A stretch of DNA of 64,000 bases, taken from positions 1-64,000 of the forward strand of contig LJSY01000016.1 of assembly GCA_001314805.1 (NCBI GenBank), in the 5' to 3' direction. The notes under the pieces are model-generated. The model searched no databases, was not told where the DNA came from, and was given only the letters and a program-made list of their open reading frames with translations. Every line of letters starts with the position of its first letter. Within the stretch, counting starts at the first letter, position 1. Of the stretch, positions 1-64,000 are shown in pieces. The position numbers and the translations under genes are program-made. This DNA comes from Rhodobacteraceae bacterium HLUCCO18. Its GTDB lineage: Bacteria; Pseudomonadota; Alphaproteobacteria; Rhodobacterales; Rhodobacteraceae.

Positions 1-2
1 AG

Positions 3-83
3 GTGGTCGGACATGTATGCAGCCTGTTCAGCGACGAGGAATGCTACAACTTCTTCAGAGCAGCAGGATACCAAACCGATTAA
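3..83 (+). CDS. C-terminal fragment of an IS630-like transposase (partial, cut by window start)
   Basis: An open frame enters from the left edge and stops with TAA at 81-83. Its last residues read FSDEECYNFFRAAGYQTD. The pattern of an acidic residue, Cys, an aromatic pair and a terminal AAGY resembles the tail of IS630-family transposases, recalled from family knowledge and not searched. Only 26 codons are visible, so neither the catalytic residues nor the element's left end can be judged. The frame stops 12 bases before the convergent stop of the next gene. Confidence 0.5.
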   Translation: MVGHVCSLFSDEECYNFFRAAGYQTD

Positions 84-95
84 ACGCGACACGCT

Positions 96-941
96 CTAGC
101 CCGTTTCGGCGATCGCTCCGTTCGACAGGGTGCCGACCCCGCTGATCTCCACGTCGACGACGCTTCCGGGCGTGACGAACAGCTGCGGTTCGCGGTGGTT
201 GCCCACACCGCCGGGCGTGCCCGTGGCGATCACGTCTCCGGGTTTCAGCGTCGTCACGGTCGAGGCATAGGCGATGAGCTCGGGGATGGAGATCGCCATG
301 TCGCTGATCGGCGTGTGCTGCTCCACGTTGCCGTTCACGCGCGTGGTCAGGCTTTGCGCGGTGATGTCGCCGACCTCGTCGGGGGTGACAATCCACGGGC
401 CGAAGCCGCCCGACGCCTCGAAATTCTTGCCCGGCCAGAACTGTGTCGTGTGGCTCTGGAAATCGCGGATGGAGCCGTCGTTGAAGCAGGAATACCCTGC
501 GATTTGATCCCAGGCGTCGGCCTCGGCGATGTGGCGGCCGGGCTTGCCGATGATGACCGCAAGCTCGCCCTCGTAGTCGAACCGGTCGCTCGCCGCGGGG
601 CAGACCAGCGGGCTGCCATGGCCCACGACGCTGTCGGGGTAGCGGGTAAAGATCGTCGGCTTCTCGGGCTTGGCGCGCCCGGTCTCGAGGATGTGGGGCA
701 GGTAGTTGAGCCCGATGCACAGGATCTTTTCGGGGTTCGTGATCGGAGGCAGAAGCGTCACATCGGCAAGCTCCAGCGCCGGGCCCGCGCCCTCCAGCTC
801 CGACAGCGCATCGGCGGCGATCACCGCGCGCAGGTCGGGATAGCGCTCACCCAGCACGGCGGATGCGTCATGCACGCGTGTCCCGTCCGTGGTGCCGTAG
901 CCTGCGCTTCCGTCCTTCCGCTTAAAGGAAACGAGCCGCAT
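96..941 (-). CDS. Fumarylacetoacetate hydrolase (FAH) family protein
   Basis: A 281-residue protein of the FAH family, metal-dependent enzymes that hydrolyse or isomerise beta-diketo and oxo-acid substrates. The FAH fold begins near residue 65 (ITNPEKILCIGLNY). The stretch DYEGELAVIIG supplies acidic metal ligands and GDVIATGTPGGVG is the usual C-terminal signature. The ATG at 941 was chosen over an upstream in-frame start because a GGAGGA ribosome site lies just before it and it gives the family's normal N-terminus (MRLVSFK). The substrate cannot be told. It converges on the transposase tail, which may mark a nearby insertion. Confidence 0.9.
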   Translation of the reverse strand: MRLVSFKRKDGSAGYGTTDGTRVHDASAVLGERYPDLRAVIAADALSELEGAGPALELADVTLLPPITNPEKILCIGLNYLPHILETGRAKPEKPTIFTRYPDSVVGHGSPLVCPAASDRFDYEGELAVIIGKPGRHIAEADAWDQIAGYSCFNDGSIRDFQSHTTQFWPGKNFEASGGFGPWIVTPDEVGDITAQSLTTRVNGNVEQHTPISDMAISIPELIAYASTVTTLKPGDVIATGTPGGVGNHREPQLFVTPGSVVDVEISGVGTLSNGAIAETG

Positions 942-1103
942 GTCCTGATCCTCCGGTCTGTTCTTTCGCGCCCCCAAAGACCGTTCCGGCCCGGAAAATG
1001 CAACCGGTCTTTCGCGCCGCGTCCACAGAGCCTGTGCGCGACATCACAGGACGTGGCCGCTATGTTGGGATATGACCATGTATCGCCCGAGGAGGAGCGT
1101 CCC

Positions 1104-1700
1104 ATGCCGCAGAACGATATCCGCAAGATCCAGGTACAGGGCGTGCATCACATCACGCTCAACGGCGCCGACCGCCAGACCTCGATCGATTTCTGGGAGG
1201 GGGTGCTGGGCATGCCCTTCATCTTCGATCAGCCCAATCTCGACGATCCGAACCAGGGGCATCTCTATTTCGACCCCGGTGACGGTCGGCTGATCACGAT
1301 CTTCACCGACGAGGACCGAAAGCCTGACGCCACGCCGGTACCCGAGGCTGTCGGATCGCTTCATCATCTCGCCTTCAACGTCAGCCAGGCGAGTTTCTGG
1401 CAGATCGCCGAACGTCTCGACGCGCGGGGCGTGTCGCATTCCGGGCCTGTGGACCGGGGTTTCATGGACTCGATCTATTTCCGCGATCCGCTGGGTCTCA
1501 GGATCGAACTTGCGAGTTATCGGTTCTTCCCGCCCGAAGGCTGTCGCGAGGCGGATGTGATGATCGAGGCGCACCGCGTCCGTGTCGAGCGCGGCGACCA
1601 CCACATCGACAAGGTGCACCTGGCCGATGCGCTCGAGCGTCTGACCGAGCGCCGCCACGCGTCGCTGTCGTCCGACCGCAGTCCCAAAAAGGGCTACTAG
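1104..1700 (+). CDS. VOC (glyoxalase/dioxygenase superfamily) protein
   Basis: A 198-residue protein with two beta-alpha-beta-beta-beta modules typical of vicinal oxygen chelate enzymes. The first opens GVHHITLNGADRQTSIDFW and the second has SLHHLAFNV. The His residues of these strands and the Glu of DPLGLRIELASY would bind a divalent metal. The start at 1104 follows a strong GAGGAGG site. Members include ring-cleaving dioxygenases, glyoxalases and resistance proteins; the substrate is not evident. Its stop overlaps by four bases the stop of the convergent TPR gene. Confidence 0.85.
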   Translation: MPQNDIRKIQVQGVHHITLNGADRQTSIDFWEGVLGMPFIFDQPNLDDPNQGHLYFDPGDGRLITIFTDEDRKPDATPVPEAVGSLHHLAFNVSQASFWQIAERLDARGVSHSGPVDRGFMDSIYFRDPLGLRIELASYRFFPPEGCREADVMIEAHRVRVERGDHHIDKVHLADALERLTERRHASLSSDRSPKKGY

Positions 1701-3340
1701 GCGGCGGCCTTGCTCCGGCAGTAGCAGGAGGCGCGGATCGGAACCGTCGCGCGGGCCGCGGCCTTGTCGAGTTGCAGCTTGATGTGCCGCGCCTCCGTCT
1801 CCTCGCCACGGCGGGTGAGGCATTCGTGCAGGCCGTGCAGGCTCCAGACATTGCCCGGGTGCTGGCAGGCGCGCGCGAGCGTGTCGTCGAGCCCCAGATC
1901 GGCGCGATAGACGGCCTCCGCCTCCTCGAAGCGGCCCGCCTCCATCAAGAGCGCGCCGAGCGCGTGGCGGGCGGGCTGCATCCAGCCCCATGGCTCGTCG
2001 TAAAGCAGACCGTCGTCGATCACGACGGACCGGCGCAGATGGTCCAGCCCCTCCTCGATGCGACCGGCCTTGAAGGCCAGTTCGCCCTCCATCATCGCCT
2101 CGCCGACCTCCAGCACATCCGCTGCAGTGTTGTTGAAGACCATCCAGTCGTCGGGAAGCATGGCGCGCGCTGCCACGGCCCTGTCGCGTTCCCCGGCCGC
2201 CTCGCCATGGCGCCCCAGATTGGCCAGCGCCACCGCGCGGGCCTGATGCATGGCGCAGGTGGTGTACTTGTAGAGATCGGGATCGACGGGCAGGGCCATG
2301 TCGAGGACGTCCTGCCACATGCCGAAGCGGATCATCACATGCACTTTCTTGCCCCAGAAGCTTTCGAAAAGTTCGGGCAGGAAGCGCACGACGTCCTCCG
2401 GCAGCATCTCGATCAGCCGGTCGGACGCCGCCAGCGCCACCTCGGGCTGGCCGAGGAACATCGCGCCATAGGCTTCGAAATGCACGTTGTGGATGCGATA
2501 GACGGTGTAGAAATTCTTGGCGCCGTGCAGCGCCTCGTATTTCCGGTCGATCCGGGCGGCCTTGCGGTTGCGCGCCACCACGTTCTGGTAGTCGCCGCAG
2601 AGCACGTCGATATGGGTCGCCATGTGGATCAGGTGGCCGCTGTCGGGCACCAGCTCGGTCAGCCGGTCGCCATGTTTCAGCGCGGCCTCGGGCGTGGGCG
2701 ACATCTCCATCAGGTGGATGTACATGTGCAGAAGCCCGGGATGGTCCCACGCGCCCGGCACGGCGGCGAAGGCGTGTTCCAGCACCGCTTGCGCCTCCAG
2801 CGTCGAGGCGCCCTCCGCCGGCTGGCCCGACGGCAGGTCCCACAACAGCCAAGGCGTGCGGTTCATCAGCGCCTCGGCGAAGATCGTGATGACGTCCAGA
2901 TCGTTGCCATGCCGTCCGTGGACCTCGCGCATCGCGTCGGAAAACGCGTCGTTCCACGGGGCGAAATCCTCGATCCCCGGGTCGGTCGGGTAGCGGCCCG
3001 CCAGCGCATCGATCAGGTCGTTCTCAACGGGGCTCAGGCTGTCGCGCAGAGCCTTGGCCATTTCCAGCGTTTCATGGGCCCGGGCCAGCGTCTCGCGCCG
3101 CTCGTCCTCGGTGAAGAACTCCCACGGCTTGTTGTAGTTGGGGCCAACGGCATAGGCGAGACCCCATAGCGCGACGCCGCAGCCGGGGTCTTCGGCGATC
3201 GCCTCTTCGAAGGCCTCCGCCGCGGCTTCGTGGTTGTAGCCGTAAAGCCAGATCAGCCCACGGTCGAAGGCCGCCTGCGCCCTGGCGGAGCCAGTGGTCA
3301 CGGCGCGCGTGTAGGGGCCGAGGTCGAAATCCTGTGTCAT
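1697..3340 (-). CDS. Tetratricopeptide-repeat protein
   Basis: A 547-residue protein built from helical repeats. Residues 20-90 contain AAFDRGLIWLYGYNHEAAAEAF and a following helix pair typical of TPR units, with further repeat-like pairs towards the C-terminus (GRFEEAEAVYRADL). No signal peptide or catalytic motif is seen. Related proteins are often annotated as TPR proteins of unknown role, probably scaffolds. The ATG at 3340 (MTQDFDLGPYTR) is preferred over an upstream start at 3442 because the extra residues look non-coding and would run into the divergent promoter region. Confidence 0.85.
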   Translation of the reverse strand: MTQDFDLGPYTRAVTTGSARAQAAFDRGLIWLYGYNHEAAAEAFEEAIAEDPGCGVALWGLAYAVGPNYNKPWEFFTEDERRETLARAHETLEMAKALRDSLSPVENDLIDALAGRYPTDPGIEDFAPWNDAFSDAMREVHGRHGNDLDVITIFAEALMNRTPWLLWDLPSGQPAEGASTLEAQAVLEHAFAAVPGAWDHPGLLHMYIHLMEMSPTPEAALKHGDRLTELVPDSGHLIHMATHIDVLCGDYQNVVARNRKAARIDRKYEALHGAKNFYTVYRIHNVHFEAYGAMFLGQPEVALAASDRLIEMLPEDVVRFLPELFESFWGKKVHVMIRFGMWQDVLDMALPVDPDLYKYTTCAMHQARAVALANLGRHGEAAGERDRAVAARAMLPDDWMVFNNTAADVLEVGEAMMEGELAFKAGRIEEGLDHLRRSVVIDDGLLYDEPWGWMQPARHALGALLMEAGRFEEAEAVYRADLGLDDTLARACQHPGNVWSLHGLHECLTRRGEETEARHIKLQLDKAAARATVPIRASCYCRSKAAA

Positions 3341-3485
3341 GGGGCCACACTCCGAAATCGTGTCGGCCTGTCCCGGCCTTGGCCGGAACGCTAGCACACC
3401 TGCGGGGCGGCCACGCACTGTTTCGCGGTGGACACCGGGCATGGCACTGCTACTTTCGCAGCCCGGTCAATTTGCGGAGGGTGTG

Positions 3486-4370
3486 ATGGCGAAACTGGCG
3501 TTTCTGGGTCTGGGCGTGATGGGCTACCCGATGGCGGGACACCTCAAGGCGGCCGGTCACGAGGTCACGGTCTACAACCGGACGAGCGCAAAGGCGGAGA
3601 AATGGGCGGCCGAGCATGGTGGCGCCCAAGCCGCGACGCCGCGCGAGGCGGCCGAGGGTGCGGAGTTCGTCATGGCCTGTGTCGGCAATGACGACGATCT
3701 GCGGTCGGTCGTGCTGGGCGAGGATGGGGCGCTGGCGGGCATGTCCAAGGGCGCCATCTTCGTCGATCACACCACGGTTTCCGCGCTTGTGACGCGGGAG
3801 TTGGCCGATGTGGCGGGCGAAACCGGCATCGGCTGGGTCGACGCGCCGGTCTCCGGCGGTCAGGCGGGGGCCGAGAACGGCCAGCTCGTCATCATGTGCG
3901 GCGGGGCGGAGGCCCATTTCGCGGCGGCCGGGCCGATCATCGACGCCTATTCCAAGTTGACCGAGCGCTTCGGTGACGTCGGCTCGGGGCAGATCACCAA
4001 GATGGTCAACCAGATCTGCATCGTGGGCGCGATCCAGTCGGTCTCGGAAGGTCTCTACTTCGCCAAGACCGCCGGGCTCGACGCCAAGAAGGTCGCGGCA
4101 CTGGTCAGTCAGGGCGCGGGCGGGTCGTGGCAGCTTGCCAACCGGGCCGACACGATGATCGACAACCATTTCAACCACGGTTTCGCCGTCGACTGGATGC
4201 GCAAGGATCTCGGGATCGCGCTGGAGCAGGGCAAGGAGATGGGTCTGTCGCTGCCGGTGACGGCGCTGGTCGACCAGTTCTACGCCGAGGTGCAGCAGTT
4301 GGGCGGCGGGCGCTGGGACACCTCCAGCCTGATCCAGCGCTTCCGCCGGATGCACGGCGAAGAGACCTGA
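3486..4370 (+). CDS. NAD(P)-dependent oxidoreductase, 3-hydroxyisobutyrate dehydrogenase family
   Basis: A 294-residue beta-hydroxyacid dehydrogenase. The N-terminal Rossmann motif is LGLGVMGYPMAGHL. DAPVSGGQAGAENG is the substrate-binding signature, and the Lys of GSGQITKMVNQ matches the family's catalytic lysine. Members oxidise 3-hydroxyisobutyrate, tartronate semialdehyde or glyoxylate-type substrates; the exact one is not resolved. The start at 3486 follows a GGAGGGTGTG ribosome site. The next gene, selU, begins seven bases after the stop, so the two are probably cotranscribed although no functional link is obvious. Confidence 0.9.
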   Translation: MAKLAFLGLGVMGYPMAGHLKAAGHEVTVYNRTSAKAEKWAAEHGGAQAATPREAAEGAEFVMACVGNDDDLRSVVLGEDGALAGMSKGAIFVDHTTVSALVTRELADVAGETGIGWVDAPVSGGQAGAENGQLVIMCGGAEAHFAAAGPIIDAYSKLTERFGDVGSGQITKMVNQICIVGAIQSVSEGLYFAKTAGLDAKKVAALVSQGAGGSWQLANRADTMIDNHFNHGFAVDWMRKDLGIALEQGKEMGLSLPVTALVDQFYAEVQQLGGGRWDTSSLIQRFRRMHGEET

Positions 4371-4377
4371 GGCGCCC

Positions 4378-5424
4378 TTGGCCTTCCGCCTGACCGACAC
4401 CGCTGCGCTGGGTGCTGCGGAGTTCGACACGATCATCGACGTGCGCAGCCCGTCGGAATACGCCGAGGATCATCTGCCCGGCGCAGTCTCCATGCCGGTG
4501 CTCAGCGATACTGAGCGCGCCGAGGTCGGCACGATCTATACGCAGGAAAGCCCGTTCCGCGCCCGCAAGATCGGTGCGGCGCTGGTGGCGAGGAATGCCG
4601 CGCGCCATATCGAGGACCGTCTGATGGACCGCGACGGCGGCTGGCGCCCGTTGGTCTATTGCTGGCGCGGCGGGCAGCGGTCGGGATCTTTCGCCTCCAT
4701 CCTGGCGCAGATCGGATGGCGGGTGGAGGTGCTGGAAGGCGGCTACCGCACATGGCGGCGGCTGGTCGTCGGGCGGCTTTACGACGCCCCTCTGGGGCTG
4801 CGGGTGATCCGGCTCGACGGGTATACCGGGACGGCCAAGACGGCGCTTCTTGCGGAGGTGGCCGCGCTTGGCGGGCAAGTGATCGACCTGGAGGGGCTTG
4901 CACGTCACCGCGGGTCCATCTTGGGCGACATCGGGGGCGAACAGCCCGCGCAGAAGGGCTTCGAGACGGCGCTGGTGCAGGCGCTCGACGCGCTCGACCC
5001 GTCGCGCCCCGTTCTGGTGGAGGCCGAAAGCGCGCGGATAGGGGAGCTGCGCCTGCCGCCTGCGCTCTGGGCTGCGATGAAGGACAGCCCACGCATCGTC
5101 GTTGAGGCCGGGGTCGAGGCCCGCGCCCGGTATCTGGCCCGCGAATACGCGGAACTCGCCGCCGACGCCCCGGCGCTGACCGACCGGCTCAATGGCCTAC
5201 GCGCGATCGCGGGACACGAGACGGTCGATGGCTGGCTGGTGATGCTGGGGCAGGGGCGCCTGACAGACCTGTCCGAGGCGCTGATCCGGCAGCATTACGA
5301 CCCGGCTTATGGAAGGCTCAGGCGCGCCGACGAGGGGGGGCGGGTGGCCCGGTTGGCGCTCGAGACGCTGGAGCCGGAGGCCTTGCGGGAGGCGGCGGTG
5401 CGTATCCTTGGGCACATGACCTGA
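4378..5424 (+). CDS. selU: tRNA 2-selenouridine synthase (SelU/MnmH)
   Basis: A 348-residue enzyme that replaces sulfur by selenium at the wobble 2-thiouridine of certain tRNAs, using selenophosphate. The N-terminal rhodanese domain carries the reactive Cys about residue 95 in [13 protein letters not shown]-loop-like motif GYTGTAKT follows at about 148-155. This two-domain layout is characteristic of SelU/YbbB. The start is TTG at 4378 with GAGG five bases upstream. The gene closely follows the oxidoreductase. Its selenophosphate donor would come from the selD gene about 20 kb downstream. Confidence 0.92.
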
Positions 5425-5432
5425 GCAGGGCG

Positions 5433-5498
5433 CGGATTTCTCGCGAAATCCGTGTCGGAAATGCCGGCATTTCCGATCCGTTTTCCACGTGGAAAACG
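5433..5498. repeat. Three tandem palindromes between selU and valS
   Basis: Three inverted repeats lie head to tail. At 5433-5452 CGGATTTC and its complement flank a TCGC loop. At 5456-5475 there is a perfect 20-base palindrome with half-site CGGAAATGCC. At 5479-5498 there is a second perfect 20-base palindrome with half-site CGTTTTCCAC and a CACGTG core. There is no T-run, so this is not a standard terminator. It could be a REP/BIME-like mosaic element, a processing site or multiple operators. Confidence 0.75.
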
Positions 5499-5579
5499 CC
5501 TCCCGGAGTGCTACCCCCTTGGCCTTTCCGCCCGCCTTCGATAGGTCAATCCCGACCTGAGACGAGAGGCGGGCAAGCC

Positions 5580-8500
5580 ATGGACAAGACTTTCGACGCG
5601 ACCGAAGCCGAGGCCCGGATCTATGCCGCATGGGAAGCGGCGGGGGCGTTCCGTGCAGGCGCGAACGCGCGGCCCGGGGCCGAGGCTTTCTCGATCATGA
5701 TCCCTCCGCCGAACGTGACGGGCGTTTTGCATGTGGGCCATGCCTTCAACAACACGCTGCAGGATGTGCTGACCCGCTGGCACCGGATGCGGGGTTTCGA
5801 CACGCTCTGGCAGCCGGGCACGGACCATGCGGGCATCGCCACGCAGATGGTCGTCGAGCGCGAACTGGCCAGGGAGGGCAAGTCCCGCCGCGACATGAGC
5901 CGGGAGGAATTCCTGTCCCATGTCTGGGCTTGGAAGGCGCAGTCGGGCGGCACGATCCGCCAGCAATTGAAACGGCTCGGCGCCTCCTGCGACTGGTCGC
6001 GCGAGGCTTTCACGATGTCCGGCGCCCCCGGCGCGCCCGAGGGCGAGGACGGCAATTTCCATGACGCCGTCATCAAGGTCTTCGTCGACATGTATGACAA
6101 GGGCTTCATCTACCGCGGCAAGCGTCTGGTGAACTGGGACCCGCATTTCGAGACGGCCATCTCGGACCTCGAGGTCGAGAACACCGATGTCCAGGGCAAT
6201 ATGTGGCACTTCAGGTATCCGCTCGCGGGCGGCGCCACCTACACCTATGTCGAGAAGGACGAGGACGGAAATGTCGTTCTGGAGGAGGAGCGCGACTACA
6301 TCTCCATTGCCACCACGCGCCCCGAGACGATGCTGGGCGACGGCGCGGTCGCGGTCCATCCGTCAGACGAACGATATGCGCCCATCGTGGGCATGCTCTG
6401 CGAGATCCCCGTGGGCCCGAAGGAGCATCGCCGCCTGATCCCGATCATCACCGACGAATACCCCGATCCCGATTTCGGCTCGGGCGCGGTCAAGATCACC
6501 GGCGCGCATGACTTCAACGACTACGGTGTCGCCAAGCGGAACGGCATCCCCTGCTACCGCCTGATGGACGGCAAGGGTCACATGCGCGAGGACGGTCTGC
6601 CCTACGCCGAGGCCGCCGCCGTTGCGCAGGAGGTCGCGGAAGGCAGGCGCACGCTTTCCGAAGCCGAGGCCGATCTGCTGAACCTCGTTCCAGATCATTT
6701 GCGCGGGCTGGACCGTTTCGCGGCCCGCTGGCAGGTCACCTCCGAGATCTTCGAGGAAGGGCTCGCCGTCATGACGCGCGCCGACGATCCGGCGCTTGGG
6801 GGCACGGCGGTGAAACCTGGCGAGGAGGGCGCGGACGAGCTGGTGCCGCTGGTCGAGGAAAAGACCATCACCCAGCCCTTCGGCGACCGCTCCAAGGTGG
6901 TGATCGAGCCGATGCTGACCGACCAGTGGTTCGTCGACACCGCCAAGATCGTCGGCCCGGCGCTCGAGGCGGTGCGCGACGGACGCACGACCATCGTCCC
7001 CGAGCAGCACCGCAAGGTCTATTTCCACTGGCTTGAGAATATCGAGCCCTGGACGATCTCGCGACAGCTCTGGTGGGGCCATCAGATCCCGGTCTGGTAC
7101 GGTTTCGACCTTGAACGTCACGGCTTTCACGACGACGAGGGCGACGGAGCGCTCGACGAGGTCGAGATGCTGCGGCTGCTCAACGCCCAGACCCTGCTGG
7201 AGGGCGAGGACCGGCATCATTGCGCGGCGGATTTCGACAGCGTCTCGGCACAGTTCGCCGATGTGCTGGGCGGGCTGCCGACACCGCTCAACCACGCCCG
7301 CGTCGTGGAGGTGGCCGATCGCCACGAGGCCGCGCACATGCTGGGCGCGAGCCTCGCGCAATACGAGATGGACCAGGACCCGACGAAGCTGGTCTATCCG
7401 GTCTGGCGCGACCCCGACGTGCTCGACACGTGGTTCTCTTCCGGCCTCTGGCCCATCGGCACGCTGGGCTGGCCCGAGGACACGCCCGAGCTGCACCGCT
7501 ATTTCCCGACCTCGACGCTGGTCTCGGGCTTCGACATCATCTTCTTCTGGGTCGCCCGGATGATGATGATGCAGCTGGCCGTCACGGGCGAGGTGCCGTT
7601 CCGCGACGTCTATGTCCACGCCCTCGTCCGCGACGAGAAGGGGCGCAAGATGTCCAAGAGCATCGGCAACGTGCTCGACCCGCTGGAGCTTGTGGACGAA
7701 TACGGCGCGGACGCGTTACGTTTCACGCTGACCTCGATGGCCGCGATGGGGCGCGACCTGAAGCTCAGCCGCGACCGCATCCAGGGCTACCGCAACTTCG
7801 GCACCAAGCTGTGGAATGCCGCACGTTTTGCCGAGATGAACGAGTGCAGGCCTGTGACGGGCTTCGACCCGGCCGCTGTCACGCAGACGGTAAACACATG
7901 GATCGTGGGCGAAACGGCGCGCGCGCGGATGGCCCATGACGAGGCGCTTGGCCAGTACCGGTTCAACGACGCCGCGAACGGGCTCTATGCCTTCGTCTGG
8001 CACAAGGTCTGCGACTGGTATCTGGAATTCGCCAAGCCGCTCTTCGCCTCGGGTGACGAGGCGGTGATCGCCGAGACGCGCGCGACCATGGCCTGGGTGA
8101 TCGACCAGTGCCTGATCCTGCTGCACCCGACGATGCCCTTCATCACCGAGGAACTCTGGGGCGAGATCGCCGAGCGGCCCAAGATGCTGGTCCATGCCGA
8201 CTGGCCCGACTACGGCGCCGAGCTGATCGACGCGGAGGCCGACCGGGAGATGACATGGGTCATCGGCCTGATCGAAGAAATCCGCTCGGTTCGCGCGCAG
8301 ATGCATGTGCCTGCGGGGTTGAAGGTGCAGTTGATGCAGGCAGAGCTCGACGCGGCGGGGCAGGCGGCGTTCGACCGGAACCGCGCGATGATCGACCGGC
8401 TGGCGCGCCTGTCGGACGTGACCGTGGTCGATGCCTTGCCCAAGGGCGCCGTGACGGTTGCGGTCGAAGGCGGCGTCTTCGGCCTGCCCATCGCGGACCT

Positions 8501-8714
8501 GATCGACGTGGACGAGGAAAAGGCGCGGCTCGAAAAGGTGCTGGCCAAGCTCGAAAAGGAGATCGGCGGGCTCAGGGGGCGCTTGTCGAACCCGAAATTC
8601 GTCGAGAGCGCGCCGGAGGAAATCGTGGACGAAACCCGCGAGAACCTCGCCCAGCGCGAAGAGGAAGAGGGCAAGATCCGTGCCGCGCTTGACCGGTTGA
8701 ACGAGATCGCGTGA
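5580..8714 (+). CDS. valS: Valyl-tRNA synthetase
   Basis: A 1044-residue class I aminoacyl-tRNA synthetase that charges tRNA-Val in the cytoplasm. The HIGH-type motif is HVGH at residues 51-54, inside [13 protein letters not shown], and KMSKS is near residue 690 ([10 protein letters not shown]). The central editing domain is present between them. A C-terminal coiled coil rich in Glu, Lys and Arg (about 975-1044) is the ValRS tRNA-binding arm. The ATG at 5580 is preceded by GAGAGGCGGG. The length is slightly above that of E. coli ValRS. The tandem palindromes upstream may affect its expression. Confidence 0.97.
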
Positions 8715-8771
8715 GGGTGCGCCGCCGGCGCTGAAACCGGACGTAAAACGCGCGTTTTTCGGTCCACGCCG

Positions 8772-8780
8772 TGCTATAAT
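8772..8780 (+). promoter_or_regulatory. Extended -10 promoter giving a leaderless transcript
   Basis: TGC followed by a perfect TATAAT (8775-8780) forms an extended -10 element. No good -35 hexamer lies 16-18 bases upstream. The expected start of transcription, about seven bases after the hexamer, falls at 8786-8788, on the ATG of the DUF1992 gene. No ribosome site precedes that ATG, which fits a leaderless mRNA. A palindrome, AAAACGCGCGTTTT (8745-8758), sits just upstream. Confidence 0.55.
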
Positions 8781-8785
8781 ACCTC

Positions 8786-9118
8786 ATGAGCGACCGTTTC
8801 GGAAAACTGGCCGAACGCCAGATGCAGAAGGCGCTGGCCGAGAAAAAGTTCTCTGGCCTCGAGGGGGAGGGGCGTCCGCTGCCTGACCGGCCGGAGGCTG
8901 CCTTTGTGGATGCGGGCGAGGCGGTCGGCTACCGGATCATGCATGAACACGGCGCGCTGCCCGAGGAGATCGCGCTCCGCAAGGCGGTGGAGGCGGCCAA
9001 GGCCGATTACGCCAAGGCCGAAACGCCCGAGGACAAGCGGACGGCCATGGCTCGGATCGCCGAGTTGCAGATGAAGGTCGCTATCGCCGCGGAGGCGCGC
9101 AAACGATTTATGGGCTAA
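8786..9118 (+). CDS. DUF1992 domain protein
   Basis: A 110-residue protein. Residues 8-35 (LAERQMQKALAEKKFSGLEG, then EGRPL) match the DUF1992 signature, also found in DnaJ-like subfamily C member 28. The function is unknown. The C-terminal half is Ala/Lys/Glu-rich helix. There are no membrane segments. The start at 8786 gives the family's usual short N-terminus. There is no Shine-Dalgarno sequence, but a consensus -10 lies five bases upstream, so translation is probably leaderless. Confidence 0.85.
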   Translation: MSDRFGKLAERQMQKALAEKKFSGLEGEGRPLPDRPEAAFVDAGEAVGYRIMHEHGALPEEIALRKAVEAAKADYAKAETPEDKRTAMARIAELQMKVAIAAEARKRFMG

Positions 9119-9183
9119 AGCGCGCGCTTATCCAGTTCGGCAAGCCTTGCGCGCGGACCGGAATTGCGGTCTTTCTCCGCGCC

Positions 9184-10293
9184 ATGACCACGCCCCGTTA
9201 CACCGATCTCGTGCAGAGCCTGCCTGCCACCGTGCCGTTCGTCGGGCCCGAGACGCAGGAACGCGCCCGCGGCGCGCGCTTCGTTGCCCGGCTTGGCGCG
9301 AATGAAAGCGTCTTCGGCCCCTCACCCCGCGCCGTGGCCGCGATGGCCGAGGCCGCGTCGGGCGCGTGGATGTACGGCGATCCGGAAGGGCATGACCTGC
9401 GCGACGCACTGGCCGAGCATCACGGCGTCCCGATGGATCACATTGTGGTCGGCGAGGGGATCGACGGGTTATTGGGTTACCTCGTCCGCCTGCTCGTTGC
9501 GCCGGGCGATGCGGTCGTCACTTCGGATGGTGCCTACCCGACCTTCAACTACCACGTGGCGGGTTACGGCGGCGTTTTGCACAAGGTGCCCTACAGAGGC
9601 GATCATGAGGACCCCGAGGCCCTGATCGCCAAGGCGGCGGAGGTGGGCGCGAAGCTCGTCTACCTCGCCAATCCCGACAATCCGATGGGCAGCTGGCACG
9701 ACGCCGATACCGTGCGCGCGATGATCGAGGCCCTGCCCGAGGGCACCGTGCTGGCGCTGGACGAGGCCTATTCCGACACCGCGCCCGAGAACGCCATCCT
9801 TCCGCTGGAGCCGACCCATCCCCGCGTCATCCGTTTCCGGACGTTTTCCAAGGCCTATGGACTGGCTGGTCTCAGGGTGGGCTACGCCTTGGCCGAGCCC
9901 GACTTCGTGGCCGCCTTCAACCGGGTCCGCAACCATTTCGGCGTCGGCCGGCTCGCGCAGACCGGTGCGATGGCGGCGCTGGCCGATCAGGGGCACCTGA
10001 TGCGGGTCGTGGCCGATATCGACGCCGCGCGGGAGCGGATCGCGGCGATCGCGCGCGTCAATGGGCTTGCCCCCCTGCCGTCCGCGACGAATTTCGTGAC
10101 CGTCGATTGCGGCGGCGATGGGGATTTCGCGCGCGCCGTTCTGGCGGGGCTCGTGGCGCGCGGCATCTTCGTGCGGATGCCCTTCACCGCGCCGCAGGAT
10201 CGCTGCATCCGCGTCTCCTGCGCGCCCGAGGCGGGACTCGATGCCTTTGCCGAGGCTCTCCCGCAAGCCCTTGCCGAGGCGCGAAGTACCTGA
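9184..10293 (+). CDS. PLP-dependent aminotransferase, histidinol-phosphate aminotransferase-like
   Basis: A 369-residue fold-type I class I/II aminotransferase. The PLP Schiff-base lysine is about residue 223 in TFSKAYGLAGLRVGY. YLANPDNPMG and LALDEAYSD supply the PLP ring and pyridine contacts, and a C-terminal Arg lies in CIRVSC. The closest family is HisC-like, but no his genes are near, so it may act on aromatic or other amino acids instead of in histidine synthesis. The ATG at 9184 lacks a strong ribosome site. A hairpin with a T-run follows the stop. Confidence 0.85.
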   Translation: MTTPRYTDLVQSLPATVPFVGPETQERARGARFVARLGANESVFGPSPRAVAAMAEAASGAWMYGDPEGHDLRDALAEHHGVPMDHIVVGEGIDGLLGYLVRLLVAPGDAVVTSDGAYPTFNYHVAGYGGVLHKVPYRGDHEDPEALIAKAAEVGAKLVYLANPDNPMGSWHDADTVRAMIEALPEGTVLALDEAYSDTAPENAILPLEPTHPRVIRFRTFSKAYGLAGLRVGYALAEPDFVAAFNRVRNHFGVGRLAQTGAMAALADQGHLMRVVADIDAARERIAAIARVNGLAPLPSATNFVTVDCGGDGDFARAVLAGLVARGIFVRMPFTAPQDRCIRVSCAPEAGLDAFAEALPQALAEARST

Positions 10294-10297
10294 CCTT

Positions 10298-10329
10298 GCC
10301 CGTTGGCGTGTCTCGACGGGCGGCTTTTT
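10298..10329 (+). terminator. Possible rho-independent terminator after the HisC-like gene
   Basis: GCCCGT (10298-10303) pairs with ACGGGC (10316-10321) around a 12-base loop, followed by a five-T run at 10325-10329. The stem is only six base pairs and the loop is large, so it is a modest terminator. It lies five bases after the stop. Confidence 0.4.
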
Positions 10330-10364
10330 CCCCTTGGCGCCTTGGCGGTCTCTGACGCCCCGTC

Positions 10365-11564
10365 TCAGCCCTCTGCGATGACCCTCGCGGCGGCCTCCAG
10401 CCCGGTCGGACCATGGGCAATGCCGAGCGCGGTCATGCCCGCCTGAAGGCTGCCGAGGACACCCAGCACCATATGCGCATTCACATGCCCCATATGGCCG
10501 ATGCGCAGGAAATCCTCTGCATTGCCGCCCGGCCCTTCAACACCGCCCAGCGGAATGCCCAGCGTCACGCCCGCGGTCCCGGTCATCCACTCGCGCATGC
10601 GCTGACCGTTGCCGGGGCCGAAACTGACCGTGGTCACCGAGTGGCTGCGCTTGGACTGCTCGGCGATGTTGGGCCGGACGGGACCGGCCTGTCCCCAGAC
10701 CTCCAGCGCGGCCCAGACGGCGCGTGCCAGCACCGCGTGGCGGCGCCAGACGTTTTCCAGCCCCTCTTCGTGCAGGATCATGTCGAGCGCCACGCGCAGC
10801 CCGTAGAGATGATGCGTGGGCGCGGTGCCGTTGAAGTAGCGGTAGAACTCCTCCGGCGCCATGCGCGGGCGCCAGTCCCAGTAGGGTGTCACCAGGTCCG
10901 CACGACCGCGCGCGAGATCGGCCTTGTCGTTGAAGAAGACGAAGCCCATCCCCGGCGGCGTCATGAGCCCCTTCTGGCTGCCGGTGACCATCACATCGAC
11001 GCCCCAGTCGTCCATCTGGAACTCGTCGCAGGCGAGGCAGGCGATGCAGTCGGCGAACAGAAGCGCGGGGTGACCGATGGCGTCGAGCGCCTTGCGCAGG
11101 CCGGCGATGTCGTTTTTCACGCTGGTGGAGGTGTCGACCTGCACCGCGAGAACGGCCTTGATGCGATGGTCCCGGTCGGCGGCCAGCGCCTCGGTCACGC
11201 GGGCCATGTCGATGTCGCTGCGCTGGCCGAAATCGATGATCTGGCAGTCCACCCCCATCGCGGCGGCCATCTCGCCCCAGCCGAGGCAGAAGCGCCCGGT
11301 GCCCAGCACGAGGATCCTGTCGCCGCGGCTGAGCGTGTTGGTCAGCGCCGCTTCCCATGCGCCGTGACCGTTGGCGATATACATCGCCACATGGCCTTCT
11401 GTCCGCGCGATGGCCTTGAGGTCCGGCACCAGCCCCGCGACCATGTCGACAAGCTGGCCGGTGTAGATGTTGGGCGCGGGCCGGTGCATCGCCTGCAACA
11501 CGCGGTCGGGCATGACGGACGGGCCGGGGATGGCGAGGTAGTGGCGGCCGTTGGCAAGGCTCAT
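10365..11564 (-). CDS. Class V aminotransferase (serine/alanine-glyoxylate aminotransferase-like)
   Basis: A 399-residue PLP enzyme of the class V family. The PLP lysine is about residue 198 in MVTGSQKGLM. The N-terminal YLAIPGPSVMPDRVLQAM is the typical AGT/SGAT opening. Such enzymes transfer amino groups between serine, alanine or aspartate and glyoxylate; serine-glyoxylate aminotransferase is likely but not proven. The start at 11564 has AGGAAACCCCC upstream. The gene converges on the HisC-like gene and is divergent from the YgfZ-like gene. Confidence 0.88.
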   Translation of the reverse strand: MSLANGRHYLAIPGPSVMPDRVLQAMHRPAPNIYTGQLVDMVAGLVPDLKAIARTEGHVAMYIANGHGAWEAALTNTLSRGDRILVLGTGRFCLGWGEMAAAMGVDCQIIDFGQRSDIDMARVTEALAADRDHRIKAVLAVQVDTSTSVKNDIAGLRKALDAIGHPALLFADCIACLACDEFQMDDWGVDVMVTGSQKGLMTPPGMGFVFFNDKADLARGRADLVTPYWDWRPRMAPEEFYRYFNGTAPTHHLYGLRVALDMILHEEGLENVWRRHAVLARAVWAALEVWGQAGPVRPNIAEQSKRSHSVTTVSFGPGNGQRMREWMTGTAGVTLGIPLGGVEGPGGNAEDFLRIGHMGHVNAHMVLGVLGSLQAGMTALGIAHGPTGLEAAARVIAEG

Positions 11565-11690
11565 GGGGGTTTCCTTTCACGCGACCCCATCGGGGTAAAT
11601 CGCGCCCCGCCCGAGGTCAATTGCCCGAGGCGGCTTGGCGGCGCCGGGCGACATCATTAGATGTGATGAGGCTCATTGGTGGAGGTGAAG

Positions 11691-12461
11691 ATGGACGGCG
11701 AACTGGCCCCGGACCGCACGGTTCTGACGATCTCGGGCAAGGACCGCGAGACGTTCCTGCACGGGCTGGTCACCCATGACGTGGGCGCGCCCGGCACCGA
11801 TCTCGTGTGGTCGGCGCTCCTGACGGCGCAGGGCAAGTATCTGGCCGATTTCTTCCTGCTCAACCGGGGCGAGGACATCCTGCTCGACGTCAAGTCGGAC
11901 ATCGCGCCTGCGCTGGCGCAGCGGCTGTCGATGTACCGCCTGCGCGCGGATGTCACCATCGCCGACAGCGGCCTGAGCGTGGTGCGCGGCCTTGGCGACA
12001 CGCCCCCCGACGCATGGCCCGACCCGCGCCATCCGGCCCTTGGCTGGCGGTCCTATGGTGGGCAGGGCGGGGCGCCCGCCATCGACTGGGACGCGATCCG
12101 CGTGGCCGCCTGCGTGCCGGAAACGGGGGTCGAGCTGATTCCGGACGACAGCTATATCCTCGAGATGGGCTTCGACCGGCTCCATGGCGTGGATCACCGC
12201 AAGGGCTGCTATGTCGGGCAGGAAGTGACCGCGCGCATGAAGCACAAGACCGAGCTGCGCAAGGGGCTCGTGACCGTGACAGTCGCGGGGCAGGCCGAGC
12301 CGGGGACGCCGGTAGAGGACGCCAAGGGTCGCGTCGCGGGCACGCTTTTCACCCGGTCGGGCGGGCTTGCGCTGGCGCATCTGCGCTATGACCGGGCCAC
12401 GGGTCCGCTGAAAGCGGGCGAGGCCACGGTGAGCTGGGACGGCACGGTGCCGACGGCCTGA
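11691..12461 (+). CDS. ygfZ: YgfZ/GcvT-domain folate-binding protein
   Basis: A 256-residue protein related to the aminomethyltransferase fold. The signature KGCYVGQEVTAR starts at about residue 171, with the conserved Cys of the YgfZ family. YgfZ acts with folate in repair or assembly of certain Fe-S enzymes such as MiaB. The ATG at 11691, directly behind GGAGGTGAAG, is preferred over a TTG fifteen bases earlier. The protein is shorter than E. coli YgfZ (326 residues), as is common in alphaproteobacteria. The stop lies two bases from the convergent DUF3253 stop. Confidence 0.88.
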   Translation: MDGELAPDRTVLTISGKDRETFLHGLVTHDVGAPGTDLVWSALLTAQGKYLADFFLLNRGEDILLDVKSDIAPALAQRLSMYRLRADVTIADSGLSVVRGLGDTPPDAWPDPRHPALGWRSYGGQGGAPAIDWDAIRVAACVPETGVELIPDDSYILEMGFDRLHGVDHRKGCYVGQEVTARMKHKTELRKGLVTVTVAGQAEPGTPVEDAKGRVAGTLFTRSGGLALAHLRYDRATGPLKAGEATVSWDGTVPTA

Positions 12462-12463
12462 CC

Positions 12464-12727
12464 TCAGTCCCCAGGCGACACCCGCGGCAGGCGGAGCCGG
12501 ATCGGCCCCTTGGCCATGACCGGATCGACCGGGCGCCCGCGCCGGGTGGCGACAAGGCCCAGATCGGCGGCGATGCGGCGTATCTCGGGCATCAGCGGCC
12601 GCCAGTCTTCGGCAAGCGCGCGGGCGGCCTCCGACGGGCAGAAACTGCGCCCGGGGCCGCGCGCCGTCGCCAGCCGGTTCAGAAGCCCGGCGATCTCATC
12701 GTCGCCGATATCGGGGCCGTCCTTCAC
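12464..12727 (-). CDS. DUF3253 domain protein
   Basis: An 87-residue protein. CPSEAARALAEDWRPLMPEI, then a basic GRPVDP segment and a final GPIRLRLPR, match the DUF3253 pattern. This is a small winged-helix-like family of unknown role. The start is GTG at 12727 and overlaps the yghU stop by four bases (GTGA), so translation is probably coupled to yghU. Confidence 0.8.
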   Translation of the reverse strand: MKDGPDIGDDEIAGLLNRLATARGPGRSFCPSEAARALAEDWRPLMPEIRRIAADLGLVATRRGRPVDPVMAKGPIRLRLPRVSPGD

Positions 12728-13590
12728 TCCGCCGCGGCCGATGGCAGGTTCAGCTTGTCGAAATCGCTGGCGTCGTGCCGTTCCTTGAGGAAGTCGGTCG
12801 GATCGTCCGAACTGCGGTTGACCCGCGCGCCGCGCTGCACGGCGGGGCGGTCGTAGAACCGCTCGGCCCAGGCGATGACGTTGGTGTATTCATGCACGGA
12901 CAGGAATTCGCCCGCCTCGTAGCTCTCGCCCATCACGGTGCGGCCATACCACGGCGCGATGGCGATATCGGCGATGGTCAGGTCGTCGCCCACCATCCAT
13001 GTCCGCCCCTCCAGGTGCCGGTTCAGAACGTCGAGCTGGCGCTTGGTTTCCATGGCGAAACGGTCGATCGGGTATTCCATCGGGTAGGGCGCGTAGGCGT
13101 AGAAATGCCCGAACCCGCCGCCGAGATAGGGGGCGGAGCCCATCTGCCAGAACAGCCAGGACAGCATCTCGGGCCGGTTTTCCGGCGCGCCGAGGAATGC
13201 GCCGAACTTCTCGGCAAGATGCAGCAGGATCGCGCCGGATTCGAAGACGCGCACGGGCGTCTCGCCACTACGGTCCACCAGGGCCGGGATCTTGGAGTTC
13301 GGATTGATCTCGACGAAGCCCGAGCCGAACTGATCCCCGTCGCCGATGCTGATGTGCCACGCGTCGTATTCCGCGTCGTGCCCGGCCGCGAGCAACTCCT
13401 CGAACATGACCGTGACCTTGACTCCGTTCGGCGTGCCCTGGCTGTAGAGCTGGAACCGGTGTCGGCCGACGGGAAGCTCCCTGTCATGGGTCGGGCCGGC
13501 GATGGGGCGGTTGAGGCTGGCCCATTTGCCGCCGTTCTCCTTGTCCCATGTCCAGACCTTGGGCGGGGTGTAGCCGGTGTCGTCGGTCAT
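12724..13590 (-). CDS. yghU: Glutathione-dependent disulfide-bond oxidoreductase (YghU-like GST)
   Basis: A 288-residue glutathione transferase of the Nu class, the same length as I recall for E. coli YghU. The thioredoxin-like N-domain follows a 40-residue extension, with TPNGVKVTVMFEELLAAG at the glutathione site and VFESGAILLHLAEKFG contacting gamma-glutamyl. The helical C-domain ends near residue 270. Family members reduce disulfides using two bound glutathiones. The ATG at 13590 follows GGAG at six bases. A longer upstream frame is not supported. The gene is coupled to DUF3253. Confidence 0.92.
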   Translation of the reverse strand: MTDDTGYTPPKVWTWDKENGGKWASLNRPIAGPTHDRELPVGRHRFQLYSQGTPNGVKVTVMFEELLAAGHDAEYDAWHISIGDGDQFGSGFVEINPNSKIPALVDRSGETPVRVFESGAILLHLAEKFGAFLGAPENRPEMLSWLFWQMGSAPYLGGGFGHFYAYAPYPMEYPIDRFAMETKRQLDVLNRHLEGRTWMVGDDLTIADIAIAPWYGRTVMGESYEAGEFLSVHEYTNVIAWAERFYDRPAVQRGARVNRSSDDPTDFLKERHDASDFDKLNLPSAAAE

Positions 13591-13718
13591 CTCGTGCTCC
13601 ATGCGGGTGTGCTGTGGCAGACCTAACGCCGAAAGCGCCCCAGACAAAGCCCCCGGCCTGTGCGCCGCTGCACACATTCGCGCGACTGTCGCGCCGCAAG
13701 GGCCGGCGCCGCCGGGGC

Positions 13719-14582
13719 TCAGATCCCGATCACCGCCCCGGCCAGCGCGATCCAGAGCGGGATCGACAGGATCGCGATCGGCGTTCCGAGACCCGTGGAG
13801 GTGCCCACATAGGCCGAGGGATTGGCCTCGGGAAGGGCCGCGCGCAGGGTGGGCGGACCCGAGATGTCCGAGCTCGACGCGGCCATCACCGCCAGCAGTA
13901 CCACGCCCCCCGCCGAGAAGCCGGTGAGGTGATGGGCGACAAGCCCCGCCCCGAAGCCCAGAAGCCCGTGCAGGAGCGGCGCGGCGATCCCGTAGAGGAT
14001 ATAGGCGTGCGCGACCCCGCGCAGTTCGGACAGCCGCTGCCATGCCTCGATCCCCATGATGAGCATCAGGATCGACAGGAGCCCCCGGAAAAGCGGTTCA
14101 TAGAAGCTTTCGTAGACGCTTTCGGGGCGGGCGAAGATGCCCAGCGCCAGCCCGAGGATCAGGGCCGAGATCGCGGGGCTGCGCATCGTGTCGACGAGGA
14201 TGCCCCGGATCATTTCGCCGTCAAGGCCACCCGACCGGCCGGATCCGCCGCCCATGGTCAGCGTCGCGGACCCAACCCCCTGCACTGCGCGCGCGGCCTT
14301 CCGTTCGGCGCTGAGGCGGTCCAGCACGATGGCGGTGACAAGCGCCGCGATATCCATGAACGGATAGAGCGCGCCGATAAACCCCTCGTAGGCGATGCCC
14401 TCGCTGTCGAGCACGGCCATGCCCGCGGCGAGCGTGGAGGCCGAAACCGCCCCGAAAAGACCCGCGGTCGCCATGCCGTCCATCTCCGACACGCCGCGCC
14501 ACCGCGCCAGCGTCGCCCGGCCGATGAGGATGATGGCGATACCGACCAGCGCCGCGAGAGCCGCCGGCACGGCAAGCTCCAT
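13719..14582 (-). CDS. SbtA-like sodium-dependent bicarbonate permease, C-terminal part
   Basis: A 287-residue membrane protein with about eight hydrophobic segments. TAGLFGAVSASTLAAGM and GALYPFMDIAALVTAIVL match the conserved core of SbtA (DUF897) sodium/bicarbonate symporters. The first SbtA helices are missing; they are encoded by the adjoining upstream frame at 14582-14782. The ATG here shares its A with the upstream TGA (TGATG). Either the gene is frameshifted or the two halves are made by stop-restart coupling. No SbtB-like PII partner is next to it. Confidence 0.8.
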   Translation of the reverse strand: MELAVPAALAALVGIAIILIGRATLARWRGVSEMDGMATAGLFGAVSASTLAAGMAVLDSEGIAYEGFIGALYPFMDIAALVTAIVLDRLSAERKAARAVQGVGSATLTMGGGSGRSGGLDGEMIRGILVDTMRSPAISALILGLALGIFARPESVYESFYEPLFRGLLSILMLIMGIEAWQRLSELRGVAHAYILYGIAAPLLHGLLGFGAGLVAHHLTGFSAGGVVLLAVMAASSSDISGPPTLRAALPEANPSAYVGTSTGLGTPIAILSIPLWIALAGAVIGI

Positions 14583-14782
14583 CAGGCCGCCTCGCGCACC
14601 GAGATGCCGGCCGAAAGCCCGACTTTCAACAGGAGCAGCATGACGATGAACTTGTAGACCGGCTCCGGCACCTCGAGCTTGCTGCCGAGAGCGGCCAGCA
14701 TCATGCCCCCGATCAGGAAGGCGAGCGTCGGTTTCTGCATCTGAGCCACGATGGTCGTGGCGATGTCGGCGATGATGTCCAT
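14582..14782 (-). CDS. SbtA-like bicarbonate permease, N-terminal part (split gene)
   Basis: A 66-residue frame. MQKPTLAFLIGGMMLAALGS and VYKFIVMLLLLKVGLSAGIS align with the first two membrane segments of SbtA-type permeases. The frame ends REAA-stop exactly where the family sequence continues into the next frame. One extra base in GCCTGATG would restore a continuous protein of about 353 residues. The ribosome site GAGAGGGGC precedes the ATG at 14782. The upstream 100 bases are AT-rich and probably hold the promoter. Confidence 0.7.
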   Translation of the reverse strand: MDIIADIATTIVAQMQKPTLAFLIGGMMLAALGSKLEVPEPVYKFIVMLLLLKVGLSAGISVREAA

Positions 14783-14856
14783 GGTCCTGCCCCTCTCGCG
14801 GTTTCGAGGAGATGTGAAGGCAGGGGATGAAAAATAAAAATAGAAGTTTTATCGAT

Positions 14857-14906
14857 TTTCGTTCTCAAAAGAAGAACGAAAGGGCCGGGCGCACATGCGC
14901 CCGGCC
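14857..14906 (-). terminator. Double-hairpin terminator downstream of ileS
   Basis: On the minus strand a strong hairpin (14883-14906; ten G/C-rich pairs from GGCCGGGCGC, loop of four) follows ileS by seven bases and is succeeded by a T-rich tail. The tail itself folds as a second nine-pair hairpin (14857-14865 with 14873-14881, arm TTTCGTTCT). This should stop ileS transcripts before the bicarbonate permease gene. Confidence 0.75.
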
Positions 14907-14912
14907 GCTGCG

Positions 14913-17900
14913 TCAATCGTTCAGCGCCGTGTCGCAGCGCCCGCAGACGCCGGGATGCGCGTGGCTGCCCACATCGGGAAGGATCTTCCAGCACCGCTGG
15001 CATTTTTCGCCCTGCGCGGCATGGAACACGACACCCAGCCCCGGATCGTCGAGGCGGAAGGCGTCCGTTTGCGGCTCGCCCTCCATCACCGTCAGGCCGC
15101 TGGTGATGCAGATGTCGTCCATCGGCACCGTGCGCAGGACCGCCGCGAGGTCGGGGTCCGCCACCTGCAGAAGCGGAGCCGCCTCCAGCGAGGCGCCGAT
15201 CACCTTGTCGCGGCGCTGGATTTCCAGCGCGGCGGTAACGACGCGCCGGGCGGCGCGGATGCGGTCCCATTTCGCGGCCAGCGCCGCGTCGCGCCAGGCC
15301 TGCGGCGTGTCGGCGAAGTCCTGCAGGTGGATGGAAACGGCATCCGCGCCCATTTTCGCCATGACGTCGTCGCCCTCGGTTTCACCGAAACGCGATAGCC
15401 AGACCTCCTCCATCGTGAAGACGAGGATCGGGGCGAGCCACGTGGTCAGCCGGTGGAACAGCAGGTCCAGCACCGTGCGCGCCGCGCGCCGGCGGGGCGT
15501 ATCGCCGTCGCAATAGAGCGCGTCCTTGCGGATGTCGAAATAGAAGGCCGAAAGGTCCGTGGTGGCGAACTGGAACACCGCCTGGAACACGCCCTGGAAG
15601 TCGAAGGCGCGGTAGCCCTCGCGGACCGTCTCGTCCAGCTCCGCCAGCCGGTGCAGCACCCAGCGTTCGAGTTCCGGCATCTCTTCGGGCGCGATCCGGT
15701 CGGCCTCGGTGAAATCGGCCAGCGAGCCCAGCATGAAGCGCATGGTGTTGCGCAGACGCCGGTAGCTGTCCGCCGTGCCTTTCAGGATCTCCGGCCCGAT
15801 CCGCTGATCGGCGGTGTAGTCGGCCTGCGCCACCCAGAGCCGCAGGATATCGGCGCCGTACTGGTCGATGACCTCCTGCGGGACAACGGTGTTGCCGATG
15901 GACTTGGACATCTTCATGCCCTTCTCGTCCAGCGTGAAGCCGTGGGTCACAACGTTGCGGTAGGGCGCGCGCCCGATCGTCCCGCAGCCCTGCAGCAGCG
16001 AGGAGTGGAACCACCCGCGATGCTGGTCGGTGCCTTCCATGTAGACATCCGCGATGCCGTCCTCGGTGCCGTCGGGACGGTCGCGCAGCACGAAGGCATG
16101 GGTGGAGCCTGAATCGAACCAGACGTCGAGGATGTCGAAAACTTGGCTATAGGCTTCGGGGTAGTGGTCCGGTCCAAGGAAGCGCGCCTTGGCGCCGGGC
16201 TTGTACCAGGCATCCGCGCCCTCGGTCTCGAAGGCTTCGAGGATGCGCGCATTCACCGCCGGGTCGCGCAGGAGGAAATCGGGATCGCCGGCCTGCGCCC
16301 CCTTCTTCACGAAACAGGTGAGCGGCACGCCCCATGCACGCTGGCGCGACAGCACCCAGTCGGGGCGAGTCTCGATCATCGAACGCAGGCGGTTCTGGCC
16401 TGTAACGGGCGTGAACGTCACCAGCTCGTTGATCGAGGTCAGCGCGCGTTCACGGATCGTCTGGCCGTGGTCGTCCTTGCCGTCGCCCAAGGGAACGTCG
16501 ATGGCGGCGAACCATTGCGGACGGTTGAGGCGGATCACAGGCGCCTTCGACCGCCACGAATGCGCGTCCGAGATGGTGATCCGCTTGCGGGCCAGAAGCT
16601 TTCCGACCTCCACCAGCTTTTCGATCACGGCCTTGTTGGCGTTCCCGGGCTTGCCGTTTTCCCGGATGATCCGTTCCCCGCCGAAAAACGGCAGGTCCTC
16701 GCGATAAGACGAGTCGTCGAGGATGTTGTGCGTCATCTCGAAGGCCTTCGGGCCCCCGCGTTCGCGCAGGAAGATGGCATAGTCGTCATCGCCGTGGCTG
16801 GGTGCGGTGTGAACGAAACCCGTGCCCGCGTCGTCGGTGACATGATCGCCGGCGAAGAGATGGACGTCGAAATCCCACTCGCCCTGCGCGCCTTCTGCAC
16901 CGCGCAGCGGATGGGCGCAGGACAGTGCCCCGAGCTCCCCGGCCGTGACGTCGCGCAGGCGGCGATACATCGACGGCTCCAGCCGCATGGCGCCCAGCGC
17001 CTCCTCCGCCAGCGCATCGGCGAGCAGGTAGCGATCCCCGATCCGCGCCCAGCATTCCTCGGGCCGGCCGGTGATCTCGTAAAGGCCATAGCTGATCCCG
17101 GGGCCGAAGCAGATCGCCCGGTTCTGCGGCAGGGTCCATGGCGTCGTGGTCCAGATCACCACCTGCGCGGTATCGAGATCGCTTTCGGTCAGCGCGTGCA
17201 GCGATTCGTTGAAGGCCGTGGGCTCCCCGTCCAGCAGCGCCATCTTCTCGGACTTGGGCACCACGCGGAACGGCACCCAGACGGCGTCGGTCTGGCGGTC
17301 GTGGTACTCCACCTCCGCTTCGGCCAGCGCTGTCTTTTCCACCGGCGACCACATCACGGGCTTGGAGCCCTGATACAAGGACCCGTTCATGAGGAAGGTC
17401 ATGAACTCCTCGGCGATGACACGCTCGGCGTGGAAATCCATCGTCAGGTAGGGATCGGCCCAGTTGCCGGTGATGCCCATGCGCTTGAACTCCTCGCGCT
17501 GGACGTCGATCCAGTGCTCGGCGAAGCGGCGGCATTCCTGCCGGAACTCGACCACGTCGACGGCGTCCTTGTCGCGGCCCTTCTCGCGGTATTGCTGTTC
17601 GATCTTCCACTCGATCGGCAGGCCGTGGCAGTCCCAGCCGGGGACGTAACGCGCATCATGGCCCAGCATCTGGTGCGACCGGACGATGATGTCCTTGATC
17701 GTCTTGTTCAGCGCATGCCCGATGTGGAGGTTCCCGTTGGCATAGGGAGGACCATCGTGCAGGGTGAACGGTTTCCGGCCCGCCTTCTCGCGCAGGCGGT
17801 CGTAGACGCCGATCCGTTCCCACCGGGCCAGCCAGTCGGGCTCACGCTGCGGCAACCCTGCGCGCATGGGGAAATCGGTCTTCGGAAGGTTCAGCGTCTC

Positions 17901-17939
17901 TTTGTAGTCGGGCATCTCGGCCGTCTTCTCGGCGCACAT
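14913..17939 (-). CDS. ileS: Isoleucyl-tRNA synthetase
   Basis: A 1008-residue class I synthetase charging tRNA-Ile. HIGH is at 72-75 (NGNLHIGHALNKT) and KMSKS near 677 ([10 protein letters not shown]). The editing domain lies between them. The C-terminus carries a zinc site with four Cys in CQRCWKILPDV and VCGRCDTAL. It is longer than E. coli IleRS (938 residues), as expected for alphaproteobacterial forms. The ATG at 17939 follows AAGGAG at seven bases. It is transcribed alone and ends at a strong hairpin. Confidence 0.97.
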   Translation of the reverse strand: MCAEKTAEMPDYKETLNLPKTDFPMRAGLPQREPDWLARWERIGVYDRLREKAGRKPFTLHDGPPYANGNLHIGHALNKTIKDIIVRSHQMLGHDARYVPGWDCHGLPIEWKIEQQYREKGRDKDAVDVVEFRQECRRFAEHWIDVQREEFKRMGITGNWADPYLTMDFHAERVIAEEFMTFLMNGSLYQGSKPVMWSPVEKTALAEAEVEYHDRQTDAVWVPFRVVPKSEKMALLDGEPTAFNESLHALTESDLDTAQVVIWTTTPWTLPQNRAICFGPGISYGLYEITGRPEECWARIGDRYLLADALAEEALGAMRLEPSMYRRLRDVTAGELGALSCAHPLRGAEGAQGEWDFDVHLFAGDHVTDDAGTGFVHTAPSHGDDDYAIFLRERGGPKAFEMTHNILDDSSYREDLPFFGGERIIRENGKPGNANKAVIEKLVEVGKLLARKRITISDAHSWRSKAPVIRLNRPQWFAAIDVPLGDGKDDHGQTIRERALTSINELVTFTPVTGQNRLRSMIETRPDWVLSRQRAWGVPLTCFVKKGAQAGDPDFLLRDPAVNARILEAFETEGADAWYKPGAKARFLGPDHYPEAYSQVFDILDVWFDSGSTHAFVLRDRPDGTEDGIADVYMEGTDQHRGWFHSSLLQGCGTIGRAPYRNVVTHGFTLDEKGMKMSKSIGNTVVPQEVIDQYGADILRLWVAQADYTADQRIGPEILKGTADSYRRLRNTMRFMLGSLADFTEADRIAPEEMPELERWVLHRLAELDETVREGYRAFDFQGVFQAVFQFATTDLSAFYFDIRKDALYCDGDTPRRRAARTVLDLLFHRLTTWLAPILVFTMEEVWLSRFGETEGDDVMAKMGADAVSIHLQDFADTPQAWRDAALAAKWDRIRAARRVVTAALEIQRRDKVIGASLEAAPLLQVADPDLAAVLRTVPMDDICITSGLTVMEGEPQTDAFRLDDPGLGVVFHAAQGEKCQRCWKILPDVGSHAHPGVCGRCDTALND

Positions 17940-17973
17940 GGCCGTGCTCCTTGGCTCGTCTTGTCAGGTCAGG

Positions 17974-18001
17974 GGAATATCAGGGCGGTGCGATAGCTCA
18001 A
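17974..18001 (-). promoter_or_regulatory. Possible ileS promoter
   Basis: On the minus strand TTGAGC (-35, 17996-18001) and TATTCC (-10, 17974-17979) are separated by 16 bases, about 35 bases ahead of the ileS start. Match quality is moderate and it was found by eye. Confidence 0.25.
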
Positions 18002-18119
18002 GCACCTTGTCCCGGCGGCTCGGGGTCAGAGCGCCGGGCCGGTAATTCGAATGACGATGGCGAAGCGGTGCGTCATGGGGCGCGGTATAGGGGCGCGGGG
18101 GCGACGGGTAAAGTCCCCC

Positions 18120-18848
18120 TCATGCGGCAAAGAGCGTGCCGACGAAATAGGCCACACTCGCCGCCGTGCCGCCGATGGCCAGCGTCTCGGCCCCCGATCG
18201 CCACCACGGGCTGAGCGCCCAGATCGACTTCGCCGCGCCGATGCCGAAGAAGACCACCCCGGTCATGGCGGCGGCGATAGTGAAGGCGTTGGGCATGCCG
18301 AGGATGAAGGGCAGGAGCGGCACGAACCCCGCCGCCAGAAACGCCACGAAGGTGGCGATGGCGGATCGCATCGGGTTGGGCTCCACCGGCGAGAGACCGT
18401 ATTCATCGGTCAGCATCAGCCGGACCGCCGCGTCGCGGTCCGAGGCGATCTGGTCCGTCGCGCCTTCCAGCACGTCGCCCGACAGTCCCTTCCGGCGCAG
18501 GATCTCGCGGATCTCGCGCCGTTCGCCGTCGGGCGAGTCCTCCAGGTGTCGGCGCTCGACTCTTTCGAGACGCCGGACATCGTCGCGCTCGGCCTTGGTG
18601 CCGGAATAGTTGCCCGCCGCCATGGAAAACCCGTCGGCCAGCACGTTGGCGATGCCGAGTGCCACGATCACGAAGGGCGACAGCCCCGCGCCGGCGACGC
18701 CCGCGACGATGGCGAAGGTCGTCACCGCCCCGTCGATGGCCCCGTAGATGACGTCGCGCAAATGTCCCCGCCCGGTGGGGGCGGCGATGCGGGCTTCGAC
18801 TTCGCTCTGGCTATGCCCGTGTTCGGGCTTGGCTGTGCGGCTGTCCAT
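18120..18848 (-). CDS. VIT1/CCC1-family iron/manganese transporter
   Basis: A 242-residue membrane protein. DVIYGAIDGAVTTFAIVAGV forms the first helix signature of VIT/CCC1 transporters, and NVLADGFSMAAGNYSGTKAE the second, with Asp, Met and Glu residues that in this family bind metal. A charged cytosolic segment (about residues 85-145, many Glu/Arg) is the metal-binding domain, followed by three more helices. It likely moves Fe or Mn out of the cytoplasm. The start at 18848 lies about 35 bases downstream of an Fnr/Crp-like palindrome. Confidence 0.88.
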   Translation of the reverse strand: MDSRTAKPEHGHSQSEVEARIAAPTGRGHLRDVIYGAIDGAVTTFAIVAGVAGAGLSPFVIVALGIANVLADGFSMAAGNYSGTKAERDDVRRLERVERRHLEDSPDGERREIREILRRKGLSGDVLEGATDQIASDRDAAVRLMLTDEYGLSPVEPNPMRSAIATFVAFLAAGFVPLLPFILGMPNAFTIAAAMTGVVFFGIGAAKSIWALSPWWRSGAETLAIGGTAASVAYFVGTLFAA

Positions 18849-18883
18849 GGCGCCACTCTGCGCGGACCGCAGGACGCTGCGCC

Positions 18884-18897
18884 TTGCTCCAGATCAA
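18884..18897 (-). promoter_or_regulatory. Candidate Fnr/Crp-family site upstream of the VIT gene
   Basis: The minus strand reads TTGATCTGGAGCAA, one mismatch from the TTGAT-N4-ATCAA Fnr-type consensus. It overlaps the stop codon of the upstream DMT gene and lies 36 bases before the VIT start. No clear -10 was found at class II spacing. Confidence 0.3.
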
Positions 18898-19826
18898 GCC
18901 GTGGGCGGTGCGGCACGCGACACCGCCCGCTCGCGCGCGACGATGTAGAGCCCCGCCGCGATGGTCACCACGATGCCGAGCGCGGCAAGCCCGTCGGGCA
19001 GATCGCCGAAGATCATCAGACCGGCCAGCGTGGCGACGGGGATCTCCAGATACTGCATGGGCGCGAGCGTAGCCGATGGCGCGAAGCGCAGTGACCATGT
19101 CATGAAGAGATGCGCCGCCGATCCGGTCACGCCCAGCAGCACGAAAAGCGCAACATCCCAGCCCTGCGGCGTGATCCAGCCCACCAGCGGCAGGTCCTCC
19201 GCGACCGGCAGGAAGGCCAGCGGCAACAGGACTGGCAGCGCCAGGATCGCCGTTGCCCCCTGAAGCGCCACGGGGTCGGTGTCACGCGCGATCTTGCGCG
19301 TCACCAGCATGAAGAAGGCGAAGACCACCGCGACCGCCAGCGGCAGAAGCGCGGGCCAGCCGACCTCGGCGAAGCTGGGCTGCACCACCATCAGCGTGCC
19401 GGCGAAGCCGACCGCGCAGGCGCCGAGGCGGCGCGGCCCGACCTCCTCGCCAAGGTAGAACCAGCCAAGAAGCAGCATGATGAACGGCATCACGAAGGCG
19501 ATGGCCACGGCGTCGGCCAAGGGCAGGAATCGCAGCGAGGCGAACATCAGTGCGATGCCCGTCATCTGCAGCATCGCCCGCACGGCGGTCAGGCGAAGGA
19601 TCCGCGCGTTGGGAAAGAACGCCGCCCCCGTCCAGAGTGCGAGCGGGACCAGCAGGATCGCCTGTGCCGCGAAGCGGACGAGGATCAGCTGCATCAGCGG
19701 AAAGTCGGAGCCGAGGATCTTGGCCAGCGCATCCGCGAAGGGGACGATGACGCAAAAGCCGAGCATCAGGCCGATGCCGAGAAGGGGGCGGTCGGGCGGG
19801 TAGGTGGGGATGGCGGCCTGCGGCAT
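18894..19826 (-). CDS. DMT/EamA-family permease
   Basis: A 310-residue inner-membrane protein with about ten hydrophobic helices arranged as two EamA repeats. The first repeat contains LILVRFAAQAILLVPLALW and the second ends in YLEIPVATLAGLMIFGDLPD. Such drug/metabolite transporters usually export amino acids or other small molecules; no substrate is predicted. The ATG at 19826 (MPQAAIPTYPP) is chosen because it directly precedes the first helix; its ribosome site is weak. A longer upstream frame is basic, low-complexity and unlikely to be coding. Confidence 0.85.
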   Translation of the reverse strand: MPQAAIPTYPPDRPLLGIGLMLGFCVIVPFADALAKILGSDFPLMQLILVRFAAQAILLVPLALWTGAAFFPNARILRLTAVRAMLQMTGIALMFASLRFLPLADAVAIAFVMPFIMLLLGWFYLGEEVGPRRLGACAVGFAGTLMVVQPSFAEVGWPALLPLAVAVVFAFFMLVTRKIARDTDPVALQGATAILALPVLLPLAFLPVAEDLPLVGWITPQGWDVALFVLLGVTGSAAHLFMTWSLRFAPSATLAPMQYLEIPVATLAGLMIFGDLPDGLAALGIVVTIAAGLYIVARERAVSRAAPPTA

Positions 19827-19908
19827 GCACCGGGGTCTGGCACGGATCGCGCGCGATGTCAGCGGGCGTTTTTCCGGGACGTCGCCCGTTTGGACCCTCC
19901 GCGCGCCG

Positions 19909-20646
19909 TCAGCCGGCCTCGACCGAGAGGCGCGCGATCTCCGCCTCCACATCTGCAAGCAGCGCATCGAGCTCGGGATCGGGGATCGCCATGTCATGCA
20001 GGTGATCCACGATGCCGCGCACGTAGTCGTAGCTCGAGCCCAGAAACCCCGTGCCGGTCGCGGCGTAGCGGATCTGCGTCTCGCGCGGCAGGTCGGGGTT
20101 GATCAGGCCCGAGTCGAGGTCGGCCAGGAAGCTGAGCGCTCGCGCCCTGGTGCCTTCCATCACTACGGGGATGAAGGCGGCGTCATAGCCAGGACCCATC
20201 AACTCGCGGCGAAACAGGATCTCGGTCTCATGCTCCACCGCCTCGGCCGCGATCCGGTAACACAGCCCGTGACAGCCCGCGCCCGCGTCGAGCGCGGCCA
20301 TCAGCCCCGGCGCCTCGACCGTGCCGCGCCCGCCATAGGTGTCCTCGAGGATGAACCTGCGCGCGTGATGCGGCGCGTAGGCCCGCCGCACCTCGGTGAA
20401 GATCAGCGCCGGGTCCCAAATGAGTGACCCATAGGCGAAGACCCAGAGATCGCCCTCGTGTTCCCGGAGGGCCGCGCGGCGCAGGCCCTCCCGCGTGGCC
20501 TCGTCATGCACGGGAAACGGGGGCGAGCCGTTTTCCTTCAGCATCGCGACAAGGGCCTCGACGCTGAAATCGCGGAAAAACGACGCTGCCGCCGGTTTGA
20601 TCTTGTCGCGCAGCGCGGGGTGATGGCGGAACGGATCAGGCGTCAT
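19909..20646 (-). CDS. chaC: Gamma-glutamylcyclotransferase, ChaC family
   Basis: A 245-residue protein. WVFAYGSLIWDPAL holds the YGSL substrate loop of gamma-glutamylcyclotransferases, and the Glu in RRELMGPGY is the likely catalytic acid/base. ChaC enzymes cleave glutathione to 5-oxoproline and Cys-Gly. An N-terminal helix of about 60 residues precedes the domain. The start at 20646 overlaps by eleven bases the end of the next upstream gene, so it is probably the last gene of the ycjX-ycjF operon. Confidence 0.88.
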   Translation of the reverse strand: MTPDPFRHHPALRDKIKPAAASFFRDFSVEALVAMLKENGSPPFPVHDEATREGLRRAALREHEGDLWVFAYGSLIWDPALIFTEVRRAYAPHHARRFILEDTYGGRGTVEAPGLMAALDAGAGCHGLCYRIAAEAVEHETEILFRRELMGPGYDAAFIPVVMEGTRARALSFLADLDSGLINPDLPRETQIRYAATGTGFLGSSYDYVRGIVDHLHDMAIPDPELDALLADVEAEIARLSVEAG

Positions 20647-21676
20647 CGGGTGTCTCGCCGCTCCGGTCGCTCCGACCGCGCCGGCCCGTGGAAAACAACC
20701 CGGTCAGCGCGCGTCGGACGATGCCGGTGACGGACGGCCGCCGGTGCGCGCCGAAGGGCAGGGGGCGGCAGACCTCCATCGCGGCGACGCCGACGCGGGC
20801 GGTGAGCGCGCCGTTGACCACGCCCTCACCGAAGCGGCGGGACACCCGGCTCAGGACCGATCCGCCCGCGACCGACCCGATCAGGTCGTCGCCCACCGCC
20901 ACCGCCCCCGTGGCCACCAGATGCGTCAGCACCGCGCGGGTCAGCCGCCATGCGCCGAGCGTTCCGGCCCGCCCGCCATAGATCTCGGCGATGCGCCGGA
21001 TCATCCGCAGGTTTGCGGTCAGCGCGGCGATCACGTCGGCGAAGGCCAGCGGCACCAGCGCGGTGACGGTCGCCACCTGCCGGGCCGCGACCTCGATCTC
21101 GCGCGTGGCCTCGGCGTCGAGCGGCGCCATCAGCCGTGCCTCGGTGAGCGCGAAGAGACTTTCGGCGTCGAAGATCTCGTCGCGCCGCCGCGTGATCTCC
21201 TCGCGGGCAAGGCGCAGGTTGGCGCGGCCCCGGTAGAGCGTGTCGAGCCGCCCGAGCACGCCGCGCGCGGCCTTCACGTCATCGGCAGCAAGCGCCGCTG
21301 CGGCCTCGCGGTGGAGCGCGTCGAGCCGCCCCAGCCGCGAAAACGCCGCCAGCTCGCGGAGCGCGATCAGGAGGAGCGTCACGACGACGAGCGCGATAAG
21401 CCCCGTCGCGATCCCGCCCAGCACCGGGTTGGCGGTCAGAAGCCCCGTCGCGAAGTCCCAGGCGGCAATCGAAAGCACGAAGCCCAGAAGCGCCACGACC
21501 CCGCCCCAGAACCAGCGCGTTAGCCAGCTGCCCCGCCGCTTGCGACCGAGCGTGGACAGCACCTGCATGGCGCGTCCCTCGGGCGGCGATGCGGCTTCGT
21601 CGATCGGCGGGGCGGCGGCCGGCGATGGCGCATCCTCGTCGATCTCGATCAGGACGGGTCCCCTGTGATCGCTCAT
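20636..21676 (-). CDS. ycjF: YcjF-like membrane protein (TIGR01620/DUF697)
   Basis: A 346-residue protein. After an acidic, Pro/Ala-rich N-terminus (1-60) come two membrane helices (WFWGGVVALLGFVLSIAAW and NPVLGGIATGLIALVVVTLL). A long alpha-helical region and a DUF697-like C-domain (about 230-320) follow. YcjF homologues pair with YcjX; in enterobacteria the pair sits beside the phage-shock operon. The ATG at 21676 has AAGGG upstream. It follows ycjX by 40 bases. Confidence 0.85.
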   Translation of the reverse strand: MSDHRGPVLIEIDEDAPSPAAAPPIDEAASPPEGRAMQVLSTLGRKRRGSWLTRWFWGGVVALLGFVLSIAAWDFATGLLTANPVLGGIATGLIALVVVTLLLIALRELAAFSRLGRLDALHREAAAALAADDVKAARGVLGRLDTLYRGRANLRLAREEITRRRDEIFDAESLFALTEARLMAPLDAEATREIEVAARQVATVTALVPLAFADVIAALTANLRMIRRIAEIYGGRAGTLGAWRLTRAVLTHLVATGAVAVGDDLIGSVAGGSVLSRVSRRFGEGVVNGALTARVGVAAMEVCRPLPFGAHRRPSVTGIVRRALTGLFSTGRRGRSDRSGETPDDA

Positions 21677-21716
21677 GTCCGGTCCCTTCGCGGCATGCTT
21701 GATCCGACGCACCGTC

Positions 21717-23132
21717 TCACAACCGGTCTCCGATCAGGAACTCCGCCGCCCGGTCCAGCCGGATATGGGGCGGCCCCTCGCCGGAGCGCAGCGAAAGCGC
21801 CGAGGGTGCGAAACGCATCACCCCGTAATCCCCCGATAGCCAGCGTTCGGCCCCCTCGCGCGCCGGTGCGAGCAGGGCGGCGGGGTCGGCAGGCAGGTCG
21901 CCGGGATGCAGCGCGGCCTGGCGCCCGTCCTTCAGCAGGCGGCCCCGCACGAGACCCAGCTCGGCGCCGTTCACCTGCCGGACCTCCTCGGTGGTGGCCC
22001 TCAGGCTCGCGATGGCCATGGCGCGGGTCTGTGCGCCCGAGAATTCCGCGCGGCGGCGGGCCTCCGCGACCAGCGCCTCGATCACCGCCTGCAGGCGCGG
22101 GTGCTGGTCGTGATGCAGATGATCGGCCTTGGTCGCGGCAAAGAGGATGCGGTCGACGCGGCGGCCGAGGATGCTGCTGAGAAAGGCGTTTCGCCCGGGC
22201 CGGAACGCGCCCAGGATGGCCGCCATCGCCTGGCGCAGATCCTCCAGCGCCTGCGGCCCCGCATGGATCGCGCCCAGCGCATCGACCAGAACGATCTGCC
22301 GGTCGATGCGCGCGAAATGGGCGCGGAAGAAGGGTTTGACCACCTCCCGCTTGTAGGCCTCGTAGCGGCGCGCGAATTCATGGGCGAGTGAGCCGCGCGG
22401 CGCTCCGCCCGGCGGCAGGGGCGCGAAGGTGATCGCGGGGCTGCCTTCCAGATCGCCGGGCAGGAGGAAGCGGCCGGGCGTGCAGTCGCTGAACCCCCGT
22501 TCACGCGCCGCCGCGAGGTAGTCGGTCCAGCCGCGCGCCAGCGCGCCCGCGACCGGCTCCGACAGTTTCGCCGCCGGGTCGATTTTGGACAGCGCCGCGA
22601 AGAAGGGAGCCGCGATCCCCTCGCGTCGTGTCTCGGCCCGCGCGAGCGCGTCGCGCGACCAGGCCGCGTAGTCGAGATCGAGGAGCGCCAGATCCAGAAG
22701 CCACTCGCCGGGGTAATCGACGATGTCGAGATGGATCGTGCGCGGGCCCGAGACCGCGCCGAGAAGCCCCGAGGGTCGGACGCGCAGCGACAGCCGCAAC
22801 TCGGAGACGGCGCGCGTGCTGTCAGGCCAGTGCGGCGCGGCCCCGGTCATGGCGGCGAGGTGATCCTCGAAGGCGAAGCGGGGCACCGTGTCGTCGGGCT
22901 GCGGCTGCAGGAAGGCCGCCTCGATCCGGCCCGAGCGCGCGGCCTCGAGCCCCGGCATGCGGCCACGGTCGAGCAGGTTGGCCACGAGCGAGGTGATGAA
23001 CACCGTCTTGCCCGACCGGGCGAGACCCGTGACGCCGAGCCGGATGACCGGTTCGAAGAAGGTCTCGCTGATCCCCGAGGCGATCCCCTCCACGCCGCGT
23101 CCCAGCGCGTCCGCTATCGTTCCGATCACCAA
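21717..23132 (-). CDS. ycjX: YcjX-family P-loop NTPase
   Basis: A 471-residue DUF463 protein. The Walker A motif is GLARSGKT at 36-43. HLDIVDYPGEWLLDL is the Walker B-like D-x-x-G segment, and FAATKADHLH resembles the NKxD guanine-specificity motif. The family is a dynamin/Ras-like GTPase relative of unclear function linked to envelope stress. The start is TTG at 23132 (GTG at 23129 is also possible) with GAGGA about ten bases upstream. It is the first gene of the ycjX-ycjF-chaC run. Confidence 0.9.
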   Translation of the reverse strand: MVIGTIADALGRGVEGIASGISETFFEPVIRLGVTGLARSGKTVFITSLVANLLDRGRMPGLEAARSGRIEAAFLQPQPDDTVPRFAFEDHLAAMTGAAPHWPDSTRAVSELRLSLRVRPSGLLGAVSGPRTIHLDIVDYPGEWLLDLALLDLDYAAWSRDALARAETRREGIAAPFFAALSKIDPAAKLSEPVAGALARGWTDYLAAARERGFSDCTPGRFLLPGDLEGSPAITFAPLPPGGAPRGSLAHEFARRYEAYKREVVKPFFRAHFARIDRQIVLVDALGAIHAGPQALEDLRQAMAAILGAFRPGRNAFLSSILGRRVDRILFAATKADHLHHDQHPRLQAVIEALVAEARRRAEFSGAQTRAMAIASLRATTEEVRQVNGAELGLVRGRLLKDGRQAALHPGDLPADPAALLAPAREGAERWLSGDYGVMRFAPSALSLRSGEGPPHIRLDRAAEFLIGDRL

Positions 23133-23366
23133 GGTGGGCTGTCCTCATGGCTGTGCCGAAACCCGAGGATAGGCATTGCGGGGCGGGGTTAACAGCCCCC
23201 GGAGGATTGCGCCGGCCCTGCCGTCGCCCGGGCAAGCGCCGCCTGCGGGACCTGAAGGCCCCTTGTCGGCGCTGATGCGCTCCGCGCGGGAGTTTTTCGC
23301 CAGGATGAAGGAGGGAGGCCGCACGCCCGGATTGCTCCCGTCCGGGGGATCGGGTAGCCGGACGCC

Positions 23367-24152
23367 ATGCCGCGCTATGCCCTGATGCTTGAATATGACG
23401 GGTCGCCCTTCGCCGGGTGGCAGCGTCAGGCCGACCAGCCGTCGGTTCAGGGCGCGCTGGAAGCCGCGCTCGCGAGGCTGGAGCGTGATGTGCCGTCGGT
23501 CGCGGCGGCGGGCCGGACCGATGCGGGCGTCCATGCCACGGGACAGGTGGCGCAGGCCGATCTCGCGCGGGGCTGGGACCCGTTCCGGCTGGCCGAGGCG
23601 CTGAACTGGCATCTGAAGCCCGCGCCCGTGGCGGTCGTGGCCTGCGCCGAGGTGGCGGAGGACTGGCACGCGCGCTTTTCCGCGATCGAGCGGCGTTACA
23701 GCTATCGCGTGATCTGCCGCCGCGCGCCGCTGGTCGAGGGGGCGGGCCGGGCCTGGCATCTGCGCCATCCCGTCGAGGTGGCACCGATGCGGGAGGGGGC
23801 CGGGCATCTCGTCGGCAAGCACGATTTCACGAGCTTCCGCGCCTCGATCTGCCAGGCGAAGAGCCCGGTGAAGACGCTCGACAGGATCGAGATCGAGGAG
23901 GTCGCCTTTGTCCATGGGCGGGAGGTGCGGTTCCACCTCGCGGCGCGGTCGTTCCTGCACAACCAGGTCCGTTCCATCGTTGGCACGCTCGAGCGGGTCG
24001 GCGCCGGGGCATGGGCACCCGGCCGCGTGTCCGAAGCGCTCGCGGCCCGCGACCGCGCGGCCTGCGGGCCGGTGGCGCCGCCCGACGGGCTCTGCCTGAC
24101 CGGTGTGGGTTATCCGGAGGATCCGTTTGCGGACGGGTGGCGCGAGGAATGA
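23367..24152 (+). CDS. truA: tRNA pseudouridine(38-40) synthase
   Basis: A 261-residue enzyme that isomerises uridines 38-40 in the tRNA anticodon arm. The catalytic Asp is residue 52 in [15 protein letters not shown]. The N-terminal [12 protein letters not shown] and the later [13 protein letters not shown] are hallmarks of TruA. The length is typical. The stop overlaps the selD start by four bases (ATGA), so these two tRNA-related genes are translationally coupled. Confidence 0.96.
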
Positions 24153-26320
24153 TGGAAAGCGTGCCAATCGTGAAGGAGTTGTTGCTCGTGGGCGGCGGGC
24201 ATTCCCATGCGCTGGTGCTCAGGCGCTGGGGCATGCGGCCCGTTCCGGGCGTGCGGCTGACGCTGGTCAATCCCGATGCCGTGGCGCCCTATTCCGGCAT
24301 GCTGCCCGGCCACCTGGCCGGCCACTACACGCGCGCGGCGCTCGATATCGACCTCGTGCGGCTGGCGCGGTTCGCGGGCGCGCGGTTCATTCCCGGGCGC
24401 GTGGTGGCGCTCGATCCCGCGGCAAGGGTCGCACGGCTGGGGTCGGGGCGGCAGTTGCGTTACGATATCGCTTCGCTCGACATCGGCATCACCGCCGACA
24501 TGACGGCGCTCAGGGGCTTTGCCGAGCACGGCATCCCGGCCAAGCCGCTCGACCGTTTCGCCGCACGCTGGGCCGAGATGGCGGCGGGATCCGGCCCGGT
24601 GCGGATCTCCGTCATCGGCGGCGGCGTGGCGGGGGCCGAGATCGCCATGGCCTGCGCCCATCGTTTGAGTGTCGAGGGCCGGGACCGCGCGATCACCCTG
24701 ATCGATCGCGGCCGGGTGCTGGCCTCTGTCGCGCGGGCGGCGCGGGGGCATCTGCTGCGGGCGCTCTCGGGCTGGGGTGTCGAGATCGTCGAGAACGACC
24801 CCCCGGTGGAAGTGCTGGCCGATGCCGTGCTGCTGGAAAGCGGGCGGCGCATCGCTGCAGATATCACCATTGGCGCGGCGGGGGCGACGCCGCAGCGCTG
24901 GCTGGGGGAGACCGGGCTCGACACTCACGAGGGGTTTGTCGTGGTGGACCAGCACCTCCGGTCGACCTCCCATCCGACGCTCTACGCCGCGGGCGACTGC
25001 GCGCATTTCGCGCCCGACCCGCGTCCCAAGGCCGGGGTCTATGCCGTTCGCGCCGCGCCGGTCCTTGCACATAACCTCGCCGCCGATCTGACCGGCCGGC
25101 AGCGCCGTGCGTTCCGGCCGCAACGGGATTTCCTCAAGCTGATCTCGATGGGTGGAAAGACCGCGGTCGCGGAGAAGGCGGGCTTCGCGCTGGCCGGGCC
25201 GTGGCTCTGGCGCTGGAAGGACCGGATCGACGCGCGCTTCATGGAGACGCTTCGCGACCTGCCCGCGATGCCGCCGCCATCCGTGCCCGCCAATGCCGCA
25301 ACGGGGGTGGCCCGGGCCATGGCGGGGCCCGCGCCCTGCGGCGGATGCGGGGCCAAGCTGGGCGCGGGCGCGCTGTCGGAGGTGATCGCGGGGCTGGCGG
25401 GTGCGGCGCGCGCGGATACCGAGCGGTTGCCGGGCGATGACGCCGCGATCATCCGGGTGGGCGAAGCGCGGCAGGTGATCTCGACCGATCATCTCAGGGC
25501 CTTCGCGCTCGACCCCGCGCTGGTGGCACGGGTCGCGGCCATCCACGCGCTGGGCGATGTCTGGGCCATGGGAGCGGCGCCGCAATCGGCGGTGGCGAAT
25601 GTCATCCTGCCTCGGATGGAGCCACGGCTTCAGGGCGCATGGCTCGACGAGGTGATGGGCGCGGCGCATGAGGTCTTCGCAGCAGTGGGCGCCTCGGTTC
25701 TCGGTGGGCATTCGTCGACGGGGACGGAGCTGACGGTGGGGTTCACGGTCACGGGCCTGTTGGAGCGCGAGCCGGTGACGCTCTCCGGCGGCAGGGCAGG
25801 CGACGTCCTGATCCTGACCAAGCCCATCGGGTCGGGCGTGATCCTTGCAGGCGAGATGCAGGGGCGGGCCGAGGGCGCGGACGTTCTGGCCTGCTGGGAG
25901 GCCATGTCGACGCCGCAGGGCGACGCCGCAGCGATCCTCGCGCCGCTGGCCCATGCGATGACGGATGTGACGGGCTTCGGCCTCGCCGGGCACCTTTGGA
26001 ACATCTGTGCCGCTTCGGGAACCGGAGCGGAGGTCGCGCTCGATGCCGTGCCACTCCTGCGGGGGGCGGAGGCGCTGGCCGAACGAGGCGTCCGCTCGAC
26101 ACTGGAGTCCCAGAACCGCGCCGCGCTGGAGCCGGTGATGGCGGCGCCCGAGGGCCCGCGCGCCGACCTCCTGTTCGATCCGCAGACGGCCGGGGGGCTG
26201 CTAGCGGCGGTGGACGCGGGCGAGGCGGACGCACTTCTGGCGCAGTTGGCGGAGGCGGGTATCCCGGCCGCGCGGATCGGGCATCTGACGGACCGCGCGG
26301 GCCACATCGAGCTTGTCTGA
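24149..26320 (+). CDS. selD: Selenide, water dikinase fused to an N-terminal FAD/NAD(P) oxidoreductase domain
   Basis: A 723-residue fusion. Residues 1-370 are an NDH-2-like pyridine-nucleotide oxidoreductase: [10 protein letters not shown] binds [15 protein letters not shown] binds NAD(P), and YAAGDCAHF is the second FAD contact. From about 390 comes SelD, which makes selenophosphate from selenide and ATP. Its catalytic Cys and Lys are in CGGCGAK (Cys397/Cys400, Lys403). [12 protein letters not shown] and [11 protein letters not shown] complete the AIRS-like fold. The active-site residue is Cys, not selenocysteine. The oxidoreductase half may supply reduced selenium, which is inference. The start is ATG at 24149 or 24152. 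Confidence 0.94.
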
Positions 26321-26408
26321 CCGCAATGCCGGCCCCTGCACTGGACAACCAATGCGTCGCGCCTAAGGTCGGCAGGAACCCGATCGCGCAGCCACGGAGG
26401 TAAGACCC

Positions 26409-28709
26409 ATGTCGAAATTCGGTTCCAGCCAGTCGGTCCGCCGGCTCGAGGACGCACGTTTCGTCACCGGGCACGGGCGCTACATCGACGACACCGCGCC
26501 CGAGGGCGCGTTGCGCGCCTACCTGCTTCGCAGCCCGATGGCCCATGGGCGGATCACCACCCTCGACGTCGCCGAGGCGCGGGAGGCGCCGGGCGTGGAA
26601 CTGGTGCTGACCGGGGCCGATATCGTGGCGCATGGGCTCAAGAACGCGATGAAGGGCTCGACCGTCGACAACCGGGACGGCAGCAAGGGCGCCGCGCCCG
26701 TGCGCCCGATCCTCGCCGATACCCATGTGCGCCACGTGGGCGAACCCGTAGCCTTCATCGTCGCCGAAACGCTGGCGCAGGCGCGGGACGCGGCCGAGCT
26801 GATCGAATTCGATGTCGATGACATGCCGGTCAAGCTCGACATCGCGCCGGGGGGCCAGACGCTCCATGACGCAGCCGCCGACAATGTGGCCTATGACTGG
26901 GCGCTGGGCGACGAGGCCGCGACGGAGGCCGCGCTGGCCCGGGCCGCCCATGTCGTGACGCTGACGACCCATGACAACCGCGTCATCGTCAACAGCCTCG
27001 AGCCGCGCGGCTGCTTCGCCGAGATCGAGGAGGGTCGCCTGCATGTGGCGATCAACGGGCAGGGCGTCTGGGGCCACAAGACCGACCTTGCCAGGTGGTT
27101 CGGCGTCGACGAGGCGCAACTGCGCGTCACCAACCCCGATGTCGGCGGCGGCTTCGGCATGAAGGCAATGCGCTACCCCGAGCATTTCCTCGTGGCGCTG
27201 GCCGCGCGCCAGACCGGGCGTCCCGTCCACTGGATGAGCGACCGGACCGAGGCGATGCTGTCGGACAATGCCGGCCGCGACCTCGACGTGACCTGCACGC
27301 TCGGCTTCGACGCGGATCACAGGCTGGTGGCCTACAAGGTCGACAGCCTCTCGAACCTGGGCGCCTACAACTCGCAGTTCGGGCAGAACATCCAGTCGGC
27401 GCTGTTTTCCAAGGTCCTGACCGGCACCTATGACGTGCAGACGGTGTTCTTCCGCAACCGGGGCATCTACACCAACACGATCCCCGTCGATGCCTATCGC
27501 GGCGCCGGCCGGCCCGAGGCGATCTACGCGCTGGAACGGGCCATCGATTTCGCCGCCCGCGACATGGGCGTCGATCCGCTGGAACTGCGGCGCAAGAACT
27601 TCATCCAGCCGGGCCAGTTTCCCTACAAGACGGCCAGTGGAGAGCTTTACGACGTGGGCAATTTCCCCCGTCTGCTCGACCGCGCGGCGCAGGAGGGCGA
27701 CATCGCCGGTTTCGCCACCCGGCGCGCGGCCTCCGAGGCCGGGGGCAAGCTGCGCGGCCTCGGCATCTGCTACTACATCGAGTCCATTCTCGGTGCGGCG
27801 GATGAGACCGCGACCATCGAGATCACCCGGACCGGGGCCAAGGTCTATGTCGGCACCCAGTCGAACGGGCAGGGGCACGAGACCGTCTATGCCCAGCTCC
27901 TCCATGACCAGACCGGCCTGCCGCTCGACGCGATCGAGATCGTGCAGGGCGACAGCGACCTGATCGCCACGGGCGGCGGCACCGGCGGTTCACGCTCGGT
28001 CACGGTTCAGGGAATGGCGATGCGCGCGGCCGGAGAAAGCCTTATCAAGGGGCTGACCGCGTTTCTGGAGACGGAGATGGACCTGACGGACATGAGCTTC
28101 GATGCCGAGGAAGGCGTGTTCCGCGCCCCCGGCTCGAACGTGGTCGTCACGCTGCTGGAAGCCGCCGAGAAGGCGCGCGCGGCCGGGGCGGCGGAGTTGA
28201 CCAAGGTGTCGAAGCACGAGACGCTGCCCGGGCGGTCCTATCCCAACGGGTGCCACGTGGCGGAGATCGAGATCGACCGCGAGACCGGGCAGACCCGCGT
28301 CGTGCGCTACACGGTGGTGGACGATTTCGGCAACCTGATGAACCCGATGCTGGCCGAAGGGCAGGTCCATGGCGGCGTGGCGCAGGGCATCGGACAGGCG
28401 ATCACGGAGCACGTCGTCCATGACGCGGATGGCCAGCTTCTGACCGCGACCTTCATGGATTACGCCATGCCGCGCGCCGACGACACGCCCTTCGTGGCGT
28501 TCCACACCGAACCCGTGCCGTCGATCATGAACCCGCTGGGCATGAAGGGCTGCGGCGAGGCGGGCACGGTCGGCGCGCTCGCAGCCGTGTCGAACGCGGT
28601 GCAGGACGCGCTCTGGCCGTTGGGTATCCGGCAGGTGGACATGCCGTTCACGCCATCGCGCGTCTGGGCGATGCTGAATGAAGGAGACGGGAGGGTTGCG
28701 GCAGAATAG
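26409..28709 (+). CDS. Xanthine dehydrogenase-family molybdopterin subunit (form II CoxL-like)
   Basis: A 766-residue large subunit of the molybdenum hydroxylase family. The active-site loop reads AYRGAGRPEA, the form II pattern; true CO dehydrogenase (form I) has AYxCSFR. The molybdopterin segments GGGFGMKAM and SNGQGHET and the late Glu in GMKGCGEAGTVG are present. It would hydroxylate an aldehyde or N-heterocycle. No small [2Fe-2S] or medium FAD subunit lies nearby, so partners must be elsewhere. The start follows GGAGGTAAG. The end overlaps the next gene. Confidence 0.92.
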   Translation: MSKFGSSQSVRRLEDARFVTGHGRYIDDTAPEGALRAYLLRSPMAHGRITTLDVAEAREAPGVELVLTGADIVAHGLKNAMKGSTVDNRDGSKGAAPVRPILADTHVRHVGEPVAFIVAETLAQARDAAELIEFDVDDMPVKLDIAPGGQTLHDAAADNVAYDWALGDEAATEAALARAAHVVTLTTHDNRVIVNSLEPRGCFAEIEEGRLHVAINGQGVWGHKTDLARWFGVDEAQLRVTNPDVGGGFGMKAMRYPEHFLVALAARQTGRPVHWMSDRTEAMLSDNAGRDLDVTCTLGFDADHRLVAYKVDSLSNLGAYNSQFGQNIQSALFSKVLTGTYDVQTVFFRNRGIYTNTIPVDAYRGAGRPEAIYALERAIDFAARDMGVDPLELRRKNFIQPGQFPYKTASGELYDVGNFPRLLDRAAQEGDIAGFATRRAASEAGGKLRGLGICYYIESILGAADETATIEITRTGAKVYVGTQSNGQGHETVYAQLLHDQTGLPLDAIEIVQGDSDLIATGGGTGGSRSVTVQGMAMRAAGESLIKGLTAFLETEMDLTDMSFDAEEGVFRAPGSNVVVTLLEAAEKARAAGAAELTKVSKHETLPGRSYPNGCHVAEIEIDRETGQTRVVRYTVVDDFGNLMNPMLAEGQVHGGVAQGIGQAITEHVVHDADGQLLTATFMDYAMPRADDTPFVAFHTEPVPSIMNPLGMKGCGEAGTVGALAAVSNAVQDALWPLGIRQVDMPFTPSRVWAMLNEGDGRVAAE

Positions 28710-29763
28710 GGGCCTCTGGACCCGGCTTGCCGGGTATCGGTCGCGGGCGCCCCGGCTGCCCGATGTGCGTCCGCCGCACACCCATGTCGTCTTGCTCGAT
28801 GGCACCATGTCGTCGCTGAAACCGGGCTGCGAGACGAATATTGGCCTCACCTACCGCCTGCTGTCGGACCTGCCACGAGACGCGCATCTGACGCTCTACT
28901 ATGAGCCGGGCATCCAGTGGCGCGGGGTGCGGCGCGCCCACGAGGTGATCGCGGGTGTGGGCATCAACCGGCAGATCCGGCGCGCCTACCTGTTCCTGGC
29001 GCGCAATTACCGGCCCGGGGACAGGGTGGTCCTGATGGGCTATTCGCGCGGCGCCTATGCGGTGCGGTCGCTGGCGGGCCTGATTGACCGGATGGGCCTG
29101 CTCAGGACCGCGCAGATCGACGAGGAGACGCTCGACCGTGTCTACGATCTCTACCGCAACGCACCCGAGAGCCCACAGGCGCGCGCGCTCAGGGATGCAC
29201 GCTGCCACACCCATGTGGAGGTCGCCTTTCTGGGTGTCTACGACACGGTGCGCGCGCTGGGCATCCGCTGGCCGATCCTCTGGCGGTTCGCGGCCATGCC
29301 GCACCCCTACCATTCCCATGCGTTGGGGCCGTCGACCTGCGTGGCGCGCCATGCGCTCGCCCTCGACGAGACGCGGGACGCCTATGCGCCGGTGCTCTGG
29401 GACGTGGCGCCCGAGCTTGCGGCCAGCGGCGCGGTGCAGCAGATGTGGTTTCGCGGCGCCCATGGAGATGTGGGCGGGCAGCTGGACGGCTACACGCCCG
29501 CACGGCCGCTGGCGAACATCGCGCTTGTCTGGATGCTGGCGGAGGCCGAGACCGCCGGCCTGCCGCTCCCGCCGCTCTGGCGGACGCGCTACATCACCGA
29601 CGCCGAGGCCCCGGCCAGCGGGACCCGGCGCGGGGCCGGACGACTGTTCATCGCGCGGCGCGCGCGCAAGGTGGGCCTCGATCCGTCCGAACGCCTGCAC
29701 CCGACCGCACGCGCTGCCGCTACCGCTCGCGGCGTGCGGATGCCCGATGCCGCGCCCGCCTGA
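28678..29763 (+). CDS. DUF2235 alpha/beta-hydrolase-like protein
   Basis: A 361-residue protein. HVVLLDGT opens the DUF2235 domain and LMGYSRGAYAVRSLAG is the nucleophile elbow (G-x-S-x-G). FLGVYDTVRALG and the WFRGAHGDVGG segment give the probable Asp and His. Members include type VI phospholipase effectors and uncharacterised hydrolases; no T6SS genes are visible. The ATG at 28678 lies inside the preceding gene. A TTG at 28696, with AAGGAG nine bases upstream, is an equally good start. Confidence 0.85.
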   Translation: MKETGGLRQNRGLWTRLAGYRSRAPRLPDVRPPHTHVVLLDGTMSSLKPGCETNIGLTYRLLSDLPRDAHLTLYYEPGIQWRGVRRAHEVIAGVGINRQIRRAYLFLARNYRPGDRVVLMGYSRGAYAVRSLAGLIDRMGLLRTAQIDEETLDRVYDLYRNAPESPQARALRDARCHTHVEVAFLGVYDTVRALGIRWPILWRFAAMPHPYHSHALGPSTCVARHALALDETRDAYAPVLWDVAPELAASGAVQQMWFRGAHGDVGGQLDGYTPARPLANIALVWMLAEAETAGLPLPPLWRTRYITDAEAPASGTRRGAGRLFIARRARKVGLDPSERLHPTARAAATARGVRMPDAAPA

Positions 29764-29772
29764 GCGCTTCGG

Positions 29773-32214
29773 TCAACCGCCGCCCGGCTTGGCGCGCAGG
29801 GTCGGGTCGGCGGTCGTGGGGTTCTCGGGCCAGGGGTGTCTGGGATATTGCGCGCGCATGTCCTTGCGCACATCGGCATAGGACCCCGCCCAGAAACCGG
29901 GAAGGTCCGTCGTCACCTGGATCGGGCGGCTCGCAGGCGACAGGAGCACCATGCGGATCGGCAGCCGTTCCGGCCCGACCGTCGGGTGCCGGGTGGTGCC
30001 CAGAACCTCCTGCAGCCGCACCGCGATCTCCGGGGCGTCCCCGCCATAGTCGATGGCGAGCTTGCGGCCCAGCGGCGTCGTCCAGTGCTGCGGCGCGAGC
30101 CGGTCCACATCTGCCATCCCCTGCCAGCCGACAAAGGCGCGGAGCGCCTCGGCGGGATCGAACCGCGCCAGACCGGCGGCATCCCGGATACCGGCGAGAT
30201 AGGGCACGGCCCAATCCTCCAGCCGGTCGAGCAGCGCTTCGTCCGACACATCGGCCACCCCGGCATAGCGGATGCGCGCCCGCAGAAGCCGCGCCGCCCG
30301 GCTCCAACCCAGAGCATCGAGCCCGAGGCTCCGGATCCCCTCGCAGAGCGCGCGGGCAACGGCCTCGGGGGGCGGGTCGTCCCACCGGCGGTCGTCGAGG
30401 ATGAGCGCGTCCAGCATCTCCTGCCGTCGCGCTTCGACGCGGCTCAAGCGCGTGGACCAGTGGCAGGTCTCGCGCCACGCGATGCGGCCGCCATGGACGG
30501 CCCGCAGTTCCGCCTCGGTCAGGGCCAGAGCGCCGCGGATGCGCGCCTCGCGCCGGTCGCCGTCGAGGTCGGTGACGACGATGAGGCGCAGCGCGCCCAT
30601 CGGGTCGCCCTCGGGCATCGCCGCGCCGCTGCCACCCGACAGGAGGTAGCGCGGCGCATCGCCCGTGCGGCGCAGGCCGATCCGGTCGGGATAGGCGAGC
30701 GAGGCTTGCGCGCCGGGGCTGAGGTCGGGGCCCGCCTCGCGCCGTTTGAGCCGCTTGGCCTCCTCCCGGATGCGGGCGATCACGCCGGCATCGGCCCTTG
30801 GGTCGCGCTGATCGAGCGCGCGCAGCCGTGGCATGAGGTCGACGCCCACACCGGACCCGCGCATGGGGTCGCGCTCGGCGAGAGCCGCGGCGAGCCGTGC
30901 CGACCCCGCACCGCCCCGCCGGACCAGATGGCCCAGCCGCGGGTGAAGCGGCAGCCGCACGAGGTCGCGCCCATGCGTCGTGATCCGGCCCTCGTCGTCC
31001 ACGGCGCCCAGCGCGGCCAGCAGGGCACGGGCCTCCGCCAAGGCCTTTTCGGACGGCGGCGTGAGAAACCGCAGCCCCTCGGCCCCGCCCCATTGCGCCA
31101 GTTCCAGCGCGAGGCCCGCGAGGTCCGCGACCTCGATCTCGGCTGGCGCGAAGGCCGGGCGCGCGCCGTCCTGCCCCCGTGTCCAGAGCCGGTAGCAGGT
31201 GCCCGGCGCGGTCCGTCCCGCGCGGCCTCGGCGCTGCTCGGCCTCGGCGCGGCTGACATCCTCGGTCACAAGGCGGCTCATGCCGCGTGCGGGGTCGAAG
31301 CGCGCGCGCCGCGCCTTGCCGCCGTCGACGACGATGCGCACGTCCTCGATGGTCAGAGAGGTCTCGGCGATGGATGTGGCGAGCACCAGCTTGCGCCCCG
31401 CAGGCTCCGGCCGGATCGCGGCGCGTTGCTCGGCAAACGGCAGCGCGCCGTAGAGCGGCCGGACATGCGCGTCACCGGGCAGGCGGGGCGCGACCAGCCG
31501 TGCCACGCGCCGTATCTCGGCCTCCCCGGGCAGGAAGGCGAGGCAACTGCCTTCGCCCTCACCCATCGCGCGCAGGATCAGGTCGGCCATCGCGGCGTCC
31601 CAGCGCGTGTCCGGCCCGGGTGCGCGGTCGAGCCATCGCGTTTCCACGGGGAAGGCGCGCCCCTCCGACGAGATCATGGGTGCGCCGTCGAGCATCTCCG
31701 CCACCGGGCCCGCGTCGAGCGTGGCCGACATCACGAGGATACGCAGGTCCGGGCGCAGGGCCTCCCGCGCTTCCCATGCCAGCGCGAGGCCCAGATCGGC
31801 GTTGAGCGAGCGTTCGTGGAACTCGTCGAAGATGACCGTGCCGATGCCGGGCAGGTCGGGCGCGTCCTGCACCATCCGGGTCAGGATGCCCTCGGTCACG
31901 ACCTCGATGCGCGTGGCGGCCGAGACCTTCGCCTCCCCCCGGATGCGGTAGCCCACCGTCTCGCCACAGCGCTCGCCCAGCATCTCGGCCATGCGCTCGG
32001 CGGCGGCGCGCGCGGCAAGGCGGCGCGGCTCCAGCATCACGATGCGCCCAGTCGCGCCCGCAGCCAGCAGGGCGGGCGGCACGCCTGTCGTCTTGCCCGC
32101 GCCCGGCGGGGCTTGCAGCACGGCCCGTCCGGCCGTGTCCAGCGCCCCGATGAGACGCTGGAGGACATCGCCGATGGGCAGGGCCAAGGCTCGGTCTCGC
32201 GTGAAATTTCGCAC
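29773..32214 (-). CDS. hrpB: ATP-dependent helicase HrpB
   Basis: A DEAH/RHA-type helicase of about 813 residues. [17 protein letters not shown] is motif I, the DEAH-box variant DEFHERS is motif [13 protein letters not shown] is motif III, and [11 protein letters not shown] is motif VI. A C-terminal HrpB domain ends near [15 protein letters not shown]. The role of HrpB is poorly defined. The start is uncertain: GTG at 32214 gives the family's usual short N-terminus, TTG at 32187 is possible, and the open frame continues to 32331. It is divergent from meaB. Confidence 0.93.
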
Positions 32215-32403
32215 CGGGCCATAGATCGACGCCGCGCTCGCCTCGGTCAACTCCCAAAGCCTGCCTTGCCCGCGCAGGGCGCAATACGCCCGTTCAAGGA
32301 ACAAGTGGGGGCAGGTGGGCTGGACAGGCACCGACGGTTGCGGTCAAACGTGGGTCGCGCGGCACATATCCGGCGCCCTCAAGACGGCGAAGACGAAGGT
32401 TCC

Positions 32404-33381
32404 ATGACCGAAACTGAAATGCTTTCCGACCGTATCCTCGCCGGTGACCGCCGCGCGCTGGCACGCGCCGTGACGCTTGTCGAAAGCACGCGGGCCGATC
32501 ACCGGGCGAAGGCCACGGCGCTTCTGGAGGTGCTGCGCCGAGCGGGTCGGCAGGCGCTCAGGATCGGGATGTCGGGGACGCCGGGCGTGGGCAAATCCAC
32601 CTTCATCGAGGCCTTCGGCATGATGCTGATCGAGCAGGGGCTCAGGGTGGCCGTGCTGGCGGTCGATCCGTCCTCGGCGCGGTCGGGCGGCTCGATCCTC
32701 GGCGACAAGACGCGGATGGAGCGGCTTTCGCGCGAGAAGGGGGCGTTCATCCGGCCCTCGCCCGCGTCCTCGCAACTGGGCGGCGTGGCGCGGCGCACGC
32801 GCGAGGCGGTGGCGCTTTGCGAAGCGGCGGGGTTCGACGTGGTGCTGATCGAGACGGTCGGCGTCGGTCAGTCCGAGACCATGGTGGCGCAGATGTGCGA
32901 CCTTTTCGTGCTGCTGCTGGCGCCGGCGGGGGGCGACGAGTTGCAGGGCGTCAAGCGCGGCATCATGGAAATGGCGGACCTGATCCTCGTCAACAAGGCC
33001 GATGGCGATCTGAAGGCCGCGGCCACGCGGACCGTGGCGGATTACGCGGGTGCGCTGCGGCTTTTGCGCAAGCGCCCGCAGGACCCCGAGGGGTTTCCCA
33101 AGGCGCTGCCGGTTTCGGCGGTGACGGGTGCGGGGCTCGACGCGGCCTGGGCCGAGATGCAGACGCTGGCGGGCTGGCGCCAGGACATCGGCTGGTGGGA
33201 CCGCACGCGGGCGGATCAGGCGACCCGCTGGTTCGAGGAGGAGGTGCGCGACGGCCTGCTTCGGCGCCTGTCCCGTCCGGAGATCCGGGCGCTGATGGCC
33301 GCCCGGGCCGCAGCCGTCGCCCGCGGCGAAATCAGCCCGGAGGCGGCCGCCGATGAGGTGCTGGCGCGGGTGACCGGCTAG
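32404..33381 (+). CDS. meaB: Methylmalonyl-CoA mutase-associated GTPase MeaB
   Basis: A 325-residue G3E-family GTPase that protects and reloads methylmalonyl-CoA mutase with adenosylcobalamin. The P-loop is GTPGVGKS at about 58-65. [19 protein letters not shown] is the family signature, [12 protein letters not shown] is the switch region, and LVNKADGD gives NKxD. No mutase gene is in the window, so its partner lies elsewhere. The ATG at 32404 has GAAGG seven bases upstream. Confidence 0.93.
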
Positions 33382-33433
33382 GCGGGGGAACCGCGAGCGG
33401 CGCGGCCGCGTTCCTCCGGCGAAGGAGGACACC

Positions 33434-33640
33434 ATGACCCAGCGCAACGACGATCCCCTCACCGGACCCGGCACCACGTCCGACCCCAATCAGGCCGACC
33501 GAACGGGCCTTCCGGGCCGCAAGAAATTCACCAAGGTACCCGATGAGCCCAAGGGCCCGCCCCAGCGCAACGATCACCCGGCCAGCGGCCCGGGCACGAC
33601 GGACGATCCCAACATGTCGACCAATGTCGATCTGGACTGA
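33434..33640 (+). CDS. Small disordered protein with an internal repeat
   Basis: A 68-residue protein with a strong ribosome site (GAAGGAGGACACC) before the ATG. It contains two near-copies of one motif: QRNDDPLTGPGTTSDPN near the N-terminus and QRNDHPASGPGTTDDPN near the C-terminus, separated by a Lys-rich linker. It has no hydrophobic segment and is rich in Pro, Gly, Asp and Asn, so it is probably unstructured. No family is recognised. It lies between meaB and hlyU with its own 52-base gap. Confidence 0.7.
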   Translation: MTQRNDDPLTGPGTTSDPNQADRTGLPGRKKFTKVPDEPKGPPQRNDHPASGPGTTDDPNMSTNVDLD

Positions 33641-33663
33641 TCCGGCGCGGCTGGCGGATGGGC

Positions 33664-33936
33664 CTATCCGAACAACCGCTCGCCCTGTTCGTCGATGATC
33701 TGCCGGGCCTTGAGCAGCGTGATCCGCTCGGCTTCGTCCCTTGACTGGATCAGGTCGGCGCGCAGGAAGCGGTGGACCTTCACCTCGCCGCCCATTTCCT
33801 TCTCGATGCGGCCCGCGATGCGGAAGCCGCCAGAGTCCGCTTGCGGCTCGGGGAAGATGCGGAAGTCCTTGTAGACCTCGGGTTCCGGCTCCGGCGTTCC
33901 GCCACTGCCGCCGAAGAGCCTCGAAAAGAGGGACAT
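33664..33936 (-). CDS. HlyU family protein
   Basis: A 90-residue protein. After a short, basic N-terminus (MSLFSRLFGG) and an acidic linker, YKDFRIFPEPQ, GFRIAGRIEKE and VHRFLRADLIQSRDEA match the HlyU family. HlyU was named for a haemolysin activator in Vibrio, but many alphaproteobacterial members lack a known target, so the regulator label is tentative. It converges on the small repeat protein. Confidence 0.8.
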   Translation of the reverse strand: MSLFSRLFGGSGGTPEPEPEVYKDFRIFPEPQADSGGFRIAGRIEKEMGGEVKVHRFLRADLIQSRDEAERITLLKARQIIDEQGERLFG

Positions 33937-34007
33937 GGGCGCGCTCCGTTCTCGTGTGTTGCGCGCGAGCCTAACGGCGCCGCGCCCTCAGGTGAAGGGG
34001 GCTGCGA

Positions 34008-34250
34008 TCAGCCCACGGGCCTGCGCCCGACGGTGAGCTTCAACGCCAGAAGCAGCCACGGCGCGGCGTGCATCGCGAGATCGAGAATGTCGATGGTCTG
34101 CGTCAGCTCTCCGGCCGCGAGCATTTTGAGCTTTTCCCAGATATGCGGCTCAGGGACGAAGGGTGCCAGGCCGAGCGTGAGGCTGGCGATGAGCAGGACG
34201 CTGAGCGGCAGGGCGTCGAGAAGGCGGCGGAGCGCGGTCATTGTGGTCAT
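34008..34250 (-). CDS. Small membrane protein
   Basis: An 80-residue protein with a hydrophobic segment near residues 10-30 (LPLSVLLIASLTLGLAPFVP) and a second near 60-75 (HAAPWLLLALKLTVG). Between them lies PHIWEKLKMLAAGEL. Similar short proteins are sometimes labelled RND transporter, a name not supported by their size. The ATG at 34250 is chosen; a longer frame begins at 34283. It follows rpoD on the same strand by 77 bases, with a hairpin in the gap. Confidence 0.65.
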   Translation of the reverse strand: MTTMTALRRLLDALPLSVLLIASLTLGLAPFVPEPHIWEKLKMLAAGELTQTIDILDLAMHAAPWLLLALKLTVGRRPVG

Positions 34251-34264
34251 GCCTAGGAGACTAG

Positions 34265-34284
34265 GGTGGGCAATGCTGCCCACC
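34265..34284 (-). repeat. Hairpin between rpoD and the small membrane protein gene
   Basis: GGTGGGCA (34265-34272) and TGCCCACC (34277-34284) form an eight-pair stem with a four-base loop. No T-run follows on the minus strand, so it is a weak terminator or a processing hairpin downstream of rpoD. Confidence 0.45.
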
Positions 34285-34327
34285 TTCGTGTCGGTCGTCG
34301 CGGTGTGGTGGTGGGCAGAATGCCAGC

Positions 34328-36313
<1,986 letters not shown>

Positions 36314-36387
36314 CGGCAATATCCTTTCGAGCTGGGCATCTGGCGGGTGCGAGGCCGCCTTACCCTTGCATCTGCATCCACATGTAA

Positions 36388-36406
36388 TGCGAATCAGTGA
36401 TTCGCA
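36388..36406. repeat. Palindrome in the dnaG-rpoD gap
   Basis: TGCGAATCA and its complement flank one base (36388-36406) in the 103-base gap between the dnaG stop and the rpoD start. It may be an operator or a transcript-processing hairpin. No T-run follows on the minus strand. Confidence 0.5.
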
Positions 36407-36416
36407 AAGGCCGTCG

Positions 36417-38348
36417 TCAGCTTTTCTTCGCTTGCCCTGCCTTGTTTAGCAACTCGTGGAACGCAGCACGGGCTTCGGGTGTGTCCCCGAACTGCTCACT
36501 TGGCCGATTCGCGTGCGGCGACATGGCCGCGTGTCTGTTGTTGACCGCCTGTCTCAGCCTGAACGCCAGGGTGCTGTCCTCTTCGACCGCGCCGTCGGCA
36601 ACGTCATGGGTCGCTTCGTTCAACTCGCTCTCCCACGCCTGCGCCGCCGCCTGTTTGGTCAGTTCTTCCTCCAGGCATGTCCGCGCCGCGTCGATGTCCT
36701 CGGCGTGGCCCGACAGGAACGGTGTGATCCGCAGATGGCCCATCGCCTCGAGGCTTTCAAGGGTTGCGATATGTCCGTTTCGCGCAAGTTCCGCGCGCAG
36801 CCCCTCGCGGCTGCGCTCGCCGGTGGCCAGCAGGAACAGCGCCAGCGATGCGACGGCACGATCCGATGGCTCCAACCGCTCGATCCGGCCCTCGAACTCG
36901 TCGATCAGCGCGGGATAGCGGCAGAGCGTGGTCAGGATCAGCGCCATGCGAAGCGACTCGCCGCTCAGCTGGCCGGCCAGCGCGCGGGTGGAGGCGAGCG
37001 GGGCGACAGGGGCCTCGGCGAAGCCGCGCCGGCCCTTGGACCACCGGCTGCCAAGGTCGTTGCGTGCGCGGAACAGTTCCCGGCGGAAGACGGCGAGCGC
37101 CTCGCCGTAGTGCCGCTGGAGCGACTGGTTCTTGATCAGACCGATGGCGGTGCGCAGGCGGACATCCAGCCCGGCGCGTCGTTCGGGCGTGTCGAAGCTC
37201 TGACCCTCCGTCTCCCGGCGCCAGAGTAGCCTGACCAGAGGCTCGGCACTGTCGATCGCCTGCTGCATGGCCGATGGCCCGCGTGCGCGGATCAGGTCGT
37301 CGGGGTCCTGCCCCTCGGGCAGGATGGCGAAACGCAGCGACCGGTCGTGGCCCAGATGGGGCAACGCGAGGTCGACTAGCCGCATCGCGGCGCCCAGTCC
37401 GGCCTTGTCCCCGTCCAGCGCGATGACGGGTTCCGGCGAGATACGCCAGAGCATCTGCAGCTGTTCCTCGGTGATCGCGGTGCCCAAGGGGGCGACGGCC
37501 GCTTCGAAGCCCGCGGCCACCAGCGCGATCACGTCCATGTAGCCCTCGGCCACGACAAGCGGCTGCCCCTGCCCGGCGGCGCTGCGGGCGGGCCCGTGAT
37601 TGTAGAGCGCGCGGCCCTTGTCGAAGAGCGGGGTTTCGCGGCTGTTGAGGTACTTGGCGCGCGCATTGGGGTCCATGGCGCGGCCGCCGAAGCCGATGCA
37701 GCGCCCGCGCGGGTCGCGGATCGGGAACATGATCCGGTCGCGGAAGGCGTCATAGGGCGCGCCGCCGTCGTCGGGCCGCGTCGCCAGACCGGCCTCGATG
37801 ACATGGTCGGTCGGGATGCCCTTGGCCACGAGCGCCTGATGGGTGGCATTGCGGGCGCCGGGCGCGAAGCCGATCTCGAAGCGGTCGAGAATCGGTTGGG
37901 TCAGGCCCCGGCGTTCGAGATAGGCCCGCGCCTCGGCCGCCGCTTGTGTCTTGAGCTGCAAGCGGAAATAGCCGACGGCGGCCTCGGTGGCCTTCGCAAG
38001 CTCGGTGGCGCGGTCGGCCTTTTCCGCGGCCTTCGGGTCGCGCGCGGGCATCGGCATGCCGGCATCGCGCGCCAGCAGTTCGACCGCCTCCATGAAGCCC
38101 ACGTTCTCGGTTTCCTGCACGAAGCTGACGAGGTCCCCCTTCGCATGGCAGCCGAAGCAGTAGTAGAAGCCCTTGCGGTCATCCACATGAAAACTGGCGG
38201 TTTTTTCCTGATGGAAGGGGCAGGGCGCCCACATGTCGCCCTTGGCCTGGTTCGACTTGCGGCGGTCCCACATGACCTTGCGGCCCACCACCTGCGAGAG
38301 CGAGACGCGGGTCTTCAATTCGTCGAGGAAACCGGGGGGCAAGCTCAT
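36417..38348 (-). CDS. dnaG: DNA primase
   Basis: A 643-residue primase that makes RNA primers at the replication fork. The N-terminal zinc-binding domain has Cys43, His46, Cys64 and Cys67 (CPFH and CFGCHAKGD). The TOPRIM domain includes [16 protein letters not shown] and [12 protein letters not shown] with the metal-binding acidic residues. The C-terminal helicase-binding part is more divergent. The ATG at 38348 (MSLPPGF) has no clear ribosome site. The order dnaG then rpoD is conserved across many bacteria. Confidence 0.96.
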
Positions 38349-38597
38349 GGCGGCCAATATCGGCCGGCAATGAGCCCCTGTCCAGCGCCTCCCCGCGCTG
38401 CCGGCGGGAAATGACCCTGAAGATGTCGCCGGGCACCCATGCAGGCGCCGCAGTTGCGCGGCAGAACCGTGACGGTTGCGTACCGAGTTGCCCTGTAAAC
38501 CGGTCGCGTTGCCCGTCGCCGATGCGGCCTCTCCTGTCCCGCATCGGGTCGGGTGGCGCGATGCCGCTCGCCGGCGATTGCCCGTTAATGGCGCCTG

Positions 38598-39143
38598 CTA
38601 GAGGTCCGCGCGCGCCGAGACCATGCGCATGGCGCGCTCGATGTCATGGGCGGCGCTTGCCGCCATGGAGCGGAAGACGAGCGCCACGTAGCGATCCTCG
38701 GCGGTGCGCATCAGGAGGCAGGACATGTGGGCCAGCATGGTGCGGGCGGCATGGCCGACCTCGAACACGGAGAGGCGCAGGTCGAGGGGCACGAGCCGTG
38801 CAAGGACGTCGCGCGCATCGGTCCCCGCGATCTCGACGGCGGCCCAAGCGTCGCCCTGATCCGTAAGCGCCGCGCCGGGGATCGTGACCGTGTCCTCGCT
38901 CATCACGAACCACTGGTCCAGCCCGCTCCAGACCACGCGCGCGCGATTCGCCTCGACGAAGGTGCCGACGGGCGGCAGGCGGCAGCCCACGGCCTTTTCC
39001 AGCGCCTTGGACACCGCGTCGGCCTGTCCCGAGAAGGGTGCGACGGAGGTCACGGACCTCAGCACGACCTCGGTCGCTTCGACCGTGCCGTACGACAGCG
39101 GTAGAAGCCCCTCGAAGGGCGTGCGTGCAATCAGGCTAGCCAC
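38598..39143 (-). CDS. soxG: Sarcosine oxidase gamma subunit
   Basis: A 181-residue subunit of heterotetrameric sarcosine oxidase, a GcvT-like fold without catalytic residues of its own. It contains VVWSGLDQWFVMSED and AAVEIAGTDARDVLARL, both typical of SoxG. Its start overlaps the end of soxA by eight bases. It is the last gene of soxBDAG. Confidence 0.92.
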   Translation of the reverse strand: MASLIARTPFEGLLPLSYGTVEATEVVLRSVTSVAPFSGQADAVSKALEKAVGCRLPPVGTFVEANRARVVWSGLDQWFVMSEDTVTIPGAALTDQGDAWAAVEIAGTDARDVLARLVPLDLRLSVFEVGHAARTMLAHMSCLLMRTAEDRYVALVFRSMAASAAHDIERAMRMVSARADL

Positions 39144-42066
39144 GGGCGCGTCCTCCCTCGGGGTCGAAGAATACCGGGTCGCAGACCTCGCAGAGCGTGG
39201 TCTTGTCGCGCAGGTGATCGACCATGCGCACGGTCTCGCCCATCCGCGCGCGGCCGTTCAGCAGGAACCCGAGGCCGATATGCGTCTCGAACGTTGGAGA
39301 CCACGCCACCGAGGTGATGTAGCCCTGATCGTTCACGCGCGTGGCCGCGTCGCCCTCCCGGAACAGATGCGCGCCGGCCAGAAGCGCGTTCTCCGGCTCT
39401 TTCGGCTTCAGGCCCACGAGCTGCTCGCGATGTTCCCCGGACAGGCCCGGGCGCAGCGAGGCGGTCTTGCCGATGCAGTCCTTCTTGGCCGAGACCATGC
39501 GGCCCATTCCGACATCGTCCGCCGTCACGCGGCCATGGATTTCCGAGTGGGTGATGAAGCCCTTTTCCAGCCGCAGGACATTGAGCGCCTCCATCCCGTA
39601 GGCACCGCCCCCGAGGGTCTCGGCGCGGGCCACGAGGTCCCGGAACAGCGCCTCGCCATAGCGTGACGGGATCGCGATCTCGTAGGCGTGCTCGCCCGAG
39701 AAGGAGATGCGGAAGAGGCGGCCCTTGACCCCGTGGATCATCACCTCGCCGCAGGCCATGAAGGGAAAGCTCTCGTTGTCGACGGGCTGGTCGAGGACGG
39801 AATTGATAAGGTCCCGCGCCTTGGGTCCCGCGACGGAGAACTGCGCCCATTGCTCGGTCGCGGAGATGAAGGCCACGTCCAGATCGGGCCTGAGGCACTG
39901 ATGCACGAACTCCAGATGCGTCATGACCTGCCCGGCGGCGGCGGTGGTGGTCGTCATGACATAGTGATTTTCGCCCAGCCGCGCGGTCGTGCCGTCGTCC
40001 ATCACATGCCCGTCCTCGCGCAGCATGAGGCCATAGCGCACGCGCCCCGGCTTCAGCGTGGAGAACATGTTGCAATAGACGAAATCGAGGAAGGCCGCCG
40101 CGTCCGGCCCCTGAATGTCGATCTTGCCCAGCGTCGAGACATCGACGACGCCGACCGCCTCGCGCACCATCCGCACCTCGCGGTCGCAGGACTGCCGCCA
40201 ATGGGTCTCGCCCCGTTTCGGCAGGTAGGACGGGCGGTACCATAACCCCGCGGTGATCATCGGCGCGCCCCAGGATCGCATGGCGCGGTCGGAGGTCGTG
40301 AACCGTTCCGGTGCGAAGCCCTTCGCTTCCGCACCTGCGGCCATCGCGCCGATGGAGGTGGGGATGAAGGGCGGGCGGTAGGTCGTGGTCCCGGTCTCGG
40401 GGATGCCGCGCCCCGTCGCGTCGGCCAAGAGCGCCAGCGCCGCGATGTTCGACGACTTGCCCTGATCGGGCGCCATGCCTTGCGTCGTGTAGCGCTTCAT
40501 GTGCTCGACGGAGATGAACCCCTCCTGCGCGGCGAGCCTGATGTCCTTGGTGGTCACGTCATTGGCGAAGTCGAGCCATGCGCGGCCCTTGCCTTCGACA
40601 TACCAGAGCGTGCTGCCGCTCCCAGCCTCGTCCGAGGCTTTCGGCACCGTGATGCGCGCGGTCTTGAGGCCGAGCGCCTTCAGCGCCTCGGTCGCGGCCT
40701 CCTTGCCCTGCGTCAGGCAGGCGGAGGTCGACATCGCCCCGTTGCAGGCGCCCGCCGGGATCATGCCCGGCACCGCGTTCGGCGCGGGGAGGAAGGCCTT
40801 GGCCTCGGCATCCCAGACGGGTCGCGCGCCGAGGTGACAGGTCAGGTGCACCGAAGGGTTCCAGCCGCCCGACATGGCGAGGCAATCGGTGATGATATCC
40901 TCGGTCCGCCCGCCATGGCGCACGGTGATCTCGCGCAGACCGTGGCGGCCCTTGGTGCCGATGACCTGCCCGCCCTCGATCAGCCGGTAGTCGCCCTGTT
41001 TCTCGACGCCTGTCCGACTGTCGATGACGGCGGCCACGCGCAGGCCCGCCGCCTGCATCTCCGCCGCCGTGCGGTGCGCGTCGTCGTTCGTGGCGAACAG
41101 CGTCAGGTTCCGACCCGGTGCCACGCCGTAGCGGTTGAGGTAGCTGCGCACGGCGCTGGCCAGCATGATCCCGGGTCGGTCGTTCATCGGGAAGGCGATG
41201 GGCCGCTCCAGCGCGCCAGCGGCCAGCACGGCGGTTTTCGCCCGGATGCGCCAGAAGCATTCGCGCGGCAGGTCCGGCTCGTGGGGCAGGTGCTGGCCCA
41301 CGCGCTCCAGCGCGCCGAAATTCAGATCGTCATAGACGCCGGTGACCGTGGTCCGCGTCATGATCCGGACGTTGTCCATCGCGGCGAGTTTTTCGCGCAT
41401 CTCCCCGGCCCAGACGTCGCCGGGCTTGCCGCCGATTTCCTCGCTGTCGGAAAGAAGCCGCCCGCCGATCTCGGTGTTCTCGTCGATCACGATGACGTCG
41501 GCCCCGGCCTCCGCCGCCGTGCGCGCCGCCATGAGGCCCGCGGGCCCCGCGCCGATCACCAGCACATCGCAATGGGCGAAGGCGCGTTCGTTCGCTTCGG
41601 GGCTGGCGCCCCTGGTCATCCGCCCGAGGCCGGCGGCGCGGCGGATGATCGGCTCGTAGAGGCCTTCCCAGAACGCACGCGGCCACATGAAGGTCTTGTA
41701 GTAGAACCCCGCGCCGAGGAAGGGCCACAGCAGGTCGTTGACGGCCATCAGGTCGCGGTCGAGGGGACCCATCCGGTTCTGGCTGGTGACGGTCAGCCCA
41801 TCATGGATCTCCTGCACGGTCGCGCGGACATTGGGGATCATCGCGTGGCCTTGGCCCACCTGGATCAGAGCGTTGGGCTCCTCGCTTCCGGCGGTCAGGA
41901 CGCCGCGCGGACGGTGGTACTTGAAGGACCGGCCCATGAGCCGGATGTCACGCGCCAGAAGCGCCGAGGCGACTGTGTCGCCCTTGAACCCCGTGACGGT
42001 CTTGCCGTCGAAGCTGAAGCGGACCGGCTGCGACCGGTCGATGCGTCCGCGTCCCTCAACCCGCAT
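39136..42066 (-). CDS. soxA: Sarcosine oxidase alpha subunit
   Basis: A 976-residue subunit. The N-terminal FKGDTVASALLARDI is a ferredoxin-like SoxA domain. VIGAGPAGLMAARTAAEAG binds NAD, a second dinucleotide region follows, and the last 400 residues are an aminomethyltransferase-like domain that binds tetrahydrofolate and accepts the methyl-derived carbon. The enzyme oxidises sarcosine to glycine, peroxide and methylene-tetrahydrofolate. The ATG at 42066 (MRVEGRGRID) overlaps soxD by eleven bases. Confidence 0.96.
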   Translation of the reverse strand: MRVEGRGRIDRSQPVRFSFDGKTVTGFKGDTVASALLARDIRLMGRSFKYHRPRGVLTAGSEEPNALIQVGQGHAMIPNVRATVQEIHDGLTVTSQNRMGPLDRDLMAVNDLLWPFLGAGFYYKTFMWPRAFWEGLYEPIIRRAAGLGRMTRGASPEANERAFAHCDVLVIGAGPAGLMAARTAAEAGADVIVIDENTEIGGRLLSDSEEIGGKPGDVWAGEMREKLAAMDNVRIMTRTTVTGVYDDLNFGALERVGQHLPHEPDLPRECFWRIRAKTAVLAAGALERPIAFPMNDRPGIMLASAVRSYLNRYGVAPGRNLTLFATNDDAHRTAAEMQAAGLRVAAVIDSRTGVEKQGDYRLIEGGQVIGTKGRHGLREITVRHGGRTEDIITDCLAMSGGWNPSVHLTCHLGARPVWDAEAKAFLPAPNAVPGMIPAGACNGAMSTSACLTQGKEAATEALKALGLKTARITVPKASDEAGSGSTLWYVEGKGRAWLDFANDVTTKDIRLAAQEGFISVEHMKRYTTQGMAPDQGKSSNIAALALLADATGRGIPETGTTTYRPPFIPTSIGAMAAGAEAKGFAPERFTTSDRAMRSWGAPMITAGLWYRPSYLPKRGETHWRQSCDREVRMVREAVGVVDVSTLGKIDIQGPDAAAFLDFVYCNMFSTLKPGRVRYGLMLREDGHVMDDGTTARLGENHYVMTTTTAAAGQVMTHLEFVHQCLRPDLDVAFISATEQWAQFSVAGPKARDLINSVLDQPVDNESFPFMACGEVMIHGVKGRLFRISFSGEHAYEIAIPSRYGEALFRDLVARAETLGGGAYGMEALNVLRLEKGFITHSEIHGRVTADDVGMGRMVSAKKDCIGKTASLRPGLSGEHREQLVGLKPKEPENALLAGAHLFREGDAATRVNDQGYITSVAWSPTFETHIGLGFLLNGRARMGETVRMVDHLRDKTTLCEVCDPVFFDPEGGRARG

Positions 42067-42325
42067 TGCGCGCCTCCCGGGCGAGCTGCGCCCCCAGAAC
42101 TTCATGCGTGATCGTGTTGCGCGTCACCAGAAGCCACGCCCCGCAGCCCGATCCGTGATGCCACAGCTCGCGCGTCTCGCCCGCCGGGTTCTCCCGGTTG
42201 TGGAGGTAGTCGTTCCATTCTTCCGGCGCCGCCTCGGGGTCGGGCCGGTGGAGATAGGTCTCGTGACCCTTGATGCTGAACTCGCGGATGTCGCGGGCCC
42301 CGCAGAGGGGGCAGGTGATCTGCAT
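42056..42325 (-). CDS. soxD: Sarcosine oxidase delta subunit
   Basis: An 89-residue zinc-binding subunit. CPLCGARDIREF provides two Cys, and WHHGSGCGAWLLVTRNT provides a His and Cys; these bind zinc in SoxD. The length matches the family. The start at 42325 is eleven bases after the soxB stop, and the gene overlaps soxA. The open frame continues upstream but only from here does it match the family. Confidence 0.94.
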   Translation of the reverse strand: MQITCPLCGARDIREFSIKGHETYLHRPDPEAAPEEWNDYLHNRENPAGETRELWHHGSGCGAWLLVTRNTITHEVLGAQLAREARNAG

Positions 42326-42336
42326 GTCCGTTCCCC

Positions 42337-43590
42337 CTAATGCAGGTTGTGCTGGCTGCCGGTGGCCTCTTCGTCCATCAGCCCGCGCCCGGTGGCAAAA
42401 CGGTCGAGCCGGTAGCGCGCGGCCGCCTCGTGCGGGCGGTCGGTGGCGATCAGGTGGGCGAAGGTGTGGCCCGAGCCCGGCACCGCCTTGAACCCGCCGT
42501 AGCACCAGCCGCAATTGAGGTAGAGCCCGTCGATATGGGTCTTGTCGATGATGGGCGAGCCGTCGGGCGACATGTCCATGATGCCGCCCCAGGACCGGAG
42601 CATCTTCGCCTTTCCGATCATCGGCATCAGCGTCAGGCCCGCCTCCATCACATGCTCCGCCATGGGCAAGTTTCCCCGCGCCGCATAGGATGCGTAGAAA
42701 TCGAGGTCACCGCCGAAAACCAGCCCGCCCTTGTCGGACTGGCTGATGTAGAAATGACCCATGCCGTAGGTGATGACGTTGTCGATCACCGGTTTCAGCC
42801 CCTCGGTCACGAAGGCCTGCAGGACGTGGGACTCGATCGGCAGTCGCATGCTGGCCATCGCCGCCACCTGGGAGGATCGGCCAGCCACGACGATGCCAAC
42901 CTTCTTGGCCCGGATCGCCCCGCGCGAGGTCTGCACGCCGGTGACTTTGCCGTTCTCGATATCGATGCCGGTGACTTCGCAATTCTGGATCAGGTCCACG
43001 CCGCGCCGGTCCGCCCCGCGCGCGAAGCCCCAGGCCACGGCGTCGTGCCGCGCCGTGCCACCGCGCTTGTGGTAGAGCCCGCCGAAGATTGGAAAGCGCG
43101 TCTGCTCGAAATCGAGATAGGGCACGATCTTGCGCACGCCCTCGGTGTCCAGAAGGATGGCGTCGTCGCCCTGGTTGATCATCGCGTTGCCGCGCCTTGC
43201 GTAGGCGTCGCGCTGCCCGTCGGAATGGAACAGGTTGATGATGCCCCGCTGCGAATGCATCACGTTGTAGTTGAGGTCGGCTTCCAGCCCTTCCCAAAGC
43301 TTGAGCGAATGGCTGTAGAATTCGGAGTTGCCCGGCAGGCCGTAATTGGCGCGCACGATGGTGGTGTTGCGCCCGATATTGCCGCCGCCGAGATAGCCCT
43401 TTTCCAGCACGGCGATATTGGTCAGCCCATGCTCCTTGGCGAGGTAGAAGGCCGTGGCCAGACCATGGCCGCCGCCACCGATGATGACGATGTCATAGGC
43501 GTCTTTCGGCGCCGGGTCGCGCCACGCCGGCCGCCAGCCCTTGTTGCCGGTCAGGCCCTGGGCGAGCACCGCCAAGCCGGAATACCGCAT
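42337..43590 (-). CDS. soxB: Sarcosine oxidase beta subunit
   Basis: A 417-residue flavoprotein subunit holding FAD and covalent FMN where sarcosine is oxidised. IVIIGGGGHGLATAFYLA is the dinucleotide motif, GYLGGGNIGRNTTIVRANY follows the FAD loop, and LYHKRGGTARHDAVAWG carries the His region used for FMN attachment. LNCGWCYGGFKAVPGSG is the C-terminal signature. The ATG at 43590 follows AAGGAG. It is the first gene of the operon, with a plausible promoter about 95 bases upstream. Confidence 0.96.
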   Translation of the reverse strand: MRYSGLAVLAQGLTGNKGWRPAWRDPAPKDAYDIVIIGGGGHGLATAFYLAKEHGLTNIAVLEKGYLGGGNIGRNTTIVRANYGLPGNSEFYSHSLKLWEGLEADLNYNVMHSQRGIINLFHSDGQRDAYARRGNAMINQGDDAILLDTEGVRKIVPYLDFEQTRFPIFGGLYHKRGGTARHDAVAWGFARGADRRGVDLIQNCEVTGIDIENGKVTGVQTSRGAIRAKKVGIVVAGRSSQVAAMASMRLPIESHVLQAFVTEGLKPVIDNVITYGMGHFYISQSDKGGLVFGGDLDFYASYAARGNLPMAEHVMEAGLTLMPMIGKAKMLRSWGGIMDMSPDGSPIIDKTHIDGLYLNCGWCYGGFKAVPGSGHTFAHLIATDRPHEAAARYRLDRFATGRGLMDEEATGSQHNLH

Positions 43591-43682
43591 CTGGACTCCT
43601 TCGATAACGTCATGCGCCGCGTCGTGCGCAACATCGAACGGCCCTGCGACCCGGTCGATCGCAGGCACCATCCCCGTCGGCC

Positions 43683-43711
43683 TTTATCGACCGTGACATG
43701 AAGGTTTGAAA
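43683..43711 (-). promoter_or_regulatory. Possible soxBDAG promoter
   Basis: On the minus strand TTTCAA (43706-43711) and GATAAA (43683-43688) are separated by 17 bases, giving an untranslated leader of roughly 85 bases before soxB. Found by eye. No regulator gene for betaine or sarcosine use is adjacent. Confidence 0.35.
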
Positions 43712-43778
43712 GTCCGTGGACGACAATAAATCGCCGCATGGCGACGGGGCGCCGCACGCGGCCCCGGTCCGCTTCGCG

Positions 43779-44330
43779 TCAGGAGGTCGGCGGCGATCCG
43801 TCGGGATCGAACGGCACCTGTCCGGCATAGCGCGGACGCGACAAGGTGAAGTTGTCGAACCGCGCCACTGTCAGACCGATATCGAAGGGCGCAACATAAT
43901 CCACGAAGGTTTCCACGAGGATGACGCGCTCCCCGTTGGGCATGTCGGGCAGGCGATCGACGATCGCGTCGAGGTTGGAATTGAACAGACGCGCCGCACC
44001 GTTCACGCCGTGGGACCAGTCGACATTGTAGCTGCCGTTGATCATGGCGATCTGGCTCACCCGCATCTCGACCTCGTTGGAGCCGCGGATGATGCTGTTG
44101 GACACGTCGGCCAACCCTTGAATGTCGTGGCCGAAGACCATGTTGGTCTGCCGCGACAACATGTCGGCCACCATGTAGGTCGTCTTCACGGAGGTGTTGT
44201 AGACGCGATATGCGTCGAAGAACACGAAACTGCCGACGAACGCCCAGACGAGGATCGGCGTCATGAGGACCGTCTCGAAGGCCACGGCCGCGCGCTCTTC
44301 CCGTGCAAATCGGCGGATGTATCCGATCAT
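43779..44330 (-). CDS. TadE-like pseudopilin protein
   Basis: A 183-residue protein with a short basic N-terminus, then an acidic residue and a hydrophobic helix (AFETVLMTPILVWAFVGSFVF). This E-x-x-hydrophobic pattern is typical of TadE/TadF minor pilins that enter the Flp pilus machinery. The remaining 140 residues are predicted outside the cytoplasm. It is the last of three tad-like genes on this strand and starts twelve bases after its neighbour. Confidence 0.8.
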   Translation of the reverse strand: MIGYIRRFAREERAAVAFETVLMTPILVWAFVGSFVFFDAYRVYNTSVKTTYMVADMLSRQTNMVFGHDIQGLADVSNSIIRGSNEVEMRVSQIAMINGSYNVDWSHGVNGAARLFNSNLDAIVDRLPDMPNGERVILVETFVDYVAPFDIGLTVARFDNFTLSRPRYAGQVPFDPDGSPPTS

Positions 44331-44342
44331 GGCAAGTGCCTC

Positions 44343-44879
44343 TCAGTCCGGTTCGTTGACGAAGACCGACGCGGCCAGCATGTGCAGGCCGCCGGAATCG
44401 TCACGTGTGAGATTGAGCCCGAAGCCCGAGAACGGCAGCAGCCGATCGACGATCATGCAGGCGCGCACCAGCATCAGTTGGTTGTCGGCCCCGGGATTGA
44501 AGGTGGTGCTGACGGTGGCCGACGCGTCGGCCCGTTCGATGCACATCTCCTGATTGCCCGGCACCGCGTATGTGGCCCGGTCTATCTCGCGCAGGTCGAT
44601 CGTCAGCAGGGTTTCGCAATCGGGCAGGAGCGAGGTGTTGTCGCAGATCGCGGTGCGGATTTCGGCCGGCGTGACGGTCAGGCCGTTGGCAAGCCGCAGG
44701 ATGCGCACCGCCTGGTCGAGCGTGCGCTCCATCATGACCTGGCGCGTCATGATCATCGAGGTTTCGAACACGGCGATAAAGAGGATCATGATGATCGGGA
44801 AAGTGATCACGAACTCCATCGTCGCGGTGGCGTTCTCGCGGCGAACGAACTGTTTGATGCGAAAGGAGAGATTTTGCAT
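44343..44879 (-). CDS. TadE-like pseudopilin protein
   Basis: A 178-residue protein with a TadE motif: TATMEFVITFPIIMILFIAV combines the conserved Glu and the hydrophobic helix. Three Cys in the outer part (ICDN, PDCE, MCIE) may form disulfides. It starts four bases after the end of the tadG-like gene and is clearly cotranscribed. It probably acts as a minor pilin or assembly factor for the Flp/Tad pilus, whose main genes are not in the window. Confidence 0.83.
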   Translation of the reverse strand: MQNLSFRIKQFVRRENATATMEFVITFPIIMILFIAVFETSMIMTRQVMMERTLDQAVRILRLANGLTVTPAEIRTAICDNTSLLPDCETLLTIDLREIDRATYAVPGNQEMCIERADASATVSTTFNPGADNQLMLVRACMIVDRLLPFSGFGLNLTRDDSGGLHMLAASVFVNEPD

Positions 44880-44883
44880 GGGA

Positions 44884-46407
44884 TTACTCGATCAGCCTCA
44901 ACTGGTTGATCACGCCGGCGATGGACTGGAACGCCGATTCAAGATCGGAGCCGCGCACAGGGTAGTAATGGGCCAGTGTCGAGGCACAGTTGCGCATCTC
45001 GGTCTGCGCGTTGGAATTCGCGTTGAAGGAGATGGTGAAGACAACGATGTCGTTGTCGCGCGCTTCCTGGCAGGCGGCATAGAACCGGGTGAGGTTGGTG
45101 CTCCGCCAGCTTTCCGTGACACGGCAGCCATCGCCATTGCAGTCGTCCGAGTTGTTCTGCTGGGCCAACTCCTCGGTGTGGTTGAGGAAGATGTCGTCCA
45201 CGTCGGTCGCGTTGAGCGGCGCTTCTGTCCGGTCCAGGAACCGAGGGCGCAACTGGTCGGTGATGTTGCCGTCCGTCATCAGAACGATCACCTTCAGCGT
45301 CTCGGGATCGTCGAATGGCGCGGGGCGTTCGTCGAACTGCGCCGGCATCTGACCCGCGGCGGCAAGCTGCTGCACGGCCCAGTTGCTGTCGGGGTGAAGT
45401 AGCCACAAACCCCACTGCATCCCGTAATGGGTGCCGGTGCCGTCATGAAGGCGCATCCGGTCGATGAACCCGTGCAGAGCATCGTCATCGTTGTTGAAGT
45501 ACTGTATCGCCGAGGAGGGCTCGCCCGCCGACACGTCGTCTTCCAGAGGGCACCACCCCCAATCCATGGTGAGGTTGTCGATGGCCCAGTTCATGAAATG
45601 CGGCACCTGTTCGAAGCTCTCGCCCTGCGGAATGTGCCATGTCGCGAAATCGGTGTCGTCGAAGTCGACGCAACTGGAGCGCGGGTGATCGCGCAGCACC
45701 GTCACCGTGTCGCCGTCCTCGTCGACGTAGTCGACATACATGCGGGTGCCGCCGATGAGGTCGAACATGGTCGCGCCGGGGTTGACCAGTCCGGCATAAG
45801 GCACCACCGAAATGGTTGTGGTCTCGGCGCGTTCGCCCTGAAGCATGCTGCTGATGAAGTTCCGCGCCGCCGGACGAAGCCGGTCGATCTGCGGCATGCC
45901 ATCGCTGTCGGTGAAACGCATCGAACCGGAGATGTCGAGCACGAGCGAGATCTCGACGTTCGGAATGATCTCCTCGGCGGCGCCGACCGCCGGCGAGGTC
46001 AAGACCCGCACGCCGAACATGTGCATGAAGAAGGTGCGGACCTCCAATTCGGCATACGCTTCCACGCGGCGGAAGTTGACGCCTTCTTCGACATCGACGC
46101 TCAGGCGGTAGTTTTCCAGCCCGGAGATTTCGAAATAGTTTTCGACTACTTCGACGGGATTGAGCGGCTGCAGCACCGACGCCGCGGCGAGTACTGCGCG
46201 GTCGAGGGTGTATTGCAGCTGCACACGCTGCGTCTCGTAGCGCATGATGTCTATGGCGATGCCGGCCACGGCGACCATGAGGATGAACACCATGAGCGCG
46301 AATGTGGTGATGGTGCCGTCCTCGCGGCGCATGAAACGGCCGAGGATGCGCTGGCCCAGACGGCTGCGCATGGCGAGCTCGCTCGTCGTGTTTCTGAACG
46401 CGCGCAT
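44884..46407 (-). CDS. TadG-like protein with von Willebrand A domain
   Basis: A 507-residue protein. A TadE-like N-terminal helix (TITTFALMVFILMVAVAGIA, about 31-50) anchors it. The VWA domain follows with the metal-site motif DISGSM (Asp158, Ser160, Ser162) and later VLMTDGNIT. Proteins of this type act in the envelope with the Tad pilus. The ATG at 46407 follows AAGGAG. It is the first gene of a three-gene tad-like operon and is divergent from glutamate dehydrogenase. Confidence 0.85.
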   Translation of the reverse strand: MRAFRNTTSELAMRSRLGQRILGRFMRREDGTITTFALMVFILMVAVAGIAIDIMRYETQRVQLQYTLDRAVLAAASVLQPLNPVEVVENYFEISGLENYRLSVDVEEGVNFRRVEAYAELEVRTFFMHMFGVRVLTSPAVGAAEEIIPNVEISLVLDISGSMRFTDSDGMPQIDRLRPAARNFISSMLQGERAETTTISVVPYAGLVNPGATMFDLIGGTRMYVDYVDEDGDTVTVLRDHPRSSCVDFDDTDFATWHIPQGESFEQVPHFMNWAIDNLTMDWGWCPLEDDVSAGEPSSAIQYFNNDDDALHGFIDRMRLHDGTGTHYGMQWGLWLLHPDSNWAVQQLAAAGQMPAQFDERPAPFDDPETLKVIVLMTDGNITDQLRPRFLDRTEAPLNATDVDDIFLNHTEELAQQNNSDDCNGDGCRVTESWRSTNLTRFYAACQEARDNDIVVFTISFNANSNAQTEMRNCASTLAHYYPVRGSDLESAFQSIAGVINQLRLIE

Positions 46408-46680
46408 TTGGCGCTCCTTTTTACCCGGTGTCGCGACAAGACACTTCACTGCGCCTGTCGTGCCCCCAAACCGCGGCAGAAATTGGGCGGATCATGGCTG
46501 GAAACGGGGAGTTTCTGTTTCCTGATTGGGTGTAATCCCCGGGAAATCGAGCTGTTCTTGCCGAGGGTGGAACGCAGTTAACACTTGTGTCATTGCAAGG
46601 CCCTATGCGTTTCATGGGGTGGGTCCGGGCGTAACACCCATCAACGCACCGACAGCCATCGGGCCCCGGGAGGAGGACCA

Positions 46681-48126
46681 ATGACCACGGCCACGACCAC
46701 GGCACGAACCGAGCCGAGCTTTCGGCAATCCGTCGATCTGATGTTCAACCGCGCGGCGGCGCTACTCGACCTGCCACCGGGGCTGGAGGAGAAGATCCGC
46801 GTCTGCAACGCGACCTACACGGTGCGCTTCGGCGTGCGCCTCAGGGGTGAGATCCGGACCTTCACCGGATACCGCTCGGTTCATTCCGAACACATGGAAC
46901 CGGTGAAGGGCGGCATCCGCTACGCGCCGACAGTCAACCAGGACGAGGTGGAGGCGTTGGCGGCGCTGATGACCTACAAATGCGCGCTGGTGGAGGCGCC
47001 TTTCGGCGGGTCCAAGGGCGGATTGTGCATCGATCCGCGCCATTATGAGCCGGACGAGATCGAGAAGATCACCCGGCGCTTCGCCTTCGAGCTGATCAAG
47101 CGCGACATGATCAATCCCGCCCAGAACGTGCCCGCCCCCGACATGGGCACCTCCGAGCGCGAGATGGCGGTGATCGCGGACCAGTACAACCGGATGAACA
47201 CCACCGACATCAACGCGCGCGCCTGCGTGACCGGCAAGCCGATCCATGCGGGCGGCATCCAGGGCCGGGTGGAGGCCACGGGGCGCGGCGTCCAGTACGC
47301 CTTGCAGGAGTTCTTCCGCCACCCCGAGGACGTGAAGCGCGCGAACCTGTCGGGTTCGCTCGACGGCAAGCGGGTCATCGTGCAGGGCCTTGGCAACGTC
47401 GGCTATCACGCGGCGCTGTTTCTTAGCGAGGAAGACGGCTGTCGCGTGACCCATGTGATCGAGCGCGACGGGGCGCTGGAGAATCCGGACGGGCTTGACG
47501 TGACCAGCCTGCGCGACTGGATCATGCGTCATGGCGGGGTCAAGGACTGCCCCTTCGGCACCTATCACCCCGACGGCGCGGCGGTGCTGGAGGCGGAGTG
47601 CGACATCCTCATCCCCGCGGCGCTGGAGGGGGCGATCAACCTCGGCAACGCCGAGAACATCAAGGCGCCTCTGATCATCGAGGCCGCCAACGGCCCGATC
47701 ACGGCCGGTGCCGACGAGATCCTGCGCCACAAGGGGATCGTCATCATTCCCGACCTCTACGCCAATGCGGGCGGCGTGACCGTGTCCTATTTCGAGTGGG
47801 TCAAGAACCTGTCCCATATCCGCTTCGGACGGATGCAGCGGCGGCAGGAGGAATCGCGCCATCAGCTTCTCGTGGACGAACTGGAGCGGCTCTCGGCCGA
47901 TACCGGCATCGGCTGGCAGCTCACGCCCGACTTCAAGCAGAAATACCTGAAGGGCGCGGGCGAGTTGGAGCTGGTGCGCTCGGGCCTCGACGACACGATG
48001 CGCGGCGCCTACCAGTCCATGCGCGAGATCTGGTGGGAGCGAGACGACGTCACCGACCTGCGCACGGCCGGCTTCCTCGTGGGGATCGAACGGGTCGCGA
48101 AGAGCTACCAGGAAAAGGGGATCTGA
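46681..48126 (+). CDS. gdhA: Glu/Leu/Phe/Val dehydrogenase (glutamate dehydrogenase)
   Basis: A 481-residue enzyme interconverting glutamate and 2-oxoglutarate plus ammonia. VKGGIRYAP, then ALMTYKCALVEAPFGGSKGG with the catalytic Lys, and PAPDMGTSEREM mark the catalytic domain. VIVQGLGNVGYHAALFL is the NAD(P) Rossmann motif. The ATG at 46681 follows GGGAGGAGG. Cofactor preference is not clear by eye. It has its own divergent control region facing the tad genes. Confidence 0.92.
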   Translation: MTTATTTARTEPSFRQSVDLMFNRAAALLDLPPGLEEKIRVCNATYTVRFGVRLRGEIRTFTGYRSVHSEHMEPVKGGIRYAPTVNQDEVEALAALMTYKCALVEAPFGGSKGGLCIDPRHYEPDEIEKITRRFAFELIKRDMINPAQNVPAPDMGTSEREMAVIADQYNRMNTTDINARACVTGKPIHAGGIQGRVEATGRGVQYALQEFFRHPEDVKRANLSGSLDGKRVIVQGLGNVGYHAALFLSEEDGCRVTHVIERDGALENPDGLDVTSLRDWIMRHGGVKDCPFGTYHPDGAAVLEAECDILIPAALEGAINLGNAENIKAPLIIEAANGPITAGADEILRHKGIVIIPDLYANAGGVTVSYFEWVKNLSHIRFGRMQRRQEESRHQLLVDELERLSADTGIGWQLTPDFKQKYLKGAGELELVRSGLDDTMRGAYQSMREIWWERDDVTDLRTAGFLVGIERVAKSYQEKGI

Positions 48127-48426
48127 CGGGGCAGATACGACCGGCGTGAGGCTGGAACGCAGAAAACGAAGCTTCGGAGGGCGTTTGGACGTCGGCGAGG
48201 CGGCATCTCCACAGGTTGAAGTCAACGTCCGAGTTGCGGACGAAGGAGCCACTCGCTCGTGCAATACCATCCATTGCGGGGTGCCGCAGGCGCACAAGTT
48301 CTCCCGCGTGGCACTCAAGGTGTTAGGTTAGGACGACCACTTTATCGCTAGGCGGAGCCGCGGTTGGACTGATTGCCCTTTCCAGAGTAACGCTCAGTCC
48401 ATTCACGGAGGCATTCCGCGTTTGGT
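48127..48426. other. Intergenic stretch after gdhA, no gene recognised
   Basis: Three hundred bases with no convincing gene. The composition is less GC-rich than the flanks. A spaced inverted repeat, TGGACTGA at 48365-48372 with its complement at 48394-48401, could be a weak bidirectional terminator between gdhA and tctA, but it lacks a T-run. Short open frames exist on both strands without a family match. Confidence 0.6.
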
Positions 48427-49944
48427 TCAACCCTCGGTAAGACGCTCGGACTTTGTCTGGCGGTGATCGCGGACAGCGAGCCAGACTGATAGCGCGAGAA
48501 AGAAAACCGTGAGGATGTAGAGACCTATGGAAATCGGGCTGGCGACGAGGATCGACCAATCGCCGTCGGAGATGGACATTGCACGACGCAGGTTGCGTTC
48601 CATGTCTCCGCCCAGCAGGAGGCCGAGCACGAGCGGCACCAGGCTGACATCGAACTTGCGCAGAAGGTATCCGATGACCCCGAAAAAGACCATCATCTCG
48701 AGATCGAAGACCGAGTTCGAGATGCCGTAGACGCCCACGAATGTGACCGCGGCGACGATCGGCATGAGCGCCCAGGTGGGCGTCATCATCAACCGCGTGA
48801 AGATGCCGATCATCGGCAGGTTCAGGATCAGGAGCGCCACATTCGCCATGTAGAGCGACGCCACGAGGCCCCAGACCAGATCGGGCTGGCGCTCGAACAG
48901 GAGCGGGCCGGGCTGCACGTTGAGCGAGATCAGCATGGCCAGCAGCACAGCGGTCGTCCCCGATCCGGGGACCCCGAGGCTCAGCATCGGGATCAGCGCA
49001 CCGCCCGAGGCCGCGTTATTGCCCGCCTCGGGGGCCGCCACGCCGCGCGGATCGCCCTTGCCGAAGGTGCCCTTCTTGTTCGAGGTCTGCTTTTCCGCGA
49101 CATAGGCCATGAACGACCCGAGCGAGGCCCCCGCGCCCGGTAGCACGCCCGCGACGAAGCCCACGCCCGAGCCGCGCAGCATCGCCCAGCGGGTGCGCCA
49201 GATCGCCCCCCATTGCGGCAGCCAGCTGCCCACGGGGATGGCCTTGGGCCGGTCCTTGAAGGTCTTTTCGAGCAGCATCAGGATTTCCGAGATCGCGAAG
49301 AGGCCCACGAGGGCGACGATCGGCTCGATCCCGTCATAGAGGTGGAAGCTGTCGAAAGTGTAGCGCGGGACGCCCGAAATCGGGTCGAGGCCGACAGTGG
49401 CAAGCATCAGGCCGATCAACGCCGAGAGCAGCGTCTTGCGCGGGTCCACGCCCGCGATGCCGCCGATGGTCGCAAAAGCGAGGATGTAGAGAGCGAAATA
49501 GTCCGCGGGTCCGAAATGGATCGCTGCACGCGCCAGAATGGGCGCGAAGAGCGACAGGCCGATCACCGCGATGGTGGCTCCCACGAAGGAGGCGACGCCC
49601 GAGATCGCGAGCGCGTTCGCGGCCTGGCCCTGCACCGCCATAGGGTATCCGTCGAGCGTGGTCATGATCGCCGGTTCGTCGCCGGGGATGTTGAGCAGGA
49701 TCGAACTGATCCGCCCGCCATACATGCATCCGAAATAGACCGCGCAGAGCAGGATCATCGACGAGGTGGCATCGAAGCCGAAGGTGAAGGTCAGCGGGAT
49801 CAGCACCGCTACGCCGTTGACCGGCCCCAGCCCCGGCAGGGCGCCCAGAAGCGTGCCGATGAAACAGCCCATCAACAGCAAGGCGATGTTGAGGGGCGTA
49901 CTCGCGACGACGAAGCCTTGGCCGAGGAGAGACAGGATTTCCAT
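48427..49944 (-). CDS. tctA: Tripartite tricarboxylate transporter large permease TctA
   Basis: A 505-residue inner-membrane protein with about twelve helices. LGALPGLGPVNGVAVLIPL near the N-terminus and GVLPGAGASLGSFMAYVAEK in the second half are the paired signatures of TctA. It forms the channel of a secondary transporter that takes its solute from the periplasmic protein TctC. It starts 30 bases after tctB and ends the operon. Confidence 0.95.
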   Translation of the reverse strand: MEILSLLGQGFVVASTPLNIALLLMGCFIGTLLGALPGLGPVNGVAVLIPLTFTFGFDATSSMILLCAVYFGCMYGGRISSILLNIPGDEPAIMTTLDGYPMAVQGQAANALAISGVASFVGATIAVIGLSLFAPILARAAIHFGPADYFALYILAFATIGGIAGVDPRKTLLSALIGLMLATVGLDPISGVPRYTFDSFHLYDGIEPIVALVGLFAISEILMLLEKTFKDRPKAIPVGSWLPQWGAIWRTRWAMLRGSGVGFVAGVLPGAGASLGSFMAYVAEKQTSNKKGTFGKGDPRGVAAPEAGNNAASGGALIPMLSLGVPGSGTTAVLLAMLISLNVQPGPLLFERQPDLVWGLVASLYMANVALLILNLPMIGIFTRLMMTPTWALMPIVAAVTFVGVYGISNSVFDLEMMVFFGVIGYLLRKFDVSLVPLVLGLLLGGDMERNLRRAMSISDGDWSILVASPISIGLYILTVFFLALSVWLAVRDHRQTKSERLTEG

Positions 49945-49974
49945 GCTACGTACCCTTGCGCATCGTCCGACAGG

Positions 49975-50406
49975 TCAGACGAAGAGCTCTCCCAGAAAAT
50001 CGAGTGGCAGGCCCAGCACCTGGTCGAAGAGCGCCCAGAGCGCGGGCGCCATGATCGCACCCAGCAGAACCGCGCGCCGCGGCGCACCACCGAGAATGAT
50101 GCCGATCAGCGTGATCAGCGCGAAAGTGGCCAGCGGGAAGCCCAGCGGCTCCAGCGTCATCGTGAAGCCCACCAGCACGGCGAGCGCGGCCGCCTGACGC
50201 CACATCCGCTGCGGAGCGGGCCAATCGACCTGCCCCGTGGGAAACACCACCAGCGAAGCGGAGAGGATCATCATGGGAATGCCCACGATGATCGGGAACA
50301 CCGTCGGACCAAGCACGTCCCCGAAGCTGACGTCATAGGTCCCCGCCTGCCGCGTGTAGAGCGCCGCGATCATGAAGATCGCGACGCCCAGGATCCTTAC
50401 GCTCAT
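49975..50406 (-). CDS. tctB: Tripartite tricarboxylate transporter small permease TctB
   Basis: A 143-residue protein with four hydrophobic segments, among them LGVAIFMIAALY near the N-terminus and LGFPLATFALITLIGIILGG. TctB is poorly conserved and is called from length, topology and position between tctC and tctA. Its start overlaps the tctC stop by four bases (ATGA), so translation is coupled. Confidence 0.88.
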   Translation of the reverse strand: MSVRILGVAIFMIAALYTRQAGTYDVSFGDVLGPTVFPIIVGIPMMILSASLVVFPTGQVDWPAPQRMWRQAAALAVLVGFTMTLEPLGFPLATFALITLIGIILGGAPRRAVLLGAIMAPALWALFDQVLGLPLDFLGELFV

Positions 50407-51377
50407 TCGATAACGCCGATGTCGCGCGAAATCTGTTCCATCACGTCGGCCTGTTCACGGACGAAGGCCTCGAACTCCGCGCCGCCGCGCCAGATCGGCA
50501 CGAGGCCCGAAGCGGTCGCCGCTTCCTGCCATTCGTCGGAGTTGTAGAGCGTCTCCAGACGGTCGACCCACGAGGCATACTCCTCGTCGGAAACATCACC
50601 GCCGGTGTAGAGACCGCGCCAGTTGTAGCCGGTCACGTCAACGCCCTGGCTGATGGCCGTGGGAATGTCCGGAAACGCCGGGATCGGTTCGTCGCTGAGC
50701 GCCGCCAGAACGCGGATGTCACCCGATTCCACGAAACCCGCGATCTCGCCGAGATCGGTGGAGACGACGTCGATCTGCCCGCCCATCATCTGCGTGACCG
50801 CATCGGTGCCGCCGTCGAACTGAACCCAGCGAATGGCGGAAAGGTCCTCGACGCCCGCTTCATCCGCGACCATCAGAAGGCGAATGTGGTCCCAGCCGCC
50901 GGCGCCGGAGGATCCGGCGGTGACAAGCGCGGTGGGATCCGCCGCCATGGCTTCGTTGAGGTCGGCCAGGCTTTCGATCGGGCTCTCGTCATCGACGGCG
51001 ATCACGCCCACATCGGCGCCCAGCATGGCGAGGTAGCGCATCGTGTCGAGCGGCGCGGGATAGCGGCCCTGCGCGATCTGGGTGATGCCCACGGTCGACG
51101 TGGCGACGATCAGGTCGGCGTCGTCGGACCGCTCGGCTGCGACCATCGCGAAGGTCACGGCGCCCACGCCGCCGGGCATGTTCGTGATCTGCACGTTGCC
51201 GTCCACGAGGTCGAGCTCGGTCAGGATGCGTCCGATCGTGCGGCAGGTGAAGTCCCAGCCGCCGCCGGGGTTCGAGGGCGCAATGCACTCGTTTGCAGTG
51301 GCGGGTGCCGCGGTCATCGTCACCGCGGCTGCCGTCACGGCAGCCAGCTTGGCAGTTGTCAGTTTTCGAAAGATCAT
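50403..51377 (-). CDS. tctC: Tripartite tricarboxylate transporter solute-binding protein TctC
   Basis: A 324-residue periplasmic protein. A signal peptide (MIFRKLTTAKLAAVTAAAVT, cleavage near APATA-NE) is followed by NPGGGWDFTCRTIGRIL and then NMPGGVGAVTFAMVA, the loops that bind the carboxylate in this family. The ATG at 51377 follows GGGAGGAG. The ligand is probably a di- or tricarboxylate. The gene is divergent from a lyase/CoA-transferase pair that may use the imported substrate. Confidence 0.94.
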   Translation of the reverse strand: MIFRKLTTAKLAAVTAAAVTMTAAPATANECIAPSNPGGGWDFTCRTIGRILTELDLVDGNVQITNMPGGVGAVTFAMVAAERSDDADLIVATSTVGITQIAQGRYPAPLDTMRYLAMLGADVGVIAVDDESPIESLADLNEAMAADPTALVTAGSSGAGGWDHIRLLMVADEAGVEDLSAIRWVQFDGGTDAVTQMMGGQIDVVSTDLGEIAGFVESGDIRVLAALSDEPIPAFPDIPTAISQGVDVTGYNWRGLYTGGDVSDEEYASWVDRLETLYNSDEWQEAATASGLVPIWRGGAEFEAFVREQADVMEQISRDIGVIE

Positions 51378-51495
51378 CGGTTTCTCCTCCCAGTAAAACC
51401 CGTATGCAAACTGATGCGATCCTTGAGGTTTTTGCAAGGGGTGATCCGACGCCACGTGGCAGGGTCCCGCCGAGACCTGTGCCATGAGCGGCGCA

Positions 51496-51507
51496 GCACC
51501 CGGGTGC
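51496..51507. promoter_or_regulatory. Palindromic operator candidate between tctC and the lyase gene
   Basis: A perfect 12-base palindrome, GCACCC and its complement GGGTGC, sits near the middle of the 249-base divergent control region. It is a possible binding site for a regulator acting on both operons. No regulator gene is adjacent. Confidence 0.35.
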
Positions 51508-51626
51508 CAGCGTCCTTGAGGACCCGGACGATCCTTGCGGACAAGCCGATGCGACGCCCCCTTGCCCCCGCGAAAAGCGTGAGGGCATTATGCGGGCCGG
51601 GAGAGACCCGAGGGAAGGAAAACGAT

Positions 51627-52595
51627 ATGACGAGCTTGTCACCCGCGAAGAGCCCCGTGCCGGAGGGCAGCCGGATCACCGTCTGCGAGGTCGGGCCTCG
51701 GGACGGATTCCAGAACGAAGCGACCTTCATCCCGACGGACAGGAAGATCGCGATCGTCAACGCGCTCTTCGCGTCGGGGCTGCGGCACATGCAGGTGACC
51801 TCGTTCGTCAGCCCGCGCGCCGTGCCGCAACTCGCCGATGCCGAGGATGTTCTTGCCGGCATCTACCGTCCCGACGGCGCTTACGTTACCGCGCTCGTGC
51901 CGAACCTTCGCGGTGCGGAGCGGGCGGTGTGCTGCGCGCTCGACGCGGTGCACACGGTGGTTTCCGCCTCCGAGACGCATAACCTCAAGAACGTGAACCG
52001 ACCCGTCGCGCAGTCCCTCTCCGAATTCGAGGCGGTCATCGACACGCTGAAGTCCGCCGGGATCGCGGTCGAGGGCGGCATCGCGACGGCCTTCGGGTGC
52101 CCCTTCGAAGGCGTCGTGCCGCCCGAGCAGGTCGCCCGCATCGCCCGCCGCTACCAGGAGCTTGGCGCGGATGCCGTTTCGCTTGGCGACACGACGGGCA
52201 TGGCCACGCCGCTTACCGTGCGCGCCGCGATACGCGCCATCCGCGAGGCCGCGCCCGGTCTTGGCATTCACCTGCATTTCCACAACACGCGCGGCGTGGG
52301 CCTTGCCTGCGTGATGACCGGGCTCGCCGAGGGCGTAACCCACTACGACGCCGCCGTGGGCGGCCTTGGCGGCTGCCCCTTCGCGGCGGGGGCGACCGGC
52401 AATATCTGCACCGAGGACCTGGTCTACCTGCTTCAGGAAAGCGGGTTTGAAACCGGTGTGGACCTCGAAATGCTCATCTCCGCGGCGCAACTGACGCAAG
52501 ATGTGATCGGCCGCAGCCTGCCCGGTCAGGTTATCAAGGCGGGGCCGCGGCTGAAACGTCATGATCCCGAACTGACCGTCACGGCCGCCGGATGA
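51627..52595 (+). CDS. Hydroxymethylglutaryl-CoA lyase family protein
   Basis: A 322-residue DRE-TIM metallolyase. VCEVGPRDGFQNE holds the catalytic Arg/Asp, HLHFHNTRG holds the metal-binding His pair, and GGLGGCPFAAGATGN is the flexible loop with the Cys typical of HMG-CoA lyase. It would cleave HMG-CoA, or a related acyl-CoA such as citramalyl-CoA, to two smaller units. The ATG at 51627 follows GAAGGA. The stop overlaps the CoA-transferase start by four bases. Confidence 0.9.
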   Translation: MTSLSPAKSPVPEGSRITVCEVGPRDGFQNEATFIPTDRKIAIVNALFASGLRHMQVTSFVSPRAVPQLADAEDVLAGIYRPDGAYVTALVPNLRGAERAVCCALDAVHTVVSASETHNLKNVNRPVAQSLSEFEAVIDTLKSAGIAVEGGIATAFGCPFEGVVPPEQVARIARRYQELGADAVSLGDTTGMATPLTVRAAIRAIREAAPGLGIHLHFHNTRGVGLACVMTGLAEGVTHYDAAVGGLGGCPFAAGATGNICTEDLVYLLQESGFETGVDLEMLISAAQLTQDVIGRSLPGQVIKAGPRLKRHDPELTVTAAG

Positions 52596-53803
52596 GCGAA
52601 CTTCCCCTAGCGGGCGTCCGCGTCATCGACCTGACGCGAATTCTGTCCGGTCCGTTCTGTTCGATGCTGCTGGCCGATCTGGGCGCGGATGTCCTCAAGA
52701 TCGAAGCGCCGGGCGGCGACCCCGTTCGCGGACAGGGACACAAGGTGGATGGCCTGTCTTGGTATTTCGCGGGCTTCAACCGCAACAAGAAGTCGATCGA
52801 ACTCGACCTGCGCGCAGCAGAAGGCATGGCGGTGCTGGAACGCCTGCTGACGGATGCAGACATCCTGACCGAAAACTTTCGTCCCGGCATACTTGACAGG
52901 ATGGGCCTGACAGAGGCCCGCCTGCGCGAAATCAATCCCGGTCTGATCGTCGTCAGCGTGAACGGCTATGGCAGCACCGGCCCCTACGCAAATCGCCCGG
53001 CCTTCGACTTCATCGCGCAGGCCATGTCGGGCTACATGGCAACAAACGGAACACCGGAAACCGGCCCCCTGCGCACCGCACCGCCGATCACGGATCTGGT
53101 CGCTGGCATCTACGCTGCGCTCGGCGCCGTCGCCGCGCTCCGCGGGCGCGAGAAGGGTGGCCCCGGACAGCGGGTCGAAGCGTCAATGATGATGTCCATG
53201 ATGTCGATGATGGCCTATCTCACGTCGAACGCGCTGGCCACCGGACGTAACCCGGTTCCGACCGGAAATGACCATCCGATCGCGTCCCCCTACGGCCTGT
53301 TCCGGACGGCAGACGGCGACATCGCCGTGGCGCCATCGACGGAGGCCATCGTTCGTCGTTTTCTGCGGGAGCTGGGCCTTGAACAGCTGTTGTCCGAGCC
53401 GCGTTTCGAAAACAACGAAATGCGGCTTCGCAATCGCGCGGAGCTCAATGCGCTGATAAACGAGGCGCTGTCGAAAAGGACACAGGACGCGTGGATTGAG
53501 CGCCTGAACGGGGCCGGCGTACCCTCCGGCCGCGTCCAGTCCCTGACCGAGGCGCTCTCGGACCCTCAGGTCGCGGCGCAGGACATGGTGATGCGCGTAC
53601 CGCACACAGGACATGGCGAGGTGGCCATGACTGGATTTCCAGTCAAGTTCTCCAAGACGCCGCTATTCGTTCGCCATGCTGCGCCCGATCTTGGCGCCGA
53701 CAGCAAGACTGCACTCCTTGACGCTGGAATGGATGATGCGGAAATCGACGAGCTTATCGAGAAAGGCGTCCTGGGTGCCGGCAGATCCGGCATTGAAGAG
53801 TAG
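52592..53803 (+). CDS. Family III CoA-transferase (CaiB/BaiF)
   Basis: A 403-residue enzyme that moves CoA between acids. VIDLTRILSGPFCSMLLADL is the typical N-terminus, and the Asp in PPITDLVAGIYAALGAV matches the family's catalytic aspartate. NRNKKSIELDLR contacts CoA. Being translationally coupled to the lyase suggests that it activates the acid that the lyase then cleaves. The acid is not known; 3-hydroxy-3-methylglutarate or citramalate are candidates. Confidence 0.92.
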   Translation: MSELPLAGVRVIDLTRILSGPFCSMLLADLGADVLKIEAPGGDPVRGQGHKVDGLSWYFAGFNRNKKSIELDLRAAEGMAVLERLLTDADILTENFRPGILDRMGLTEARLREINPGLIVVSVNGYGSTGPYANRPAFDFIAQAMSGYMATNGTPETGPLRTAPPITDLVAGIYAALGAVAALRGREKGGPGQRVEASMMMSMMSMMAYLTSNALATGRNPVPTGNDHPIASPYGLFRTADGDIAVAPSTEAIVRRFLRELGLEQLLSEPRFENNEMRLRNRAELNALINEALSKRTQDAWIERLNGAGVPSGRVQSLTEALSDPQVAAQDMVMRVPHTGHGEVAMTGFPVKFSKTPLFVRHAAPDLGADSKTALLDAGMDDAEIDELIEKGVLGAGRSGIEE

Positions 53804-54129
53804 GGACTTCGGTTCTTGCAGCCTTTGGCTACATTCACGAACCGGACCCATCGTAGGCCGGGCACCGCTGCATCAAGCGCCAAGGCCTCTCCCGTCTTAC
53901 CCTTCGCAAGTTCACAAGAAGGCAGCATTTCCTACAACTGAGCTTAGCCCCGGCAACTGCGCGAGATGAAAGCTTCGTGCGTCGGGCGACTGCTCAATCT
54001 GCGCCAACCCGCGCAAACACCAATCGGGCTCCGATCGCCTATGGCTATGAGATTAGCGGCAGATCCAGAAAGCAATGTCAGGTTATGCGCAATAATGTCG
54101 CCAAGTATCAAGGTGCGTTTTCCAAACAG
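53804..54129. other. AT-richer intergenic stretch, no gene recognised
   Basis: Between the CoA-transferase and the aldo/keto reductase stops. The base composition is clearly lower in GC than the flanking operons. Short open frames on both strands show no family match. No terminal inverted repeats or terminator hairpin were seen. Confidence 0.55.
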
Positions 54130-55065
54130 TTAAGACTCCTCCGAGCGATCTGTCGCTGGTGGCGGAGTTGGAGACAGTGCCGTGAGGCGCGCATAAGTCT
54201 CGTCATCCAGTTCGAAACTAATGGCATCAAGCGATGGCCTCATCTGATCAGATCTGCTGGCGCTAAGGATTGGTGCTGTTATCGTGGGGTTATGAGCAAC
54301 CCAGGCGATGGCGAGCGTGATGGCAGAAACACCGAGTTCGGCTGCAAGCTCCTGCAATGAGTTCGCAGCCTTGTGCATCCAGTCTTGACCGTAGCGCGAC
54401 TTGTACATCGGATCATCCGTAAGGCGGCCATCTTTCCCAAGATTGTACTTGCCTGTCAGAAGACCACCCCCAAGCGGCGAGTATGGAACAACGGCGATGT
54501 TCTCTGATGTACACATCGGCAAGATCTCTACTTCGGCCTGACGTTTGACCAGGTTGTACATCGGCTGCATCATTTCGATTTTGAGATCGAAGGACGACGC
54601 GACACCAGCGGCCTTCATCACCTGCCAGGCGGCATAGTTCGACACGCCGATATGTCGTACGCGACCGGCGTCGACCATTTTTGCAAGCGCCTCGTAGGTC
54701 GCTTCGAGCGGCACTTCGTCGGACCAACGATGCATGTAAAGCATGTCAACGAAGTCGAGCTTGAGACGCTTCAGGCTATCTTCAAGGTCATTTGTGATTG
54801 CTGCCGGAGCGCAATTCCCGGTCGAGGCGCACTTGGTGGCGATGAAGAGATCGTCCCGCTCAGGGGCCACAAATTGGCCCAGCAAAGTCTCTGATGCCCC
54901 TCCGGTGTAGCCGTGAGCCGTGTCGAAGAAGCTTATTCCCGCGTCGCGGGCTCTGTCATACATGGCGCGACTATCAGTCGGATCCGCCCTGCCACCCCAT
55001 TGCATGGTGCCAAAGCAATACGAGGAAATCGGGTGGCCGGCGGGTGTGCGAAGATCTGGTTTCAT
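54130..55065 (-). CDS. Aldo/keto reductase
   Basis: A 311-residue NADPH-dependent oxidoreductase of the AKR family. The catalytic set is Asp and Tyr in FFDTAHGYTGGASE, with Lys in ATKCAST and His in LYMHRWSD. VRHIGVSNYAAWQV is the family signature, and PILSASRSDQM lies near the cofactor phosphate site. The ATG at 55065 lacks a good ribosome site. Its codon use is less GC-rich than that of the neighbours, which suggests horizontal gain. Confidence 0.92.
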   Translation of the reverse strand: MKPDLRTPAGHPISSYCFGTMQWGGRADPTDSRAMYDRARDAGISFFDTAHGYTGGASETLLGQFVAPERDDLFIATKCASTGNCAPAAITNDLEDSLKRLKLDFVDMLYMHRWSDEVPLEATYEALAKMVDAGRVRHIGVSNYAAWQVMKAAGVASSFDLKIEMMQPMYNLVKRQAEVEILPMCTSENIAVVPYSPLGGGLLTGKYNLGKDGRLTDDPMYKSRYGQDWMHKAANSLQELAAELGVSAITLAIAWVAHNPTITAPILSASRSDQMRPSLDAISFELDDETYARLTALSPTPPPATDRSEES

Positions 55066-55296
55066 CAATGAACCATCACATTTCTTCAGCGCGACGAACA
55101 AGTGCCTCCGGGGGGTGATGCTAGCTCTGGAGATCGTCCGCTCTGGGCTCCAAGCGGCCTTTCGCTGCAGTGGACTCGAACGGCCCCCCAAGGGCAGGAC
55201 GCCGTCTCGCCACGGATCTCGACGATGTTGCGCAGATCCGGAACGCTGGCTGCGCGCCCGGATCGCCGTGTGTGATGCATGCTGACTTGCGGGTGG

Positions 55297-55806
55297 CTAG
55301 TCGAAGCCGCCCTCGCGGTCGGCGAGCATCACGTTCAGAAGCTCTACCACCGCCTTTCCCTCCGCCCGGGAGGTCACGCCGCCGATGGCCACCCTGCGGC
55401 CCGCGCGCCACCAAAGCCCCGGAGCGTAGACACGGCTCATCGGCGTCTTCAGGTGAACAAGGAAGCCCGCGGCGGGCTTGAAGGCGAAGGCGCTGGAGTC
55501 CACCCGGTCCACGTCCTCGACGCGGAACAGCAGCCGCCCACCGTCCTCGCGCATCTCGGTCCGGGTCAGTTCCAGCACCACCGCGCTTGCCTGCCAGAGC
55601 CGCCACGCCCAGAAGAGGCTGAGCCCGCCGAGTGCGATCAGGAAGGCCAGCCAGACAAGGTCCGCGGGCGGAAAGGTCGCCGCGATGTAAATGAGGATCA
55701 GGCCCAGCATCCCCGTCACGCCGGTCGCGAAAATGCGCCGGGCCGGCTTGGGGGTGATCCGGACCAGCACCTCGTTCGGATCGGGTCTGCGGTTGCGCTT
55801 TGCCAT
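55297..55806 (-). CDS. Conserved hypothetical membrane protein
   Basis: A 169-residue protein with two adjacent hydrophobic helices (about 28-46, FATGVTGMLGLILIYIAATF, and 52-72, WLAFLIALGGLSLFWAWRL). A cytosolic beta-rich tail of about 90 residues follows, containing RLLFRVEDVDRVDSSAFAF. The layout resembles small membrane proteins with a PH-like domain, but no family is recognised with confidence. It is divergent from the pirin gene. Confidence 0.7.
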   Translation of the reverse strand: MAKRNRRPDPNEVLVRITPKPARRIFATGVTGMLGLILIYIAATFPPADLVWLAFLIALGGLSLFWAWRLWQASAVVLELTRTEMREDGGRLLFRVEDVDRVDSSAFAFKPAAGFLVHLKTPMSRVYAPGLWWRAGRRVAIGGVTSRAEGKAVVELLNVMLADREGGFD

Positions 55807-55952
55807 GCGGGCCCCTTAGCCGGTAAGTGCGAGGATGGCGAGAGGGCAGGCGCGATCCCTTCGCATGCGCACAGCGACCGTGTGCCCGTGCCGGATTGCC
55901 GACCGCCGCCGGATGGCTATCTACCGCTCCACACGCACCGGAGGTCTGCCCC

Positions 55953-56864
55953 ATGTCGATCCGTCCCATCCTCGAGACCCGCGCCGCACAGCCGACGATG
56001 GAAGGGGCTGGCGTTCATTTGCACCGCGCCTTCGGGTTTCAGGATCCCACGGAGCTCGACCCGTTCCTGCTTTTCGACGATTTCCGCAACGACGACCCTG
56101 CGCACTACCGGCAGGGTTTTCCATGGCACCCGCATCGGGGGATCGAGACCATCACCTATGTGCTGGAGGGCACGGTCGAGCATGCCGACAGCCTCGGCAA
56201 CACGGGGCGCCTCGGCGCGGGCTCGGTCCAGTGGATGACGGCAGGCTCCGGCATCCTGCATCAGGAAATGCCGCTGGGCAACGCGCGCGGCCAGATGCAC
56301 GGCTTCCAGCTCTGGGGGAACCTGCCGGGGTCGATGAAGATGACCGCGCCGCGGTATCAGGACATTCAGGGGGCTGAAATCCCCGAAGTGACCGATGACG
56401 ACGGCACCCACGTGCGGGTCATCACGGGAGCATTCTGGGGCAAGCGCGGGCCCGTGGACGGGATCGCGGCGGACCCGCAATATCTAGATGTGACGGTGCC
56501 TGCCGGTCTGAAGAAAACCTTCAGGATCGACACCTACCGCCGCGCCTTTGCCTATGTGTTTCAGGGGGCGGGGGCGTTCTCGGACGCTTCGGCGCCCACC
56601 GGCGTGCTGCTGGAAAAGGAGGTCATGGGACAGGAGGTCAATATCCGCGACATGTCGGGGGACCGCACGCTGATCCGCTTCGGCACCGGAGACGAGGTGA
56701 CGGTGCAGGCCGGGCCTGAAGGCGTGCGATTCCTCCTGATCTCGGGCGCGCCGATCGAAGAGCCCGTGGCATGGCACGGTCCAATCGTGATGAACACGCA
56801 AGCCGAACTGCGGCAAGCGATGGCGGACCTGAGAAATGGCACCTTCATCAAACCCGCGCATTGA
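55953..56864 (+). CDS. Pirin family protein
   Basis: A 303-residue bicupin. FPWHPHRGIETITYVLEG carries two of the metal-binding His, and GSGILHQEMP carries a third His plus Glu. Some pirins act as quercetin dioxygenases and others as redox-linked cofactors. The ATG at 55953 follows GGAGGT. The hydrolase gene starts 32 bases downstream, so the two are probably cotranscribed. Confidence 0.92.
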   Translation: MSIRPILETRAAQPTMEGAGVHLHRAFGFQDPTELDPFLLFDDFRNDDPAHYRQGFPWHPHRGIETITYVLEGTVEHADSLGNTGRLGAGSVQWMTAGSGILHQEMPLGNARGQMHGFQLWGNLPGSMKMTAPRYQDIQGAEIPEVTDDDGTHVRVITGAFWGKRGPVDGIAADPQYLDVTVPAGLKKTFRIDTYRRAFAYVFQGAGAFSDASAPTGVLLEKEVMGQEVNIRDMSGDRTLIRFGTGDEVTVQAGPEGVRFLLISGAPIEEPVAWHGPIVMNTQAELRQAMADLRNGTFIKPAH

Positions 56865-56896
56865 GGCCGGCGTCCGCGCCCGGTAGAAGACCCGCC

Positions 56897-57670
56897 ATGC
56901 TCCACACGGTGATCCATGGCAACGACAACGCCCAGCCGCCCCTCCTGATCGCGCATGGCCTCTTCGGGTCGGCGCGGAACTGGGGTGTTGTGGCCAAGCG
57001 GTTGTCCGACACGCGCCGCGTGCTGACCGTCGACATGCGCAATCACGGCGACAGTTTCCGGGACGACAGCCACGGCTATCCCGACCTCGCCGCGGACCTC
57101 GCCGAGGTGATCGCCGCCCATGGCGGTGTCGCTGATGTCGTCGGCCATTCCATGGGGGGAAAGGCGGCGATGGCGCTGGCGCTGGACCATCCTGAAACGG
57201 TCCGCAGGCTCGTGGTGGCCGATATCGCGCCCGTGGCCTATGGCCATACGCAGCAGCCACTGATCGACGCGATGCGCGCGGTGGACCTGTCCCTGGTGGA
57301 GCGGCGCGGGGACGCCGATGCGCAGCTGGCGCCGCGGGTGTCGGAGGCGGGCGTGCGGGCGTTTCTTCTGCAGTCGCTGGATGTGGGCGCGCGGCGCTGG
57401 CGCCTCAACCTCGACGCGCTGTCCGCGAACATGGCCGCGATCCTGGGCTGGCCCGATCTGGACGGGCGGTACGACGGGCCTGCGCTGTTTCTGTCGGGGG
57501 CCGCGTCGGATTATGTCCTGCCCGAGCATCGGCCCGCGATCAAGGCGCTGTTCCCGAACGCGAAATTCGCCAAGATCCCCGGCGCGGGCCATTGGCTCCA
57601 CGCCGAGAAGCCCAAGGAATTCGAGGCCGCCCTGCGCGCTTTTCTCAGCCCGGCCGCATCATCCGCGTGA
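56897..57670 (+). CDS. Alpha/beta hydrolase (YbfF-like esterase)
   Basis: A 257-residue hydrolase. LIAHGLFGSARNW forms the oxyanion hole, VVGHSMGGKAAMALAL holds the nucleophile Ser, and the His near the end is in GAGHWLHAEKP. The profile fits YbfF-type short-chain acyl esterases. The substrate is unknown. Its stop overlaps by 26 bases the end of the convergent cytochrome b561 gene. Confidence 0.88.
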   Translation: MLHTVIHGNDNAQPPLLIAHGLFGSARNWGVVAKRLSDTRRVLTVDMRNHGDSFRDDSHGYPDLAADLAEVIAAHGGVADVVGHSMGGKAAMALALDHPETVRRLVVADIAPVAYGHTQQPLIDAMRAVDLSLVERRGDADAQLAPRVSEAGVRAFLLQSLDVGARRWRLNLDALSANMAAILGWPDLDGRYDGPALFLSGAASDYVLPEHRPAIKALFPNAKFAKIPGAGHWLHAEKPKEFEAALRAFLSPAASSA

Positions 57671-58133
57671 TGAGACCCGTCTTCCAGACGAGCTGATGCA
57701 CGGCGACCGCGCCGACATGGGCGATGATCAGCAAGAGCAGAACAGCGCGTAACACTTCATGCGCGTCGCCCGCCGCCTCGAGCCGCCCGCCCCAGGCCAT
57801 CACGCCGCTGACCGGCAAAAGGACGAGCAGCGCGTAGAACCCAAGATGCGCCCAGTGCGACAGGGTCCGGAAGATCGCCGGTTCGCCCTCGGGCGGCGGC
57901 GGTACACCATGTTCGCGCCGCAGCATCAGCCGCCAGATCACGAGGCCGAGAATGATCAGACCGCCCGCCGCATGGCCGATCACCGGCGCCGATACTGCGT
58001 AGGTCCCCGTCTCGAGCGCCTGGTCATAGGCCGAGGCGATGCCGTCATGCAGCAGGTATTGCAGCGCCACCAGAAACACGGTGATCCAGTGCAGGCGTAT
58101 CTGCAGCCTGCTGTAACCGCTGGGCTGGCTCAT
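57645..58133 (-). CDS. Cytochrome b561 family protein
   Basis: A 162-residue inner-membrane protein with four helices. Haem-ligand His are likely in RLQIRLHWITVFLV, VIGHAAGGLIIL, LSHWAHLGFYALL and LLIIAHVGAVAVHQLVW. Such proteins pass electrons between quinones and periplasmic acceptors. The ATG at 58133 follows AAGGGA. It lies 56 bases downstream of a small membrane protein that has an Fnr-like site, so the two may be co-regulated. Confidence 0.9.
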   Translation of the reverse strand: MSQPSGYSRLQIRLHWITVFLVALQYLLHDGIASAYDQALETGTYAVSAPVIGHAAGGLIILGLVIWRLMLRREHGVPPPPEGEPAIFRTLSHWAHLGFYALLVLLPVSGVMAWGGRLEAAGDAHEVLRAVLLLLIIAHVGAVAVHQLVWKTGLITRMMRPG

Positions 58134-58189
58134 GGCGGTGTTCCCTTGCTGATGCTGTCGGAGCGGAGGCTACGAGGTGAGGGCGCGCG

Positions 58190-58369
58190 TCACAGCGCCG
58201 AAATCTTGCGGGCCGCGAACCAGGTCACCGCGACCGCCGTCACCGCGCCGAGCGCCGCGGCCCAGACGATGGGCTGCCAACCGGGCAGGCCCGCGGCCAG
58301 AACGACGACGATGGCTGTGCCGGACAGGGCCGTCGCGACGATGGAATAAAGCAGGAAGAACAGGCGCAT
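58190..58369 (-). CDS. Small two-helix membrane protein, paralogue of the gene at 60.0 kb
   Basis: A 59-residue protein beginning MRLFFLLYSIVATALSGTAI and ending in a short basic tail. It has two hydrophobic helices joined by AAGLPGWQPIV. The block G-x-x-IV-x-VLAAGL-x3-QPIV-x-AAA is shared with the protein encoded at 59998-60237, so the two are paralogues. GGGAG lies eight bases before the ATG. No function is known. An Fnr-like site upstream suggests oxygen control. Confidence 0.65.
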   Translation of the reverse strand: MRLFFLLYSIVATALSGTAIVVVLAAGLPGWQPIVWAAALGAVTAVAVTWFAARKISAL

Positions 58370-58434
58370 GGGGGTGGCTCCCGGTGGTTTCGTTTGTCGA
58401 TTGCACGGATAGACCCGCCCCGTCCGCTACGGCA

Positions 58435-58448
58435 ATGATCTGGGTCAA
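58435..58448 (-). promoter_or_regulatory. Fnr-type site upstream of the small membrane protein gene
   Basis: The minus strand reads TTGACCCAGATCAT, two mismatches from the Fnr consensus TTGAT-N4-ATCAA and with both TTGA and ATCA cores. A weak -10 (TCTATC, 58408-58413) is centred about 31 bases away, the spacing of class II Fnr activation. Confidence 0.4.
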
Positions 58449-58600
58449 ATGGCAGGTCTTGGCCGGTACCGGGCTGTGGCGGATTTGCCAAAGGCCTAGC
58501 GGTTTGTGTGGCATTCTATGCAATATCTGGTTGCCAGACCGATATCCGGCGCGGTATCCGGCACACGGTGCTAGGACGCGGATGCATCGCCTGATACGTT

Positions 58601-58635
58601 AAACGGGGCTCTGGCGCACACTAGGCCCCGTTTTT
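58601..58635 (+). terminator. Rho-independent terminator (plus strand)
   Basis: AAACGGGGC (58601-58609) pairs with GCCCCGTTT (58625-58633) around a 15-base loop and runs into five T. No plus-strand protein gene lies upstream as far as 58371, so it may end a small RNA. Confidence 0.7.
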
Positions 58636-58657
58636 CGTCTGGCTCTCCTCCAAACGG

Positions 58658-58706
58658 AAAAAGGCGCCAGGTGCTTGGACGCGGTCCGCACATCGCCTGA
58701 CGCCTT
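58658..58706 (-). terminator. Rho-independent terminator (minus strand)
   Basis: On the minus strand AAGGCGTCAGG (from 58706) pairs with CCTGGCGCC (to 58663) with one mismatch, encloses a small GGAC/GTCC hairpin, and is followed by five T. It ends a minus-strand transcript of unknown nature that starts somewhere between 58707 and 59340. Confidence 0.7.
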
Positions 58707-58897
58707 CCCGGTACCGGACAATTCGGATCGCTCCGCACTCTCCGGCCCGATGAGATCGCATCCTTGCGGAAACGACCCCTGATCCATCTGCTGTCGCCAG
58801 CTTCGGGATCGTCCGATCCGCCCGTTTTCGCCTGCGTTCGCCGCGCAGACCCGAAGGCCCCGCCTGCGTTCGCAACCGATCCTGTGGCCCGTTCGGT

Positions 58898-59038
58898 TCA
58901 GTCCGGGTACAGGTCCCGTTCCGTCCCGCCGATCGCCTCAGGAAGGCGTCTCGAACACCGCCGCTGCCTTTCGACCGCTGCGGTAGTGATACGTTCCCCG
59001 CAACCCCCGGTTCCGGCAAGGGCGAAGCAGTGCAGCAT
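58898..59038 (-). CDS. Possible 46-residue protein (doubtful)
   Basis: A short frame beginning MLHCFALAGTGGCGERI and ending DLYPD, with AGGAAATT just upstream of the ATG. There are three Cys in the first 31 residues and a basic middle. It has no family match and may be chance within a non-coding transcript. Confidence 0.2.
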   Translation of the reverse strand: MLHCFALAGTGGCGERITTAAVERQRRCSRRLPEAIGGTERDLYPD

Positions 59039-59283
59039 GGAAATTTCCTGTTGAGCGAACTGTGGGCAAGCCTGTGCGCGCAGGGGTGACGTGACGCTTT
59101 TATGACGTTTTTGCAAAGCCTTGGTTGTCATGTGGAAAACAGCCCCCGAAAAGGCGCGATTTCTGCAGTTGCAAAGGTGTTTTTCGACGGAATCGCGCCG
59201 TCGGTGGCGCGACTCACCCCTCGGACCCGAGTCGCTCCGGGCCTCGGCGCTTGACCTGCGACAACGCCGGCGGGCGGGCCGGG

Positions 59284-59292
59284 TGCTATGAT
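59284..59292 (+). promoter_or_regulatory. Extended -10 promoter candidate
   Basis: TGC precedes TATGAT (59287-59292), matching the extended -10 form also seen before the DUF1992 gene. No -35 is evident. Transcription would begin near 59299, about 48 bases ahead of the ATG at 59347. Confidence 0.35.
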
Positions 59293-59346
59293 GCCGCGGT
59301 TCAAGCAGCCGAAACCGATGGGGCCCGGTGCGGGCCGGGAGGGGAC

Positions 59347-59622
59347 ATGATCACACTCGACGATATGGAAGACATGTGCAGCCTGACGCGGGAAGAGATC
59401 GCGCAATTGGCCGACCACGAACACATCACGCTCGAGGCCGCCGTGGCGGAGGCCGAGGCGTTGATGCACGCCCATGGCGGGCCGCAACACGTTCACGCGA
59501 TGCTGTGCGAGGATATCCGCTCGGCGCTCCATGCCGATGACACTGCGGGGGCCAAACGCCTCTTCGCGATCCTTCGCGGCTTCGTCACGGCCCATCCGGA
59601 GGCCGTGCGCGGGTCGGAGTGA
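59347..59622 (+). CDS. Hypothetical protein
   Basis: A 91-residue acidic, mostly helical protein starting MITLDDMEDMCSLTREEIAQ with several His in the middle (HEHITLE, HAHGGPQHVHAM). There is no membrane segment or known motif. GGGAGGGGAC precedes the ATG. Four bases separate its stop from the convergent membrane protein gene. The His cluster could bind metal, which is speculation. Confidence 0.7.
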   Translation: MITLDDMEDMCSLTREEIAQLADHEHITLEAAVAEAEALMHAHGGPQHVHAMLCEDIRSALHADDTAGAKRLFAILRGFVTAHPEAVRGSE

Positions 59623-59626
59623 CGGC

Positions 59627-59953
59627 TCAGCCCCGGCGCAGCGACCGCAGCAGCGCCGAGGCGATCCAGACCACGCCGATCCAGCCCAGCCACAGCACCG
59701 CCATGAGCGTCACGGTCAGCGGCCAGAGGTTCGCCGCCGTGGGGTCCGCAGCCATGAGCGCAATGAGCCACAGGCACATCCCGCCCCAGGCCAGCGTCGG
59801 CAGCGCCACGGGAACAAGAAGCACGACCGGCGGCGGCCAGCGGTCGAGCGGCAGCCGCACGGCGCAGGCGTTCAGCCATGCAAGGCCAAACCCGATCCCG
59901 CCGAGGATCGTGGCGATCACCGACAGCGCTGCGATATGAACGGCCGCTTCCAT
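59627..59953 (-). CDS. Hypothetical membrane protein
   Basis: A 108-residue protein with three hydrophobic segments (VIATILGGIGFGLAWL, VVLLVPVALPTLAWGGMCLW and LTVTLMAVLWLGWIGVVWIA) and a short Arg-rich C-terminus. No family is recognised. It follows the small membrane protein gene at 59998 by 44 bases on the same strand and may be cotranscribed with it. Confidence 0.65.
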   Translation of the reverse strand: MEAAVHIAALSVIATILGGIGFGLAWLNACAVRLPLDRWPPPVVLLVPVALPTLAWGGMCLWLIALMAADPTAANLWPLTVTLMAVLWLGWIGVVWIASALLRSLRRG

Positions 59954-59997
59954 GGGTGGCAGGATGCACCCCGATCCGGGCGGGATTGCGGCGGCGC

Positions 59998-60237
59998 TCA
60001 GCCCTTGATCTGTCGGCTGGTCACGATTGTCACGGGGATGGCGATGGCGGTCGCGACGGCGGCGGCGATCACGATGGGCTGCCGGTCGCTCAGACCGGCT
60101 GCGAGAACGGAGACGATGCCCGAGCCCGCAAAGGCGCTGGCGGCCATGATGAAGATGAGAAGCGGAAGGCCAAGACGCAGGGGTAAGACTGCCCCTCGGT
60201 TACGATCGGGCGGTAGGGTAGACCGGGTGCTGCGCAT
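59998..60237 (-). CDS. Small two-helix membrane protein, paralogue of the gene at 58.2 kb
   Basis: The C-terminal 50-60 residues, from GLPLLIFIMAASAFAG to SRQIKG, form two hydrophobic helices. They share VLAAGLSDRQPIVIAAA with the 59-residue protein at 58190-58369. The start is uncertain: ATG 60237 adds a basic 20-residue lead, a CTG at 60180 would match the paralogue's length, and ATG 60147 cuts into the first helix. No function is known. Confidence 0.55.
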   Translation of the reverse strand: MRSTRSTLPPDRNRGAVLPLRLGLPLLIFIMAASAFAGSGIVSVLAAGLSDRQPIVIAAAVATAIAIPVTIVTSRQIKG

Positions 60238-60589
60238 GCGGCTGTCGCCGTCTGTGCACGGCAGTGGCCAGAGGAAGTGGAAAATCCCGTGGCGAGAAAG
60301 ACTCAGGCAGGCCGACAGTTTCATGAGCCGTGTGCGCCACTTCGTGTCGCATATGGCTGCCTGTCGGCCAAGGCGTTGATTTGGAATGATATGGAGGCGA
60401 GTACCTCTAATTCGGCTCCACCGCATATCGTCGCAATCCGTTTCATAATCAGGCGCTTGCGGGAAATCTCTTGTCTCGCCCCGTTCCATGAAATAGCAAT
60501 CAGTCGCACCCGTTTGGGCGGGTTGTATGCCGGTAGGCGAGTTGGATTCCCAGTTTGAACAGAATCCGGCCATTTCGGGGGTGTCGACC
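60238..60589. other. Junction region before the integrase, with inverted repeats
   Basis: An AT-richer stretch with no gene. Overlapping inverted repeats are present: CAGGCAG (60304-60310) with CTGCCTG (60357-60363), and GGCCGACAG (60310-60318) with CTGTCGGCC (60361-60369). A third pair, GATATG (60388-60393) with CATATC (60424-60429), encloses a GAGG/CCTC hairpin. These may be integrase arm sites, control elements or part of the left attachment site. No tRNA gene is visible. Confidence 0.5.
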
Positions 60590-61870
60590 ATGCCGAAACG
60601 CGCGCGAGAGCTCGGGCCGCTCGAGGTCAAGCGCCTGAAAGGGCCGGGCGTTTTCGCCGTTGGGGGGGTGGCGGGCCTCTCCATGCAGATCACCGAGTCC
60701 GATTCCCGATCATGGCTTTTCCGCTACCGGATCAACGGTCGGAGGCGAGAGGCAGGGCTGGGACCCTACCCGGACGTGACCCTTGCCCGCGCGCGGGACT
60801 ACGCCCGCGAGGCGCGCGACATGATCCGGTCGGGAATCGACCCGATCGAGCACCGGCGGGCCGCGCAGCGACGCCTCCTGACCTTCGCGCAGGCCGTCGA
60901 CCGCTACGCGGCCGAGAAGACGGTCGAGTTCCGCAGCGAGGTGCACCGGGTCCAGTGGCGGCGCTCGCTCGAGAAGCACGCGCTCCCGATCCTCGGCGAC
61001 ATGGCGGTGCAGGACGTGACCTTGCAGGACGTGCTGCAGGTCCTGCGCCCGCTCTGGACCGAGAAGACCGAGACCGGGTCGAAGGTGCGCCAGCGCCTCG
61101 AGCGCGTCCTCGACTTCGCGACCGTCTCCGGGCACCGGACGGGCGAGAACCCGGCCCGATGGCGCGGCAACCTCGACATGGTGCTCGCGGCGCCCACGCG
61201 GCTCACCGGCGGGCGCAACTTCCCGGCCTTGCAGATCGACGACGCGCCGCGCTGGTACGCGGCGTTGCGGGCGCGGCGGGGCATGAGCGCGCGGGCCCTC
61301 GAGTTCCAGGCGCTGACCGCGTCGCGCTCCGGCGCCGTCCGTTTCGCGACGTGGGACGAGATCGACCTCGGGGCCGGGCTCTGGACGATCCAGCCCGGCC
61401 GGAAGCAGTCGAAGATCCCGCCCTCCGGGCGCCCGCACCGCGTGCCGCTCACGGACAAGATGCGCGCGCTGCTCGAGGCGCTCCCGCGCGCGCAGGACAA
61501 CCCGCTCGTGTTCTGGGCGCCGCGGGGCGGCACCCTCTCCGACGCGACGCTGGGCGCCGTGATGAAGAAGATCGACGCGGCGGACGAACGCGCGGGCGGC
61601 GCCGGGTTCAGGGACGCGCGGACGGGCGCCCCGGCCGTTCCGCACGGGGTCCGGTCAACGTTCCGCTCCTGGGTGGCGGAGCGCACCGGCTTCGACGGCG
61701 ACATGGCCGAGATCGCGCTCGCCCACAAGGTCGGGACCAAGGTGCAGCAGGCGTATGACCGCTCCGACCAGGTCGAGAAGCGGCGGGCGATGATGGCGGC
61801 ATGGGGGCGATTCCTCGCGGGCGAGGCGCTCGGCGACGTGGTGCCGATCGGGGCCCGGGCGCATGGCTGA
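60590..61870 (+). CDS. Tyrosine recombinase (P4-type integrase)
   Basis: A 426-residue site-specific recombinase. The N-terminal arm-binding domain (about 1-95) includes WLFRYRINGRRREAGLGPY. The core-binding domain follows, then the catalytic domain with Arg246 (TASRSGAVRF), Lys275 or nearby, His352 and Arg355 (PHGVRSTF), His379 (ALAHKVG) and Tyr389 (QQAYDRSD). All key residues are present, so it should be active. The ATG at 60590 is chosen over an upstream frame at 60527. Its stop overlaps the next gene. Confidence 0.94.
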   Translation: MPKRARELGPLEVKRLKGPGVFAVGGVAGLSMQITESDSRSWLFRYRINGRRREAGLGPYPDVTLARARDYAREARDMIRSGIDPIEHRRAAQRRLLTFAQAVDRYAAEKTVEFRSEVHRVQWRRSLEKHALPILGDMAVQDVTLQDVLQVLRPLWTEKTETGSKVRQRLERVLDFATVSGHRTGENPARWRGNLDMVLAAPTRLTGGRNFPALQIDDAPRWYAALRARRGMSARALEFQALTASRSGAVRFATWDEIDLGAGLWTIQPGRKQSKIPPSGRPHRVPLTDKMRALLEALPRAQDNPLVFWAPRGGTLSDATLGAVMKKIDAADERAGGAGFRDARTGAPAVPHGVRSTFRSWVAERTGFDGDMAEIALAHKVGTKVQQAYDRSDQVEKRRAMMAAWGRFLAGEALGDVVPIGARAHG

Positions 61871-62480
61871 TCTGCGATGGAACGAAGCCTTGGCGTTGTG
61901 GGAGTACTACGTCGCCACCCGCGACGAGGTTGACCTCGAGGAGGAGCTGATCGAGCTCGGCGAGAGCATCGAATATGCGGGGGTGCGTCGAGCTCTTCGG
62001 ACGGCGCTCCTCGAGATAGATCGCCTCGCCGCCGCGGGAAAGCTTGAGCGCGAGCGCGAACGGCTGCGCCCTTTGGTCGGGGGCGTGGTGGCGGATCCGC
62101 GGCCGGCCCTCGCGTTCGACGCGAGTCCGGTCGGTGTGGGGATGAAGAACCTTCGGGACGGGCTGGAGAGCCCAGACCCGGAGGAGCGGCTTCGGTTCCA
62201 GAGGGTCGCCGCGCGGTGGCGCGCGCGCGATCTCGGCGAGGTGCAGGACGAGCTGAGCCTGTTGAAGGCACCGAAACGCACGGGCGGCCGTCCCGGCGTG
62301 TCGCCGCCGTGGCGCAAGGTTCACGACCAGATGTGCAGGATGCGGGCCCGCGTCGCGACCGGCGTTCCCGTGATCGAAGCGGCGCGCGCCGTCGCGCGAG
62401 AGGAGGGCGCGCCGGGGCTTGCCGAGCGTGCCCGCTATCTTGCCCGCCTCTTCGAGGAGAAGCGGGCGCTGCGGGAATAA
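61863..62480 (+). CDS. Hypothetical protein of the integrated element
   Basis: A 205-residue, charged, mostly helical protein. The first 80 residues are acidic with a repeated LEEELIELGESIEYAG-like helix, and the last 60 are basic (PKRTGGRPGVSPPWRKVHDQ), perhaps DNA-binding. No family is recognised. The ATG lies inside the integrase 3' end (eight-base overlap), so expression is coupled to the integrase. Confidence 0.7.
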   Translation: MADLRWNEALALWEYYVATRDEVDLEEELIELGESIEYAGVRRALRTALLEIDRLAAAGKLERERERLRPLVGGVVADPRPALAFDASPVGVGMKNLRDGLESPDPEERLRFQRVAARWRARDLGEVQDELSLLKAPKRTGGRPGVSPPWRKVHDQMCRMRARVATGVPVIEAARAVAREEGAPGLAERARYLARLFEEKRALRE

Positions 62481-62559
62481 ACCCGGCCGGGGTTTATTCC
62501 CTTCGCAATCCGCGCGGATATGCTCTCTTTGGGTGGCATCCATTGAAAAGGGATGCGCC

Positions 62560-62739
62560 ATGTTTCTTTCTGACCGACAGGTGGCCGAACGCTACAGCGT
62601 CCATAGGGGGACCCCGTGGCGCTGGATGAAGTCGGACCCGAGCTTCCCGAAACCGATCGAACTATCGCCGGGTTGCACCCGCTGGCGTCTCTCTGACCTC
62701 GAGGCCTGGGAGCAAGCCAAAGGCGGGGCGGCAGCCTGA
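62560..62739 (+). CDS. AlpA-like helix-turn-helix regulator
   Basis: A 59-residue protein. FLSDRQVAERYSVHRGTPWR forms the winged helix-turn-helix, and the DPSFPKPIEL and WRLSDLEAW segments are the family hallmark of AlpA/excisionase-type regulators. In P4-like elements such proteins control the integrase or excision. AAAAGGGA lies upstream of the ATG. The stop shares one base with the start of the primase gene (TGATG). Confidence 0.88.
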   Translation: MFLSDRQVAERYSVHRGTPWRWMKSDPSFPKPIELSPGCTRWRLSDLEAWEQAKGGAAA

Positions 62740-64000
62740 TGACGACCGTGGGGGAAAGCGACCGCTTCGACCCGGTGGAGCAGGATGCATTCGACGCTGC
62801 GGCGGCGGTGTTCGCCGTGGCCGCCGCCGAGGCCCGTGGCGAGGCGGCGACGGCATACCTCGAGCTCACCGAACACGGCATCGCGCAGGCGTTCGCGGAT
62901 CGCTACTCGGGCCGCTTCCTGTACGATTGCTCTCGCGGCCGGTGGTACGTCTGGGATGGCTCCCGCTGGGCGGAGGACGCCACCGGGCGGCACTTCGAGC
63001 TCCTGCGCCAACTCGCGCGGGAGGCGTCCGAAGCGGTCCCGGCTGGGCAGCGTCGAACGGCGCGGAAGGCTGCGACCGTCGCAGGCGCGGAGCGGTTCGC
63101 GCGCACCGATCCCGTATTCTCCCGGTCCGGGGAAGGGTGGGACAAGGACACGCTTCTCCTCGCGTGTCCTGGCGCGACGGTCGATCTTCGGGCCGGGCGG
63201 GCCACGGCGCCGGACCCTGCGCACGAGATCACAAAGCTCGCCGCCGTGGCGCCGCGCGAGGGCGCCTGCCCGCGCTGGCACAGATTCCTACTGCAGGTGA
63301 CAGGCGGCGACGAGGAGCTCGTGCGCTTCCTTCAGGTCTGGGTGGGCTACCTCCTGACGGGCGAGACGCGCGAGCACAAATTGGTATTCATCTACGGCCC
63401 CGGCGGAAACGGGAAGAGTGTCTTCGCGAATGTCGTCTCGCGCCTCCTCGGCGACTACGCCGTGAGCGCGGCGATGGATACCTTCGTGGCCGCGCGGGGC
63501 GAGCGTCACCCGACCGACCTCGCCATGCTCCGTGGCGCCCGGCTTGTCGTCGCGTCGGAGACCGAGGAGGGGCGGGCGTGGGCTGAGTCCCGCATCAAGG
63601 CCATCACCGGCGGCGACCCGATCACGGCGCGGTTCATGCGCGGGGACTTCTTCACTTTCCAGCCAGCCTTCAAGCTCATGCTGATAGGCAACCATCAGCC
63701 GGTGCTGCGGAACGTCGACGCGGCCGTGCGCCGCCGCTTCCTCATTCTGCCGATGACGAGGACACCCGAGCGCCCAGACCCCGACCTCGAGGCGAAGCTC
63801 TGGGAGGAGGCGCCCGAGATCTTCGCTTGGGCGATCCGCGGCGCGCAAGAGTGGCTCGAGGAGGGTCTGCCGCTACCCGACGCCATCGCGGCCGCGACGA
63901 CCGAGTACTTCGACGAGCAGGACCTCTTCGGCGCGTGGTTCGACCAGTGCTGTGCAGTCGGGCGAGCGGCCGACTTCGAGACCGCGTCCGCCCTCTTCGC
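62739..64000 (+). CDS. P4-family primase/helicase (D5-type), 3' end beyond window
   Basis: An open frame of at least 420 codons runs off the right edge. An N-terminal region of about 170 residues (RFLYDCSRGRWYVWDGSRW) matches the D5_N domain that precedes the superfamily 3 helicase. The Walker A motif is GPGGNGKS at about 220-227. A Walker B-like LVVASETEEGRAW and the sensor LMLIGNHQPVL follow. The archaeo-eukaryotic primase domain is not seen here. The protein would drive replication of the element. Confidence 0.9.
   Translation, partial: MTTVGESDRFDPVEQDAFDAAAAVFAVAAAEARGEAATAYLELTEHGIAQAFADRYSGRFLYDCSRGRWYVWDGSRWAEDATGRHFELLRQLAREASEAVPAGQRRTARKAATVAGAERFARTDPVFSRSGEGWDKDTLLLACPGATVDLRAGRATAPDPAHEITKLAAVAPREGACPRWHRFLLQVTGGDEELVRFLQVWVGYLLTGETREHKLVFIYGPGGNGKSVFANVVSRLLGDYAVSAAMDTFVAARGERHPTDLAMLRGARLVVASETEEGRAWAESRIKAITGGDPITARFMRGDFFTFQPAFKLMLIGNHQPVLRNVDAAVRRRFLILPMTRTPERPDPDLEAKLWEEAPEIFAWAIRGAQEWLEEGLPLPDAIAAATTEYFDEQDLFGAWFDQCCAVGRAADFETASALF

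What the first reader, a model, noticed from the sequence alone, without database searches (positions are those of the whole stretch)
60590..64000. P4-like integrated element entering the right edge
Integrase, an unknown protein, an AlpA-like regulator and a D5-type helicase are packed head to tail with overlaps of 1-8 bases across three of the junctions. All integrase catalytic residues are intact, so the element may still move. Such satellites commonly carry anti-phage or capsid-redirecting cargo beyond the replication gene, which here lies outside the window. The compact int-unknown-alpA-primase operon is worth following.
Basis: partly seen in the sequence, partly recalled or inferred. Interest (0 to 1): 0.7.

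Follow-up and report, generated by a model that had tools for sequence, protein, structure and literature searches.

The report
Phage satellite with borrowed tail ruler
At the window's right edge begins a complete 9.8-kb parasite of phages, sitting at a transfer-RNA gene, that carries its own virus-shell protein and its own tail-length protein but no other recognisable virion part, so it probably builds its particle partly from its own and partly from a helper phage's proteins.

Summary
The contig runs 7.4 kb past the window, so the element could be read to its end: about 9.75 kb between a 14-bp repeat (60392-60405) and the 3' end of tRNA-Cys (contig 70146). Its cargo is an HK97 major capsid protein (MCP) and, 0.4 kb downstream, a tail tape measure protein (TMP); no portal, large terminase or other tail gene was detected. 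It fits a PICI-like satellite better than P4. Related satellites, many at tRNA ends, occur in Rhodobacteraceae and beyond; their MCPs form satellite-only clades (two clades and three single rows in a 197-row tree; one clean split in a 53-row subset). Six other loci also have a TMP within 0.7 kb of the MCP. TMP types differ between sister satellites. Most likely mechanism: a virion chimeric in head and tail. Precedents: SaPIbov5 Ccm (MCP homologue), Vibrio PLE (TMP). The pairing in a portal-less element is a new variant. Helper, induction and particles are unshown.

The parts
60392..60405 (+). left attachment repeat TGGAGGCGAGTACC, identical to the 14 bp at the 3' end of tRNA-Cys (contig 70146-70159, outside the window)
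   Evidence: exact match at these two places in L009; longest shared word 14, against mean 8.5 and maximum 11 in 100 shuffles; only match with up to 2 mismatches in the window, 0.36 expected by chance at that looseness
60590..61870 (+). tyrosine integrase, 426 aa (in-frame upstream ATG at 60527)
61863..62480 (+). unknown 205-aa protein; 8 bp overlap with int. Several related satellites have an ORF of unknown function at this place, but no similar sequence was found in the annotated loci
62473..62501 (.). perfect 12-bp inverted repeat GGGAATAAACCC / GGGTTTATTCCC over the stop codon of the unknown gene; possible operator or transcript end
   Evidence: not in the terminator-like list
62560..62739 (+). 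AlpA-type regulator, 59 aa
   Evidence: PF05930 25.2 bits; similar alpA genes in related satellites
62739..64000 (+). D5_N/DUF5906 helicase, 474 aa, no primase half; runs past the window end to contig 64163. The rest of the element (contig 64164-70159: HTH protein, MCP, 96-aa protein, TMP, repressor, tRNA-Cys end) lies outside the window and is listed with contig coordinates in the full report

Best explanation
A complete PICI-like phage satellite of about 9.75 kb, integrated at the 3' end of tRNA-Cys. Shown by sequence: two attachment repeats, integrase, AlpA, helicase, a small TerS-like HTH protein, a free-standing protease C-terminal domain, an HK97 MCP, a TMP and a divergent repressor; no portal, large terminase or other tail gene detected. 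Inferred life cycle: a helper phage relieves repression; int excises and the helicase replicates the element; the satellite MCP forms or joins a small shell that uses the helper's portal, protease and large terminase; the HTH protein steers packaging; the satellite TMP replaces the helper's in otherwise helper-made tails. The particle is therefore chimeric in head and tail. Sister satellites share an MCP clade but carry TMPs of different types, which suggests that the TMP is exchanged to match the current helper.
For: Boundaries: 14-bp repeat at the tRNA 3' end and 198 bp before int; seven related satellites show the same geometry (tRNA end opposite int) with repeats of 15-60 bp. Genes. MCP clades: two satellite-only clades, support 100 and 99, in the 197-row tree; one branch between 18 satellites and 35 chosen phages, 100/98, in all of 200 bootstrap trees. 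MCP-to-TMP gap: 8-679 bp in seven loci (L009 included) against 974-6674 bp, median 2929, in 71 phage rows. TMPs of the six other loci confirmed by PHROGs. TMP types within one MCP clade: phrog_10574 (L009), 2854 (L195), 8462 (L156). Small flanking proteins match others at syntenic places. A relative, L157, has a 141-bp terminal repeat, read as a circular 8767-bp genome. Precedents: SaPIbov5 Ccm (PMC8569155, abstract), PLE TMP (PMC12987554, passages).
Against: No helper is known: the only other PF05065 MCP and the only PF04860 portal in the genome belong to a GTA-like cluster, and the TMP has no match in 50,697 phage records. No circle or particle is shown for this element. Five loci (L156, L173, L178, L195, L203) were labelled satellites because of the short MCP-TMP gap itself. 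Only 3 of the 14 satellites labelled by an integrase carry a TMP (L009, L089, L091). In the 197-row tree satellites do not form one lineage (7 changes of label, at least 6 forced by starred branches). In four congeners the window's left flank is not beside tRNA-Cys, so the flank is rearranged and no clean empty site was seen. The 80-aa HTH protein itself did not match phrog_12540 and may be an ordinary regulator. The 78-aa protein's best match is in L292, a phage-type locus. The TMP could be neutral or an interference factor. Absence of portal and terminase rests on profile searches.
Confidence: 0.6

Rival explanations
1. Decayed prophage: deletions removed most head and tail genes and left intact MCP and TMP by chance.
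For: The protease is reduced to a C-terminal piece and the TerS-like protein looks like an N-terminal piece; helper and circle unknown; TMP presence is patchy (3 of 14).
Against: The MCP falls in a satellite-only clade; MCP and TMP stand equally close in six other loci; frames are open and overlap by 4 bp at both small-gene junctions; attachment sites and integrase are intact. The half-length HTH protein is also found in L091, and in L195 the match covers only the same half.
Confidence: 0.12
2. Satellite in which the MCP works Ccm-like (mixed into a helper shell to change its size) and the TMP is an interference factor that spoils helper or rival tails, not a part of the satellite's virion.
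For: SaPIbov5 Ccm occupies pentamers only (PMC8569155, abstract); tail assembly is a known target of satellite defences (PMC11364771, PMC12987554, passages).
Against: The TMP is as long as its nearest prophage relative (647 against 651 aa); in PLE the satellite TMP is in the virion and needed for transfer (PMC12987554, passages).
Confidence: 0.18
3. Classical P4-like satellite.
For: int, AlpA, P4-family helicase C-terminal domain.
Against: No Psu, Sid or Delta family hit, no primase half, own MCP and TMP.
Confidence: 0.03
4. The resident gene transfer agent, not a phage, is the helper.
For: The GTA-like cluster is the only source of a PF04860 portal found in the genome, and the nearest solved MCP is Rcc01687 (that this is a GTA capsid is recalled).
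Against: The window MCP does not group with the GTA-like MCPs L083 and L084, nor its TMP with theirs; the satellite clades also include Pseudomarimonas of the Lysobacteraceae; GTA heads are too small for 9.8 kb (recalled).
Confidence: 0.03

Closest known systems
Gram-negative PICI with capsid homologue (PmCI172 of Pasteurella multocida) and SaPIbov5 with Ccm
   Same: integrase, regulator and replication gene in PICI order; a satellite-encoded MCP homologue; SaPIbov5 shows that such a homologue can reshape the shell
   Different: here a TMP follows the MCP; the MCP lies in clades found mainly in alphaproteobacteria; helper unknown
cf-PICI (capsid-forming PICI)
   Same: own capsid gene; a figure legend in PMC12987554 reports putative tmp genes in a sampling of cf-PICIs
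   Different: no portal, large terminase, protease domain or connectors detected
Vibrio cholerae PLE (PLE1, PLE4, PLE11)
   Same: satellite-encoded TMP; model for chimeric tails
   Different: PLE remodels the phage's coat proteins and carries a tail assembly chaperone; here an own MCP, and the 96-aa gene before the TMP has no known function
P4-like satellites
   Same: integrase, AlpA, P4-family helicase domain
   Different: no psu, sid or delta seen; has MCP and TMP

Membership tests
P4-like satellite | alpha protein with primase and helicase parts (recalled) | tested here: not met
   helicase part only; best PHROG match begins at 329 of 772
P4-like satellite | psu / sid / delta genes (psu and sid also named in PMC11389934; list otherwise recalled) | tested here: not met
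   no such family among 10 element proteins in Pfam and PHROGs; the repressor and four further small ORFs were scanned in PHROGs only
Gram-negative PICI | integrase, alpA, replication gene in this order | tested here: met
Gram-negative PICI | specific attachment site | tested here: met
   14-bp repeat at tRNA-Cys; whether prophages never use it was not tested
[quoted passage not shown]
   MCP and TMP present; PmCI172, called a PICI there, also has an MCP homologue
Gram-negative PICI | phage-dependent induction and packaging | not testable with these tools
   needs a helper phage
cf-PICI | own MCP | tested here: met
cf-PICI | own portal, head maturation protease, connectors and large terminase | tested here: not met
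   none among the scanned proteins nor with local profiles of portal, large terminase and protease except the protease C-terminal piece
PLE | satellite TMP | tested here: met
PLE | sequence relationship to PLE genes | not tested
   no PLE sequence was compared
Prophage remnant | MCP nested among phage MCPs | tested here: not met
   the window MCP's clade holds no phage row (5 rows; 18 rows), though that clade neighbours phage clades

The most novel reading that the evidence does not exclude
Satellites, distinct from cf-PICIs, PLEs and P4, that make doubly chimeric virions: an inherited satellite shell protein plus an exchangeable tape measure taken from the current helper's kind of phage, with portal, terminase motor, tail tube and baseplate all stolen. 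In three of them (L009, L091, L195) a half-length TerS-like DNA-binding protein may plug the satellite genome into the helper's motor.
Probability: 0.4. Interest if true: 0.78.

Novelty: new variant of a known kind. Interest (0 to 1): 0.6.

Why it matters
Well-characterised satellites were held to hijack helper tails until PLE tape measures were reported in 2026 (PMC12987554). Separate satellites that bring their own shell protein and carry tape measures of several types make testable why a satellite needs its own ruler: to dodge tail-blocking defences, to fit a small head, or to match the helper. They also give a search signature (MCP and TMP adjacent, no portal) and, from the TMP type, a guess at the helper.

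Tried and rejected
P4-like assignment: rejected on gene content. Anti-phage cargo: PADLOC gave only HTH-type matches for the 103-aa repressor among 10 proteins. Empty site in four congeners: tRNA-Cys found in all four, but the window's left flank lies elsewhere; G396 has the homologue of window 53.7 kb beside the tRNA instead, so no clean empty site. Helper in the same genome: PF05065 and PF04860 give only the GTA-like cluster besides the element; other portal families were not searched. Isolated relatives: TMP no match; MCP under 60% identity in all 309 phage and 159 plasmid records that matched. First viral scan with the window MCP alone found nothing. Class-level search of 385 genomes: 20 of its listed places fetched; one satellite (L290), the rest phage- or GTA-type or undecided. 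L203 was first counted as a TMP satellite; its TMP was not confirmed by PHROGs or NCBIfam, so it is left out of the seven. L071 was set aside as GTA-like. Pairwise alignment of the 80-aa HTH protein with the L072, L073 and L195 proteins did not exceed shuffles; only L091 did. Repeat at tRNA for L070: 9 bp, chance level. L066 has no tRNA in its 20 kb, and L068 was not tested for a repeat. Structure of the L195 96-aa homologue: two helices; no fold search made, as long helices say little.
Full report
The window is bases 1-64000 of a 71,371-bp contig (C11) of an 87-contig, 3.68-Mb genome. Window coordinates therefore continue as contig coordinates beyond 64000; locus L009 is contig 58000-71371.

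Observation. The four genes exist at the stated places. int/unknown overlap by 8 bp and alpA/helicase by 1 bp; between unknown and alpA lie 79 bp, and a perfect 12-bp inverted repeat covers the unknown gene's stop codon. Integrase: three Pfam domains above cut-off, catalytic residues readable. AlpA: 25.2 bits against a cut-off of 21. Helicase: D5_N and DUF5906; its best match is to the C-terminal half of a phage primase family.

Completion. Beyond the window (contig coordinates) come a 142-aa unknown (64303-64731), an 80-aa HTH protein (65038-65280), an 82-aa unknown (65258-65506), an 80-aa protein (65652-65894) overlapping the MCP by 4 bp, an HK97 MCP of 416 aa (65891-67141; PF05065, E 2.5e-63), a 96-aa protein (67290-67580) overlapping the next gene by 4 bp, a 647-aa tape measure protein (67577-69520; best PHROG E 4.1e-19), a divergent HTH repressor of 103 aa (69510-69821, minus) and a 78-aa protein (69821-70057), then tRNA-Cys (70146-70219, minus). 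No portal, large terminase, protease, other tail or lysis family appeared among the scanned proteins. A 14-bp repeat, TGGAGGCGAGTACC, starts exactly at the tRNA 3' end and recurs 198 bp before int; shuffled sequence reached 11 at most in 100 trials. The element is thus about 9.75 kb.

Relatives. The MCP was sought in 394 genomes of the family, 385 of the class, a named genome collection (70 loci) and viral contigs (none with the MCP alone; 28, 80 and 5 loci; one search was capped, 554 relatives among the first 600 stretches). From the genome searches I fetched 20 stretches of my choice (places, among them the own GTA-like locus) and 20. Loci were annotated with local profiles for large terminase, portal, protease, TerS, MCP, TMP, integrase, AlpA and helicase. 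After dropping five duplicate loci (L090, L092, L096, L101, L204), 197 MCP rows remained, some near-copies among them: 150 phage, 19 satellite, 2 with portal but no large terminase, 26 undecided. Of the 19, 14 have an integrase near the MCP and no portal or terminase; five (L156, L173, L178, L195, L203) were so labelled because a TMP follows the MCP closely, which is circular for that trait. Named hosts include Roseovarius amoyensis, R. salinarum, Thermohalobaculum xanthum, Marimonas lutisalis, Defluviimonas, Aestuariivirga and Pseudomarimonas arenosa (Lysobacteraceae).

Integration geometry. Eleven satellites were examined for a repeat between the tRNA and the other end. Matches were 14 bp (L009), 44 (L089), 18 (L091), 49 (L086), 15 (L087), 60 (L095), 29 (L104), 9 (L070, chance level), 57 (L067), 53 (L069) and 18 (L088). 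In eight, L009 included, the tRNA end lies opposite int and the repeat just before int; in L091 and L088 int is beside the tRNA. L066 has no tRNA in its 20 kb.

MCP clades. In the 197-row FastTree satellites fall in two pure clades (5 rows, support 100, with L009; 13 rows, support 99) plus three lone long branches (L173, L178, L290); each clade holds one undecided contig (L157, L100) and no phage. The two clades do not join: the label needs 7 changes, at least 6 by starred branches, against a shuffled mean of 18.4. In a careful tree of 53 rows (18 satellites including L157, L100 and three gap-labelled rows; 35 phage rows that I chose, two of them undecided, L206 and L273; the three long branches and the portal-bearing pair left out) one branch parts satellites from phages, 100/98, in all of 200 bootstrap trees. 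So satellite-only clades are firm; one single origin is not.

Tape measure. In 71 phage rows with a TMP the distance from MCP to TMP was 974-6674 bp (median 2929, second smallest 1950). It is 205 bp here and 679, 154, 8, 332, 145 and 600 bp in L089, L091, L156, L173, L178 and L195 (distances between stop-to-stop frames). PHROGs confirm all six of those TMPs; that of L203 (1416 bp, TerS and HNH between) is not confirmed. Of the 14 integrase-labelled satellites 3 carry a TMP (L009, L089, L091). TMP types differ within one MCP clade (phrog_10574 here, 2854 in L195, 8462 in L156), while phrog_10574 recurs in L173 and L178. Within my loci, five of the seven TMPs are nearest to a phage-labelled TMP (L009, L089, L156, L178, L195; here L073, a prophage with a 651-aa TMP), L091's to an undecided locus, L173's to satellite L178. 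This suggests repeated replacement; TMPs evolve fast, so it is inferred, not shown.

Other shared parts. The 96-aa protein has a homologue at the same place in L195 (score 72, maximum of 1000 shuffles 57). The 80-aa protein before the MCP matches the C-terminal domain of prohead proteases: 11 hits (9 distinct loci), of which only the weakest, L205, is a phage. The HTH protein matches an 86-aa protein of L091 at the same place (z 10); that protein, and a 142-aa one in L195, match only the N-terminal half of phrog_12540, whose full-length members stand directly before the large terminase gene in prophages L072 and L073. The window element's protein itself matched phrog_664 (1.1e-5) and terminase small subunit phrog_309 (0.0022) but not phrog_12540, so the reading as a half TerS is inference. 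Weak best matches of the 82-aa and 142-aa proteins also fall in satellites (L089, L095), that of the 78-aa protein does not (L292). The repressor has homologues near the far end of L089 and L066. L157, with MCP 52% identical, has a 141-bp terminal repeat, read as a circular 8767-bp genome without a TMP.

Helper. The genome holds one other PF05065 capsid and one PF04860 portal, together in a GTA-like cluster on C9. The TMP has no match among 50,697 phage records; MCP matches there are all under 60% identity, at most 37.3% in the 20 listed.

Literature. PMC12987554 (abstract, passages and legends seen): PLEs encode alternative TMPs built into chimeric tails and needed for transfer; [quoted passage not shown] PMC8569155 (abstract): SaPIbov5 Ccm, an MCP homologue, occupies pentamers. 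PMC6092414 (passages): PICI features; PmCI172 encodes an MCP homologue and makes small heads. PMC10690885 (passages): cf-PICI gene list. PMC11364771 (passages): tail assembly inhibition. PMC11389934 and PMC10187409 (passages): satellite families. PMC8224337 (passages): Rhodobacteraceae prophages; the word satellite does not occur in its main text. Searches for satellites with tape measures or in Rhodobacteraceae (listings capped) showed no description of these elements; the cf-PICI, VEIME, tycheposon and satellite survey papers were not held under the identifiers tried, so an earlier description there cannot be excluded.

Judgement. That this is a complete satellite is well supported. That its virion is chimeric in head and tail is the most likely reading, by precedent and anatomy, but no step of the life cycle has been shown.

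Noticed in passing
contig 70421-71332 (L009:12422-13333, minus): A second integrase (303 aa) stands on the other side of tRNA-Cys; an 808-bp stretch is 83% identical at the same place in congener G396, so it is probably an older resident, not part of this element.
   Followed up: partly
L312:9022-14302 (G235): Another congener carries a different insertion of about 5.3 kb at the same tRNA-Cys, with a 44-bp repeat; by eye it holds a nuclease-like ORF and an integrase resembling that of satellite L070.
   Followed up: partly
window 53804-60391: About 6.6 kb of chromosomal-type genes lies between a CaiB-like gene and the element; in four congeners homologues of the 58-60 kb part are not beside tRNA-Cys, which points to a rearrangement here.
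   Followed up: partly
L105, L107, L133: Loci with the unusual order MCP, protease, portal and no large terminase detected within reach (Rhodobacter sp. YIM 73028, Sulfitobacter dubius, Phaeovulum vinaykumarii).
   Followed up: no
G000:C9:33000-52999 (L083): GTA-like cluster: large terminase, portal, protease, MCP and short tape measure in order.
   Followed up: partly
L157:1-8908: Viral contig with a 141-bp terminal repeat, read as a circular 8767-bp MCP satellite without a TMP.
   Followed up: partly
whole genome G000: Ten integrase-family matches in 3.7 Mb; the other mobile elements were not examined.
   Followed up: no
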